Shown piece after piece: positions 1-41,213 of a DNA stretch of 41,213 nucleotides (position 1 is its first letter; every line of letters begins with the position of its first letter). The notes under the pieces are model-generated. The model saw only the letters and a list, made by a program, of their open reading frames with translations. It was not told the DNA's origin and did no database searches. The translations under genes were made by a program, and so were the position numbers. The stretch lies in the IMG/VR virus record IMGVR_UViG_3300024999_000204, positions 1 through 41,213 of that record, one strand, 5' to 3'. The DNA comes from a virus.

Positions 1-13
1 GTCTATAAACCTT

Positions 14-57
14 GAAGCTGTAGGGATTACGACCCGCCCTCCCTACCGTCAAGCTTC
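14..57. other. candidate cos site (dyad at the window end)
   Basis: An interrupted dyad lies beside the packaging genes: GAAGCT (14-19) and GTAGGGA (20-26) pair with TCCCTAC (40-46) and AGCTTC (52-57), around a GC-rich 13-base centre (27-39). If the window ends join, it lies between an HNH gene and terS, where HK97-type cos phages with an HNH partner are normally cut. The GC-rich centre would suit a cohesive overhang. It could instead be a terminator of the HNH gene, although no T-run follows on the minus strand. Confidence 0.35.
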
Positions 58-714
58 TATCTTGTAATCTATATTGGCACCTTTAAATGAATTACATCTT
101 CTATGGGCTAATTGGCAATTGTCTGGATGATGCTTTCCGCCTTTGGACAGCGGCGTTATATGATCAATAGTTGCACCCATTGGATCCTTAGGATTCTTAT
201 CATAAGCAACGGGCTTGTTACATATTTGACAAGTACCATTATCTCTAAAATATATTCTCTTAAAGTATACACGTTCAACGAATGCTTTCTTTAATTGCTC
301 CTTGCGTTGTTGTTTGTGATCTTCTCTGTGCCTTTTTCTTGCACATTCAATTGAACAATACTCTCTTGTATTCGCCATAAAATTAATGGTAAATTTATTG
401 CCGCATTCCTTGCATATTTTAGTTGTATATCTATTAACTACGGAAGCAGCCTTATTTGTTTTCCAGTATTCTCTCGCCTTTATTCTTGCTTGTTCTTTGT
501 TACACTCATCAGAACAATACTTTGAATTACTTCTGCCTTCAAATTGCTTACTACAAATAACACAAACAGACATTACCATTTTCTTGGTCTTAACTTTAAT
601 ATTGGCTTTCCTTTCAGCAAAAGCACATTCCCTAGAACAATACTTATTACTGTCCTTGCCTCTTGTTCTAGTCTTAAATGTTTTACTACAATAGTTACAA
701 ATACATTCTTTCAT
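49..714 (-). CDS. HNH endonuclease with three extra zinc modules, possibly a mobile (homing-type) nuclease
   Basis: Predicted metal-dependent DNA endonuclease of 221 residues. Three N-terminal modules repeat C-x2-C ... Y-C-S-x-E-C (Cys6/9/26/30, Cys51/54/67/71, Cys101/104/120/124). After a basic linker comes the HNH fold (Cys162/165, Asp184-His185, Asn199, His204, Cys207). The second ATG is taken as the start because AGGAG lies 7 bases before it and only one base before the first ATG at 720. A second, ordinary phage HNH gene lies just upstream (814-1179), so this one looks like an insertion between that gene and terS, behind its own terminator. Packaging HNH proteins are usually 100-130 residues; the extra DNA-binding modules suggest a free-standing homing-type enzyme. 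That role is inferred. Confidence 0.8.
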   Translation of the reverse strand: MKECICNYCSKTFKTRTRGKDSNKYCSRECAFAERKANIKVKTKKMVMSVCVICSKQFEGRSNSKYCSDECNKEQARIKAREYWKTNKAASVVNRYTTKICKECGNKFTINFMANTREYCSIECARKRHREDHKQQRKEQLKKAFVERVYFKRIYFRDNGTCQICNKPVAYDKNPKDPMGATIDHITPLSKGGKHHPDNCQLAHRRCNSFKGANIDYKIEA

Positions 715-754
715 AAACATTCTCCTAATGTTTTATTCTCCATATTTGAACATA

Positions 755-782
755 AGAAAAAGCAGGGTGGAGTTCCCCGCTT
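755..782 (-). terminator. rho-independent terminator between the two HNH genes
   Basis: On the minus strand AAGCGGGG, a 7-base loop and CCCTGCTT form an 8-bp stem with one G-T pair, followed by a short T-run (A's at 755-759 on the plus strand). It would end transcripts from the HNH gene at 814-1179 and shield the second HNH gene and terS. Confidence 0.6.
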
Positions 783-813
783 GTCGCGTTGCAATCGCTA
801 TTTTCTTATAATT

Positions 814-1179
814 TTATTTCCTTGGATTATTAAACCCTCCATCTTCTGTTGCTGTTTTAATATCATGACATCTCTTACATAACGATTGCCAATTAGATCT
901 ATCCCAAAATAAAACCATATCACCTTTATGAGGCTTGATATGGTCAACTACTGTAGCCGGTGTTATCTTATTATCCTTCATACACACAATGCACAGTGGA
1001 TGCTTAGCAAGGTATACTGCTCTCGCCTTACGCCATTTAGCATCATATCCTCTCTCTGTACTGCTACCTCTATATCTATCGTACGACTGCTTATCTTTTG
1101 CATGTTTGTCACAATAACCCTCTTGTACAAGCTCAGGACAACACGGATATTTGCAGGGGCGTTTAGGTCGTGTCGGCAT
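814..1179 (-). CDS. HNH endonuclease, packaging-associated type
   Basis: Compact 121-residue HNH nuclease of the type found beside terminase in HK97-like cos phages, where it helps the terminase cut at cos. An N-terminal CKYPCC ... GYC-x2-H cluster is followed by Cys63-x2-Cys66, Val-Asp-His80, Asn96-Trp, Cys101-x2-Cys104-His105, the complete HNH set. The second ATG is the likely start (AGGAG 9 bases upstream; the first ATG at 1185 is only 3 bases away). The gene is bounded by terminators on both sides. In related phages this gene directly precedes terS; here another HNH gene intervenes. Confidence 0.85.
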   Translation of the reverse strand: MPTRPKRPCKYPCCPELVQEGYCDKHAKDKQSYDRYRGSSTERGYDAKWRKARAVYLAKHPLCIVCMKDNKITPATVVDHIKPHKGDMVLFWDRSNWQSLCKRCHDIKTATEDGGFNNPRK

Positions 1180-1204
1180 TGTCATCAGCTCCTTGGGTAA
1201 AATA

Positions 1205-1253
1205 AAAAAACAACTCTGCTCAGTGATCGTGGTGACTGTCAGAGTTGTTTTTT
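1205..1253 (-). terminator. strong terminator hairpin upstream of the HNH genes
   Basis: Perfect 14-bp arms AAAAAACAACTCTG (1205-1218) and CAGAGTTGTTTTTT (1240-1253) with a 21-base loop and T-tracts on either strand. It separates the early operon from the HNH/terminase region, so the HNH genes must be transcribed by read-through or antitermination, or from a promoter I could not identify. Confidence 0.75.
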
Positions 1254-1317
1254 AGTAAATTAAAGAGGGTCAATGTCAGAAGAAAAATGTCTCTCTACAT
1301 ATAGCACTCAAAATGGT

Positions 1318-1347
1318 AAAAGTCAGCGTGAAAAGCTGACTTTTTTT
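1318..1347. terminator. bidirectional terminator after the early operon
   Basis: AAAAGTCAGC (1318-1327) pairs with GCTGACTTTT (1335-1344) over a 7-base loop, with seven T's on the plus strand and four on the minus strand. It lies just past the stop codon of the gene at 1357-1749 and stands in tandem with the hairpin at 1205-1253. Confidence 0.75.
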
Positions 1348-1356
1348 AAAAATATT

Positions 1357-1749
1357 TTATTTATTATTGATTTCACTCATTATTTCTTTAATAATTCCCC
1401 ACAAACAAGGTTTTTGCATTACGAAATCCACAATATTAGATATTTCTTTGTTGTCAATCATATCACATAGATACTCGGCTTCGAAATGGGTTAAATAAGT
1501 TTCATTACAAAGCTTATTAAATCTTTTTATATATGTTTCACTTTGCTTTAAAGCATAATCAAAAGTATCCCCTCGCATTATACGCCTTCTGATTATGTTT
1601 AATTGTTGTGCAGATAACCCCTTATATTCATCCAAGTTTTCGTTGCAAACCATTCTTAACTTAAAAAATGCCTCTTCTTGTTCTGCTACTTGTTTTATTG
1701 CAGCAGGTAACCCAATGTGAAATCCTAAGAATTTATAATCAATATTCAT
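1357..1749 (-). CDS. conserved-looking phage protein of unknown function, last gene of the early operon
   Basis: 130-residue soluble protein, predicted mostly helical, with no motif I recognise. The start is placed at the ATG with AGAGGTGA just upstream; an in-frame TTG at 1764 overlaps the stop of the sigma-like gene (TTGA), so the two are probably translationally coupled. It is the last gene before a double terminator. Its place between a sigma-like regulator and the packaging genes would suit a role at the early-to-late switch, but nothing in the sequence proves this. Confidence 0.7.
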   Translation of the reverse strand: MNIDYKFLGFHIGLPAAIKQVAEQEEAFFKLRMVCNENLDEYKGLSAQQLNIIRRRIMRGDTFDYALKQSETYIKRFNKLCNETYLTHFEAEYLCDMIDNKEISNIVDFVMQKPCLWGIIKEIMSEINNK

Positions 1750-1760
1750 CCAATCACCTC

Positions 1761-2063
1761 TCAACTAATTTTATCATAACTATCCTTATTTTTCTCTATA
1801 CTTTTTATAGCTCTTTTTATCAGCCCTTGTACGCTCTGCTTTGTTATACCTAATACATCAGCTATCTCAACCATATTTTTATGCTCACCATAGTACATCG
1901 TCAGAACTTGTCTTTGCTTGTCTGTCAAAGCATATATGATAGCCGAATGTAAATATTGTTTCATCTTCTCCCGTTCCTTCGCATTCGTCTCCGTCCTTAT
2001 CATGTACGGATCCAAAGTATAAGTATCTTGGGGCCGAATGTCTTGCATTGAGTGTGTATTTCT
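1761..2063 (-). CDS. sigma-70 region 4-like transcription regulator (C-terminal part of a split gene)
   Basis: The C-terminal ~65 residues match sigma-70 region 4: a helix ending in LTDKQRQVLTMYYGEHKNMV, then the helix-turn-helix EIADVLGITKQSVQGLIKRA. Such small sigma-like proteins often sit near terminase genes and control phage late transcription. I give the GTG start with GGGTGG upstream (alternative TTG at 2099). The N-terminal part expected for this family appears to lie in the overlapping upstream frame (1885-2232). A +1 shift near 2078-2085 would join them, so this gene may be frameshifted, naturally or by sequencing error, or may be translated by re-initiation. Confidence 0.7.
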   Translation of the reverse strand, partial: RNTHSMQDIRPQDTYTLDPYMIRTETNAKEREKMKQYLHSAIIYALTDKQRQVLTMYYGEHKNMVEIADVLGITKQSVQGLIKRAIKSIEKNKDSYDKIS

Positions 2064-2232
2064 CACTTCTCCACCACCCTTTATCGAAATAATGTTCAAT
2101 TTCTTTTGTAACCTCTAACGCTTCTTTTTTTAATAATTTAAGCGGTTTGATTCTGTCGGGGTCCTCAAGTGTTTTAATCCGCTCAGTTATTAGTTTTATT
2201 GATTGCTTGTATTCTTTTGCTAAGTCTTTCAT
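1885..2232 (-). CDS. N-terminal half of the sigma-like protein, or a separate small helical protein
   Basis: Begins MKDLAKEYKQSIKLITERIK behind a perfect AAGGAGGGG site. The first ~45 residues are a charged amphipathic helix like the N-terminus of small phage sigma-like regulators. After about 2085 this frame runs over the sigma-like gene in another frame, and its remaining ~60 residues are low-quality sequence, probably an overrun. The real product is therefore either a short protein or, after a +1 shift, a fused regulator of about 155 residues (1761-2232). Confidence 0.5.
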   Translation of the reverse strand: MKDLAKEYKQSIKLITERIKTLEDPDRIKPLKLLKKEALEVTKEIEHYFDKGWWRSEKYTLNARHSAPRYLYFGSVHDKDGDECEGTGEDETIFTFGYHICFDRQAKTSSDDVLW

Positions 2233-2246
2233 TCGGACCCCTCCTT

Positions 2247-2621
2247 TTATTTTTGTAACACTTGTTTTACTGCTTCCCATAGTGCATCGCATAACTCATT
2301 TCTCATGAATCCAATAGTATCGTCATCACTAATCATTATTTCTACAGAGTAACAAATTCCATTGTTTATAAAATGTTCTGCCATCCCTAATGAATTATGT
2401 TCAGTACATTGAATAAAGAAAAGTTTATTGCCTAATATCGCTATCATATTGCCTATTGTTATTTCTCTTGCCCTTGCTCTTAAATGTTCATTCCTCACGT
2501 AATTTGCAACTTCGTCTACATATGTTTTTCGATATATTTCAAGCTTGTCCACTCCAAAATGCTTTGCAATTTGATCTTCTTTTAATTCTTCTAACTGACC
2601 CCTTGTAATACTCTGTTTCAT
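2247..2621 (-). CDS. phage protein of unknown function
   Basis: 124 residues, starting MKQSITRGQLEELKEDQIAK. The N-terminal helical part includes a turn (AKHFGVDKLEIYRKTY) that could be a DNA-binding helix-turn-helix; the rest is mixed alpha/beta. The start overlaps the stop of the kinase-like gene by ATGA. No catalytic motif seen. Confidence 0.7.
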   Translation of the reverse strand: MKQSITRGQLEELKEDQIAKHFGVDKLEIYRKTYVDEVANYVRNEHLRARAREITIGNMIAILGNKLFFIQCTEHNSLGMAEHFINNGICYSVEIMISDDDTIGFMRNELCDALWEAVKQVLQK

Positions 2622-3166
2622 ATCTGCCCCTCCAATATCCCTTGTATATGTTGTATAGTTATGTCTATATCTGTATTATTGTTTATACAGTAATCACATT
2701 GTACTATTGCAAAGGCTTGTTTATCATGTGTTATACGTTGTTCTAATTTTTGTATTTCTCCGTATGCGTCTTTCCAATGTCCTCTATATACCATTCTCAT
2801 CCTTCTAGTCGATTCATCAACTTTTAAATATATAACTATAACCTCTGCATCTTTTACCAGTCTCTTTATATCTTTAACGCCTTTCGGATCTATAACATAT
2901 ACGCTTGTCCCTTTACCCTGATACTGTTCTTTCGTTGCCCAATAGTGGTTGTTATCGTAGTATGTATAAGCTATCATGTCATCGTTATGAGTTAACATAT
3001 AATCTGCATATTCGACAAATATATGCCCTGTTTCATCCTCTGACCGCTTAGGTCTTGTTGTATAACTGTTTATAACATTGTCCACTATGCCTCGTTTTAG
3101 TAGCTCGTCAGCTATTGTTGTTTTGCCTGAGCCGGATTCGCCTACTAGTAAAATTAATTTATCCAT
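2618..3166 (-). CDS. guanylate kinase-like P-loop nucleotide kinase
   Basis: 182 residues with a Walker A loop GESGSGKT at residues 9-16 and the GMP-binding type segment SYTTRPKRSEDETGHIFV at 34-51, both typical of guanylate kinases, which phosphorylate (d)GMP to (d)GDP. The start is the ATG with GGGAGG 9 bases upstream; the frame is open farther (to 3265) but only across the preceding gene. Phage copies may raise nucleotide pools or act on modified nucleotides. The gene sits in the early operon, overlapping the genes on both sides. Confidence 0.8.
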   Translation of the reverse strand: MDKLILLVGESGSGKTTIADELLKRGIVDNVINSYTTRPKRSEDETGHIFVEYADYMLTHNDDMIAYTYYDNNHYWATKEQYQGKGTSVYVIDPKGVKDIKRLVKDAEVIVIYLKVDESTRRMRMVYRGHWKDAYGEIQKLEQRITHDKQAFAIVQCDYCINNNTDIDITIQHIQGILEGQI

Positions 3167-3470
3167 TACTGTTATCCTCCCGCCACTTTTTGTCGTATAT
3201 GTTTCTGTGAAATTCCCAAACAGGGCAGGCGCGTTTGTGTTCCTCATATTCAAGCCACCATCCAACTACAGGCTCTGAATCCTCGTTAACTCCTGCTCTA
3301 TGCCTTGTAAACGCTTGCCCTACTGTGTAATTTTCTCTACTATCTCCAACTTTATAGGGTTCCATTTCTATCTCAAATATTTTAATAGCTTCTTCTTTTG
3401 TATATTTCTCAGAATTAACTGCAAATTCTCCATACCCACCGCAAAAAGACTCATATTCAAATTTACTCAT
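3159..3470 (-). CDS. hypothetical phage protein
   Basis: 103 residues, acidic, rich in aromatic residues (GYGEF, GWWLEYEEHK, WEFHRNIYDKKW). No family recognised. GGATGAAGAG precedes the ATG, and the 3' end overlaps the kinase-like gene by 8 bases, so it is a true member of the early operon. Confidence 0.65.
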   Translation of the reverse strand: MSKFEYESFCGGYGEFAVNSEKYTKEEAIKIFEIEMEPYKVGDSRENYTVGQAFTRHRAGVNEDSEPVVGWWLEYEEHKRACPVWEFHRNIYDKKWREDNSNG

Positions 3471-3476
3471 ATCTCT

Positions 3477-3671
3477 TCATCCTCCCAACAGTGTTTTAAT
3501 AACTTCATCAAATGTCATAACTCCTTTTTCTATAATTTCAATCGACACCTGATCTATTTCATCATTTAGCTTAAAAAACTCAGGTAAAAATTTTTCGGTA
3601 TCTGTATTTGTGTTAAAAAATATCCTTGCTTTATCTAGTCTGGTTATTAGCTCTTCAAACTTATCCATCAC
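3477..3671 (-). CDS. hypothetical small protein
   Basis: 64-residue protein, mainly helical (DKFEELITRLDKARIFF ... GVMTFDEVIKTLLGG). The start is GTG 3671 or ATG 3668, overlapping the helicase stop (GTGATG); no separate Shine-Dalgarno is seen, so translation is probably coupled to the helicase gene. Confidence 0.6.
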   Translation of the reverse strand: MMDKFEELITRLDKARIFFNTNTDTEKFLPEFFKLNDEIDQVSIEIIEKGVMTFDEVIKTLLGG

Positions 3672-5023
3672 ATATTTTTATAAATTGTTTGCCTATGCTT
3701 ATACATTGATTGGCATAGCCAGTTACTATGTACATAATCGTATACAATAGCCTCTGTTTTACCTTCAAAAGTTCTTGACACCCTGCCTACGCTTTGTATT
3801 ACAACTGCTTTATCTTTCTTAGGTGTCGCTAGAAACAAACGATTCAAACGAGGTATGTCTAATCCTTCTTTGGCTAAGTTGTAAGATGCAAACAAATAAT
3901 TCATTTTGCCTTGTTGCATTAACTCAATCGCCTGTTTCCGTTGAATTTTACCTGTTTTGCTTGTCATAGTTCCGTCAATCATTACTGCCTTATTGCTATT
4001 CAGCCTTGTTTTTAACTCTCTCAGCTGGTCCAGCCTGTCTGACAATATCAAGCAGTAATTATCGCTGTTAGCTTTCAAGTCACCAACAATTTGGTCTATG
4101 TAGTCACTGTAAAAAGCTATTTCATTTAGTGCTGTTGCAAACTTAACAGTTCCGTCAGTATCAAAGCAGGATTTAGGTAATTCGAAGGTTACATTTACAG
4201 GCTTTATTGTGGCTTTCATTGTCTTATCTGACACCGCTGTTTTAGGTATTTCGTGTATGACTTTCCCTAATATCGCATACATTGACTTTATTAGTCCGTC
4301 ACTCCTGTGGCTTGTAGCGGTTAAACCGTATTTATATCTAGCTTTCAAGCTACTCAATACCTTATAAAACATTGTTACACTAGTAGGTGATCCAGCTAAT
4401 CTATGACATTCATCCACAACAACTACATTCCAGCAATCTGCATATTCTTCTAAAAGCAACTTGCTCATCGTCTGTACTGTAGCAAATGTGATCTTGGTGC
4501 CGATATCAACCTTGCCCTCTGTAATTTCTCCGATACCATTCTTACCAAAGTATGCAATATATCTATCTTTGCTTTGATTTAGTAATTCCTTGGTGTGAGT
4601 GAGCCATAAAGCTTTTTGCCCTAGCTTTTGTATTAATCCAATTCCTATTTGAGTTTTACCACATCCGCACTGACCGACTACTACACCATTTTTGTTTCTA
4701 TATGCCTTTTCTACTGCCTCTAACTGGTAATCATACAAACTTATATATCCTGCAAAATCTACTTCGTTCTTAGGTGCAAATACAGCTTCCACATTAGGAA
4801 AAATAATCTGCCATATATCTTGTAATGTACCAAATGGTAATATTAATGCGTTTCCGTTCTTTTCATACAAGCATATTTTTTGAGGTGTACCGCCTGTCCA
4901 TTTACCCATTCTGAGTAATTTGTTATACTGTGGATTACTCAACGTCAATTCGTTCTTGCAGTAAGTAATGATGGACTGTGTAGGATCTTCTATATGGATT
5001 TTATTACTTATTGTTGTTTTCAT
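3668..5023 (-). CDS. superfamily 2 DNA helicase (DEAD/DEAH-like)
   Basis: 451-residue ATP-dependent helicase. RecA-like domain 1 carries Walker A GQCGCGKT and the DECH box (VVVVDECHRL) with the motif III-like GLTATSHRSDG; domain 2 carries the motif V/VI region GLDIPRLNRLFLATP ... QSVGRVSRTFEGK. The arrangement is like phage UvsW/ResIII-type helicases that remodel forks and D-loops. It overlaps the nuclease gene upstream by ATGA, so the pair is likely made together and may act together in replication or recombination. Confidence 0.9.
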   Translation of the reverse strand: MKTTISNKIHIEDPTQSIITYCKNELTLSNPQYNKLLRMGKWTGGTPQKICLYEKNGNALILPFGTLQDIWQIIFPNVEAVFAPKNEVDFAGYISLYDYQLEAVEKAYRNKNGVVVGQCGCGKTQIGIGLIQKLGQKALWLTHTKELLNQSKDRYIAYFGKNGIGEITEGKVDIGTKITFATVQTMSKLLLEEYADCWNVVVVDECHRLAGSPTSVTMFYKVLSSLKARYKYGLTATSHRSDGLIKSMYAILGKVIHEIPKTAVSDKTMKATIKPVNVTFELPKSCFDTDGTVKFATALNEIAFYSDYIDQIVGDLKANSDNYCLILSDRLDQLRELKTRLNSNKAVMIDGTMTSKTGKIQRKQAIELMQQGKMNYLFASYNLAKEGLDIPRLNRLFLATPKKDKAVVIQSVGRVSRTFEGKTEAIVYDYVHSNWLCQSMYKHRQTIYKNM

Positions 5024-5385
5024 AGGTAATACTCCAATACATATAACATAGTTACATCAATAGGTGTTTTTTGGCTTAAAATAATATCAGCGTTTGTAAT
5101 ATAATTCTTTCCGTTGTACTTAAAAACAAAGTATGCATAGTCATTATTTGCGTTTCCAAAAGCTTCAAAAGCATACCTTTGATTTACTTCTATTCTGCTA
5201 ATGTTAAAAAATCTACTGTCACAAGTCTTACACTCTATAGCAAATATTTGATTATCTTTACCCGCTATGATGTCGAATGGCTGTCCGTTTTTATCATCAG
5301 GTATCTTCATTGCCCAATAACCTTTGTTAGCTAATATCTCGCATACTTCTTGCTCAAAGTCACTACCTAGTTTTTTATTACTCAT
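5020..5385 (-). CDS. PD-(D/E)XK nuclease, Holliday-junction-resolvase-like
   Basis: 121 residues with the nuclease core: GSDFEQEVCEILANKGYWA (Glu11/Glu13), then PFDIIAG (Asp38) and FAIECKTC (Glu51-x-Lys53). The order E, D, ExK fits Hjc/RecU-type resolvases and related small phage nucleases, which cut branched DNA. It overlaps both the helicase gene and a 45-codon gene upstream. The substrate (Holliday junction or other branched DNA) is inferred from the family and the context. Confidence 0.8.
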   Translation of the reverse strand: MSNKKLGSDFEQEVCEILANKGYWAMKIPDDKNGQPFDIIAGKDNQIFAIECKTCDSRFFNISRIEVNQRYAFEAFGNANNDYAYFVFKYNGKNYITNADIILSQKTPIDVTMLYVLEYYL

Positions 5386-5515
5386 GGTTATTCACCTTAC
5401 CTTTTTCAAATATCATATTGGCTTCAACCATGGCGTTAATTACTTGGCGAAAAATAAACCTTTGTTTTTTATTTAGTTCTTTGTACATTTTCAATATTTC
5501 ATCTTTTAAACTCAT
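5378..5515 (-). CDS. 45-residue hypothetical protein
   Basis: Short gene beginning MSLKDEILKMYKELNKKQRF. It overlaps its upstream neighbour by ATGA (5512-5515), has GGAG-type sequence upstream (TGGAGAGGGGAATTGGAA), and its stop overlaps the nuclease start. This packing on both sides is the main evidence that it is real. Predicted helical; function unknown. Confidence 0.65.
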   Translation of the reverse strand: MSLKDEILKMYKELNKKQRFIFRQVINAMVEANMIFEKGKVNNHE

Positions 5516-5874
5516 TTCCAATTCCCCTCTCCACTATAAATTTCTATCAGCTCTATAGCTGTATCTAGTGCGTTTATGCTTTTATCTTTTAGTTCAAATC
5601 TCAATTTGCTTCTTAGCAATTCAGTTTTTCTAATATCAGATATAAACTTTTTAAATGATTCCTTTTCTAATTCGTACTGCTTAGCTTTATTGTAAAAATT
5701 ATTCATTGCTAATATTTTCAACTTGCTTCCCTGATCTTTGCTAATTTGGTTATTGTAGAATTGTTTGTATAGTGCTTTTAAGGTTATAAACAAGTGTAAT
5801 TCTAGTAGTGAATAATCATTTAGTGGTTCTTCTAGTTGTGCTGCATCATTAGATATTTCTTCAGCTGTTTTCAT
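5512..5874 (-). CDS. hypothetical helical protein
   Basis: 120 residues, almost entirely helical and rich in Lys, Leu and Glu. It overlaps the genes on both sides by ATGA, so it is translationally coupled inside the early operon. No recognised family. Confidence 0.65.
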   Translation of the reverse strand: MKTAEEISNDAAQLEEPLNDYSLLELHLFITLKALYKQFYNNQISKDQGSKLKILAMNNFYNKAKQYELEKESFKKFISDIRKTELLRSKLRFELKDKSINALDTAIELIEIYSGEGNWK

Positions 5875-6074
5875 ATCTTCTCGTCAGCTTCTTTCTTTTC
5901 ATTTCCTGTAACAAACGGCATTAAAGTTGAGATACTTATAGATAATGATTTTATTAATTCAGCCAATTCAATAGTTGGCTTCTTATCAGCCTTGCGGATT
6001 GCATATTTCAAATTTTGTACCATCTCTAAAACTGCATCGTTTATTCTTAAATCTATCTGTCCCTGATAATCCAT
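5871..6074 (-). CDS. hypothetical small protein downstream of the origin
   Basis: 67 residues (MDYQGQIDLRINDAVLEMVQ...), helical. AGGAG lies 10 bases before this ATG; an in-frame TTG at 6080 is closer to it (4 bases) and is a possible alternative start. It is the first gene after the iteron region. Confidence 0.6.
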   Translation of the reverse strand: MDYQGQIDLRINDAVLEMVQNLKYAIRKADKKPTIELAELIKSLSISISTLMPFVTGNEKKEADEKI

Positions 6075-6104
6075 TTCCAATATTCTCCTTTTAAATCACT
6101 AAAA

Positions 6105-6375
6105 GTCTAACGTGTCTAACAATGGTCTAACTTCGAAAATGCCCTCAAACCCTTGGTATCACTGATGGTCTAACAGTCTAACGTAAATTCCCAACACTCC
6201 TTATAGTACATGTTATTATAAGGATTAGGATTACCCTTATAATAATATTGCTCCTATAGGTATATATATTAAGTTAGACGTTAGACTATTAAGTTATTAT
6301 GTATATACAACCCTACAGCCACGCCACTTTCAAAGGGTCTAACATAGGTCTAACATGGGCATCAAAATGTTAGAC
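6105..6375. other. candidate replication origin with ten GTCTAAC iterons
   Basis: The only non-coding stretch of about 300 bases in the window. It holds ten exact copies of a 7-base iteron: GTCTAAC at 6105, 6114, 6125, 6168, 6176, 6337 and 6348, and its complement GTTAGAC at 6273, 6280 and 6369. The copies flank a very AT-rich core (6199-6272) that includes the inverted repeat ATTATAAGG (6215-6223) / CCTTATAAT (6235-6243). Iterons around an AT-rich unwinding element, directly next to the helicase and primase genes, are the usual form of a phage or plasmid origin. The binding protein is unknown; the DUF927 helicase or another replication protein could be the partner. Confidence 0.7.
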
Positions 6376-6377
6376 TT

Positions 6378-8234
6378 TTAAAACGGTAATTCTAAAGGTT
6401 TAACCTCGTCAAAATCGCTTTGTAGCAGTACTTTCACGTAATTACTCTTAACTCCATAAGCTTTTGTGTTATGGGTATTTCTTCCTTGTGTGTTTTTTTC
6501 AATCCATCCTCTTTTGGACCATTTACTTACTACAGATGCAAATTCAAATCCATTTTTATGTAAATGATCTACTAAAACATTTTTATTTACTAGGCAACAC
6601 ATTTCGTCAACTTTTCCCCAAATTTCACCTTGATTGTCATCTGTAAACCTATTTTTGTTCTGTGCAATCCAGTTAATAGTCCAGTCATAGGCCCTGTTGG
6701 TTACATCAACATCTTCAACATCCACCATAAATTCCTTAATATCATCAATTTTCAACGGTTCTTCACCTTTAAAAATACAACTTATTGCAATTTCATCAGC
6801 TAATAACATTACAGCCATCGCCATTGCTTGCTTTTCGGTTGTGTTGCATTTTGCTAATATATCTGCATGTATTTCTCTGTACCGCTTTTTATAATCGTTT
6901 TCCCTGATTACCTCAATAAATTCCTTGCCGGCAAAACCAAAATTTTCCCTGACAAAATTAGAAACTGCATTTCCGTCTTCAACTAATTTTTCTTTTGTTT
7001 CAATTTCGATGATTCTATTTTTAACACCACCGCCGGAATTAGCTTTTGCAATTGGTTCCTCGCCACTGAATAAAAAACTGTTCTTCCAAGTTTTAAGGAT
7101 TTCAATTCCACCGCCAGCCTTCGCCCTGCCTCTATCAATACCCTCTGTAACATACATAATAAGATTGTCAAGGTTGTCCCATTTACTTTTAAGTATCTGT
7201 AATTCATCCCCTGCAAAAGGTATCGAATAAAGAAAACTTGCAGTCCTGGCCATAGAGTTTTGTGTCATATTTAAGGACCTTACTAGCTGTCCCATTTCTG
7301 GATCACCCCATATTGACATAGCCACCATTAAAGCAACGGTTTTCCCTGCTCCTGTGCCTCCCCATAGGTGTAACACAAACGGTAATATCCCAACTCTTTC
7401 TATCAGTGCACTTGCAAAGCTGCCAGCCATTATTAACCTAAAAACTTTGTTTTGTCTTAGCTCACCGCAAAGCTTTTTCCACTCTGTGTAATCTCCTACA
7501 GATTTCACACAATCATATAAATTTGCAAAATCCGAATCACCATCATACTTGATATCCGACACATAAGGTATAAACTCGTTTTCTACCCACCCAAGCCTAC
7601 TAATGCTCCTGTGTTGCGGTATTTCATTGACATTCAGACTTATTACATCTGATAAGAAAGAGATTAAATTTGGAGCGTCTAGGCTGTTTACCGCTATGCC
7701 TCTATCAGCTAAATTTACTATATTGTGAGTATTAGAAATTGTTGTTTTATTAACTGTTACATTCATCCACTTGTTAAAGCGAAAAAATGATATAACTACT
7801 TTTTCTGTCTTTTGCTCAATATTCCAAAGTAAACTTGTTGGCAAGATGGGATGCTGGCAAGCCGTTTCTGTCGAAGGTATCATCCCATTAGTCAACGTTG
7901 TTTTGGTTACTCCTTTATCATCGCAAGTCCATTTGCCACATTTTAAATCTTTGATTGGTGGATCAGTAAACTTTACAACATTGCTTCCATGACCTTTTAT
8001 TTTTTGCACATAATTAGTTTGATGGGCTTTTAGCTTAGTATTAAAACTTCTAGCAACATTTAATTTTCTTGCTTTTTCAGTCAGTTTTACAATTAAGTCG
8101 GTTCGCTGTATGTGGTCCTCAAACATAAATATATATTCAAATACACTGTTATCTAAAATGCTTTCGTCCGTTAATTCGTCAATGTTGTATGGTGTAAATC
8201 CTTCTTCAATCAGTCGATCCGCTAGACTTAACAA
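6378..8234 (-). CDS. DUF927-type replicative helicase/primase-associated ATPase
   Basis: 618 residues. Walker A GGTGAGKT lies at 292-299 in the context FVLHLWGGTGAGKTVALM, followed by an acidic Walker B-like segment (IPFAGDELQ) and an arginine-rich sensor region, as in DUF927 phage helicases that pair with CHC2 primases. The start is TTG with AGGTGG 9 bases upstream, overlapping the primase gene. The extreme C-terminus is LELPF, like the tip of SSB proteins. The C-terminal ~90 residues look like a winged helix (VSKWSKRGWIEKN) that could bind the iterons immediately downstream. ATP-driven fork unwinding is the likely role. Confidence 0.85.
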   Translation of the reverse strand: MLSLADRLIEEGFTPYNIDELTDESILDNSVFEYIFMFEDHIQRTDLIVKLTEKARKLNVARSFNTKLKAHQTNYVQKIKGHGSNVVKFTDPPIKDLKCGKWTCDDKGVTKTTLTNGMIPSTETACQHPILPTSLLWNIEQKTEKVVISFFRFNKWMNVTVNKTTISNTHNIVNLADRGIAVNSLDAPNLISFLSDVISLNVNEIPQHRSISRLGWVENEFIPYVSDIKYDGDSDFANLYDCVKSVGDYTEWKKLCGELRQNKVFRLIMAGSFASALIERVGILPFVLHLWGGTGAGKTVALMVAMSIWGDPEMGQLVRSLNMTQNSMARTASFLYSIPFAGDELQILKSKWDNLDNLIMYVTEGIDRGRAKAGGGIEILKTWKNSFLFSGEEPIAKANSGGGVKNRIIEIETKEKLVEDGNAVSNFVRENFGFAGKEFIEVIRENDYKKRYREIHADILAKCNTTEKQAMAMAVMLLADEIAISCIFKGEEPLKIDDIKEFMVDVEDVDVTNRAYDWTINWIAQNKNRFTDDNQGEIWGKVDEMCCLVNKNVLVDHLHKNGFEFASVVSKWSKRGWIEKNTQGRNTHNTKAYGVKSNYVKVLLQSDFDEVKPLELPF

Positions 8235-8775
8235 CCTTATTCACCACCTTTTGTTTCCAAAATATAATCTTTTCTTCATCAGTTGCATTCGTTAAAAAAT
8301 CAATATAATATTCAATTTTGTCTATATTCTGCAATGCCTCTATATATTGTTTGTCTTCAAGATTACATTTTGATTTCCACATCTTAAGTAATTTATAATA
8401 ATCGCATAATTCGTTATAAGTGCTGGTATACCAGCGTTTAAACTGTTCTTCTAATTGCTTCTTTTTCTCAAAATTATTCGTATAGTTAGATTTATCCAAA
8501 TCTAATCCGCATCCGAAATTATTATTAATAACTTTCATCGCCTCAATCGGAGTTACATTTAATAATTTGGATACAAGGGTAAAAACATCGCCACTAATAT
8601 CACAAGAAAAGCATTTAAATATTTGCTTGCTCTCACTTATACTAAAAGATGGTGACTTTTCTCTGTGGAATGGGCACAAGCCCAAACCACGAGAATTCAC
8701 CTTTACCCCATAATGCCTTGCAACATCTAAGATGTTTACTTGCTGCTTAATGTCCCTAAAATGGTAATACATCAT
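8206..8775 (-). CDS. CHC2 zinc-finger DNA primase, N-terminal type
   Basis: About 190 residues. The N-terminus has the primase zinc finger LCPFHREKSPSFSI ... FKCFSCDISGDVF (C-x2-H and C-x2-C), which recognises template DNA for primer synthesis. No TOPRIM catalytic domain follows; the rest is a charged helical region. It may therefore need the DUF927 protein, whose gene it overlaps, to form a working primase-helicase. The start is set at the MMYYHF methionines; upstream codons run into the SSB gene in another frame. Confidence 0.8.
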   Translation of the reverse strand: MMYYHFRDIKQQVNILDVARHYGVKVNSRGLGLCPFHREKSPSFSISESKQIFKCFSCDISGDVFTLVSKLLNVTPIEAMKVINNNFGCGLDLDKSNYTNNFEKKKQLEEQFKRWYTSTYNELCDYYKLLKMWKSKCNLEDKQYIEALQNIDKIEYYIDFLTNATDEEKIIFWKQKVVNKVVKSSGSTD

Positions 8776-9322
8776 TGCTATCCACTGTAAAAAAGCTATC
8801 AGTTGCCGTTGCAAAAAGACTATCAGTTGCACTATGTTTCAATCGTTTAATTTCAGGAATCCCTACACCTTCACGAATCTTTTCAACGCTTCTTACTTGT
8901 ACGCATTTAGTAGACAACTTAACTTCACCATTGCTATTCTCATATTCTTCCTGTCCAAATACGCCACCAAATAGCTTACCAACAAGCTTTTGTTCGTCAA
9001 AGTCAAATTTAAAACCACTATTACTATTTTCGATTGCTGTAATAAACCCTTTAAAATATCTAAGATCATCTGTTTTGACTGTTTGATAATACATACCTTG
9101 CCATTTTGCTTCACTATTTGCTTCAAAAGCCTTTACAAACTTTCTTTTATAAAACTCTTTGTGTTCACCTTCTTCAATATCAAAACTAATTCTTAGTAGC
9201 TCACCATAAGGCTTTTCTTCACAAACAACTTTCGTTATTTTGCAGACATAACCGCCTGGTTCTAATGTTTCAAATTCCCCAGTAAATGCCTCTGATTTTT
9301 CATAACCTTCATAATTTTTCAT
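8756..9322 (-). CDS. DUF669-like single-stranded DNA-binding protein
   Basis: 188 residues, start ATG with AAAGGAG upstream that overlaps the stop of the preceding ATPase gene. The beta-rich core (TLEPGGYVCKITKVV ... LLRISFDIEEGEHKEFY) is typical of the phage DUF669 family found with recombination ATPases. The protein ends SNDVLPF, an acidic-hydrophobic tip like the C-terminus of bacterial SSB that recruits repair and replication proteins. Likely role: coating single strands at the fork and in recombination. Confidence 0.8.
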   Translation of the reverse strand: MKNYEGYEKSEAFTGEFETLEPGGYVCKITKVVCEEKPYGELLRISFDIEEGEHKEFYKRKFVKAFEANSEAKWQGMYYQTVKTDDLRYFKGFITAIENSNSGFKFDFDEQKLVGKLFGGVFGQEEYENSNGEVKLSTKCVQVRSVEKIREGVGIPEIKRLKHSATDSLFATATDSFFTVDSNDVLPF

Positions 9323-9333
9323 GATTTTCTCCT

Positions 9334-9918
9334 TTACAGTTCCCAATATTCTCTTATTTTTTTGTCAACTATTTTCAAATCGTTATCAATTTCTTTATCC
9401 AGCATTTCCATTGGACTTTTTACGGTGTCATTGCCATCAGTCTGCGTTACAAAGCTGTATTTGCCATTTTCAGCCTTAGTTCTCAGCACGATGGAAAATA
9501 ATCCTTCCACCGTTAATTGATCGTCCAGCATCCTTCCTACAGTCTTCGCCTTTACTCCTGTTTCTGTTCTTTGTGCATGATGCAAGAAATAAACAATTAC
9601 GTCTGGTGGCGTACTTTTGATAACAAAATCTATAAGCCCCTTAAAATGCAATGCCATATCTGTAAACTTACCGTAACCAGTTTCTTTCGCTTTATCGAAT
9701 AGCTCAAACGCCATCAAATACTGGCTATCATCTATTACATATTTCTTGAGCTTTGGAGCGGACAAGCCGCTCACAATTGTTGCATATGTTGCATTGTCTG
9801 CTTTAGGTATTTTCTTTCTAAATGGCAACGGCTTACTTGCCACATTAAAGATTCCAATTTCATCAACTTCAAAATTTCTCATTGATGTACTTTTGCCTGA
9901 TCCAGATTCGCCAATCAC
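9334..9918 (-). CDS. P-loop ATPase, Sak4/RecA-like recombination type (start disturbed)
   Basis: 194 residues beginning in the middle of the expected first beta-strand: MIGESGSGKST (Walker A) with Walker B KKYVIDDSQYLM and a conserved VIVYFLHHAQ segment. Such AAA/RecA-like ATPases lie next to DUF669 ssDNA-binding proteins and act in phage annealing or strand exchange. No good ribosome site precedes the GTG start. Upstream AAGGGGGA-ATG (9941-9943) would give a normal N-terminus (MTIGIPVLVIGESG...) if one T in ACTTATCGG were absent, so the gene is probably 9334-9943 with a one-base frameshift or error. Confidence 0.75.
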   Translation of the reverse strand: MIGESGSGKSTSMRNFEVDEIGIFNVASKPLPFRKKIPKADNATYATIVSGLSAPKLKKYVIDDSQYLMAFELFDKAKETGYGKFTDMALHFKGLIDFVIKSTPPDVIVYFLHHAQRTETGVKAKTVGRMLDDQLTVEGLFSIVLRTKAENGKYSFVTQTDGNDTVKSPMEMLDKEIDNDLKIVDKKIREYWEL

Positions 9919-9949
9919 TAGAACTGGGATGCCGATAAGTCATTCCCCC

Positions 9950-11314
9950 TTATAATATTTCGCCAGTTTCGTGGTCGATTGTATTTCCATCCTTTATAAC
10001 TTTAATTTTCAGATCTCCGTCAGTAACTTTTGTGATAATGTACTGAAAATCATCGCCGCTGCATTCGTCAATAAATTCTTTTTGTCCTTTTGATGAGAGT
10101 TTTTCAAATCCATCAATTAGGATTATTTTGAGTGGTCCAGCAGTAGCACGTACAATAGCCATAACAAACTTAATTCTTTCACCGCCTGAAAGACTAATAA
10201 TAGGTCTATCGTTTATAAGCACATTACCTTGTCCATCAACTGTAATTCCTTCTATTGGCATTTCGGCCTTAGCCAGCAACATTTGTGGCTTAGTTCTCAT
10301 ATATTCAATCTTTTTAGTAAGTCCTTCAGATTCAGATTCTTTATTGAGCAATTCGGCTTCCTTTGCTTTCAGGTCATCAGCTGTTCGGATATATGATTTC
10401 ATTTCTTCTGCTTCTTTGTGAGCTACTTCGAGTGGTGCGATATCTATAATTTTTATCTTTTCAATATATTCTTTAGCTGCTGTTGTTTTAAATTTAATTT
10501 CATCAATTTGAATCTGTTGTTTATCTTGCAGTTCCTTTATTTGTTTCTGCAAATTCCCAATTTCTATTGCTGTAATTTCCTTAACTTTGTTTATGTCTGA
10601 TTCAGATTTATCCAATACCACTTTTGCCCTATTAATGTTGTCATTTATGATATTAGCTTTACTGATAGCCTCATATTTTTCCTGAAGAGATACTTCTCGC
10701 CATTCATCCACGTTATATTCTTCAGGTAATTTCTCTTTCAAGGATTTAACTTCTGAAGTTAAATCCTTAACTTTACGATTGAGGTCCGTACGCTTTGCAA
10801 AATAAGCTTGTTCAACATCCTTACATACTTGTAATCCATGCTTAGTGCAATCAACAAACGCTGGCACTTCTAAGAGCCATTCTTTCAAATCATCTTCAGT
10901 CACCTTAATAGGTATGAGTGACAATATAAGGGCGGTAAGCTCTTTATCATTCATATGCACTAACGAGATAGGATTAAGCTGCCTCTCACTTACGAGTGAC
11001 TTGATAAATGTTTCAGGACTTTTAGGTGACATGCCATCCTTTTCAATAGATGTTGTAGTTACTTTATTTTCTTTATTGATATATTTTTTCATCGTGGTTC
11101 CGTCATCAAGGTCCAGATATATTTCCGCTCTTTCGCCTTCAGAATTCACAAATACTGACCTTTCAGTATTTGGATAGAAAAATCTCTGAATTGATTCCAA
11201 TATAGATGTTTTACCCTTCCCCTCTTCACCTTCAATAATTGTTATTTGTCCAGGATTAAGGTCTAATTCTTTTGTTCCAAGACAATATTTTGTTTTTAAT
11301 AATGATATTTTCAT
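9950..11314 (-). CDS. Rad50/SbcC-like ABC ATPase with coiled coil
   Basis: 454 residues. Walker A is GEEGKGKTS at 29-37; a long coiled coil (about 165-340) follows; the C-terminal ABC half has signature LSGGERIKFVMAIVRA and Walker B IILIDGFEKL. In the last, the usual glutamate after Asp is Gly, though Glu lies two residues on. Short SMC-like ATPases of this kind occur in phage recombination modules, sometimes with a nuclease partner (the PD-(D/E)XK gene at 5020 is the only candidate seen). It overlaps the gene upstream by four bases. Confidence 0.8.
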   Translation of the reverse strand: MKISLLKTKYCLGTKELDLNPGQITIIEGEEGKGKTSILESIQRFFYPNTERSVFVNSEGERAEIYLDLDDGTTMKKYINKENKVTTTSIEKDGMSPKSPETFIKSLVSERQLNPISLVHMNDKELTALILSLIPIKVTEDDLKEWLLEVPAFVDCTKHGLQVCKDVEQAYFAKRTDLNRKVKDLTSEVKSLKEKLPEEYNVDEWREVSLQEKYEAISKANIINDNINRAKVVLDKSESDINKVKEITAIEIGNLQKQIKELQDKQQIQIDEIKFKTTAAKEYIEKIKIIDIAPLEVAHKEAEEMKSYIRTADDLKAKEAELLNKESESEGLTKKIEYMRTKPQMLLAKAEMPIEGITVDGQGNVLINDRPIISLSGGERIKFVMAIVRATAGPLKIILIDGFEKLSSKGQKEFIDECSGDDFQYIITKVTDGDLKIKVIKDGNTIDHETGEIL

Positions 11315-11571
11315 TTATTCCCTCCATTTTCTTCATACGCCGATATACTCCAATCAATACTATCTGCATCATATAAGCATTTTTCTATTATCCTAACTCC
11401 CGCTATTTCTTCAGCCTCTTCTTTACTTTCTGCCTGTATTTTTAATTCAATTAGTGCTTGACATTCAACTGTATATTCACTCATTTTCGATTCCTCCCAA
11501 TTCTCATAATCTAATTCATCAAATCTGTTATCCCATGCGTCCTGATAACGATCTACTAAATAATCGCTCAT
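11311..11571 (-). CDS. hypothetical acidic protein
   Basis: 86 residues, strongly acidic, with two parts: an aromatic-rich N-terminus (DYENWEESK) and a segment ECQALIELKIQAESKEEAEE followed by SIDWSISAYEENGG, a beta-helix-beta pattern. It overlaps its neighbours on both sides by ATGA. An alternative start is the internal ATG at MSEYTVECQ. Acidic, DNA-mimic-like composition is noted but not diagnostic. Confidence 0.6.
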   Translation of the reverse strand: MSDYLVDRYQDAWDNRFDELDYENWEESKMSEYTVECQALIELKIQAESKEEAEEIAGVRIIEKCLYDADSIDWSISAYEENGGNK

Positions 11572-11936
11572 CTTCTCATCTCTATAACTTCATTGCCCTC
11601 ACTATCAAACAAGCTCATTTGCTCTATTTTATTGATTGCAAGCTCTCCATCTTCATTTTCTTCAAGAAAAAAGTCCTCAAAGTTTCGTCCTTCAACTTTA
11701 TATTTTTTAGCTTTTATTATTCGAGTCAAATCCCACGAAGCGTCAATTTGTTGCCTTTTAATTTCCTTGCCAAAATCATCAGCCTCAAATATATACTTCT
11801 TGTCCAATGCGACTTTAATTGATATTTCGCCCTCGTCTCCAGCTTCAAGTATTTTTACAATGCTGTTTAAAATTGTGTCAAACTGTTCTCTCATAGTGCT
11901 AAATAATTCCGATTGAATACTTAATTTTTCAGACAT
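11568..11936 (-). CDS. hypothetical phage early protein
   Basis: 122 residues. The start is the ATG 7 bases after GGGGAGG (an in-frame ATG at 11951 lies before this site and is rejected). The sequence mixes helices and short strands (KKYIFEADDFGKEIKRQQI, MSLFDSEGNEVIEM). No family recognised. First gene after an AT-rich gap (11937-12009) in which I see no clear promoter. Confidence 0.65.
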   Translation of the reverse strand: MSEKLSIQSELFSTMREQFDTILNSIVKILEAGDEGEISIKVALDKKYIFEADDFGKEIKRQQIDASWDLTRIIKAKKYKVEGRNFEDFFLEENEDGELAINKIEQMSLFDSEGNEVIEMRR

Positions 11937-12009
11937 AGTTGACCTCCCCATTTGACTTAATTTAAATTTCAGTTTATTATTTAATTAAGATATTTTTCCT
12001 TAGTCGCTT

Positions 12010-12198
12010 TCACAGAGCGGCTGTTCTTCTATTCCATTTTTCAATTGTCTCTTCTTTACTCCATCCAGTTCCACCAGTTGCCCCGCATCTGATACACTCT
12101 ATTGTATGGCTGTTGGGGAGTATTTTTCTTCCTGTCATAACAATAGGAAATTCTTTAAGCGGACTAAAACAAAAGGGACAATCTTTTAATTCACTCAA
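12010..12198 (-). CDS. Lar-like restriction alleviation protein
   Basis: 62-residue zinc-ribbon protein: LKDCPFCFSPLKEF, then HTIECIRCGATGG and KEETIEKWNRR. The pattern CPFC ... C-x2-CGA ... WN-R is that of the Lar family, whose Rac prophage member relieves type I restriction by stimulating host methylation. It lies directly downstream of a DNA methyltransferase gene on the same transcript, which supports a shared anti-restriction role. Many phage Lar-like proteins are untested, so the activity is inferred. Confidence 0.75.
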   Translation of the reverse strand: MSELKDCPFCFSPLKEFPIVMTGRKILPNSHTIECIRCGATGGTGWSKEETIEKWNRRTAAL

Positions 12199-12217
12199 AT
12201 TCCTCGCCTCCTTTCAT

Positions 12218-13540
12218 TTACAGCCTCCTAGCTATTTCATAAACTGGCGGTATACTAACCGAATTCCCAGCTTGTTTATATAACTGCAAATCTGAATTTA
12301 CTGCTCTTGCACGTTCGAAATATTCGTCTGGATATCCTTGTAGTCTGAAACATTCTTTTGGTGTTAACCTGCGGATTCTGCCCTCAACCTCATATGTATC
12401 CCAATTTTGTTTTGAACCATATGGAGAGTTTCTTCCTCCTGTTCTTACTGTTTTCGAAATATCCCCATGCACCAAATGATTATTGTGCTCATAACTATTC
12501 TTGGTCAGTGTTGGTGCTATTTCTTTAAGTCCACCTTCGTTATTTCCTCTAGGAGTTTGATAAATCATTACTCCGAATGTTCCGCAATGAGTAGTACTTG
12601 TATTTCCATTAGCTGTCAAAGTTCCGCAAATTCCGTCTTCCTTTTTCTTATGATTATATAAATCATAAATCCTTACCCCTGTTCTTTCTTGATTCGCCAG
12701 AAGTCCTTTATGATAATTAGCATCTAAGCATTTGGCGTTTCCATTTTTATCTGATTTATAAGGTTCGACCAACAAATCCATATCCGAATGATTTCCACCA
12801 CTATGACCTCCAGCCGTTAAGCATGATGCGTAATCTTTATTTTTCTGATTGCCATCTTTACCAATTATGTATAATCCTGTTTTTGCTCCTTGCCCTCCTG
12901 CTTCAGCTTTTAGAGTTCTTGCGATTCCGTCTGAACTATATACTCTTTCTGCATCTCTTCTGGGTATGATCTGCTTAAGAGTTTCTGAGTTGCCTCCGCT
13001 GATAGGAAATACTTTTCGTCCACCTGATCCTCTAAGATGTCCGACAATGAACACCCTTTCTCGGTTTTGGGGCAATCCGAAATTTTTAGTGTTGAGAAGT
13101 TGCCATTCTGTGTCATACCCGATTTCATCCAACTCAATGATGGCTTTGAGAAAGTCGTATCCGTTATTAACACTAAAAAAGTTTTTAACGTTCTCAGCAA
13201 TAAGGTACTTGGGTCTATCTTCTTCTTTCGTGTCTCTAATAAGTTTTGTAACTGCGAAAAACAAACTCGAACGGTGTCCTGCGAATCCGAGTTGCTTTCC
13301 TGCAACCGAGATATCTTGACAAGGGAATCCGAAACACCAACAATCGGCTCTTGGAAGTTCGCTTGCTCGCACTGCTCTAATGTCACTTGCATACCATTCA
13401 CTCTCCTTTACATCATGCATAGCTCTATAACTTTTATCTGCGTATTTATCTATTTCACAATGACCTACGCATTCATGTCCCGCCATTTCCATTGCAATTC
13501 TGAACCCACCTATTCCGGAAAATAAGTCTAAGAACTTCAT
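12218..13540 (-). CDS. C5-cytosine DNA methyltransferase with a repetitive recognition domain
   Basis: 440 residues with the C5 methyltransferase motifs in order: I (DLFSGIGGF, 5-13), IV (GFPCQDIS, catalytic Cys74), VI (ENV, 116-118), VIII (QNRERVFIVG, 158-167), IX (LTPKECFRLQGYP) and X (QAGNSVSIPPVYEIARRL). It transfers methyl groups from SAM to cytosine C5. The target-recognition region (about 170-385) contains six variants of a T-L-T/K-A motif (ARTLKAEAG, ASCLTAGGH, AKCLDANYH, CGTLTANGN, APTLTKNSY, SKTVRTGGR). No restriction endonuclease partner is seen, so it is an orphan enzyme, probably protecting phage DNA. Confidence 0.9.
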   Translation of the reverse strand: MKFLDLFSGIGGFRIAMEMAGHECVGHCEIDKYADKSYRAMHDVKESEWYASDIRAVRASELPRADCWCFGFPCQDISVAGKQLGFAGHRSSLFFAVTKLIRDTKEEDRPKYLIAENVKNFFSVNNGYDFLKAIIELDEIGYDTEWQLLNTKNFGLPQNRERVFIVGHLRGSGGRKVFPISGGNSETLKQIIPRRDAERVYSSDGIARTLKAEAGGQGAKTGLYIIGKDGNQKNKDYASCLTAGGHSGGNHSDMDLLVEPYKSDKNGNAKCLDANYHKGLLANQERTGVRIYDLYNHKKKEDGICGTLTANGNTSTTHCGTFGVMIYQTPRGNNEGGLKEIAPTLTKNSYEHNNHLVHGDISKTVRTGGRNSPYGSKQNWDTYEVEGRIRRLTPKECFRLQGYPDEYFERARAVNSDLQLYKQAGNSVSIPPVYEIARRL

Positions 13541-13819
13541 TTACCTAATCACCTTCCACTCACTCAACGGTGCAATATAACCCATATACCGTCTAACAGT
13601 CGCATAGTATACTACCTTTTCCGTCTTGCCCGCACCTTCGGAATTTACAACTACAATGTGGTAAACTAATCCGGCTTTATAAGCAAACCCAGTGGTATTC
13701 GGATCTATCCTTACTACTGCGCCATTCCCATATTTGATAGCTTGCTTTAGTTCGTCAATCTTGCTCTTACTGCATAATGTATCCCTGATAAATCCGGGGA
13801 GTGATAAAACTTTTAACAT
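13541..13819 (-). CDS. hypothetical phage protein
   Basis: 92 residues with several beta-strand segments (GAVVRIDPNTTGFAY, LVYHIVVVNSEG, KVVYYATVRRYMG), immediately upstream of the methyltransferase with no gap. The ATG follows GGAGG. A small beta-barrel fold is possible; no function assigned. Confidence 0.65.
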   Translation of the reverse strand: MLKVLSLPGFIRDTLCSKSKIDELKQAIKYGNGAVVRIDPNTTGFAYKAGLVYHIVVVNSEGAGKTEKVVYYATVRRYMGYIAPLSEWKVIR

Positions 13820-13842
13820 GGTATATCCTCCTTTGCCTATTA

Positions 13843-14175
13843 TTAATTTGCGGAGTCTGACACAGAACGGATGGATTCTTTCTTGATTAGTTGCTTAACG
13901 TCAAAAATCTTTGCCATAAAATATCCAGTAGTACTATCCATGAGCATTCCACCATCTTCATTTCTTACGTCTATGCCAGCTTTTCGAGCTATAAATGTAT
14001 GTATTGCACTGCTACAATTCCATATCATTTCCAATGACTTCAGACGTTCTTTATTTGTAAGATTAGGATCATCGAGCACTTTGTCAAATTGCATACGATA
14101 TTCATCCGTTTGTGAAAAGAGTTCTCTTTTTATTTCTTCTGCGTCAAGTTTGTATCTGTCAGTTATCTTAATCAC
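13843..14175 (-). CDS. hypothetical phage protein
   Basis: 110-residue helical protein (YKLDAEEIKRELFSQTDEYR ...). AGGAGAATGCACAG precedes the ATG. No recognised motif; position in the early operon suggests an early regulatory or host-interaction protein. Confidence 0.65.
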   Translation of the reverse strand: MIKITDRYKLDAEEIKRELFSQTDEYRMQFDKVLDDPNLTNKERLKSLEMIWNCSSAIHTFIARKAGIDVRNEDGGMLMDSTTGYFMAKIFDVKQLIKKESIRSVSDSAN

Positions 14176-14195
14176 CTGTGCATTCTCCTTTCGTT

Positions 14196-14369
14196 TTACA
14201 TAGCAATATCAATATGTTTCTCGTCCAATTTCGGTGCTATTACTATCACTACTGGCTCTTCTTTGAACTTGTACCTCTTGAAAATCCATTTAGAAGCTAA
14301 CCAAGCTACTGATCCAGCCACCCAACCAACACCAATTAAATAAAACGTAACTATTAAAAATTCTCCCAT
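14196..14369 (-). CDS. 57-residue membrane protein
   Basis: Small gene beginning MGEFLIVTFYLIGVGWVAGS with a single transmembrane helix (residues 4-26) followed by a basic stretch KWIFKRYKFKEE, so the C-terminal half is probably cytoplasmic. GGAGG lies 7 bases before the ATG. Tiny early membrane proteins of phages often alter the cell envelope or exclude other phages; no function can be assigned here. Confidence 0.7.
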   Translation of the reverse strand: MGEFLIVTFYLIGVGWVAGSVAWLASKWIFKRYKFKEEPVVIVIAPKLDEKHIDIAM

Positions 14370-14381
14370 CCCATTTCCTCC

Positions 14382-14525
14382 CTAAATTACTTCCTTTAAC
14401 TGCTCTTGCTGAAGTTTTATTTCTTGCTTTTTAGCTTCCATTTCTTCTTGTGTGCCTGTTGGTGCTATTTCTACAAATTCGGAATAAAGTCTGCATAGCT
14501 TGTCCTGCAATTTAGCCTTATTCAA
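14382..14525 (-). CDS. 47-residue helical protein
   Basis: TTG start overlapping the stop of the upstream gene (TTGA), with GGGGG 8 bases upstream. The product is one long charged helix (GTQEEMEAKKQEIKLQQEQL), likely a coiled coil. Coupling on the upstream side and strict fit in the operon support it as real. Confidence 0.55.
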   Translation of the reverse strand: MNKAKLQDKLCRLYSEFVEIAPTGTQEEMEAKKQEIKLQQEQLKEVI

Positions 14526-14689
14526 ATCGATAACCCCCTCTTTGGTACATCTCTGACATATCCTAATAGCTTATGTACAATCTGCATAAACTCGTTTGTG
14601 TCTTTGCTTACTAGCCAGTTGTCTACATTTAAGTGATAATATTGCAGTAAGTTTTTCTGCTCTCTGGTGGGCTTCTTAGGATTTTTCAT
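14522..14689 (-). CDS. DUF6906-like small protein
   Basis: 54 residues, MKNPKKPTREQKNLLQYYHL ... WLVSKDTNEFMQIVH. The pattern KxPTRxQK ... NWLV-KD ... IVH resembles the small DUF6906 proteins common in Bacillota phages (function unknown). GGAGG lies 4 bases before the ATG. It overlaps genes on both sides. Confidence 0.65.
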   Translation of the reverse strand: MKNPKKPTREQKNLLQYYHLNVDNWLVSKDTNEFMQIVHKLLGYVRDVPKRGLSI

Positions 14690-14889
14690 AGTGCCTCCTG
14701 TTTTTCCGTCATTACCTTTCTGCACTTCAAGATGAAAATATAATCTGCTAACTTTTCAATTCTCTGCATTACCATCTCGGATTCATAACGTCCTGTTACA
14801 TCGTTTTCTAGTCGATGTATGAGCATTTGGTACTCGTTTTGAGTTGCTTCTAATCTGCGGTTGATTTCGGAGAGTTCATCGTATTTCAT
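14686..14889 (-). CDS. hypothetical helical protein
   Basis: 67 residues (MKYDELSEINRRLEATQNEY...), two long helices, probably coiled coil. AAAGGAGG lies 8 bases before the ATG. It overlaps the DUF6906-like gene by four bases. Divergent from the plus-strand gene at 14952. Confidence 0.65.
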   Translation of the reverse strand: MKYDELSEINRRLEATQNEYQMLIHRLENDVTGRYESEMVMQRIEKLADYIFILKCRKVMTEKQEAL

Positions 14890-14921
14890 CGTGTTTGCCT
14901 CCTTTCTCGCCTCCCATAATG

Positions 14922-14930
14922 TGGTATAAT
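14922..14930 (+). promoter_or_regulatory. extended -10 promoter for 14952-15260
   Basis: TGGTATAAT (14922-14930) is a perfect extended -10 box; no good -35 is present. It drives the single plus-strand gene in the early region and leaves a leader of only about 15 bases containing GGAGG. Confidence 0.6.
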
Positions 14931-14951
14931 GTGTCGATTGGAGGTGATAAT

Positions 14952-15260
14952 ATGGATAAAACATTTAACAACTTTAATGATCTCGAAAAAGCTTTAAACA
15001 AAAGTGTTGAGAAAATTAATGGTCCTGTTAGTTTTACAACTTTGTTTAATGAGTCTTTCATGAAAAAGTACACAAATTTTTCTTCTTTCGATGAGCTTCT
15101 TTCCGCTGGAGGCTATGTCGTAAATTCAGAAGAAGATTTCAAAGCAATTCCTGACGATGAATTCGACAACCATGTATCCAAAACAACCAAGTTTGCATCT
15201 TGGAGCGACATGTCCAACGAAGCAGGAAAAATCTATGTAGCCAACAACTTTAAATTCTAG
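14952..15260 (+). CDS. conserved-looking 102-residue protein, isolated plus-strand gene
   Basis: The start is the ATG with GGAGG 7 bases upstream (earlier in-frame ATGs lie before the promoter). The soluble protein has a repeated aromatic pattern (FMKKYTNFSSFDELL, DFKAIPDDEFDNHVSK, TKFASWSDM). No known family can be named with confidence. It has its own extended -10 promoter and terminator and runs against the early operon, a typical setting for a gene expressed in the lysogen. A role in immunity or exclusion is possible but only inferred from position. Confidence 0.75.
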   Translation: MDKTFNNFNDLEKALNKSVEKINGPVSFTTLFNESFMKKYTNFSSFDELLSAGGYVVNSEEDFKAIPDDEFDNHVSKTTKFASWSDMSNEAGKIYVANNFKF

Positions 15261-15271
15261 TCGATCCTCTT

Positions 15272-15299
15272 ATAACCGTCAGTTACAGTTGGCGGTTAT
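15272..15299 (+). terminator. terminator of the isolated plus-strand gene
   Basis: ATAACCGTCA pairs with TGGCGGTTAT (one G-T pair) over an 8-base loop, followed by the T-rich TCTCTTT. It overlaps the last codons of the convergent minus-strand gene at 15279-15446. Confidence 0.6.
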
Positions 15300-15446
15300 T
15301 CTCTTTCCTGTATCCACTTTTACCTTCAAAGTAGTTAACTGCCATAAACAATATTTCAATTCCCCAACAAGTGTTTCAGCTCTTTCGATGGTTGCTTTTA
15401 CTTCATCAACATTTTCTATTGTTATATTCATTTTTAAATCTGCCAT
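15279..15446 (-). CDS. 55-residue hypothetical protein
   Basis: MADLKMNITIENVDEVKATI..., behind a near-perfect GGTGGAGGAAGA site. A short strand is followed by a long helix with KYCLWQL, a layout seen in many tiny phage proteins encoded near the repressor. Its 3' end lies in the hairpin that ends the opposing gene. Confidence 0.65.
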   Translation of the reverse strand: MADLKMNITIENVDEVKATIERAETLVGELKYCLWQLTTLKVKVDTGKRITANCN

Positions 15447-15465
15447 TCTTCCTCCACCTCGCTTT

Positions 15466-15612
15466 TTAATATTGATTTGCTTCCCTGACTAACTCTGCTA
15501 TTGTTCTTGCAACTACACATGAACTATGTTCACATCCTTGCTTATCAACAATCCTGTCCTGAACCTTCTGTAATTCCCTGATCTGTTCTTCTATCACTGA
15601 TTTGTAATTCAT
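15466..15612 (-). CDS. 48-residue hypothetical protein
   Basis: MNYKSVIEEQIRELQKVQDR..., one coiled-coil-like helix followed by a CEHSSC motif that might bind a metal, then a second helix. The ribosome site AAAGGAGGTGAGGGAAG is very strong. Belongs to the early leftward transcript beginning at the cro promoter. Confidence 0.65.
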   Translation of the reverse strand: MNYKSVIEEQIRELQKVQDRIVDKQGCEHSSCVVARTIAELVREANQY

Positions 15613-15643
15613 CTTCCCTCACCTCCTTTCATTGCGTATGTAT

Positions 15644-15829
15644 TTAACTAATCCAAGCCTCTCCATTCGCTGTTTCTCTGTATTCGTACTTTTTGCCGTC
15701 GAACTCAAAGTAAATAAGGTTATACCAATCATTTATACGACATGTTACAATTTCGATAATTTTAATTTGGGATGTTTTAAATGACTTTTTTAATGTGTGA
15801 ATTTTACGAATTGCATCTTGTAGGCTCAT
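15644..15829 (-). CDS. 61-residue hypothetical protein
   Basis: MSLQDAIRKIHTLKKSFKTS..., an N-terminal helix followed by beta-strands (NLIYFEFDGKKYEYRET). GAGAGGAAAAATGA precedes the ATG. Second gene of the early transcript after the Cro-like repressor. Small size and position would suit an excisionase or antirepressor, but no motif supports either. Confidence 0.6.
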   Translation of the reverse strand: MSLQDAIRKIHTLKKSFKTSQIKIIEIVTCRINDWYNLIYFEFDGKKYEYRETANGEAWIS

Positions 15830-15871
15830 TCATTTTTCCTCTCTTTATTAGGCTGATTTGGTTTTACTTTG

Positions 15872-15884
15872 TTACGTTTCGTAA
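15872..15884. promoter_or_regulatory. repressor operator, third copy
   Basis: TTACGTTTCGTAA, a perfect dyad around the central T, matching the operators at 16151 and 16204. It lies right after the Cro-like gene and before the next early gene, away from the main switch, like a distal operator. Confidence 0.65.
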
Positions 15885-16121
15885 CTATGATGCAAAAAAA
15901 TATTCATAATACTTATCTTCTTGTATGTCGAGAATTTCAGCTATTTTTCTTAGCTCAGTTAACTTAAAGTCTGCAACACCATTCAATTTCTGGTTGAAAG
16001 TTGATATCGACATATTGAGCTGACGGGCAATATTCTCTTGAGTTATGTTGTTTTCTCGCATAGCGCCTATAATTTTTCTAAGCGGCTTGTATGTAAGTTC
16101 TTTTTTTTTCTTCTTTCTCAC
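15885..16121 (-). CDS. Cro-like XRE-family repressor
   Basis: 78-residue helix-turn-helix protein (ITQENIARQLNMSISTFNQK is the recognition unit). The GTG at 16121 is the likely start because GGGAGG lies 7 bases before it; an ATG at 16139 overlaps this site and is unlikely. It is transcribed divergently from the CI-like repressor, with operators between them, and is the first gene of the early operon. Expected role: repress cI after induction and commit to lytic growth. Confidence 0.8.
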   Translation of the reverse strand: MRKKKKKELTYKPLRKIIGAMRENNITQENIARQLNMSISTFNQKLNGVADFKLTELRKIAEILDIQEDKYYEYFFAS

Positions 16122-16150
16122 TATAATTCCTCCCTTCATTCGTGCTTTTG

Positions 16151-16216
16151 TTACGTTTCGTACTGACGAAACCTATGTTATACTATCAAATTTTAATTGT
16201 CAAGTACGTTTCGTAA
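16151..16216. promoter_or_regulatory. genetic switch: two operators flanking the early promoter
   Basis: TTACGTTTCGTAC (16151-16163) and GTACGTTTCGTAA (16204-16216) are two copies of one 13-bp near-palindrome. Between them, on the minus strand, lie -35 TTGACA (16203-16198) and a weak -10 (TAACAT, 16180-16175, 17-bp spacing; or TATAAC, 15-bp). CI or Cro bound at either site would block the early promoter. A degenerate copy (TTGCGTTTTTGGTAA, 16244-16258) overlaps the cI promoter. Confidence 0.75.
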
Positions 16217-16243
16217 AATATTTTTTATTTTTGCGAATTTTTG

Positions 16244-16273
16244 TTGCGTTTTTGGTAATATTATTAGTATAAT
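16244..16273 (+). promoter_or_regulatory. promoter of the cI-int operon
   Basis: -35 TTGCGT (16244-16249), 18-bp spacer, -10 TATAAT (16268-16273). It overlaps a degenerate operator, so the repressor may control its own synthesis. Confidence 0.65.
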
Positions 16274-16309
16274 AAAGATATAAAATAAATTTAAATGAGG
16301 GTGTTTATA

Positions 16310-16933
16310 ATGAATGAATTGAAATTGTTCGGTCAAAGGCTAAAAGAAGTAAGGGAAGAAAAGAATTTAACAACTAGAGAACTTGGCGAGATGCTCGGAA
16401 CAACTGCGGCTACTATATCGAGATACGAAACCGGAATACATGATCCCAAGAGAGTATTTATACAACAAACCGCATCTACGTTAAATGTTAACCCAGCTTG
16501 GTTGATGGGTGCTAATGTAGATAAATATATAGAAAAAGATGATTTAATGTTTAAAAGAGTACCTATATTGGGAACGATTGCAGCTGGACAGCCTATTTTA
16601 GCAGAAGAACACATAGAAGGATATGAATACGTCCCCGAAAACTCCAATATAGATTTTTGTTTAAGAGTAAAAGGTGATAGCATGATTAACGCTAGAATCT
16701 ATGATGGCGATATAGTTTATATTAGAAAACAACCTGATGTAGAAAATGGAGAAATAGCCGCCGTAATTGTAGATGGGGAAAACGCTACCCTAAAAAGAGT
16801 ATATAAAATTAATGGTTCAGTTATTCTCCGTCCCGAAAATCAAAACTATAAAGAAATGGTTTTTAGTAAAAAGGACTTGAAGGAAGTAAATGTTCTAGGA
16901 AAGGCTATATTTTTTAAATCGGAGGTTCGCTAA
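16310..16933 (+). CDS. CI/LexA-like repressor with S24 autocleavage domain
   Basis: 207 residues. N-terminal XRE helix-turn-helix (TTRELGEMLGTTAATISRYE, 21-40) binds the operators. The C-terminal peptidase S24 domain has the cleavage site Ala92-Gly93 (TIAAGQP), nucleophile Ser124 (KGDSM) and Lys162 (ATLKRVY). This predicts RecA-stimulated self-cleavage, so the prophage should be SOS-inducible. The second ATG is chosen because GAGGGTG lies just before it; the first (16295) has none. Its stop overlaps the integrase start (TAATG), so the two are made from one message. Confidence 0.9.
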   Translation: MNELKLFGQRLKEVREEKNLTTRELGEMLGTTAATISRYETGIHDPKRVFIQQTASTLNVNPAWLMGANVDKYIEKDDLMFKRVPILGTIAAGQPILAEEHIEGYEYVPENSNIDFCLRVKGDSMINARIYDGDIVYIRKQPDVENGEIAAVIVDGENATLKRVYKINGSVILRPENQNYKEMVFSKKDLKEVNVLGKAIFFKSEVR

Positions 16934-17997
16934 TGGCTTCAATAAGAAAACTAGCAAACGGGAATTATCAGGCTACAATATTTGTTGATCGTGATGCAAA
17001 CGGAAAGCAATTAAGAAAATACATCACAAAATCTACTGAAAAAGCATGTAAAGCGGCGGCTAGAGAACTAGAACAGGAAATTTATGACGGAAGATTTATT
17101 GATATTGAGAATGTGAAATTATCAACTTGGATGGATAAGTGGCTAGAACTAAACGAACAACGTTTATCCCCTTCAACATTTGTAAGTTATAAAATATACG
17201 TAGATGCCCATTTTAAGCCAGTATTAGGGAAATTCAAACTCAATAAGATAAATGAGATACACATAAAAGAGTTTATGAACGATAAATTAAAAACCTTATC
17301 CCCAACTACTGTTAGAAAACACATACTAGTTCTAAGAAGAATTTTAGAGGATGCTTTAAAACATAAGAATCCAGCTAGGAATGTAAAAGTTCCACATGCA
17401 GATGAGTACAAGCCTTACGTCCTGACAGCCTCAGAATTCGATTTAATTTATAATTCTGTAAAAGGAACAAGGGACGAGGTAATTGTATTGTTGGCGGCTT
17501 GGTGTGGATTAAGGAGAGGCGAAATATTCGCATTAAAGCCAGATGATATTAATGCAAAAACAAATACAATAAGAATAGATGAAAGTAGATCAATATCTGA
17601 AAAAGGTTACGTTGATAAAAAGCCAAAGAGCAAAAACGGATTAAGGTTAATTGCCGTCCCTGAATACTTAATGGGGTTGCTTGAGACATATCGCAAGCAA
17701 CAAAGGAAAATTACAGATAGAATATTCCAACTTAGACCCGATAACTATAGTTCTTACTTTGCTGAAATGATACAAAAAAGGAAACTTCCACCGATAAGGT
17801 TCCATGACCTCAGACATTTTCACGCAACCTGGTTATACAACCAGGGGATTCCAGACCATTATGCAGCTCAAAGGCTTGGACACGATATACACGTGTTAAA
17901 AGGGATATATCAACACTTAAACGTAGATAGAAAACTTGACATAGATGACAGCATAAGAAACAATCTCACCGCACTAAATACCGCACAAAAAGTTTAG
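16933..17997 (+). CDS. int: tyrosine-recombinase integrase
   Basis: 354 residues. N-terminal arm-binding domain (1-55, GNYQATIFVDRDANGK), SAM-like core-binding domain (62-150) and catalytic domain with Arg194 (GLRRGEI), Lys around 232-234, His291-x2-Arg294 (HDLRH), His317 (RLGH) and nucleophile Tyr326 (GIYQHL): the full set. It catalyses attP x attB recombination. GGAGG precedes the ATG inside the end of cI. attP lies 129 bases downstream in a tRNA-Leu fragment. No excisionase gene is recognised nearby. Confidence 0.95.
   Translation: MASIRKLANGNYQATIFVDRDANGKQLRKYITKSTEKACKAAARELEQEIYDGRFIDIENVKLSTWMDKWLELNEQRLSPSTFVSYKIYVDAHFKPVLGKFKLNKINEIHIKEFMNDKLKTLSPTTVRKHILVLRRILEDALKHKNPARNVKVPHADEYKPYVLTASEFDLIYNSVKGTRDEVIVLLAAWCGLRRGEIFALKPDDINAKTNTIRIDESRSISEKGYVDKKPKSKNGLRLIAVPEYLMGLLETYRKQQRKITDRIFQLRPDNYSSYFAEMIQKRKLPPIRFHDLRHFHATWLYNQGIPDHYAAQRLGHDIHVLKGIYQHLNVDRKLDIDDSIRNNLTALNTAQKV
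17976..17987. repeat. candidate integrase arm site in the int 3' end
   Basis: AAATACCGCACA recurs exactly at 18232-18243 and, inverted, as TGTGCGGTATT at 18201-18211; a shorter related copy (TGCGGTAT) is at 18035-18042. Repeats of this kind on both sides of the core are what arm-type integrase sites look like. Confidence 0.45.
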
Positions 17998-18125
17998 ATA
18001 CTTAAAAAATATATTTTGATAAATAAAAAGATGTTGCGGTATGCAACAAATTTAACTTAAATCAACATTGCCGCAATAGACTCAGTTGTAGTAATGCAGA
18101 AATATTACGTTATTCGTAACGCTTC

Positions 18126-18183
18126 GGACTCAAAATCCAGTGATGGTGACATCATGCGGGTTCGACCCCCGCCTTCGGCACCA
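18126..18183 (+). other. attP: attP core: 3' part of a tRNA-Leu(CAA) gene
   Basis: The sequence runs from the anticodon arm (GGA-CTCAAAA-TCC, anticodon CAA), through a long variable arm (TGATGgtgaCATCA) and T-arm (GCGGG-TTCGACC-CCCGC), to the acceptor strand CTTCGGC-A-CCA. The 5' half (GCCGAAG and the D-arm) is absent and the anticodon stem already mismatches upstream, so this is not a working tRNA. It is the identity segment that restores the host tRNA-Leu on integration. Phage genes lie on both sides, so the site is intact and unrecombined. Confidence 0.85.
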
Positions 18184-18195
18184 AGAGAAACAAAG

Positions 18196-18250
18196 AAATC
18201 TGTGCGGTATTGAAATCGGTAAAAACCGAACAAATACCGCACAGATTTTT
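18196..18250. terminator. large bidirectional hairpin beside attP
   Basis: AAATCTGTGCGGTATT (18196-18211) pairs perfectly with AATACCGCACAGATTT (18233-18248), with a second hairpin TCGGT/ACCGA in the loop. Six T's follow on the plus strand. It can end transcripts from the minus-strand gene at 18253 and, after integration, reading from the host tRNA. Its arms are also the candidate integrase arm repeats. Confidence 0.65.
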
Positions 18251-18252
18251 TA

Positions 18253-18516
18253 TTACTTTTTAAAACTTACTCCGTCATGGAAACCCTGCCTATAAATTAT
18301 ATGTTCACTCTCGGAACCTATACAATCACATAAGTCACAATAATCCATAAACAATTTGAGATTTTCATTTATAAGATTTAATTTTAATTTCCTTACGATG
18401 TCTAACAACTGTTTTTCTTTAATTTGGATAGAAATATTTTTTACAATTATGTTGTCTGAAATATCGGTACATCTTCGAGCCAAGAATTCATCAAAATCTG
18501 CTACTTCTCCTACCAT
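18253..18516 (-). CDS. hypothetical small protein beside attP
   Basis: 87 residues, start ATG with GGAGG 7 bases upstream. Helical N-terminus, then CDLCDC and SEHIIYRQGFHDGVSF, a C-terminal pattern common in small uncharacterised Bacillota phage proteins (DUF6809-like; name uncertain). It is the nearest gene to attP and is divergent from the XRE regulator at 18711. Confidence 0.7.
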   Translation of the reverse strand: MVGEVADFDEFLARRCTDISDNIIVKNISIQIKEKQLLDIVRKLKLNLINENLKLFMDYCDLCDCIGSESEHIIYRQGFHDGVSFKK

Positions 18517-18587
18517 AATCAATCCTCCAATAATCATTATATTGAATCCCGATTAATATAAGTTTGTCACTGCAAACTTTTCTATGT

Positions 18588-18617
18588 TTTACAGTATACG
18601 ACAATTTATGACATAAT
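18588..18617 (+). promoter_or_regulatory. promoter of the XRE regulator 18711-19046
   Basis: -35 TTTACA (18588-18593), 18-bp spacer, -10 CATAAT (18612-18617). The leader that follows contains inverted repeats (AATGA/TCATT at 18641-18655; TTCCCA/TGGGAA at 18630-18661) that could be an autoregulatory operator or an RNA hairpin. Confidence 0.5.
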
Positions 18618-18710
18618 ACAATAATAATATTCCCACGAGGAATGATGTACTCATTTGGGAACATGGTTTATTAACACTTAAAGATATAAATTATTTCTCG
18701 GGGTGTATGC

Positions 18711-19046
18711 ATGAAATATGATATGAAATATTTAGGAGCTAGAATAAGAGAAGAACGAAAAAAACGCAAATTAACAATAGAACAATTAGCCGAATCAATT
18801 GATTTATCATCAGGATTTTTAACTAATGTCGAATTAGGAAGTAAAGGAATAAGTATTGAAAAACTTATTGATATTGCAAACTATTTTAATTTGATTATTG
18901 ATGATCTTTTAAATATAAATAAACAAACTCCCTCGTTTAAGCAAGAAAAACTTATTGAATTAACTCGTGATATGCCTGACGATAAATTCGAAATTTTAAT
19001 AGGCATGACTGAAGTGTTAATAAAGCCTCAATTAACTGAAATATAA
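18711..19046 (+). CDS. XRE-family transcription regulator
   Basis: 111 residues. The N-terminal helix-turn-helix is LTIEQLAESIDLSSGFLTNV (about 21-40) in a SinR/XRE-like domain; the C-terminal 40 residues form a dimerisation-type helix region. No peptidase domain, so it is not a second cleavable repressor. It starts the accessory block and may control it, or itself through the repeats in its leader. Confidence 0.85.
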   Translation: MKYDMKYLGARIREERKKRKLTIEQLAESIDLSSGFLTNVELGSKGISIEKLIDIANYFNLIIDDLLNINKQTPSFKQEKLIELTRDMPDDKFEILIGMTEVLIKPQLTEI

Positions 19047-19105
19047 AAGTATATAACTATAGAAAAAATATTTATCGGGATAATAAACTCAAAGGGGATA
19101 ACTTT

Positions 19106-19936
19106 ATGACCATTGTTATTTTATTGTTGATAATTTTCGGAGTATTGTATTATCGGAAAGTAAAACGCATAACAGATTCTGTTGCCATTAATACTAGCGC
19201 ATCTTTACCCGTGTTGAACACTACAGAATGCCTAACTAATGAATGCAATTTCTTTGTAGCAGGAATGAGCTATAACAATGACGATGGAACGAGTAGACAA
19301 TCGGCAATAAAACAGTGTGCCAAGAACCAAAACGTCATATTGAAGCACACACCAACACCAAAGTTTCCTTATGCTGTAGCTGTATTTGCTAATAATAAAC
19401 AATTGGGATATGTTACAGCTGAGCTAGCAGAAGAGATTTCCTCTTATTTAAACAAAGGATTGCCGATTTCCGCTTATATAGAAGAAATAAGAAAACCAAA
19501 TTCTGAATATAACTTTTACGGTTGTAAGGTTAAATTTAAAGTATCATTTCCTTATACTCCTCCGCAACCAACTCCATTGGAAGATTTAACCGAAGATGAA
19601 ATTAAACTTATAACGAATATAAGAACGATAATACTTGCAATGCCAAATGCCAGAAAGAAAAGCGTTGATATCAGAAAGTATAGCCAAGGTCATATTCATA
19701 TTGGATACATAGAAAGGAGTCAATGGTGGTTTGTTTCTTTGAAAATCGGCAAGAGAACCAAATACATAACAACTAATGAAAATTATTATAAAACTGATAA
19801 AATAAGTCTTGCAACTGTAGACGATGTTGAAAGCTGTAAGGCTCAAATTATTGCGTCCTATAATAATATGATGACACAAATTGAATCTGAAAAGCAACGT
19901 TTCAACCAGTACGAAAAGCTAGCCTACAAAGAGTAA
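19106..19936 (+). CDS. membrane-anchored HIRAN-domain protein
   Basis: 276 residues. A single N-terminal transmembrane helix (2-17, VILLLIIFGVLYY) with basic residues after it; then a HIRAN-like domain at 49-130 (FFVAGMSYNNDDGTSRQSAI ... PYAVAVFANNKQLGYVTAELAEEI), a fold that recognises DNA ends or ssDNA and is found in helicases such as HLTF; then an unknown C-terminal domain (165-255) with HIHIGYIERSQWWFVSLKIG and a coiled tail. AAAGGGG precedes the ATG and a terminator follows. Anchoring a DNA-binding domain at the membrane beside attP suggests interference with incoming DNA or phage exclusion; this is inference. Confidence 0.75.
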   Translation: MTIVILLLIIFGVLYYRKVKRITDSVAINTSASLPVLNTTECLTNECNFFVAGMSYNNDDGTSRQSAIKQCAKNQNVILKHTPTPKFPYAVAVFANNKQLGYVTAELAEEISSYLNKGLPISAYIEEIRKPNSEYNFYGCKVKFKVSFPYTPPQPTPLEDLTEDEIKLITNIRTIILAMPNARKKSVDIRKYSQGHIHIGYIERSQWWFVSLKIGKRTKYITTNENYYKTDKISLATVDDVESCKAQIIASYNNMMTQIESEKQRFNQYEKLAYKE

Positions 19937-19939
19937 CTC

Positions 19940-19963
19940 AGGAGCCAACCAAGCTCCTTTTTT
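19940..19963 (+). terminator. terminator of the HIRAN gene
   Basis: AGGAGC (19940-19945) pairs with GCTCCT (19953-19958) over a 7-base loop, followed by a run of T's to 19963. Typical rho-independent terminator. Confidence 0.75.
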
Positions 19964-19983
19964 CATGCCCAAATACCACCTTC

Positions 19984-20016
19984 TACCGTTTACCACAAAA
20001 AACATACCGTTTACCA
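19984..20016. repeat. two direct repeats, 21 bp apart, before the paralogue pair
   Basis: TACCGTTTACCA occurs at 19984-19995 and 20005-20016, so the copies lie on the same face of the DNA helix (two turns). They precede AT-rich DNA with two TATAAT boxes (20047-20052 and 20061-20066) but no good -35, the arrangement of an activator-dependent promoter. Confidence 0.5.
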
Positions 20017-20083
20017 AAAATCCAACAAATTAATACTAATACTTATTATAATAATATTTATATAATAATTTGGAGGTGTAAAT

Positions 20084-20284
20084 ATGAGCATAGGAGAGGT
20101 TTTGAATTTATGTAAAGATATAAGTGAGAATATTTGTCTAATAAAGAGCTTGGGAAAAGATTGTTTTGAGGCTCACGAGCAATGCAACCATTATGGCGAG
20201 AAAACTGTCTATTTCTTAAAAGTCGAAAATAACAAGCTAGAAATTTTCGATACCTTAAAAGTAAAATTGGAGGTAATTATATGA
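20084..20284 (+). CDS. small protein, first of a tandem paralogue pair
   Basis: 66 residues (MSIGEVLNLCKDISENICLI...). It aligns along its length with the next gene: EV-x2-L-x-K, ICxI, D-x-F-x-AH, Y-x2-K, L-x-I-x-D are shared. GGAGG precedes the ATG and the stop overlaps the next start by ATGA. Alpha/beta fold likely; function unknown. Small co-translated proteins next to att in a temperate phage are candidates for immunity, toxin-antitoxin or anti-defence roles, with no motif to choose among them. Confidence 0.7.
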   Translation: MSIGEVLNLCKDISENICLIKSLGKDCFEAHEQCNHYGEKTVYFLKVENNKLEIFDTLKVKLEVII

Positions 20285-20463
20285 ATCTGCAAGAAGTCTT
20301 CGCATTGAGCAAAGAAAAAATTGATCGAAACATTTGTTACATCAATCATGTCGAACAAGATAAATTTATGGCTCATAGTTTTAGTAAAAACAATAGTGTA
20401 GTCAACCAATACGTTTTTAAAATAACGAAAGATAACGAATTAAAAATTATTGATGAGAATTAA
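20281..20463 (+). CDS. small protein, second of a tandem paralogue pair
   Basis: 60 residues (MNLQEVFALSKEKIDRNICY...), a diverged duplicate of the gene before it, with its own GGAGG site and ATGA overlap. The copies differ most in the middle (HSFSKNNSVVNQY against HEQCNHYGEKTVY), so they have probably specialised rather than serving as dosage copies. Confidence 0.7.
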   Translation: MNLQEVFALSKEKIDRNICYINHVEQDKFMAHSFSKNNSVVNQYVFKITKDNELKIIDEN

Positions 20464-20508
20464 CGCATAATTTGTCGAAAAGTTTTTGAAGAAATGTTAA
20501 AATAAGTA

Positions 20509-20537
20509 TTGAATAACCCAAGTACTTGGGTTACAAT
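20509..20537 (+). promoter_or_regulatory. promoter containing a 20-bp perfect palindrome
   Basis: -35 TTGAAT (20509-20514), 17-bp spacer, -10 TACAAT (20532-20537). The palindrome TAACCCAAGT/ACTTGGGTTA (20514-20533) fills the spacer exactly. A dimeric regulator bound here would control the gene at 20588 directly. I saw no second copy in the window. Confidence 0.6.
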
Positions 20538-20587
20538 ATAAGAGTGGACGGGAGATATAAGGCTCCGCACATTGGAGGTAAGTGCAG

Positions 20588-21037
20588 ATGAGTAATAATG
20601 TAGAAGAGTTATTGTTTTACTCCTTAGGAGAGATACAAGTAAAAGTTTTTGCCGAAAAGGCACAGCAATGCAGCAAAAGAAATTACAGCCACGGGGACTT
20701 AGATTATGTTTCCTTTAGGGGCGTTTTAAGTGGACTACCTGTAAAAGATGTACTAAAAAACATTAAAGAATTAACAACAGAATACAGCAAAGACTTAGAA
20801 AGCTTAGAATTAGAATTTGCGGAAAAGAATTTACTTAACTATATATTAAACAACATTAAAGTTAGAGAACGGAAAGACGAATGCGAAGTTGCATATTTAC
20901 AAGGCAAACTAAACACTGTAAATATAGGCATAACGTCTGCTAAAATAGGCAGTGCAAAGACAGAGGCAAAAACAACAGCGGCAAGGGAAAACGGTAAAAA
21001 AGGTGGTAGGCCACGAAAGATAAAAGAGCCAAATTAA
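20588..21037 (+). CDS. hypothetical protein with an AT-hook-like tail
   Basis: 149 residues; the ATG 9 bases after GGAGG is chosen over the GTG at 20582 (3 bases away). A helical N-terminal two-thirds is followed by an Ala/Thr-rich linker and ENGKKGGRPRKIKEPN, whose GRPRK core is an AT-hook-type minor-groove binder. Own promoter with palindromic operator, own terminator. No enzyme motif. Probably a DNA-binding accessory protein of the lysogen. Confidence 0.75.
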   Translation: MSNNVEELLFYSLGEIQVKVFAEKAQQCSKRNYSHGDLDYVSFRGVLSGLPVKDVLKNIKELTTEYSKDLESLELEFAEKNLLNYILNNIKVRERKDECEVAYLQGKLNTVNIGITSAKIGSAKTEAKTTAARENGKKGGRPRKIKEPN

Positions 21038-21047
21038 TGGCTCTTTT
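21022..21047. terminator. bidirectional terminator between convergent blocks
   Basis: AAAAGAGCCA (21022-21031) pairs with TGGCTCTTTT (21038-21047) over a 6-base loop. It separates the plus-strand accessory genes from the end of the late minus-strand operon. Confidence 0.8.
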
Positions 21048-21085
21048 CTTATGCCTCTTAGTTCGTTATATTGTCCTATTGCGTA

Positions 21086-21316
21086 CTACTCTAAGCCCGC
21101 AACCGCAAACCAATCCGTCGAATATTCTTCTTCCGCATATCCACTTACATACAACATATGCTCGTCTAGTTCTGGCTTGGGTATAACATATTTACCGTCT
21201 TTTCTCACTTGTGGCTCTGCCCATCTTACCGTTATACTCCCTGTTAGTCCCATATTATAGCCAATTAGGGCGATTGCAATTGTTGCTTGCTCTAATGTGT
21301 CGAATACTAAATACAT
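21086..21316 (-). CDS. small protein at the end of the late operon
   Basis: 76 residues (MYLVFDTLEQATIAIALIGY...), beta/alpha/beta with a WFAV C-terminus. GGAGG upstream. Last gene after the receptor-binding protein; small genes in this spot are often fibre-assembly chaperones, but no family is recognised. Confidence 0.65.
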   Translation of the reverse strand: MYLVFDTLEQATIAIALIGYNMGLTGSITVRWAEPQVRKDGKYVIPKPELDEHMLYVSGYAEEEYSTDWFAVAGLE

Positions 21317-21326
21317 AGTTTACCTC

Positions 21327-23240
21327 CTATAGTTTATTTATTTTTGATTGTGATAGATCTGATGCAAGTATTATTAGCTCCCTCATATTGCCCTTAAAAT
21401 TAAGTCCTGTTGTTTGCTTTCCTATAAAAGTATTGACTCGACTTGTTATTTGTCCAGATAACGCTGTGCTACCATCGTCTTGATTATTAACATTAACTCT
21501 ATATAATGCTCCATCCCATGATGATACTAATTTGTACCATCGCCCTTTATATACTGTACTAGTTTTTATCGACACACTATTCACGAAGAACTCAAACTTC
21601 CCATCATCGTTTGCGTGTAGTATTCCATACTGTATACCTACAGCATCATTTCTCATAATTATTCTGCCATTATATCCAACAACGGTATCCACTTTTACAA
21701 TTGCAGATACAGACAATGGAGCATTTACAATATCAATACTTGTACTATTGGCAATACTTAAATAATCATCTGTACCATCCAAATACATCCCATCATCCAG
21801 AATACCAGCATTGCTAATCCTTGGTTGACTTGCCGCGGTTGCCTGTATTGCATCATTACCCAACCCGCTCTGGTCATACCATTTGCTTGCATATAAACTA
21901 TTAGCACCACCAAATGTCAACAAAGCTCTACCGTCAACTTCACCTTGCTCAAAACCGAAAGCGTTGATGTAGCCACCTTGAGCATTTACCTCTGCGTCCA
22001 TTTGTGCTTGAGTGTAATTGTAATATTTGTTCGATGTGTCTAATCCCATATCAACAACAGTGACATCATCAAGTTCTAGAGATTTACCGATAAATGTTGC
22101 GTTGTCATAATATCTGTGTATAAATGACAGTTTTAATGCTGTACTATTTGCACCAAGAGTTGTCACAATAGATATGGGATACCATTGATTTAATACAGGG
22201 CTTAATTGTGTTGTAGTTTCTATAATATTTGCACCAGCAGTATCTTTTATATAAGATTCCAATGAATAGCATGAAGAATTAGTAACTCTCACTCTTGTTT
22301 TTATAAATATTTTTCTACCTTGAGTATAAGCAGTGGGAAAATTCATATCGACAACACCTCTAGTGTTTACAGCACTTGCTCCTGTAGCAATTAATACCCC
22401 ACCTTCAACTCTAAGCGTGCTATCTGTCGGAATCCATCCCAACGTCCCAAACTCAAAATTACCATTAGTAAAAGCATTAATCAGCCTGTCTTTAGGTCTA
22501 CCGCTAACATTATTTACAGTTGTACTAAACACATCAACAATATCTTTCTCGGTTATGTAGCCTTGGTTATCAATTAGGGCTTTGATTACTGCGTCTAACT
22601 GTGCTTTTGTTGGTTCGTTACCTGCTCCGAATATTTGGGTGAGATTAAATACATGGGCTTGTTTTGCTTGTACTTGTGTCCACGCACTTGTATTTTTATC
22701 ATAAACTTTATAGTAGATTAAGCCAGAGTTATTACCTGTGACTAAGACACTTAAAAATTCAAAGTTGCCACTACCCGTATGATTTGATTCAACCGCCGTT
22801 ATGAGTCCGCCTGCAACTCTTAAGGATACATTTGCACTACTAGCCTTAACATAAGTACAAGCATAAATTTTGTCAGTAGTTGCGTTTATTGCTTTTTCAA
22901 ATCCACCATTGGTTGCCGATGCGGTAAAAGATTGAATGTTGCTATCTATACTTTTTGCCGACAAACTAACGGCTAGGTTCCAACCGTCTGCAACTCCATC
23001 ACTATTACTATCTATACCAAAATTACCATCAGTACCAAGCAAATTACTCAAATGCCTATATGGTCTACTGCCAACAAATCCGACATCCATTTCTAAACTG
23101 TCGGATGACCTACGCACTCTGAGACACTTAGATGCTTTTCGTTTTTGTTTGGTTAAGCCATATGCTGCTACTGAGCCAGTAACTTTATCTAGCGTTAGCC
23201 CTGTACTTGCCATGAGTTGTAATGATTTAACGTTTTGCAT
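21327..23240 (-). CDS. receptor-binding/tail fibre protein with inserted carbohydrate-binding-like modules
   Basis: 637 residues. Residues 25-56 (AAYGLTKQKRKASKCLRVRR ... DVGFVG) and 429-480 (GEVDGRALLTFGG ... SKWYDQSGLGNDAIQATAA) are the two parts of an arabinofuranosidase-B-like motif that usually runs without a break in tail proteins. About 370 residues with two CBM-like segments (DSNSDGVADGWNL; NFEFGTLGWIPTDS) are inserted between them. The C-terminal ~150 residues are a LamG/concanavalin-like beta-sandwich. The product should bind host surface sugars. Followed by a small gene and a terminator. Confidence 0.75.
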   Translation of the reverse strand: MQNVKSLQLMASTGLTLDKVTGSVAAYGLTKQKRKASKCLRVRRSSDSLEMDVGFVGSRPYRHLSNLLGTDGNFGIDSNSDGVADGWNLAVSLSAKSIDSNIQSFTASATNGGFEKAINATTDKIYACTYVKASSANVSLRVAGGLITAVESNHTGSGNFEFLSVLVTGNNSGLIYYKVYDKNTSAWTQVQAKQAHVFNLTQIFGAGNEPTKAQLDAVIKALIDNQGYITEKDIVDVFSTTVNNVSGRPKDRLINAFTNGNFEFGTLGWIPTDSTLRVEGGVLIATGASAVNTRGVVDMNFPTAYTQGRKIFIKTRVRVTNSSCYSLESYIKDTAGANIIETTTQLSPVLNQWYPISIVTTLGANSTALKLSFIHRYYDNATFIGKSLELDDVTVVDMGLDTSNKYYNYTQAQMDAEVNAQGGYINAFGFEQGEVDGRALLTFGGANSLYASKWYDQSGLGNDAIQATAASQPRISNAGILDDGMYLDGTDDYLSIANSTSIDIVNAPLSVSAIVKVDTVVGYNGRIIMRNDAVGIQYGILHANDDGKFEFFVNSVSIKTSTVYKGRWYKLVSSWDGALYRVNVNNQDDGSTALSGQITSRVNTFIGKQTTGLNFKGNMRELIILASDLSQSKINKL

Positions 23241-23241
23241 A

Positions 23242-23631
23242 CTACCACTCTCCTATGTCACTCGCAAGCCATGTAACACCTGCATCATAAGATGTAAATA
23301 GTAAAAGGTGACTCTTGCCAACTGTTGGCGATGGAACAGCTCCATCTTGCCACGTAGTACCTGACGGGTAAGCGATTGTAGCGGCGTTAGTATATTTAAG
23401 CTTTATACTTACATTTAATATAGTGCCAACTGTTGTAGGTGGATTTGTGATTGTAATCGTTTTTGCTACTGCATCTGCTGTTTCAATTGCAAAGTTTTTT
23501 TGCACTTTTAAAGCCAAGTCTAAAGTGTAAACATTTGCTACAGATGACACGCTAGTAAAGGTCGTAATGTCAGCCAATGACGCCCTAGTCTGCATTGCTA
23601 AAATATTAGTTAAAGTGTTATTTGGTTGCAT
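23242..23631 (-). CDS. tail fibre/baseplate-associated protein
   Basis: 129 residues, Ala/Thr/Val-rich and beta-rich (KTITITNPPTTVGTILNVSI, YPSGTTWQDG, VTWLASDIGEW). Starts 3 bases after the preceding stop with GGGGTG upstream. Composition and place among fibre genes point to a structural protein at the tail tip. Confidence 0.65.
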   Translation of the reverse strand: MQPNNTLTNILAMQTRASLADITTFTSVSSVANVYTLDLALKVQKNFAIETADAVAKTITITNPPTTVGTILNVSIKLKYTNAATIAYPSGTTWQDGAVPSPTVGKSHLLLFTSYDAGVTWLASDIGEW

Positions 23632-23634
23632 ATC

Positions 23635-23805
23635 TTACACCCCCTGCCATGCCGTGCCGTCGTAAATAAACCCAAGTTTTGTATCAGTCGCCCACCAAGT
23701 CGAGCCGACTGGTAGATCCGTTGTGGACAGTGCCAACCTCTCAGCATTTGTCCCGATAAACTCCTTAGGTAATATTGTTACTCCATATCTTTTTATCTCA
23801 GCCAT
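23635..23805 (-). CDS. 56-residue tail-region protein
   Basis: MAEIKRYGVTILPKEFIGTN ... GSTWWATDTKLGFIYDGTAW. GGAGGG lies 8 bases before the ATG. The STWWATDT ... FIYDGTAWQ pattern is common in short phage proteins describing tail-fibre tips or collars and recalls the last strands of the neighbouring fibre gene. Structural role inferred. Confidence 0.65.
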   Translation of the reverse strand: MAEIKRYGVTILPKEFIGTNAERLALSTTDLPVGSTWWATDTKLGFIYDGTAWQGV

Positions 23806-23824
23806 AGTTATTTCCCTCCATTTT

Positions 23825-24292
23825 TTATTTAATATTGCCTATAAATCTATCCCAAGGAAAATAATTCCCTGGGCATAACTTGGGTGCGAAATGACTGTGC
23901 GGAAATACCTTTTCTAGTGGTATTCTGTAAGCACTCTTGATTTCTTTAACTAATGCAACTAAGCTATCCATTTGTGCCTTCGGAACCTCTTTATCAGTCT
24001 GGTTTGCATAATCTTGATAGCAACCCTCCAAGCATATACCGATAGATAATTTGTTCATTCCCTGCTGTTCACAATGCGCTCCATTTGCTAGATTGGATCT
24101 GCCCTTGTAAACACGTCCATCTTTTTGCACAAAATAATGATATCCACAGCCAGACCAGCTTTTCTCTTTATGCCATCTATCAATATCATAAATAGTGCAT
24201 TTCTTGGCAAGCGCATGATGGATAATTATGTTTTGTGGTTCGTTTTTGCCAAATGTTCCGTTGAATTTTATTTTGGCATTAATTATTTTCAT
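23825..24292 (-). CDS. endolysin, N-acetylmuramoyl-L-alanine amidase (Amidase_2 type)
   Basis: 155 residues, a single catalytic domain. The zinc-binding set is visible: His25/His26 (NIIIHHA), His132/His134 and Cys140 (PHSHFAPKLCPG), plus the GCGYHYFV and GRSNLANGAHC segments of PGRP-like amidases. It cuts the bond between MurNAc and the stem peptide. No cell-wall-binding domain and no signal peptide, so it needs the holin, whose gene overlaps its start. Confidence 0.93.
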   Translation of the reverse strand: MKIINAKIKFNGTFGKNEPQNIIIHHALAKKCTIYDIDRWHKEKSWSGCGYHYFVQKDGRVYKGRSNLANGAHCEQQGMNKLSIGICLEGCYQDYANQTDKEVPKAQMDSLVALVKEIKSAYRIPLEKVFPHSHFAPKLCPGNYFPWDRFIGNIK

Positions 24293-24681
24293 TTGCTCAC
24301 ATCTCCTTTCATTTTGTCCAAAGCTTCAACAAGCTGCTTGGGTAGCGGAATTCCAATCCCTTTACAATTTTCCAATATGCTGATCCCCTCCATGCCGATA
24401 TAAAAAAATATAACTAGATTTCGGAGGATTGCCTGACCTGATAATTTATCTAACATATGAGCCACTACGACCAATGCAAATATTACAACTTTTTTTGCAA
24501 TCCCCCTAAATCCGATGTCCGAATTAAGTTTTTTGTTTATAAATGCGTTTGTCAATCCTGTAGCATAATCCAGCGTTACAAATACCACTAAGGCTTGCAG
24601 TCCCATGTCCCATCCTCCCAACATAGATACTATACTTGCTCCAATTACAGCAATAAAACCAGATACAATACTTTTATCCAC
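24289..24681 (-). CDS. holin (phage_holin_4/TcdE-like)
   Basis: 130 residues with three or four hydrophobic segments (IVSGFIAVIGASIVSML; LQALVVFVTLDYATGL; VVIFALVVVAHML; LVIFFYIGMEGISI). The DYATGLTNA ... FRGIAKKV stretch is characteristic of the toxin-secretion/lysis holin family. It makes the membrane pores that release the amidase. GGAG upstream; overlaps the amidase by ATGA. Confidence 0.9.
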   Translation of the reverse strand: MDKSIVSGFIAVIGASIVSMLGGWDMGLQALVVFVTLDYATGLTNAFINKKLNSDIGFRGIAKKVVIFALVVVAHMLDKLSGQAILRNLVIFFYIGMEGISILENCKGIGIPLPKQLVEALDKMKGDVSK

Positions 24682-24712
24682 AGTTTCACTCTCCTTATTT
24701 TTGTAATAAAAT

Positions 24713-24793
24713 AAGCCTGTTTTTGGTTAAAAAACGAGGCTTAAAACGGTATCAATTTTGGACTTTTCCAAGGGGTGTAATATACTTACACCC
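24713..24793 (-). promoter_or_regulatory. three hairpins before the lysis genes
   Basis: The non-coding gap 24682-24800 holds three hairpins: GGGTGTAA/TTACACCC (24773-24793), TTGG-A/T-CCAA (about 24757-24771) and AAGCCT-GTTTTT/AAAAAC(G)AGGCTT (24713-24742, one bulge). The last is followed by T-rich sequence on the minus strand. Together they would slow or partly end late transcription before holin, delaying lysis. Confidence 0.5.
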
Positions 24794-24800
24794 ATTGATT

Positions 24801-25076
24801 TTAGGTGGTTTCAGTCACTGGTGGAAAATTAAAATCAAACTCCAATTCATTTGTTTCTAAATCAAGATTTACTTTATAACAAGTGTTTAAATTATTAATA
24901 GTTTCAATATCATCTTGGGAAATTTCTTTTGTAGCTACATCATCGAAAGCAACATCGGGAATATAAAAAGCAATATCCTCTTCAACTGTGTGGATTATTA
25001 TATCTCCCTCCATGCTGTATCTATAAAGACACGCCCCGTTATTTTTATCAAAAAATAATCTATTAACATATAACAT
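24801..25076 (-). CDS. hypothetical late protein before the holin
   Basis: 91 residues, acidic, beta-rich with a helical middle (MLYVNRLFFDKNNGACLYRY ... LNTCYKVNLDLETNELEFDF). Often such genes sit between fibre and holin genes in Bacillota siphophages. Probably structural; no family named. Confidence 0.65.
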   Translation of the reverse strand: MLYVNRLFFDKNNGACLYRYSMEGDIIIHTVEEDIAFYIPDVAFDDVATKEISQDDIETINNLNTCYKVNLDLETNELEFDFNFPPVTETT

Positions 25077-25093
25077 TTCATACCTCCATTTTT

Positions 25094-25783
25094 TTATTCG
25101 ATAGCTACATATTTATAAGTGGTAGCTCCGTGGTAAGCATTGGTTAATTTAAAACCACTTGACGTTACGTAATTATTAGTGCCATCTAGCGCAACTGATA
25201 CTATGGTTGATGCGCCTGTCCGAGTAACAAAAGATGTAGCATCAGCGTAGGCTTCGTATAAAACAAAAGCATAGCCTGCGCTATTTCTTAGTAATATCAC
25301 CGATGGTAGAAAAGTTAACCCAGTTACTACCATTACACCATTACTATCTCCAACTACTGTCCCTTGTGCAAAATGTTTGAGAACAGCTCCGGCAACCTTA
25401 CCATCCGCAGCCGAACCCCCGTAGTATCCTTGCGGAATTACTTGGTCAGATGCACTCGGAGTAATAACTGTATTGCTACCAACTTTACTAACCATATTAC
25501 CAGTCTTCTTACTACCGCCTTGGTAAAATGTCTTACCGGGATATACATCACTAGTTGTTGCATCGGCATCATCTGATATATCTCTGATTTTCAATGCTAA
25601 ACTTGCCATTGTTTCACTTCCTGCCGCGCTTTGACCCATCGCAGTTATTGATGCAGCTATTGCATTTTTACCCGTTGTAACTGTGCTATTTATATCCGCA
25701 ATATTTCCCTCTATCCTGTTTAAATCAGATCCAACAGGCGCATCTGCGTTTGTCCAATCTGTTTTAGGCGTTTGATATGCCAT
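25094..25783 (-). CDS. tail fibre protein
   Basis: 229 residues. The N-terminus (MAYQTPKTDWTNADAPVGSD LNRIEGNIADI, a tail-attachment motif of Bacillota phages) is followed by an Ala/Ser/Thr-rich shaft with YPGKTFYQGGSKKTGNM, and a beta-rich C-terminal head. The N-terminal motif is duplicated in the next short gene (25802-25918). Confidence 0.75.
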   Translation of the reverse strand: MAYQTPKTDWTNADAPVGSDLNRIEGNIADINSTVTTGKNAIAASITAMGQSAAGSETMASLALKIRDISDDADATTSDVYPGKTFYQGGSKKTGNMVSKVGSNTVITPSASDQVIPQGYYGGSAADGKVAGAVLKHFAQGTVVGDSNGVMVVTGLTFLPSVILLRNSAGYAFVLYEAYADATSFVTRTGASTIVSVALDGTNNYVTSSGFKLTNAYHGATTYKYVAIE

Positions 25784-25801
25784 TTATAACCTCACTCTCC
25801 T

Positions 25802-25918
25802 TTACGTACATCTAGTATGCAGATCAGCAATATTACCTTCGATCCTGTTAAAATCCTCGTAAGCAATTTCAATTTCTTCCTCGGTGGGCCAATTAACATT
25901 CGGTTCTTGCCATGCCAT
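25802..25918 (-). CDS. 38-residue protein repeating the tail fibre N-terminus
   Basis: MAWQEPNVNWPTEEEIEIAY ... FNRIEGNIADLHTRCT. It has the same W-x(n)-(D/F)-NRIEGNIAD core as the start of the adjacent fibre gene and a strong GGGGAGG site within the end of the hub gene. It is either a real minor tail peptide or the remnant of a duplicated fibre gene that lost its shaft. Confidence 0.6.
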   Translation of the reverse strand: MAWQEPNVNWPTEEEIEIAYEDFNRIEGNIADLHTRCT

Positions 25919-27784
25919 CTATACCGACCTCCCCTGCGTTTTACATTTTAGCGTTCCATCATATTCAAAAAACTGGGTTGCTACATAATAGTCATTTGTG
26001 CTTAGATCTTTATAATCTGGAGCGGTTAGTCTATCACTAAGTAGTAAAGCCGGATTGCCTCTCCAGTTTATATCCGCATCCCTTCTGGAGCTTTTAAAGG
26101 AATCAAGTACATTATCTGCGTTAGTCTGAGCCATTGCTAATGTCTGGATGAGATTGTTTGTCGGAAAGGTATATGTTATTTTACCGTTATCAATTATGCT
26201 TGTATCGTCTGAGGCTATAACCCTTTCTTTGTTAAGCACGTTTAGTTGCTTACCATCTACTGTTATTGTTACGGCTTCTGTGGATGCTCCACTGTTGTGT
26301 AAAGTAATAATTGCTCCCCAGGCGTAGTAAACCACCGATTCAACGTGTGTGTTCGTATTCCCGCTTAGAGAGGCAACCGCTTCGATGCATGGAGTGCTGT
26401 TATAGTAAACAGTAAAATCTAACATGCTACCCGCTGTCATACTAATACTTGTATTGGAGTTGTATATTTGTTGCGCCACTGTTTCAGGTTGTAGCGAGTT
26501 GGTATCAACCTCTATATAATTGGCAACTGAATCCGGCTTTGTAGGATTGTCTTTGTCCCAGATATCCGAACTCGTTATTGTCAGATCAGATGTTATTTTA
26601 CTACTCAAATAAGATGGTCCTTCTATTCTGATAATCCCATCCCTATCGCAATACATCTGACCTACGCAAGCCTCTATTATTTGTCTAAGTGCCTCTCTAT
26701 GACTAACTACATTAAACCAGCCATAAGGTACGGTAAAGGACTGCAGTTCTGTGTCAATAAAATATTCACTACTTGTTATTCCGGCATCTGCAAATATTGC
26801 TACCGCAAGCTGATACAAAGTATTGTTAGCCACAACCTGGCTAGTCTTATATGTTGTTTTGTCTAGTAGTTGTAATCTATCTCTCGCTACAGTTTTTGCA
26901 TATAACTCTGCTTCCTTTGCTTCCCACGATATTGTCCAAAACACACCCATAGGCACTTCTTCGATCGTATCGTCGTCTTTCATAATTCCGAGCCATGCCT
27001 TTATTCTTCTATTCGGCTTCAGTACCCCATATAGAGGGCTTTGCGTATTTCCAGCATCAAATTTTCTATCTTGGTTATTTAGTTTTATACTTATTTCATT
27101 TGCGGTTGCAACTCCAACGGATACACCGCTATCCATTATTTCTCTTTCTTCTAATACTGAAAAATACAAGATATCTTCGTCTTGGTAAGTTTCTTGCACA
27201 CTTGTAAAAAACTCAACTATCTTTACTTGTCTGCCCACATGACTCCATTTTGTAATTTCGAGCTCCATTTTAGTAACGTTTAGAATAGGAGTTATTGTGG
27301 CCGTCCAAGTTACTAAAGTATTATTTGTTACTGTTTCGGTATAAAGCAAAGTATTGCTTGCGTCGTATACTTTTACCGTAAAATCTACAGGATACTCTGC
27401 CCTTGCGCTGTCTCCGACTACTTTTAAGCTGTGCAATGGTCTTGCGGCAAATAATACCGTTAGCTTTGGATATGTCGCAGAAAATACTCCTAAAGCTCCG
27501 GATAATTGGCTTCCCCACCATCCTATTTCTTTAGATCCATTTGTAGGTATAAGATAATAAGTACCATCTAATGTACAACTACCATCAAGACTAAACCATT
27601 TTCTATCTGGATTTGATATGGAGTTCGCAGTCTGCCCCGGGAATGATACATTAGCGTTTTCGCTCGCTGATGCTGTAATGCTTTGGTCGATAAAAGGGTC
27701 GGTATAATCAATCTGCACCCTACCGTATACTTGCCTAATAGATGCTTTTATTTTATCTAAAAACTCAGTCGATACTGGATACAT
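25919..27784 (-). CDS. tail hub / baseplate protein (Tal-like position)
   Basis: 621 residues, mostly beta-structure. Residues 1-30 (MYPVSTEFLDKIKASIRQVYG) and the later LDKTTYKTSQVVANNTLYQL ... VVSHREALRQIIEACVGQMY stretch resemble siphophage minor tail proteins that form the hub at the tail tip after the tape measure. The central LYFSVLEEREI ... ANEISIKLNN segment fits this family. No peptidase or muramidase motif found. AGGTG precedes the ATG. Confidence 0.75.
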   Translation of the reverse strand: MYPVSTEFLDKIKASIRQVYGRVQIDYTDPFIDQSITASASENANVSFPGQTANSISNPDRKWFSLDGSCTLDGTYYLIPTNGSKEIGWWGSQLSGALGVFSATYPKLTVLFAARPLHSLKVVGDSARAEYPVDFTVKVYDASNTLLYTETVTNNTLVTWTATITPILNVTKMELEITKWSHVGRQVKIVEFFTSVQETYQDEDILYFSVLEEREIMDSGVSVGVATANEISIKLNNQDRKFDAGNTQSPLYGVLKPNRRIKAWLGIMKDDDTIEEVPMGVFWTISWEAKEAELYAKTVARDRLQLLDKTTYKTSQVVANNTLYQLAVAIFADAGITSSEYFIDTELQSFTVPYGWFNVVSHREALRQIIEACVGQMYCDRDGIIRIEGPSYLSSKITSDLTITSSDIWDKDNPTKPDSVANYIEVDTNSLQPETVAQQIYNSNTSISMTAGSMLDFTVYYNSTPCIEAVASLSGNTNTHVESVVYYAWGAIITLHNSGASTEAVTITVDGKQLNVLNKERVIASDDTSIIDNGKITYTFPTNNLIQTLAMAQTNADNVLDSFKSSRRDADINWRGNPALLLSDRLTAPDYKDLSTNDYYVATQFFEYDGTLKCKTQGRSV

Positions 27785-27792
27785 GCTTACAC

Positions 27793-28137
27793 CTACTTTT
27801 CAATAAAATTAAATTTAATATCTTTCCATCGCATTACACCGCTTCTGTAGTCAATTGCCGCTGCACTTCTATCGCCGACGTAAAATGTTCCAGTTTTTAA
27901 AACTCCAGTCTGTGGATCAGGATACTCTACTGTAAAAAATACAGCTGTTATTTTATTCAACAAATCCGATAGATCATCTTGAGAAATATATTTCCAGCTC
28001 AGGTCTAATTTTCTTTTAGTTGCTATTCTCTCAATTATCATTTCGCCAGTAGCATTTCTTTCGGCTTTGCTTATGTCCATAATGCCAACTGTATAGTCGG
28101 ACGGAGTTGGGATAGTAACACTATTTATTTTAATCAA
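27793..28137 (-). CDS. DUF6711-like tail protein
   Basis: 114 residues from a TTG start (AAAAGGAGG 8 bases upstream); an ATG at 28161 precedes this site and is rejected. Sequence IKINSVTIPTPSDYTVGIMD ... RKLDLSWKYIS resembles DUF6711 phage proteins encoded between tape measure and hub; probably a distal tail component. In this phage the moron 28215-28952 separates it from the tape measure. Confidence 0.75.
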   Translation of the reverse strand: MIKINSVTIPTPSDYTVGIMDISKAERNATGEMIIERIATKRKLDLSWKYISQDDLSDLLNKITAVFFTVEYPDPQTGVLKTGTFYVGDRSAAAIDYRSGVMRWKDIKFNFIEK

Positions 28138-28162
28138 GGGGCTTGCCTCCTTTTGGAGCAAT

Positions 28163-28191
28163 AAAAAAACACCCTGTTAGAGTGTTTTTTT
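28163..28191 (-). terminator. terminator of the moron
   Basis: AAAAAAACAC (28163-28172) pairs with GTGTTTTTTT (28182-28191). On the minus strand the hairpin ends in seven T's. It lies 24 bases beyond the moron's stop and separates it from the tail genes that follow. Confidence 0.8.
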
Positions 28192-28214
28192 ATTGTTATT
28201 GTTATTGTTAGTGC

Positions 28215-28952
28215 TTATTTATCTTTGTAAGCTTTAAACCATACGCCCCCAGTGCCGTCATAGTTTCTTCCAAAGGCTATGCGTGGTTTTAAATCACTTG
28301 TTTTTATTTTATAAACTACAACTCCATTTTTTTCCGCACCTTCGTATACATTCCCATCCAGGTATTCTTTTGGATAAACGTCCGAATACTCATATTCTAC
28401 ACCTTGTTGAGATATTAAATCAAATTGTGATCCCCCACTCACATCATAACAAGTATCTTTTTTTAGGGATAAAACTTTAAAATCAATCTTGGCTACTAAG
28501 TATTCGTATCCGTTTTCAGGATATTTGGTGCTATCATAATCACTTTTTAAATAGTATAGAGCGGGATCCCCTCTTAACACCGATGTTAAATTTACTGAGA
28601 ACTTTTTTATACCGTCATAATCGTTTAATGTTAATATTTGTGCACTTCCGATATTGCCGGGATTCTTAAATGATACAGCCTTGTTGTTTCCTAAGTTGGT
28701 TTCTCCTACTTCGATTTGATTCTTTTTAGTATTAAAATTTACTTTTATACCCAAAGCTTTACTAACATCTGAAAGCGGTAAGTAAGTACTGCCGCCAATC
28801 GTTACAATAGGCTTATCTGACTTTAATTCCACGCCATTGACCAATACTTTGAAACTTGCTTTTAATGCTGTAAAACTACCTGTAGATGCAAATGATACAC
28901 TTGCTAAAACTAAGGATGCTAATAACACCATTCCTAAAATAATTTTCTTCAC
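28215..28952 (-). CDS. moron: secreted/surface protein with copper-amine-oxidase-type N-terminal domain
   Basis: 245 residues from GTG (AGGAGG 7 bases upstream). Signal peptide at 1-22 (lysines, then LLASLVLASVSFA), so the protein is exported. Residues 30-82 form a Cu-amine-oxidase N-terminal-like domain (FKVLVNGVELKSDKPIVTIG ... YLPLSDVSKALGIKV), common in surface proteins of Bacillota. The rest is a beta-rich DUF4352-like region with KYPENGYEYLVAKIDFKVLS. It has its own promoter and terminator inside the tail operon: a lysogenic conversion gene, perhaps altering the cell surface or excluding other phages (inferred). Confidence 0.8.
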   Translation of the reverse strand: MKKIILGMVLLASLVLASVSFASTGSFTALKASFKVLVNGVELKSDKPIVTIGGSTYLPLSDVSKALGIKVNFNTKKNQIEVGETNLGNNKAVSFKNPGNIGSAQILTLNDYDGIKKFSVNLTSVLRGDPALYYLKSDYDSTKYPENGYEYLVAKIDFKVLSLKKDTCYDVSGGSQFDLISQQGVEYEYSDVYPKEYLDGNVYEGAEKNGVVVYKIKTSDLKPRIAFGRNYDGTGGVWFKAYKDK

Positions 28953-28974
28953 TTTTGTTCCTCCTGATATTTTT

Positions 28975-29016
28975 AGGTATATTGTACAGTGTTGTAATAG
29001 ATTATACAATATACCT
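28975..29016 (-). promoter_or_regulatory. promoter of the moron with a 12-bp inverted repeat over its -35 and -10
   Basis: On the minus strand -35 TTGTAT (29009-29004), 17-bp spacer, -10 TACAAT (28986-28981). The arms AGGTATATTGTA (28975-28986) and TACAATATACCT (29005-29016) are perfect complements and cover both boxes, an operator that would block or expose them together. The promoter lies between the tape measure stop and the moron start. Confidence 0.7.
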
Positions 29017-29020
29017 ATTT

Positions 29021-31633
29021 TTACACAGTTTGTAACAATGTAGGTTTACCTATCCTTGATAATTCTTTATCTATAAGCGGTATTATCGCTCTAGCAAGCC
29101 GAACACCATCCACATAGAGATTAGCTTCAGCGTTTTTTGATTGTGATGGTTGACTAAATTGCATTACATTTAGCATAGCGGAGCTAACCGAACTCGTAAT
29201 CATATCAGTTAAATCCCCAAGTGGAGCGACTACCTCCCTTTGTGTTTTGTTGTCACCTACTTTTGCCAAAAACGGTCTGTTAACATCGGTTATTCCCCCG
29301 TTAGCTAATGGTATTGGTTTTATTAGAGGAATTTGTGGAAATCCAATTGACCCGCCTCCTATTGTATTGCCATTAATCGTTACTTTAGGTATGTCTATTT
29401 TCATGCTATTAACTTTATTAATAAAATCATTTATAAGGTTTATTGCTACATTTATACTGCTTTTAATGGTTTTACCCATACCATCCCATATTGTTGCTGT
29501 GTCCGTTTTTAATCCTTCCCAAACCTTCAATATTGCAGTTTTAACAGTGTCCCATTTTATTAACTTAATAGCTTCCCATTTCCCTTCGATAGATGTTTTA
29601 AAAGTATCCCATTTAGGTCCTGACTCTTTCTTCAAATCATCCCATTTTGACAACACTGTATCTTTAATATCACTCCACCCAATTTGATCTTTTATTAACG
29701 TCCACTTATCATTAAGCGTAGTTTTAAATGCCTCCCATTTAGGTCCCGATTCTGTTTTTAATTCGTCCCACTTAGATAATACTTTATCTTTTACATCACC
29801 CCAGGTTATTGATTTTATAAGCTCCCATTTACCGCTCAAAGTTGTTCTTATTTCTTCCCACTTGGTTCCGGCATTTGTTTTTATTTCGTCCCACTTGGTT
29901 GATAGATTAGAGGTTATTTCAACCCATTTAGCCGCCGAATCCTCCTTGACTTTCTGAAATTTCTTACTAAATTCATCCTTTATAAAATCCGTAAAATCAG
30001 ATGCTTCCAACTTAGTTGGATCTCCGTATGTTTTCACATGATCCTTTATTTTACTCCATCCTGCTTTCCATATCTTTTCTGTATTATTTAATTTATCTTC
30101 AATATCAGGAAATATTGGGTTTAATACAGATATAACCGATCCTTTTATACCTTTCCACGTGCCATCTGTTACTTGTTCTAAACCCTTCAAAGTTGTTGGA
30201 AAATCACCTTTGATTAATCCGTTTGCAATATTGGTGGCTCCTGTAATTTTTTCAATTGATCCACTAAGTTTATAAAAAGCACCTTTTGCAATACCCTCAG
30301 CTGTATTACCCAGCGTATCAAGCACAGTTTTTGCAACTGGTTTCAAATATGGTTCTAATGTTTTCCACAGGTCTGTAGATGCGTCCTTTAAATCTTTAAA
30401 TGACGCATTTAAATCTGTTAATGCTGGCGTAAAATCTTTCTTGAGTTTATCAACGAATTCAGTTAATCCTTTAGGCATTAAGCTACTGGTATCTTGTTTT
30501 GTGGCAGTCACAGAGCTACTACCTGTAACGCTAGTTGCATCTGCCGCATTAGCCGCAATACTCTCTTGCAACTGATTTATTTCATCGAATCCTGCGACAC
30601 CTTTTTTTGCGTTATCTCCAGCCTTCTTAGTTGCATTACCTAATGCGGTTTGTGCCTTGGATGCCTTTAATGCATTTGTAGCATTTTGCGATTGTGTCGA
30701 ATTAACTCCAAAAAGTGCCTGAGTGAATTGCGAAAAAACACCTGTTACATATTTTAAGTTATTTGCAAAATCTATTAATATTGGTACTACTACGTTTACT
30801 AGTGGTAAAAACGCCTGTCCGATATTCAACATCGAATCTTTTAACAATGCATTTAGTTGTGCAATACTTGAAGATGTATTCTTATTAACTTCATTACCGT
30901 ATTTACTAGTTGCTTGTTCAAGTATTCCAAACAGCCTTATTTGTTGCTGAGTCCTAAAATCCAACTGGTCCCAAGACTTGCCATTCGCAAACCTTTTGAA
31001 TGTTTCGGTACTTTCAAGCAATGCGACATTGACGTTAATTCCTAAGTCCTCAATTGATTCCGTGTTACCAAGTAAACCAGATCTGATTCTTTCCATTACG
31101 TCTGTCATTTCTCTGCCTGTGGCAGATGCGACAACCGCAGATGCTTTCAGTAAGTCTTGAGTGTATGACGTTACTGTGGCTTGGTCTTTTGTAATCGTGG
31201 TAAGTAAATTACCATATACCGCACCATACTTTAGGGCTTCACTCCTGGACATATTAAAAGCAATTGCTTGTGTATTTGCCCACTCCATAAATGCGGTACT
31301 ACTTGCCCCCATTATACGATTAAGTTGCTGCACTGCCGCTTCAACTTCCATAGCCGAACGGACACCGTTGGCACTGAGCATGCCGAACGACACTACAGCC
31401 GCTGCACCTAGTGCAATTAATCCAGCCCTACCCATAGATAATGAGCTTACCATCAGTCCCATATTCAAAGTACTGCCTTGAGCCATTGACTGCATAGCGT
31501 TTCTAATAGCATTTGTTGACTGGTTGGCAGTTTGTGAAAACCGTCTCAAGTTTCCCTGTGCTTGTTGTAGACCTTGCTGCATTGGATTGATATTTGCGCC
31601 AACTCTAACTATTACATTCCCTATCATTGCCAT
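29021..31633 (-). CDS. tape measure protein
   Basis: 870 residues; by the usual 0.15 nm per residue this predicts a tail of roughly 130 nm, so a siphovirus. N-terminal helical region with a TMP core (GASSTAFMEWANTQAIAFNM ... ALKYGAVYGNLL), hydrophobic segments at about 60-95 and 270-295, then a repetitive tryptophan-rich helical region (about 560-760, W roughly every 11 residues: KWDEIK, KWEEIR, KWELIK, KWDELK). The protein sets tail length and is ejected with the DNA. Its start overlaps the upstream gene (TGATG). Confidence 0.92.
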   Translation of the reverse strand: MAMIGNVIVRVGANINPMQQGLQQAQGNLRRFSQTANQSTNAIRNAMQSMAQGSTLNMGLMVSSLSMGRAGLIALGAAAVVSFGMLSANGVRSAMEVEAAVQQLNRIMGASSTAFMEWANTQAIAFNMSRSEALKYGAVYGNLLTTITKDQATVTSYTQDLLKASAVVASATGREMTDVMERIRSGLLGNTESIEDLGINVNVALLESTETFKRFANGKSWDQLDFRTQQQIRLFGILEQATSKYGNEVNKNTSSSIAQLNALLKDSMLNIGQAFLPLVNVVVPILIDFANNLKYVTGVFSQFTQALFGVNSTQSQNATNALKASKAQTALGNATKKAGDNAKKGVAGFDEINQLQESIAANAADATSVTGSSSVTATKQDTSSLMPKGLTEFVDKLKKDFTPALTDLNASFKDLKDASTDLWKTLEPYLKPVAKTVLDTLGNTAEGIAKGAFYKLSGSIEKITGATNIANGLIKGDFPTTLKGLEQVTDGTWKGIKGSVISVLNPIFPDIEDKLNNTEKIWKAGWSKIKDHVKTYGDPTKLEASDFTDFIKDEFSKKFQKVKEDSAAKWVEITSNLSTKWDEIKTNAGTKWEEIRTTLSGKWELIKSITWGDVKDKVLSKWDELKTESGPKWEAFKTTLNDKWTLIKDQIGWSDIKDTVLSKWDDLKKESGPKWDTFKTSIEGKWEAIKLIKWDTVKTAILKVWEGLKTDTATIWDGMGKTIKSSINVAINLINDFINKVNSMKIDIPKVTINGNTIGGGSIGFPQIPLIKPIPLANGGITDVNRPFLAKVGDNKTQREVVAPLGDLTDMITSSVSSAMLNVMQFSQPSQSKNAEANLYVDGVRLARAIIPLIDKELSRIGKPTLLQTV

Positions 31634-31866
31634 CAGACTTCACCCCCAAACATTGCATCCAAGCGCTTAATAACACCAAACATTGCATAATCATCCATTT
31701 CCGGATTATCAATTTTATCTAAAATATCATTCAAATCCTTACTGGATAGCGTCTTAAGTCTCTGAAAATAAGCAGAATAAAAAGCGGTAACGATATCCGC
31801 TTTTCTTTGTTCTTTTTTTAGCTCCGAGTACATTTCTACCCTAATATTTAGCTCATAAGGTGTCAT
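31633..31866 (-). CDS. tail assembly chaperone, T part (made by -1 frameshift)
   Basis: 77 residues (MTPYELNIRVEMYSELKKEQ ...). The frame is open upstream of this ATG to the slippery site at 31962-31968, so the biological product is the fusion 31633-32258 of about 208 residues (gpGT type). A free product from the ATG is possible but has no good ribosome site. The two forms coat the tape measure during tail assembly. Confidence 0.8.
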   Translation of the reverse strand: MTPYELNIRVEMYSELKKEQRKADIVTAFYSAYFQRLKTLSSKDLNDILDKIDNPEMDDYAMFGVIKRLDAMFGGEV

Positions 31867-31937
31867 ATGGTCGTACTCGGTATCTGTAATACCTACTCGG
31901 ACAGCAGTTTTATACGATTCTTCCCAGTCCCAATCTT

Positions 31938-32258
31938 TTACTTCTCCGCTGTCCTCTGATCGTTTTTTTCATTTACACCAAAGGCTAAATTTAAAGCTTC
32001 TGTTAAAGCTTCAATTGCTTGATGGTAACTTGTCTTGTCAAGTATTTCTTCTATTTGCTCAAGCTCCAGCTCACTGTCTTCGTGCTTTAGCCCGCAATAA
32101 AATATTTTTTCAAGATCTTTATCATCCAGATCTGCCAAATTCATTTCCATAACTGATTTTCCAGTCATCTGTTTTATTGATTTAAGAGCCTTATGCCCAA
32201 ATCTCAAATTCCTTGGTTTATCAACATTTATAATTACAACATCGTTGTTTTTTTCCAC
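31938..32258 (-). CDS. tail assembly chaperone, G part
   Basis: 106 residues from GTG (TTTGGAGGACAAATAAA upstream). Helical protein with acidic C-terminal half. It ends soon after the perfect slippery heptamer A-AAA-AAC, where a -1 shift continues into the T part. This is the conserved pair found just before the tape measure gene in siphophages. Confidence 0.8.
   Translation of the reverse strand: MEKNNDVVIINVDKPRNLRFGHKALKSIKQMTGKSVMEMNLADLDDKDLEKIFYCGLKHEDSELELEQIEEILDKTSYHQAIEALTEALNLAFGVNEKNDQRTAEK
31962..31968 (-). promoter_or_regulatory. programmed -1 frameshift site (AAAAAAC)
   Basis: In frame GAA-AAA-AAC-GAT; both tRNAs can re-pair one base back, after which the reading frame is CGA-TCA-GAG ... 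and stays open into the T part without a stop. Sequence and position match the G/GT slippery sites of other siphophages. Confidence 0.85.
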
Positions 32259-32292
32259 TTTATTTGTCCTCCAAATATTTTATTTTAAATTT

Positions 32293-32322
32293 AAAGAGAC
32301 TACCTCGAAAGATAGTCTCTTT
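32293..32322 (-). terminator. terminator between tail tube and chaperone genes
   Basis: AAAGAGACTA (32293-32302) pairs perfectly with TAGTCTCTTT (32313-32322). T/A-rich tail (TTTAAATTT) on the minus strand. Probably leaky, so that more tail tube than chaperone is made. Confidence 0.7.
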
Positions 32323-32335
32323 ATGTAATTTTTTA

Positions 32336-33064
32336 CTACGACAATCTTGAAACCATAAACGTATATGTTTTCGGTGTCTTTCCTGCTTCGGTTACTACTG
32401 CAGTTACTTTCTTAGCTCCAGCTGATGCCATTGCAATGTCAGAACCAGCAACACCAGAAGATATAGTTTCAACGTAAACATCATTAACAAATATCTTAAT
32501 TGTGTGGCCTACTGCTGTAAACTTAGGCTTAAAGCTAGTCTGTGTTGTGTAGTTAAAGCCGTACACAAATGTACCAATTGCAAATGTTGGTGTCAATGCC
32601 GCTGCCGTAAGTGCGGTTGATCCGTCAGTTTGTACAAAGGTAGCCGCACTCATACCAGCTGATGCAGTTGTCCCAAGTACTGGTTTGCCCGAAATCTTAA
32701 CAGAAATTTCAAAGGATACACCATCTTCCAACGTTGCTTCGCCTGTATTAAACTTTGTAACTAAGCCATTAAATGACCATGTCGCCCCGATAGTTGCCGG
32801 GAATGTTATTACGTATGCGTTTAAAGTTCCTGCATCAATCGCCGCTTTTATAGCAGTAAGACCAGCATCGCTGTTTTCATAAAAACCACCAAATGTTATT
32901 TCACCGGCGTCAATCATTCCTGGTTCAAATGTTCTATGATTATCTGTTACATCCAAAGTCGTTGAATCAATTGTATCTGCAGATATCTCAGGCGTTTTGA
33001 TATTAGTAAGCTTGCCAATGTTTACTCCATCAATAGATATCGTTGTTCCCATTCCTCTTTTCAT
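32336..33064 (-). CDS. major tail tube protein
   Basis: 242 residues, beta-rich, TISIDGVNIGKLTNIKTPEI ... GVSFEISVKISG in the tube-forming domain, then a C-terminal Ig/cadherin-like domain (AVGHTIKIFVNDVYVETISS ... YTFMVSRL) of about 80 residues. The gene lies just before the terminator and chaperones, the standard tail tube position. GGAGG upstream of the first ATG. Confidence 0.88.
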   Translation of the reverse strand: MKRGMGTTISIDGVNIGKLTNIKTPEISADTIDSTTLDVTDNHRTFEPGMIDAGEITFGGFYENSDAGLTAIKAAIDAGTLNAYVITFPATIGATWSFNGLVTKFNTGEATLEDGVSFEISVKISGKPVLGTTASAGMSAATFVQTDGSTALTAAALTPTFAIGTFVYGFNYTTQTSFKPKFTAVGHTIKIFVNDVYVETISSGVAGSDIAMASAGAKKVTAVVTEAGKTPKTYTFMVSRLS

Positions 33065-33066
33065 TT

Positions 33067-33462
33067 TTAGTCCTCCTCGTGATAGTTTATTTGTAACTCA
33101 ATTGTCCCTGCATATATTTTTAATTGCTCCGAGTATGCGTGTGATATGCCTGTGATTGATGCTTGCTCAACATACGGACCTGTTATAGCAAGGTTAGTAA
33201 AGTTCCAAGTTTTTATTTTCTTCACAATTAATTTTTGCAATGCTTTAAGACTTGTAAAATCAGTTTGATAAAAATCTAGCTGATAGTTTGCTTCAACATG
33301 CCCATCGTGTCCTGAGTCTAATATTTCCGTGCGTTCGCTGTTGGACAACTCAAAAACTAAATAAGGCACCTCTGCTCTTGGATCCGCATTGAGTGCAAAA
33401 ACTTTATTTTCCAATCCTGACACTGCATTTAATTCAAATATTATTCCTTGTTCTATATCCAT
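33067..33462 (-). CDS. tail terminator/completion-like protein
   Basis: 131 residues with strands and helices (VFALNADPRAEVPYLVFELS ... TGPYVEQASITGISHAYSEQ). Fits the DUF3168-type tail completion fold encoded between the gp10-like gene and the tail tube. GAGG precedes the ATG. Confidence 0.75.
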   Translation of the reverse strand: MDIEQGIIFELNAVSGLENKVFALNADPRAEVPYLVFELSNSERTEILDSGHDGHVEANYQLDFYQTDFTSLKALQKLIVKKIKTWNFTNLAITGPYVEQASITGISHAYSEQLKIYAGTIELQINYHEED

Positions 33463-33464
33463 AA

Positions 33465-33905
33465 TTACCTCACGCTGTTCAACTCTCTGAACATAGATGT
33501 TAGTATTACATCTTTTATAGCTTCTCTGTTATTTTCAAAAGCATCACGTAAAAACCTTTTACCTTCTATGTATCCTCCATCACTTTTCCATCCATATTCC
33601 TGCGATACTGGATAAAAGGATCTGCTTCCATCAGATTCGATTTTAATAAACTCTTCACCCGTCTTGCCGTCTCTACCAAAAAAGCTAATTTGATATACTT
33701 TTTTCCCTGCTCTTCGCTTCTCGGCTTTTAACTTTATACCTCGTTTTAATGCTCCACTATCAACCGGAGCATTAGCGCGCGCTTGATTTCGTACAATATA
33801 GGCTCCTAGTTTTGTAGCCTTAGTTAATACCTTTGCAGGAGCACGGCCGACACGATCAAGCAGTCTTTGCACATCCCTGATTCCGGTTATGTTATTAGTA
33901 GCCAT
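33465..33905 (-). CDS. HK97 gp10-like neck protein
   Basis: 146 residues from the ATG that overlaps the upstream stop (TGATG; AAGGAG upstream). Residues IVRNQARANAPVDSGALKRG are the hallmark of the HK97 gp10-like family, which joins head and tail. Basic, mostly helical. Confidence 0.88.
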   Translation of the reverse strand: MATNNITGIRDVQRLLDRVGRAPAKVLTKATKLGAYIVRNQARANAPVDSGALKRGIKLKAEKRRAGKKVYQISFFGRDGKTGEEFIKIESDGSRSFYPVSQEYGWKSDGGYIEGKRFLRDAFENNREAIKDVILTSMFRELNSVR

Positions 33906-34225
33906 CAAATCAACTCCTTGCATATTATTTGCATCTGAGTCTTAATTTCCCTAGGTATGATAGGCGGGCCGATAATATCAAAGTACCGATTGTCAAAAAT
34001 CACTCGCATATTAGAGAGTAATCCGGGCAAGTAACGGATTACAAACAACTCTGTTATTTCAGCATTTATTTTTTGTGCTGAATAAAACTCTCTGCTACTC
34101 TTTTGTACTATGTTAGCCCACACCGTTGCAAATGTTGTCCAAGTATCAACTGGCTGATTGTAACTATCTCTAGTGGTCGATTGCACTTGTATAGTTATTC
34201 GATGTCGCAATCTCTCTGACCTCAT
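33905..34225 (-). CDS. head-tail joining protein (head closure)
   Basis: 106 residues, RLRHRITIQVQSTTRDSYNQ ... DTWTTFATVWANI, matching the phage head-tail joining family (SPP1 gp16-like). It closes the portal channel after packaging. Overlaps both neighbours. Confidence 0.88.
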   Translation of the reverse strand: MRSERLRHRITIQVQSTTRDSYNQPVDTWTTFATVWANIVQKSSREFYSAQKINAEITELFVIRYLPGLLSNMRVIFDNRYFDIIGPPIIPREIKTQMQIICKELI

Positions 34226-34791
34226 ACATTCACAACCCTTCTCATGCCAAGTAAAGCATTTCTTGCTTTCTCAAGCTTCTCACGTTCATCCGGCTTGTAA
34301 TCGTCATACAAAAGCTTCATGTGTAAGACCATAGCCCATTTTACCGACTCCGGTACCGCTGTAGCCTCACCATAACCTGCAACAAATCTAATTCTTACAC
34401 CATTTACAGGTTGCAGTATTGTATTTGGCCAGGACTTGTTATACCCAAGCACTATCTTAGCGACAAAACTATCAGCATCAACGATATAATCACCACTAGA
34501 CAAGGTATACTCAGTTCCTGCAGTATCGTAATATTTTGCAGATGTTACTGACTGCACCGGAGAGCAAGATTTAAACTCAATGTAATCAGCACACGGAAAA
34601 TTATCCAGGACCAATTCCAAAGTTTGTGTTATAAACTTCTTGCCTTGGTAATCCTCACAATATTCCCTTGCTTGTTTTATCAAGCTAGTCAATAATGCAT
34701 CATCATTACTTCCGTCTACTCTTAGGTGCAGTTTTGCTTCCGTCAACGTCAAGGGTTCTGTCGCTGGAGGTGTTATTATTTTCAGGCTCAA
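34222..34791 (-). CDS. HK97 gp6-like head-tail connector
   Basis: About 189 residues, SLKIITPPATEPLTLTEAKL ... HLRVDGSNDDALLTSLIKQAREYCEDYQGK, typical of gp6/gp15-like connectors that form a ring under the portal. I place the start at TTG 34791 (GGTGAT upstream); the frame is open to 34833. The first 86 bases overlap the previous gene. Confidence 0.85.
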   Translation of the reverse strand: MSLKIITPPATEPLTLTEAKLHLRVDGSNDDALLTSLIKQAREYCEDYQGKKFITQTLELVLDNFPCADYIEFKSCSPVQSVTSAKYYDTAGTEYTLSSGDYIVDADSFVAKIVLGYNKSWPNTILQPVNGVRIRFVAGYGEATAVPESVKWAMVLHMKLLYDDYKPDEREKLEKARNALLGMRRVVNV

Positions 34792-34933
34792 CTTTATCAC
34801 CGTCCTCCACAATAGCCTCTGCATAGCCGCCATCTAGCAATCCAATCGCGGTACTTTCAATCAAATCTACTATATCGCCAATTTGGAAACTACCTTCAGG
34901 ACAGCATATTTCTTTTAATAGTTTGATTTTCAT
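34706..34933 (-). CDS. small head-region protein
   Basis: 75 residues: a small beta-domain (KLLKEICCPEGSFQIGDIVD ... GGYAEAIVEDG) and a disordered charged tail. Similar small proteins with an SH3-like fold precede gp6 in many Bacillota phages. Its last ~28 codons overlap the connector gene. GGAGG upstream. Confidence 0.75.
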   Translation of the reverse strand: MKIKLLKEICCPEGSFQIGDIVDLIESTAIGLLDGGYAEAIVEDGDKVEPENNNTSSDRTLDVDGSKTAPKSRRK

Positions 34934-34941
34934 ACGCCCTC

Positions 34942-35184
34942 CTATGCAATTATGCCTACATTTTTACAAGCTGTAACAAGTGCGTTAAATGCCGCAACCA
35001 ATACGGCATACTCTGCCTGTGTCGGGTTCGCTCCTGCCGCTCCTGTTTGTACTGCAATCGTAGCCGCTTGTGTTCCATTTGCTGTAATTTTGCCACCAGA
35101 AACAACCTTTATTTCCCCACCGCTTTCAACTGTTAACAAGTCAGGGTTTTGTGATTTATGTACTTTTGCATTTTCTCCTGCCAT
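34942..35184 (-). CDS. head-fibre-like capsid protein
   Basis: 80 residues, start at the second ATG (GGAGG 9 bases upstream). A short beta-repeat region (LTVESGGEIKVVSGGKITANG) and the C-terminal AVLVAAFNALVTACKNVGII pattern recall phi29-type head fibre proteins. Structural decoration inferred. Confidence 0.7.
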   Translation of the reverse strand: MAGENAKVHKSQNPDLLTVESGGEIKVVSGGKITANGTQAATIAVQTGAAGANPTQAEYAVLVAAFNALVTACKNVGIIA

Positions 35185-35210
35185 TTTCATTTACCTCCAA
35201 GTATAAGATT

Positions 35211-35232
35211 AGCCCAGCTGTTACACTGGGCT
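35211..35232 (-). terminator. terminator/attenuator after the decoration-like gene
   Basis: AGCCCAG (35211-35217) pairs with CTGGGCT (35226-35232) just past the stop at 35238. It has only a weak T-run, so it probably adjusts expression ratios. Confidence 0.6.
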
Positions 35233-35237
35233 TTAAA

Positions 35238-35672
35238 TTAGTTTACTGAAATACCACTTGCGACAACATCTGCTGGCTGTGCACATGGTATATTTCTCGC
35301 ATTGTAGCGAATAGCTACAATTGACTCTACCGGGATATTTGCTGTAGCTCTGACAAAGTCAGCTCTAACATATCTTTTACCCGGTCTGATTACATCAAGC
35401 GCTACGATCTTATTGTCTGCATTTGTTGAATCAGCTGTAAATGTTGCAGTTGCTGTTTTGTATGCACCATCCCCCAAAGCTGCCGCATCACCACAATACG
35501 CCTTTAGTGTTCCGACTGCTGTTGCAGCAACATCGCCTGTAGTAGCAATCAAGAGCACACTGTCAAATCCCTGCAAATCAATTATGTCACCTGTTAGCGT
35601 ATCAGCTGTTCCAGCTGCTGTGTTATTTAATACTTTGTCAATTTTAGTTTCTTTCAAAATTGATTCCATCAT
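35238..35672 (-). CDS. capsid decoration-like protein
   Basis: 144 residues, Ala/Thr/Val-rich and beta-rich (DSVLLIATTGDVAATAVGTL), directly downstream of the capsid gene with a terminator on either side. I start at the ATG 10 bases after GGAGG. Likely a capsid accessory protein; no family named. Confidence 0.7.
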   Translation of the reverse strand: MMESILKETKIDKVLNNTAAGTADTLTGDIIDLQGFDSVLLIATTGDVAATAVGTLKAYCGDAAALGDGAYKTATATFTADSTNADNKIVALDVIRPGKRYVRADFVRATANIPVESIVAIRYNARNIPCAQPADVVASGISVN

Positions 35673-35704
35673 TATTTTCATTCCTCCAATTTTAAATATT
35701 ATTA

Positions 35705-35722
35705 GGCGGTATTTCTACCGCC
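35705..35722 (-). terminator. hairpin between capsid and decoration-like genes
   Basis: GGCGGTA (35705-35711) pairs perfectly with TACCGCC (35716-35722) over a 4-base loop. On the minus strand T/A-rich DNA follows. It lies just past the capsid stop and probably acts as a partial terminator. Confidence 0.65.
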
Positions 35723-35729
35723 GTTAGTT

Positions 35730-36929
35730 TTAGCCAAGCTTTACTCTTGCAAATGCTTCCTCAAGTACTGGAGCTCCATCTGTTTCAATCCTGAGAATAT
35801 AATCTACCTGGTTTGATCTAGCATAAAGTTCCAATAATATCTGCATTTCCATCGTTAGTGCATCACACATCCAGTACCAAGAAAGATCGCCATAAAGGCC
35901 TGTGTATAATCCGGATGTAAATGTATTTGGCGCGTATTCAGAACTATTTACAGGCTTGCTTAAAAGCATATCTGGTGTTCCTGCTACAACTGAAGGCTGC
36001 CAAATGTACTGTCCGTCACCGTCTTTGATTTTCGCAATTTGTTTTACTCCATCACGATGGAATATCCATTCACAAGCCTTCTGATACTGATCCTTGATGC
36101 TGTACTTTGCTTCTATTAAGCCGTCAAAAGTCATTGATGTGGCAGTATTTCCTGTAGCGACGTCTCTTGCTATGCTTATGCCATCTGCAGATGCAGTAAA
36201 CAGTCCGAGTGGCTGATTAAATCCTGTTCCAGCCATGTAAGCTTTTTCAAGCGATTCTCCAACACCAAATGTTAATTCAGACATTATGAATCCTTCTGCG
36301 TATGGTGCATTCCTAAGTAGCGTTTTTGAAACCAATATTTCAAGCGAACCTGGGTTTGGTTTAAACTCTCTCTTTCCAACAGATAATGCTGTATCTGCAG
36401 TAGGCGTGGAAAGCTCGGTGCCCCACGTAAAATTTGACACCCTAGCTGTTCGCTGTGGATATCCTAAAGATTTCGCTTCTTTCAACGCTGGCAACACTTT
36501 TCCTTTTTGTCTCATAATAAATACATTATCAATGCCTTTGATTATTTCTTTTTGGAATTGTTCTGGGGCAACAAGGTAACCAGCTTGAGTTGGATTATCC
36601 TGTTGTAATGCAGCATAAACTTCAAAGGCTTGTTTGCTCCCTGAAATAATGTAATCCTTGAACGCCGCTTGTGCTTCATCTACTCTTCCTTCATTATTTG
36701 TCTTGTTATCGTCGTTCTGCTTCTCACCTATCGTTCTTTCTCTGTTTAGCTGTTTTTCTTCTTTCAAGATTAGGTCATTTATTTCATCAAACCTATTCTC
36801 AACTTTTAGTAGTTCCTCTTTCTTTACAGCTTCCATTTCCTTTCCTTCAAACTCAGTCATAATGTTTCTTATGCTGTTTGTAACGGTTGCTCTTTCTTGC
36901 TTTAGTTCAATTAATCTTTTACCTGGCAT
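35730..36929 (-). CDS. major capsid protein, HK97 fold
   Basis: 399 residues. The N-terminal ~100 residues are a charged coiled coil (scaffolding delta domain; MTEFEGKEMEAVKKEELLKV) likely removed by the protease. The rest has HK97-fold landmarks: AGYLVAPEQFQKEIIKGI (N-arm), KREFKPNPGSLEILVSKTLL, and the ELYARSNQVDYILRIETDGA C-terminal segment. AGGAGG upstream of the ATG. Confidence 0.93.
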   Translation of the reverse strand: MPGKRLIELKQERATVTNSIRNIMTEFEGKEMEAVKKEELLKVENRFDEINDLILKEEKQLNRERTIGEKQNDDNKTNNEGRVDEAQAAFKDYIISGSKQAFEVYAALQQDNPTQAGYLVAPEQFQKEIIKGIDNVFIMRQKGKVLPALKEAKSLGYPQRTARVSNFTWGTELSTPTADTALSVGKREFKPNPGSLEILVSKTLLRNAPYAEGFIMSELTFGVGESLEKAYMAGTGFNQPLGLFTASADGISIARDVATGNTATSMTFDGLIEAKYSIKDQYQKACEWIFHRDGVKQIAKIKDGDGQYIWQPSVVAGTPDMLLSKPVNSSEYAPNTFTSGLYTGLYGDLSWYWMCDALTMEMQILLELYARSNQVDYILRIETDGAPVLEEAFARVKLG

Positions 36930-36930
36930 T

Positions 36931-37698
36931 TTAAATTCCTCCTAGTATTTTATTTTTTATTCTTTTGAACTCTTTGTTCTGGTCTTGCAATGTATTAATA
37001 ACAGGCTCAGGCGGTTTAGTTGCCCCCCTGTGTATTTCTATCTGTTCCGCTTTAAAGTTCTTAAATGCTGTCGTGTCTACTTTCACATCACCGTAAATTA
37101 AAAAATCACCATCCACAGAGGCGGTAATCTTTGTTTCGGCTTGCATCTCATCTGCAAAACCCATCGCAATAGCTTCTTTGGCTGTCATCCAAGTTTCTGC
37201 ATCCATGAGCTCAATCAATTTTGTTTCATCAAGTCCTGTTTTTTCTTTATATACATCCAAAATACTTTCTCGGATTTTATCCAACCTATCAGCTATAACC
37301 CTAAGTTCTCCTGCATTTCCATATACACCACATATCGGATTATGTACCATCATGGTTGCGTTACTTGGCATGTATACTTTGTCACATGCCAGTGGTATGA
37401 CGGATGCCATCGAAGCCGCTAAGCCGTCAATATAAGCATTTTTAATTCCTGCCTTACAGCGTTTAATTATGTTATATATTGCCTGTCCTGCAAAAACTGA
37501 GCCACCTCCAGAGTTGATGTACACATTAAGTGTATCGATCTCACCGAGGGCTTTTATATCAGCGTCAATCTGTGTCGGCGTGACTTCGTCTCCCCAGTAG
37601 CTAGTACTAGCTATTTCGCCATATAATAAAAGCTCACCGACTTTTTTGTCTTGAGCTTTCATTCTTACTTCCCAATATTTATTTATTTGTTTCGGCAT
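36931..37698 (-). CDS. ClpP-like prohead protease
   Basis: 255 residues. Serine protease core with nucleophile Ser96 (DGLAASMAS), His119 (TMMVHNP) and a later Asp; YINSGGGSVFAGQAIYNII is the ClpP-like strand-helix. It matures the capsid by cutting the delta domain. Start is the ATG with AAAGGTGG upstream, overlapping the portal stop by 20 bases; the open frame to 37746 lacks a ribosome site. Confidence 0.92.
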   Translation of the reverse strand: MPKQINKYWEVRMKAQDKKVGELLLYGEIASTSYWGDEVTPTQIDADIKALGEIDTLNVYINSGGGSVFAGQAIYNIIKRCKAGIKNAYIDGLAASMASVIPLACDKVYMPSNATMMVHNPICGVYGNAGELRVIADRLDKIRESILDVYKEKTGLDETKLIELMDAETWMTAKEAIAMGFADEMQAETKITASVDGDFLIYGDVKVDTTAFKNFKAEQIEIHRGATKPPEPVINTLQDQNKEFKRIKNKILGGI

Positions 37699-38953
37699 TA
37701 TTGCTACCACCTTTCTGTAAGGATTTCGGTAAATTATCTTTAGCATTTCTAAGACTTATCATATTACCATTTACCAAGTACTCATCCCCTCCATCTTCTG
37801 CAGATATTCTATTCATTTCTTCCAAATCTCTTATGTCGTTCGAACTCATTACTCCGTTTTGTCTCATACTGTTGTAATAAGTCGTCCTAGTTGCTGTATC
37901 ACCTTTCAAGAGTTTGTTCGTGCTAAAGTTTGCAGAAAGCTTATTTTGCTCCTTACTGTTTAATAAGTCTTTATATATCGTTTGTTCCAACCTCTCTGCC
38001 ATTGGGTTTAAGCACTCCTGCACATACTCAATATTGATTTGCTCCACGTTGTTAAAGGTCATTCTATCCAGCATAAACACCTTATGCGGAGGTACGCCCC
38101 ATATCCTACATACTTCCTCGATCTGCATTTTTCGAGATTCAAGGGCTTGTGCATCCGTTGGGTTACTATCCATTTTATTGACCTTAAAACCACCCTCAAG
38201 TATAGCCCACTTATGTTGATTCATTACCCCGGCATAAGTTTTTTGCCAATCTTCTTTAAATTTGCTGAATGCCTCTGCTTGGACAGATGTTGGATATTCA
38301 ATAAATCCTCCAAGATTACTTCCATTCTCGAAAAAGTCCTTAGCATATCCGTTTAAAGCCATCGTCAAGCCTAATACATCAGATGCGATTTTTATAGCAT
38401 CTTCCGGATCTTTTTCATCTTGAAATCTGAAGCCCGGCGTGTACATATACTCACCTTCGTATAATCGTTCGTATTTTCCGTTGCTGTAAGTCACGTCAAT
38501 ATAATTTTCAGCGCTTACAGTGTTCCAATTTTTAAATACTCTGCAGGTTGGTATATTCCAAAGGCCTTTTATAAATCCATTTTGATCTCTCTCGATTTTC
38601 GCAAATGCTCCCCAGCTCAACATTAGATTTACAATGTACATGTGCCAAAATTCATAGCTCGTTGTTTTGGGATTTGGTAGCATCCTCAGCATTTTATAGA
38701 GAGGATGATTCTGCGCTTTTGTTTTCCCTTGGTCAGTCTCTTTTTGCAGATAACATCCGAGGCTCGCCATCGTCTTTGCTACCACATCAACACATCTAAT
38801 CACTACCGCAACCTTTAATGCGGTAGTTGCTGACACATTGTAACCTTTACCATTCAAATAATTACTCCATGCAGAATCATCCTGCAATTTCGGTAAACTC
38901 TGCGTTATTTGATTTTTTATTTCGATTTCCTTGCCAAATAGGCATATTTTCAA
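37679..38953 (-). CDS. portal protein, HK97 type
   Basis: 424 residues. Portal features: AVVIRCVDVVAKTMASLGCY near the N-terminus, AFAKIERDQNGFIKGLWNIP in the stem, and EEVCRIWGVPPHKVFMLDRM ... NNVEQINIEY in the crown/stem region. It forms the dodecameric DNA channel. Start TTG (AAAGGA 12 bases upstream) right after terL. Confidence 0.92.
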   Translation of the reverse strand: MKICLFGKEIEIKNQITQSLPKLQDDSAWSNYLNGKGYNVSATTALKVAVVIRCVDVVAKTMASLGCYLQKETDQGKTKAQNHPLYKMLRMLPNPKTTSYEFWHMYIVNLMLSWGAFAKIERDQNGFIKGLWNIPTCRVFKNWNTVSAENYIDVTYSNGKYERLYEGEYMYTPGFRFQDEKDPEDAIKIASDVLGLTMALNGYAKDFFENGSNLGGFIEYPTSVQAEAFSKFKEDWQKTYAGVMNQHKWAILEGGFKVNKMDSNPTDAQALESRKMQIEEVCRIWGVPPHKVFMLDRMTFNNVEQINIEYVQECLNPMAERLEQTIYKDLLNSKEQNKLSANFSTNKLLKGDTATRTTYYNSMRQNGVMSSNDIRDLEEMNRISAEDGGDEYLVNGNMISLRNAKDNLPKSLQKGGSNNAETNK

Positions 38954-38968
38954 AGGTTTTCACATCCT

Positions 38969-40771
38969 TTATAACATCATTATTCCTCGATTTGCATTGT
39001 ATGGGCACTTATTATTACTTTCCTGTACCATCGCTCTTCGCATTGCTGTTATTATCGCCGCCAATAAATCAATTCTTTGCGTATCATCTTTATGTTTTTT
39101 AGATAGCATAATAAGCCCGCCGCCTTTATCAACCTCCATAGCATTACTTACACACCAAGTTAACAAGGGGCTCCCATCGTGTACGAGTTTGCCTGTTATA
39201 ACAAGTTCTTTAAAAAACTTCGTAGGCTCAGATAGTGTTAGTGGACCTTGCCTAATGTCAACAACTTGATCATCTGAATAATTATGTTTCTTCAAGTCCG
39301 TTCCAAACTGATAAGCTGTGGCGGGGTCAAGGTCCCATTCTTTTATCCTCCAGCCTTGTTCAGATACCATTTTTTCTGAGTATTCAATAATCCCGTCTGT
39401 ATCGATAACACCGCCGTCCTGAATAGTGCACCATCCATCTTTTTGCAGGTACTCATAGTCCATGCGGTCGTTATCTTTATGCCATTGGACTTTATCTTGC
39501 GGTAACCAACCATGGGCAGTTACGGCATATCTTCCATCGTCAAGCGGAAATATATAACCGTTTCCGGTTAAATCTATTCTCTTTGATAAGTCAGCTCCAG
39601 AATAACATTCGCGCCCTTTCACTAACTCCAAGAATTCATCTCTACTTTTTCCCAACGCTTTATATTTGTCCATCAGTCCGTCCATGAATTTCTTTTCGCT
39701 GTCCATCTGCCATAGATTGCAGCGCTTAGTTAGATATTCACGGATTTTAGCATAATCTCTAGACCCATAAGCCTTGTTATGCTCGTCTTCTATTTGCTCT
39801 AATAAATACTGTGAGTATTCATTTTCATTCTGTAGCATAGGGTTTGCTTTTTTTATAGCAACTACAAAATCATGCGGGCTATCTTTTTCATCAATCTGGC
39901 GAATTATTACAAAGTAGTGCTCGTCTATTATTTCGCATTTGAGTATTTTCACACAAATGTCGTACTCTTTTTTACAAGGATTATTTTCAGCATCCTTTCC
40001 AGCTGTGGTAATAATACACATCAAATTTTGTGCTCTTTTACCAAATGCAGAATAACCAACATCGTGTACCTCAGAGGTAGGATTCGCGTGGTATTCGTCA
40101 AGGCAAAATATACAAGGCGACAAACCATCTTTATTTTTGGTATCTTTGGACAATGCCCTGAGATGCCCGCCTCTTTGTCTGTGCTCTACATAAGTCCTTT
40201 TAATACTTAATCTTTTAAGTATATCAGGGCTTCCTTCTCCCATTGACTTAGCATCGTTCCATACTATTTTTGCTTGCTCTTTGTCTACGGCCGCACATTC
40301 AACCTGTGGATTATTTTCATATATTCGCAAATGTGGACTACCTGGCGGGTAATAGCAATCTCCACATAATCCATACAACGCAACGCCTGACATTTCTGCC
40401 GACTTCGCGTTACCTCTCGACACTTGTTTATATGATTTTTTAAATCTTCGGCGACCCGTTTTCATATGGACCCATCCGAATAAACATCCAAGGTCAAAAT
40501 GTTGATGTGGAACAAGTTGTATAAATTGACCGCTAAACACACCCTTAACATGTCGACAACATCTTTCAAACCAATCAAAAATTCTATTTGCTCTTGTTTC
40601 ATCAAAAACATAAGGAAAGTCTTCAGTTCCTTGTCTTTCCAAATCGTTTAGATGGCGCTGGCAAGAAAGTATTTCAAGCTCGCATGCTATTCGTTGACCA
40701 TTTATTATTTCTACGGCATATTTAGTCGTTGGGTGGAGTAGTTTGATTTCTTCAATCGAATAAGTCGGCAT
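38969..40771 (-). CDS. terL: terminase large subunit
   Basis: 600 residues. ATPase motor: Walker A variant SRGNAKS at 118-124 and Walker B IFCLDEYH at 221-228 with Asp225-Glu226. Nuclease half: GADLSKRIDLTG (metal-binding Asp). HK97-like terminase cluster, typical of cos phages. Start chosen at MPTYS (AAGGAAG 9 bases upstream), overlapping the terS stop by 20 bases. Confidence 0.95.
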   Translation of the reverse strand: MPTYSIEEIKLLHPTTKYAVEIINGQRIACELEILSCQRHLNDLERQGTEDFPYVFDETRANRIFDWFERCCRHVKGVFSGQFIQLVPHQHFDLGCLFGWVHMKTGRRRFKKSYKQVSRGNAKSAEMSGVALYGLCGDCYYPPGSPHLRIYENNPQVECAAVDKEQAKIVWNDAKSMGEGSPDILKRLSIKRTYVEHRQRGGHLRALSKDTKNKDGLSPCIFCLDEYHANPTSEVHDVGYSAFGKRAQNLMCIITTAGKDAENNPCKKEYDICVKILKCEIIDEHYFVIIRQIDEKDSPHDFVVAIKKANPMLQNENEYSQYLLEQIEDEHNKAYGSRDYAKIREYLTKRCNLWQMDSEKKFMDGLMDKYKALGKSRDEFLELVKGRECYSGADLSKRIDLTGNGYIFPLDDGRYAVTAHGWLPQDKVQWHKDNDRMDYEYLQKDGWCTIQDGGVIDTDGIIEYSEKMVSEQGWRIKEWDLDPATAYQFGTDLKKHNYSDDQVVDIRQGPLTLSEPTKFFKELVITGKLVHDGSPLLTWCVSNAMEVDKGGGLIMLSKKHKDDTQRIDLLAAIITAMRRAMVQESNNKCPYNANRGIMML

Positions 40772-41207
40772 TAGGATCATCTTCCTTTTCGGCCATCTTT
40801 TTCGCTAACCTTGCTCTTGAGTTTGCGTTAAGACCGTATTTATCGGAATATTGCAAAGCTTGCCTTGCGTAACTCTGAGCCGCTTTAACATTCGGACTTA
40901 CGGTTTCAGTTCCTTGGGCATTTATAGTTACAAATCCTTCTTCTCTAACTTTAAGTGATGCCTCTTGGTGTCTAGCTATCGAATCACAATATATTGCAAG
41001 ACCTTCTTCATCTACTTTTTCAAGCAAATCGAATTCAGCCATTTCTTTTAAAGTTTTTTTCCATACTCTTCGAGCTTCTTCATCTAGCCAAATAGGCATC
41101 TTCATTTTTGCTTGAGTTTTGCTTTTTAGTTTTTGAGCAGCCGCAGTTCTATTCTCAACTTCTTTTTTAGTCCAGTGCTTTCCTGATCCTTTATGCCCTA
41201 CTTCCAT
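40752..41207 (-). CDS. terS: terminase small subunit (P27-like)
   Basis: 151 residues, GHKGSGKHWTKKEVENRTAA ... AKMKMPIWLDEEARRVWKKT, the pattern of the P27/HK97-type small terminase that recognises cos DNA and positions TerL. The ATG lies 6 bases from the window end, so its ribosome site is out of view; if the ends join, sequence upstream has GGGAGGG about 33 bases away and the frame stays open to it, so a more upstream non-ATG start cannot be excluded. Confidence 0.88.
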   Translation of the reverse strand: MEVGHKGSGKHWTKKEVENRTAAAQKLKSKTQAKMKMPIWLDEEARRVWKKTLKEMAEFDLLEKVDEEGLAIYCDSIARHQEASLKVREEGFVTINAQGTETVSPNVKAAQSYARQALQYSDKYGLNANSRARLAKKMAEKEDDPNADLFD

Positions 41208-41213
41208 CTTGCT

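Follow-up and report, generated by a model that had tools for sequence, protein, structure and literature searches.

A membrane-anchored HIRAN protein next to the attachment site of a temperate Bacillota phage, a candidate superinfection-exclusion factor

Just beyond the attachment site of a temperate phage of Bacillota, a gene for an XRE-type regulator is followed by a gene for a HIRAN protein with a membrane anchor, and we read this pair, on the strength of sequence comparisons, as a possible ThaL-like factor for superinfection exclusion or defence that would be expressed during lysogeny. We put the probability of this reading at roughly 0.45. It is based on the recurrence of membrane-tied HIRAN proteins among phages, on the occupation by some of them of the slot of ltp, a known exclusion gene, and on the fusion of a HIRAN domain to the membrane domain of T4 Imm in another phage. 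The DNA analysed, referred to here as the window, is a virus record of 41.2 kb (41,213 nt).

The XRE-HIRAN unit and the lysogeny region

The terminase and helicase encoded in the window are closest to those of Geobacillus, Paenibacillus and Clostridia phages. The lysogeny region, on the plus strand, contains a CI-like repressor with an S24 peptidase domain (16,295-16,933) and a tyrosine integrase (16,933-17,997), both assigned by profile matches; the former is the main repressor and is distinct from the XRE protein discussed below. Directly 3' of the integrase gene is a sequence resembling the 3' half of a tRNA-Leu(CAA), with CCA at its end (18,126-18,183, plus strand), flanked on both sides by ACCGCA-type repeats. 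ARAGORN detected no complete tRNA, and no matching attB was found among the genomes searched. This tRNA-Leu-like sequence is a reasonable attP core, and its position after the integrase and its flanking repeats support the original prediction's placement of the two genes next to attP. Several ACCGCA/TGCGGT repeats, spread around the core between 17,968 and 18,251, are probably integrase arm sites.

Following attP, the gene order is a short minus-strand ORF, the XRE gene, the membrane-HIRAN gene and an intrinsic terminator. The minus-strand ORF (18,253-18,537, 94 aa) has a match to DUF6809 that falls below threshold (E = 0.03). The XRE/Cro-CI-type helix-turn-helix regulator (18,711-19,046, plus strand, 111 aa) matches HTH_19 with an E-value of 2.2e-12, and the HIRAN gene (19,106-19,936, plus strand, 276 aa), recognised by both Pfam and PHROG, is preceded by the ribosome-binding-like sequence AAGGGGAT. 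Both reading frames were found where the original prediction had placed them, and the naming of the first as an XRE regulator holds. The two genes are separated by 59 nt and each has its own ribosome-binding site. The terminator (19,940-19,958, plus strand) begins 4 nt past the HIRAN stop codon. A promoter-like site, TTTACA-18-CATAAT with TG ahead of the second hexamer (18,588-18,617, plus strand), lies 94 nt 5' of the XRE start and is indicative only, the promoter-like sites overall numbering 19 against 16.9 by shuffling, which is not above expectation. The GC content of the XRE gene is 26%, compared with 36% for the whole window. Given the terminator, the promoter-like site and the low GC content of the XRE gene, the segment from 18,711 to 19,958 looks like a self-contained lysogenic-conversion (moron) unit. 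The prophage end opposite the integrase is the classical site of lysogenic-conversion genes, and the unit, being beside attP, would lie at the end away from the integrase in the prophage. Downstream of the HIRAN terminator are two small tandem paralogues (20,084-20,284 and 20,281-20,463) with 34% identity (E = 4e-7).

Anchor, fold and DNA-site motif of the HIRAN protein

Residues 1-20 (19,106-19,165, plus strand) are predicted to form a single N-terminal transmembrane helix with an N-out/C-in orientation. This segment is hydrophobic (Kyte-Doolittle 2.02), no charge precedes it and RKVKR follows it, and AlphaFold2 places a helix at residues 2-25, with pLDDT values of 76-89 across residues 1-20. 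By the positive-inside rule, the uncharged N-terminus and the RKVKR after the helix would put the HIRAN domain in the cytoplasm. That domain spans residues 47-146 (19,244-19,543, plus strand), with a DDGTSRQ motif at 59-65. It matches PF08797 with an E-value of 3.1e-7 (30.6 bits against a curated cut-off of 24.7), and the protein matches phrog_27141 with an E-value of 1.7e-15. AlphaFold2, given a nine-sequence alignment of relatives found in this study, returned a HIRAN fold with pLDDT values of about 70-93 for most of residues 41-150; the model made without an alignment was poor. Foldseek matched the model to the HIRAN crystal structures of human HLTF (E-values from 1.2e-4 to 7e-4, probability 1.00, target TM 0.56-0.62) and also to lp_0118 of Lactobacillus plantarum. 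The description of the protein as a membrane-anchored HIRAN protein is thus borne out by the hydrophobic helix and the Pfam match, and the structure prediction that had been proposed as a check gave the expected fold.

The rest of the protein, residues 158-276 (19,577-19,933, plus strand), was modelled by AlphaFold2 with low confidence as a helix, a beta-meander and a long helix. No Pfam family matched this C-terminal domain, and its similarity to the last 90 residues of the phrog_4225 phage endonucleases (E = 5e-4) is too weak to be of use, so its earlier description as a domain that could not be named still applies. We disbelieved the matches of this domain to PDB sequences, which were driven by composition, and disregarded matches to Bacillus phage PM1 (E = 0.4).

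In HLTF, Y72 and Y93 flank a pocket that holds two nucleotides (PMC4666394); the second of them is the tyrosine of NPYDKNA, a motif of the general form NPYDxNA. The corresponding site of the window protein, residues 81-93 (19,346-19,384, plus strand), is the degenerate HTPTPKFPYAVAV, in which NPY is kept as FPY and the Asp-x-Asn is deleted. When aligned it reads PTPKFPY---AVAV, with the tyrosine and the proline before it retained, and BLAST comparison with the pneumococcal and Imm-fused proteins described below puts the gap at the identical spot. The two stacking positions of HLTF have aromatic counterparts in the alignment, namely Y56 and the tyrosine of FPY (Y89). The Asp of the motif is mostly kept in the HIRAN domains of streptococcal, staphylococcal, clostridial and proteobacterial phages; in the membrane-HIRAN proteins of gut Bacillota phages, the canonical motif is likewise not recognisable. 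The fold of the window domain is that of the HLTF/Rad5 HIRAN, although the window protein has no helicase, no RING and no Asp-x-Asn. DNA-end binding by this copy is possible, but it cannot be taken as given.

Membrane-tied HIRAN proteins in other phages

Searches of viral contigs with the whole protein, its HIRAN part and its C-terminal part returned as a close homologue only one contig, which is 99.96% identical and represents the same phage rather than an independent sample. Beyond this near-identical contig, no close homologue was found in the phages, plasmids and genomes searched. The informative relatives came from looser two-sequence alignments, and the recurrence counts rest on loci picked by similarity, not on a random sample. 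Counted in this way, a HIRAN domain combined with a membrane anchor occurs in at least five phage lineages, represented by the window, the pneumococcal phages, IPP20 and Javan340, the gut Bacillota phages, and an alphaproteobacterial-type contig (L026). The search for homologues that was suggested with the original prediction therefore yielded membrane-tied HIRAN proteins in other phage lineages, several of which have the gene near their repressor and integrase.

The pneumococcal phages 11865 and phiARI0995b encode proteins of 304 aa, with a hydrophobic segment at about residues 97-136 and the HIRAN domain after it, and their gene order is repressor, (DUF955), HIRAN, integrase. In phage SM1 the membrane half of this protein is found without a HIRAN domain in the repressor-integrase slot, suggesting that the N-terminal module is a swappable anchor. 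This module, MKIGMRKPSLxxSLKARTT..., is common to phages of Streptococcus, Enterococcus, Lactococcus, Lactobacillus, Paenibacillus and others (examples are L012:3973-4170 and L023:3001-3438). The streptococcal phages IPP20 and Javan340 have the opposite arrangement, with the HIRAN domain at the front and the membrane segment C-terminal, again in the repressor-integrase slot. In Javan330, Javan467 and the staphylococcal phage JS01, the HIRAN gene of the repressor-integrase region encodes no membrane segment, and the HIRAN proteins of ZQG1 and Javan367 have no anchor either; with several phage HIRANs anchorless, the domain evidently does not need one. By eye, the N-terminal part of the JS01 protein (L021:2404-3261) looks PH/GRAM-like, and it has no Pfam match. 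The order repressor, HIRAN, integrase recurs in phages of both Streptococcus and Staphylococcus, and in staphylococcal as well as alphaproteobacterial-type phages a related HIRAN gene comes after that of the repressor.

In contig IMGVR_UViG_2788500277_000004 (L026), a T4-Imm membrane domain is fused to a HIRAN domain in a protein encoded right after an XRE gene (L026:3743-4288). The fusion matches PF14373, Imm_superinfect, with an E-value of 1.4e-16, phrog_1039, annotated as "immunity to superinfection", with an E-value of 5.6e-23, and HIRAN with an E-value of 2.5e-9. In L026 and in L042, a small helix-turn-helix gene diverges from the XRE gene, the Imm-HIRAN gene comes after the latter, and the integrase is further downstream; we infer that the host of this phage type is of the alphaproteobacterial kind. 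No paper linking Imm to HIRAN was found in the literature searched. PF14373-like helices may also be mere anchors. The window protein itself has no match to PF14373, and its helix is not Imm.

Three gut Bacillota phages (L033:3662-4363, L037:4001-4705 and L040:4001-4753) encode HIRAN-like proteins with an N-terminal membrane segment, none of which Pfam recognises. In each case the gene is a lone plus-strand gene amid minus-strand genes of the capsid region, as is typical of a moron. A match in a Fusobacterium phage (H65) was dropped, as the matching frame is not a HIRAN gene.

In phage TP-J34 the gene order is int, ltp, metalloproteinase, repressor, and ltp is a proven superinfection-exclusion gene (PMC3952083). 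The streptococcal membrane-tied HIRAN genes occupy the exact slot of ltp. Like them, Ltp is a membrane protein of the lysogeny module, in this case one that protects the lysogen, but it is a surface lipoprotein that works outside the membrane and has no HIRAN domain, unlike the window protein.

A transmembrane HIRAN protein of pneumococcal lysogeny modules was named thaL in 2025 (PMC12637031). The combination had been called unfamiliar in the original prediction, and this is true of the exact architecture of the window protein but not of transmembrane HIRANs in lysogeny modules more broadly. Both phrog_4721 and phrog_4654 are probably relatives of ThaL. The window protein resembles ThaL in being phage-encoded and lysogeny-associated and in having a hydrophobic segment with a cytoplasmic-type HIRAN domain, a comparison made with the streptococcal proteins described above standing in for the phiRMV8 sequence. 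The ThaL-type gene is between repressor and integrase, whereas the window gene is beyond attP with its own XRE gene. The anchors of the two are unrelated, and the streptococcal proteins lack the C-terminal domain of the window protein while keeping the canonical DNA motif that it has lost.

Proposed function and its alternatives

If the exclusion reading is right, the unit would be expressed in the lysogen under the control of its own XRE regulator, and the helix would hold the protein in the membrane with the HIRAN and C-terminal domains on the cytoplasmic side. There the protein might meet incoming DNA, or the complex through which a superinfecting phage brings in or replicates its DNA, and would block the establishment of that phage. 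Since the protein lacks the canonical Asp-x-Asn of the 3'-end pocket, it might touch DNA through the aromatic positions that it retains together with its C-terminal domain, or its target might be a protein. The original proposal of an exclusion or defence function, together with the anatomy on which it was built, fits the comparative evidence, but its idea that DNA ends are bound is on weaker ground here, owing to the missing Asp-x-Asn. Also against exclusion are the position of the window gene, which lies past the integrase and attP and not inside the repressor-integrase slot, the degenerate DNA-site motif, and the existence of phage HIRANs with no anchor.

Of the other explanations, the one that survives best, although we consider it improbable, is that XRE and HIRAN form a toxin-antitoxin-like or regulatory pair, in which HIRAN would be a membrane toxin or a DNA-damage sensor, silenced by XRE, that serves prophage stability or induction. 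The XRE gene is directly upstream, co-oriented and shares its terminator with the HIRAN gene, and in L026, too, the Imm-HIRAN gene comes directly after an XRE gene. However, the intergenic gap and the separate ribosome-binding sites make for a looser arrangement than in typical toxin-antitoxin pairs, the XRE protein of L026, with its divergent small helix-turn-helix gene, resembles a phage repressor, and for many related HIRAN genes there is no XRE gene of their own.

Next in rank, and likewise improbable, is action on single-stranded DNA imported during transformation, by which a membrane HIRAN protein would guard the prophage against recombinational removal or time its induction. The HIRAN domain of HLTF binds single-stranded DNA and a membrane location would suit the competence pore. 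Moreover, thaL received its name in work on pneumococcal prophages that resist deletion by transformation; of the three natural model prophages there, only the carrier of thaL is activated by imported single-stranded DNA (PMC12637031). The main text of that study, however, names thaL once, without an experiment, and ascribes activation to a C1-type regulator and RecA.

Close behind, we considered the possibility that the gene has no function at present and is carried as neutral or decaying cargo, as the degenerate motif and the failure to find close homologues in the phages, plasmids and genomes searched might indicate. On the other hand, the 276-aa frame is intact and the predicted fold is preserved, and the membrane HIRANs of the gut phages, also without a recognisable canonical motif, are intact in several contigs, suggesting a stable variant rather than decay.

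We regard it as quite improbable that the gene serves phage DNA metabolism, at the replication fork or in end processing, rather than exclusion. HIRAN domains are found in helicases, and small standalone HIRAN genes occur in early modules of lytic-type phages such as ZQG1 and DLP4 (PMC6469090), so that in these two phages, of Pseudomonas and Stenotrophomonas, the domain is present in lytic-type modules too. The attP-adjacent location, the dedicated terminator, the orientation and the membrane anchor of the window gene all speak against such a role, and the replication genes of the window are situated elsewhere, on the opposite strand.

A toxin-antitoxin or kinase-defence system of the HipA-HIRAN type (HipIN, PDC-M03), in which HIRAN would sense DNA and partner a HipA kinase, is very improbable and largely refuted: PDC-M03B of PADLOC matches the HIRAN part (E = 2.7e-8) and an anchorless HipA-HIRAN pair adjoins the integrase in Clostridioides difficile phage phiCDKH02, but there is no HipA_C (PF07804) match in the entire 41-kb record, the PDC-M03B match covers only positions 128-218 of the 232 in the profile (the phiCDKH02 protein covers 1-229, E = 1e-109), and the window protein has a membrane helix in place of a HipS-like N-terminus. 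In HipIN/HipL (PMC8262856), PDC-M03 and the diDNase-HIRAN-HipA islands (PMC11706625), HIRAN domains are carried on mobile elements, as in the window, may adjoin a phage integrase, and are predicted sensors of invading DNA ends; the sensing of invading phage DNA ends by HIRAN was already proposed for HipL and HipN (Gerdes 2021, PMC8262856). The window differs from HipIN/HipL in having neither HipA kinase nor HipS-like domain and in having a membrane anchor instead.

Returning to exclusion, a bolder version may be entertained, although we think it unlikely: membrane-tethered HIRAN proteins may be a general, convergently assembled DNA-end trap of the inner membrane and a new class of superinfection exclusion, of which the window copy would be a form with a remodelled pocket and one more domain at its C-terminus. 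Unrelated phages would have joined HIRAN to a single helix, to a C-terminal helix or to a T4-Imm domain, and the free end of DNA would be caught upon entry into the cell. The targets of most known superinfection-exclusion proteins are receptors, tail tips or the injection channel. Should the trap idea hold, phages would possess a means of exclusion directed against the free end that all injected DNA has, and prokaryotic HIRAN domains, which were called uncharacterised in 2024 (PMC11090510), would gain a first function. What gives the finding its value is less the window gene by itself than the repeated combination of HIRAN with membrane anchors, of which the fusion to Imm is one case. Recurrence in at least five lineages, with several kinds of anchor, in the ltp slot and in fusion with Imm, makes a testable family out of what was a one-off oddity.
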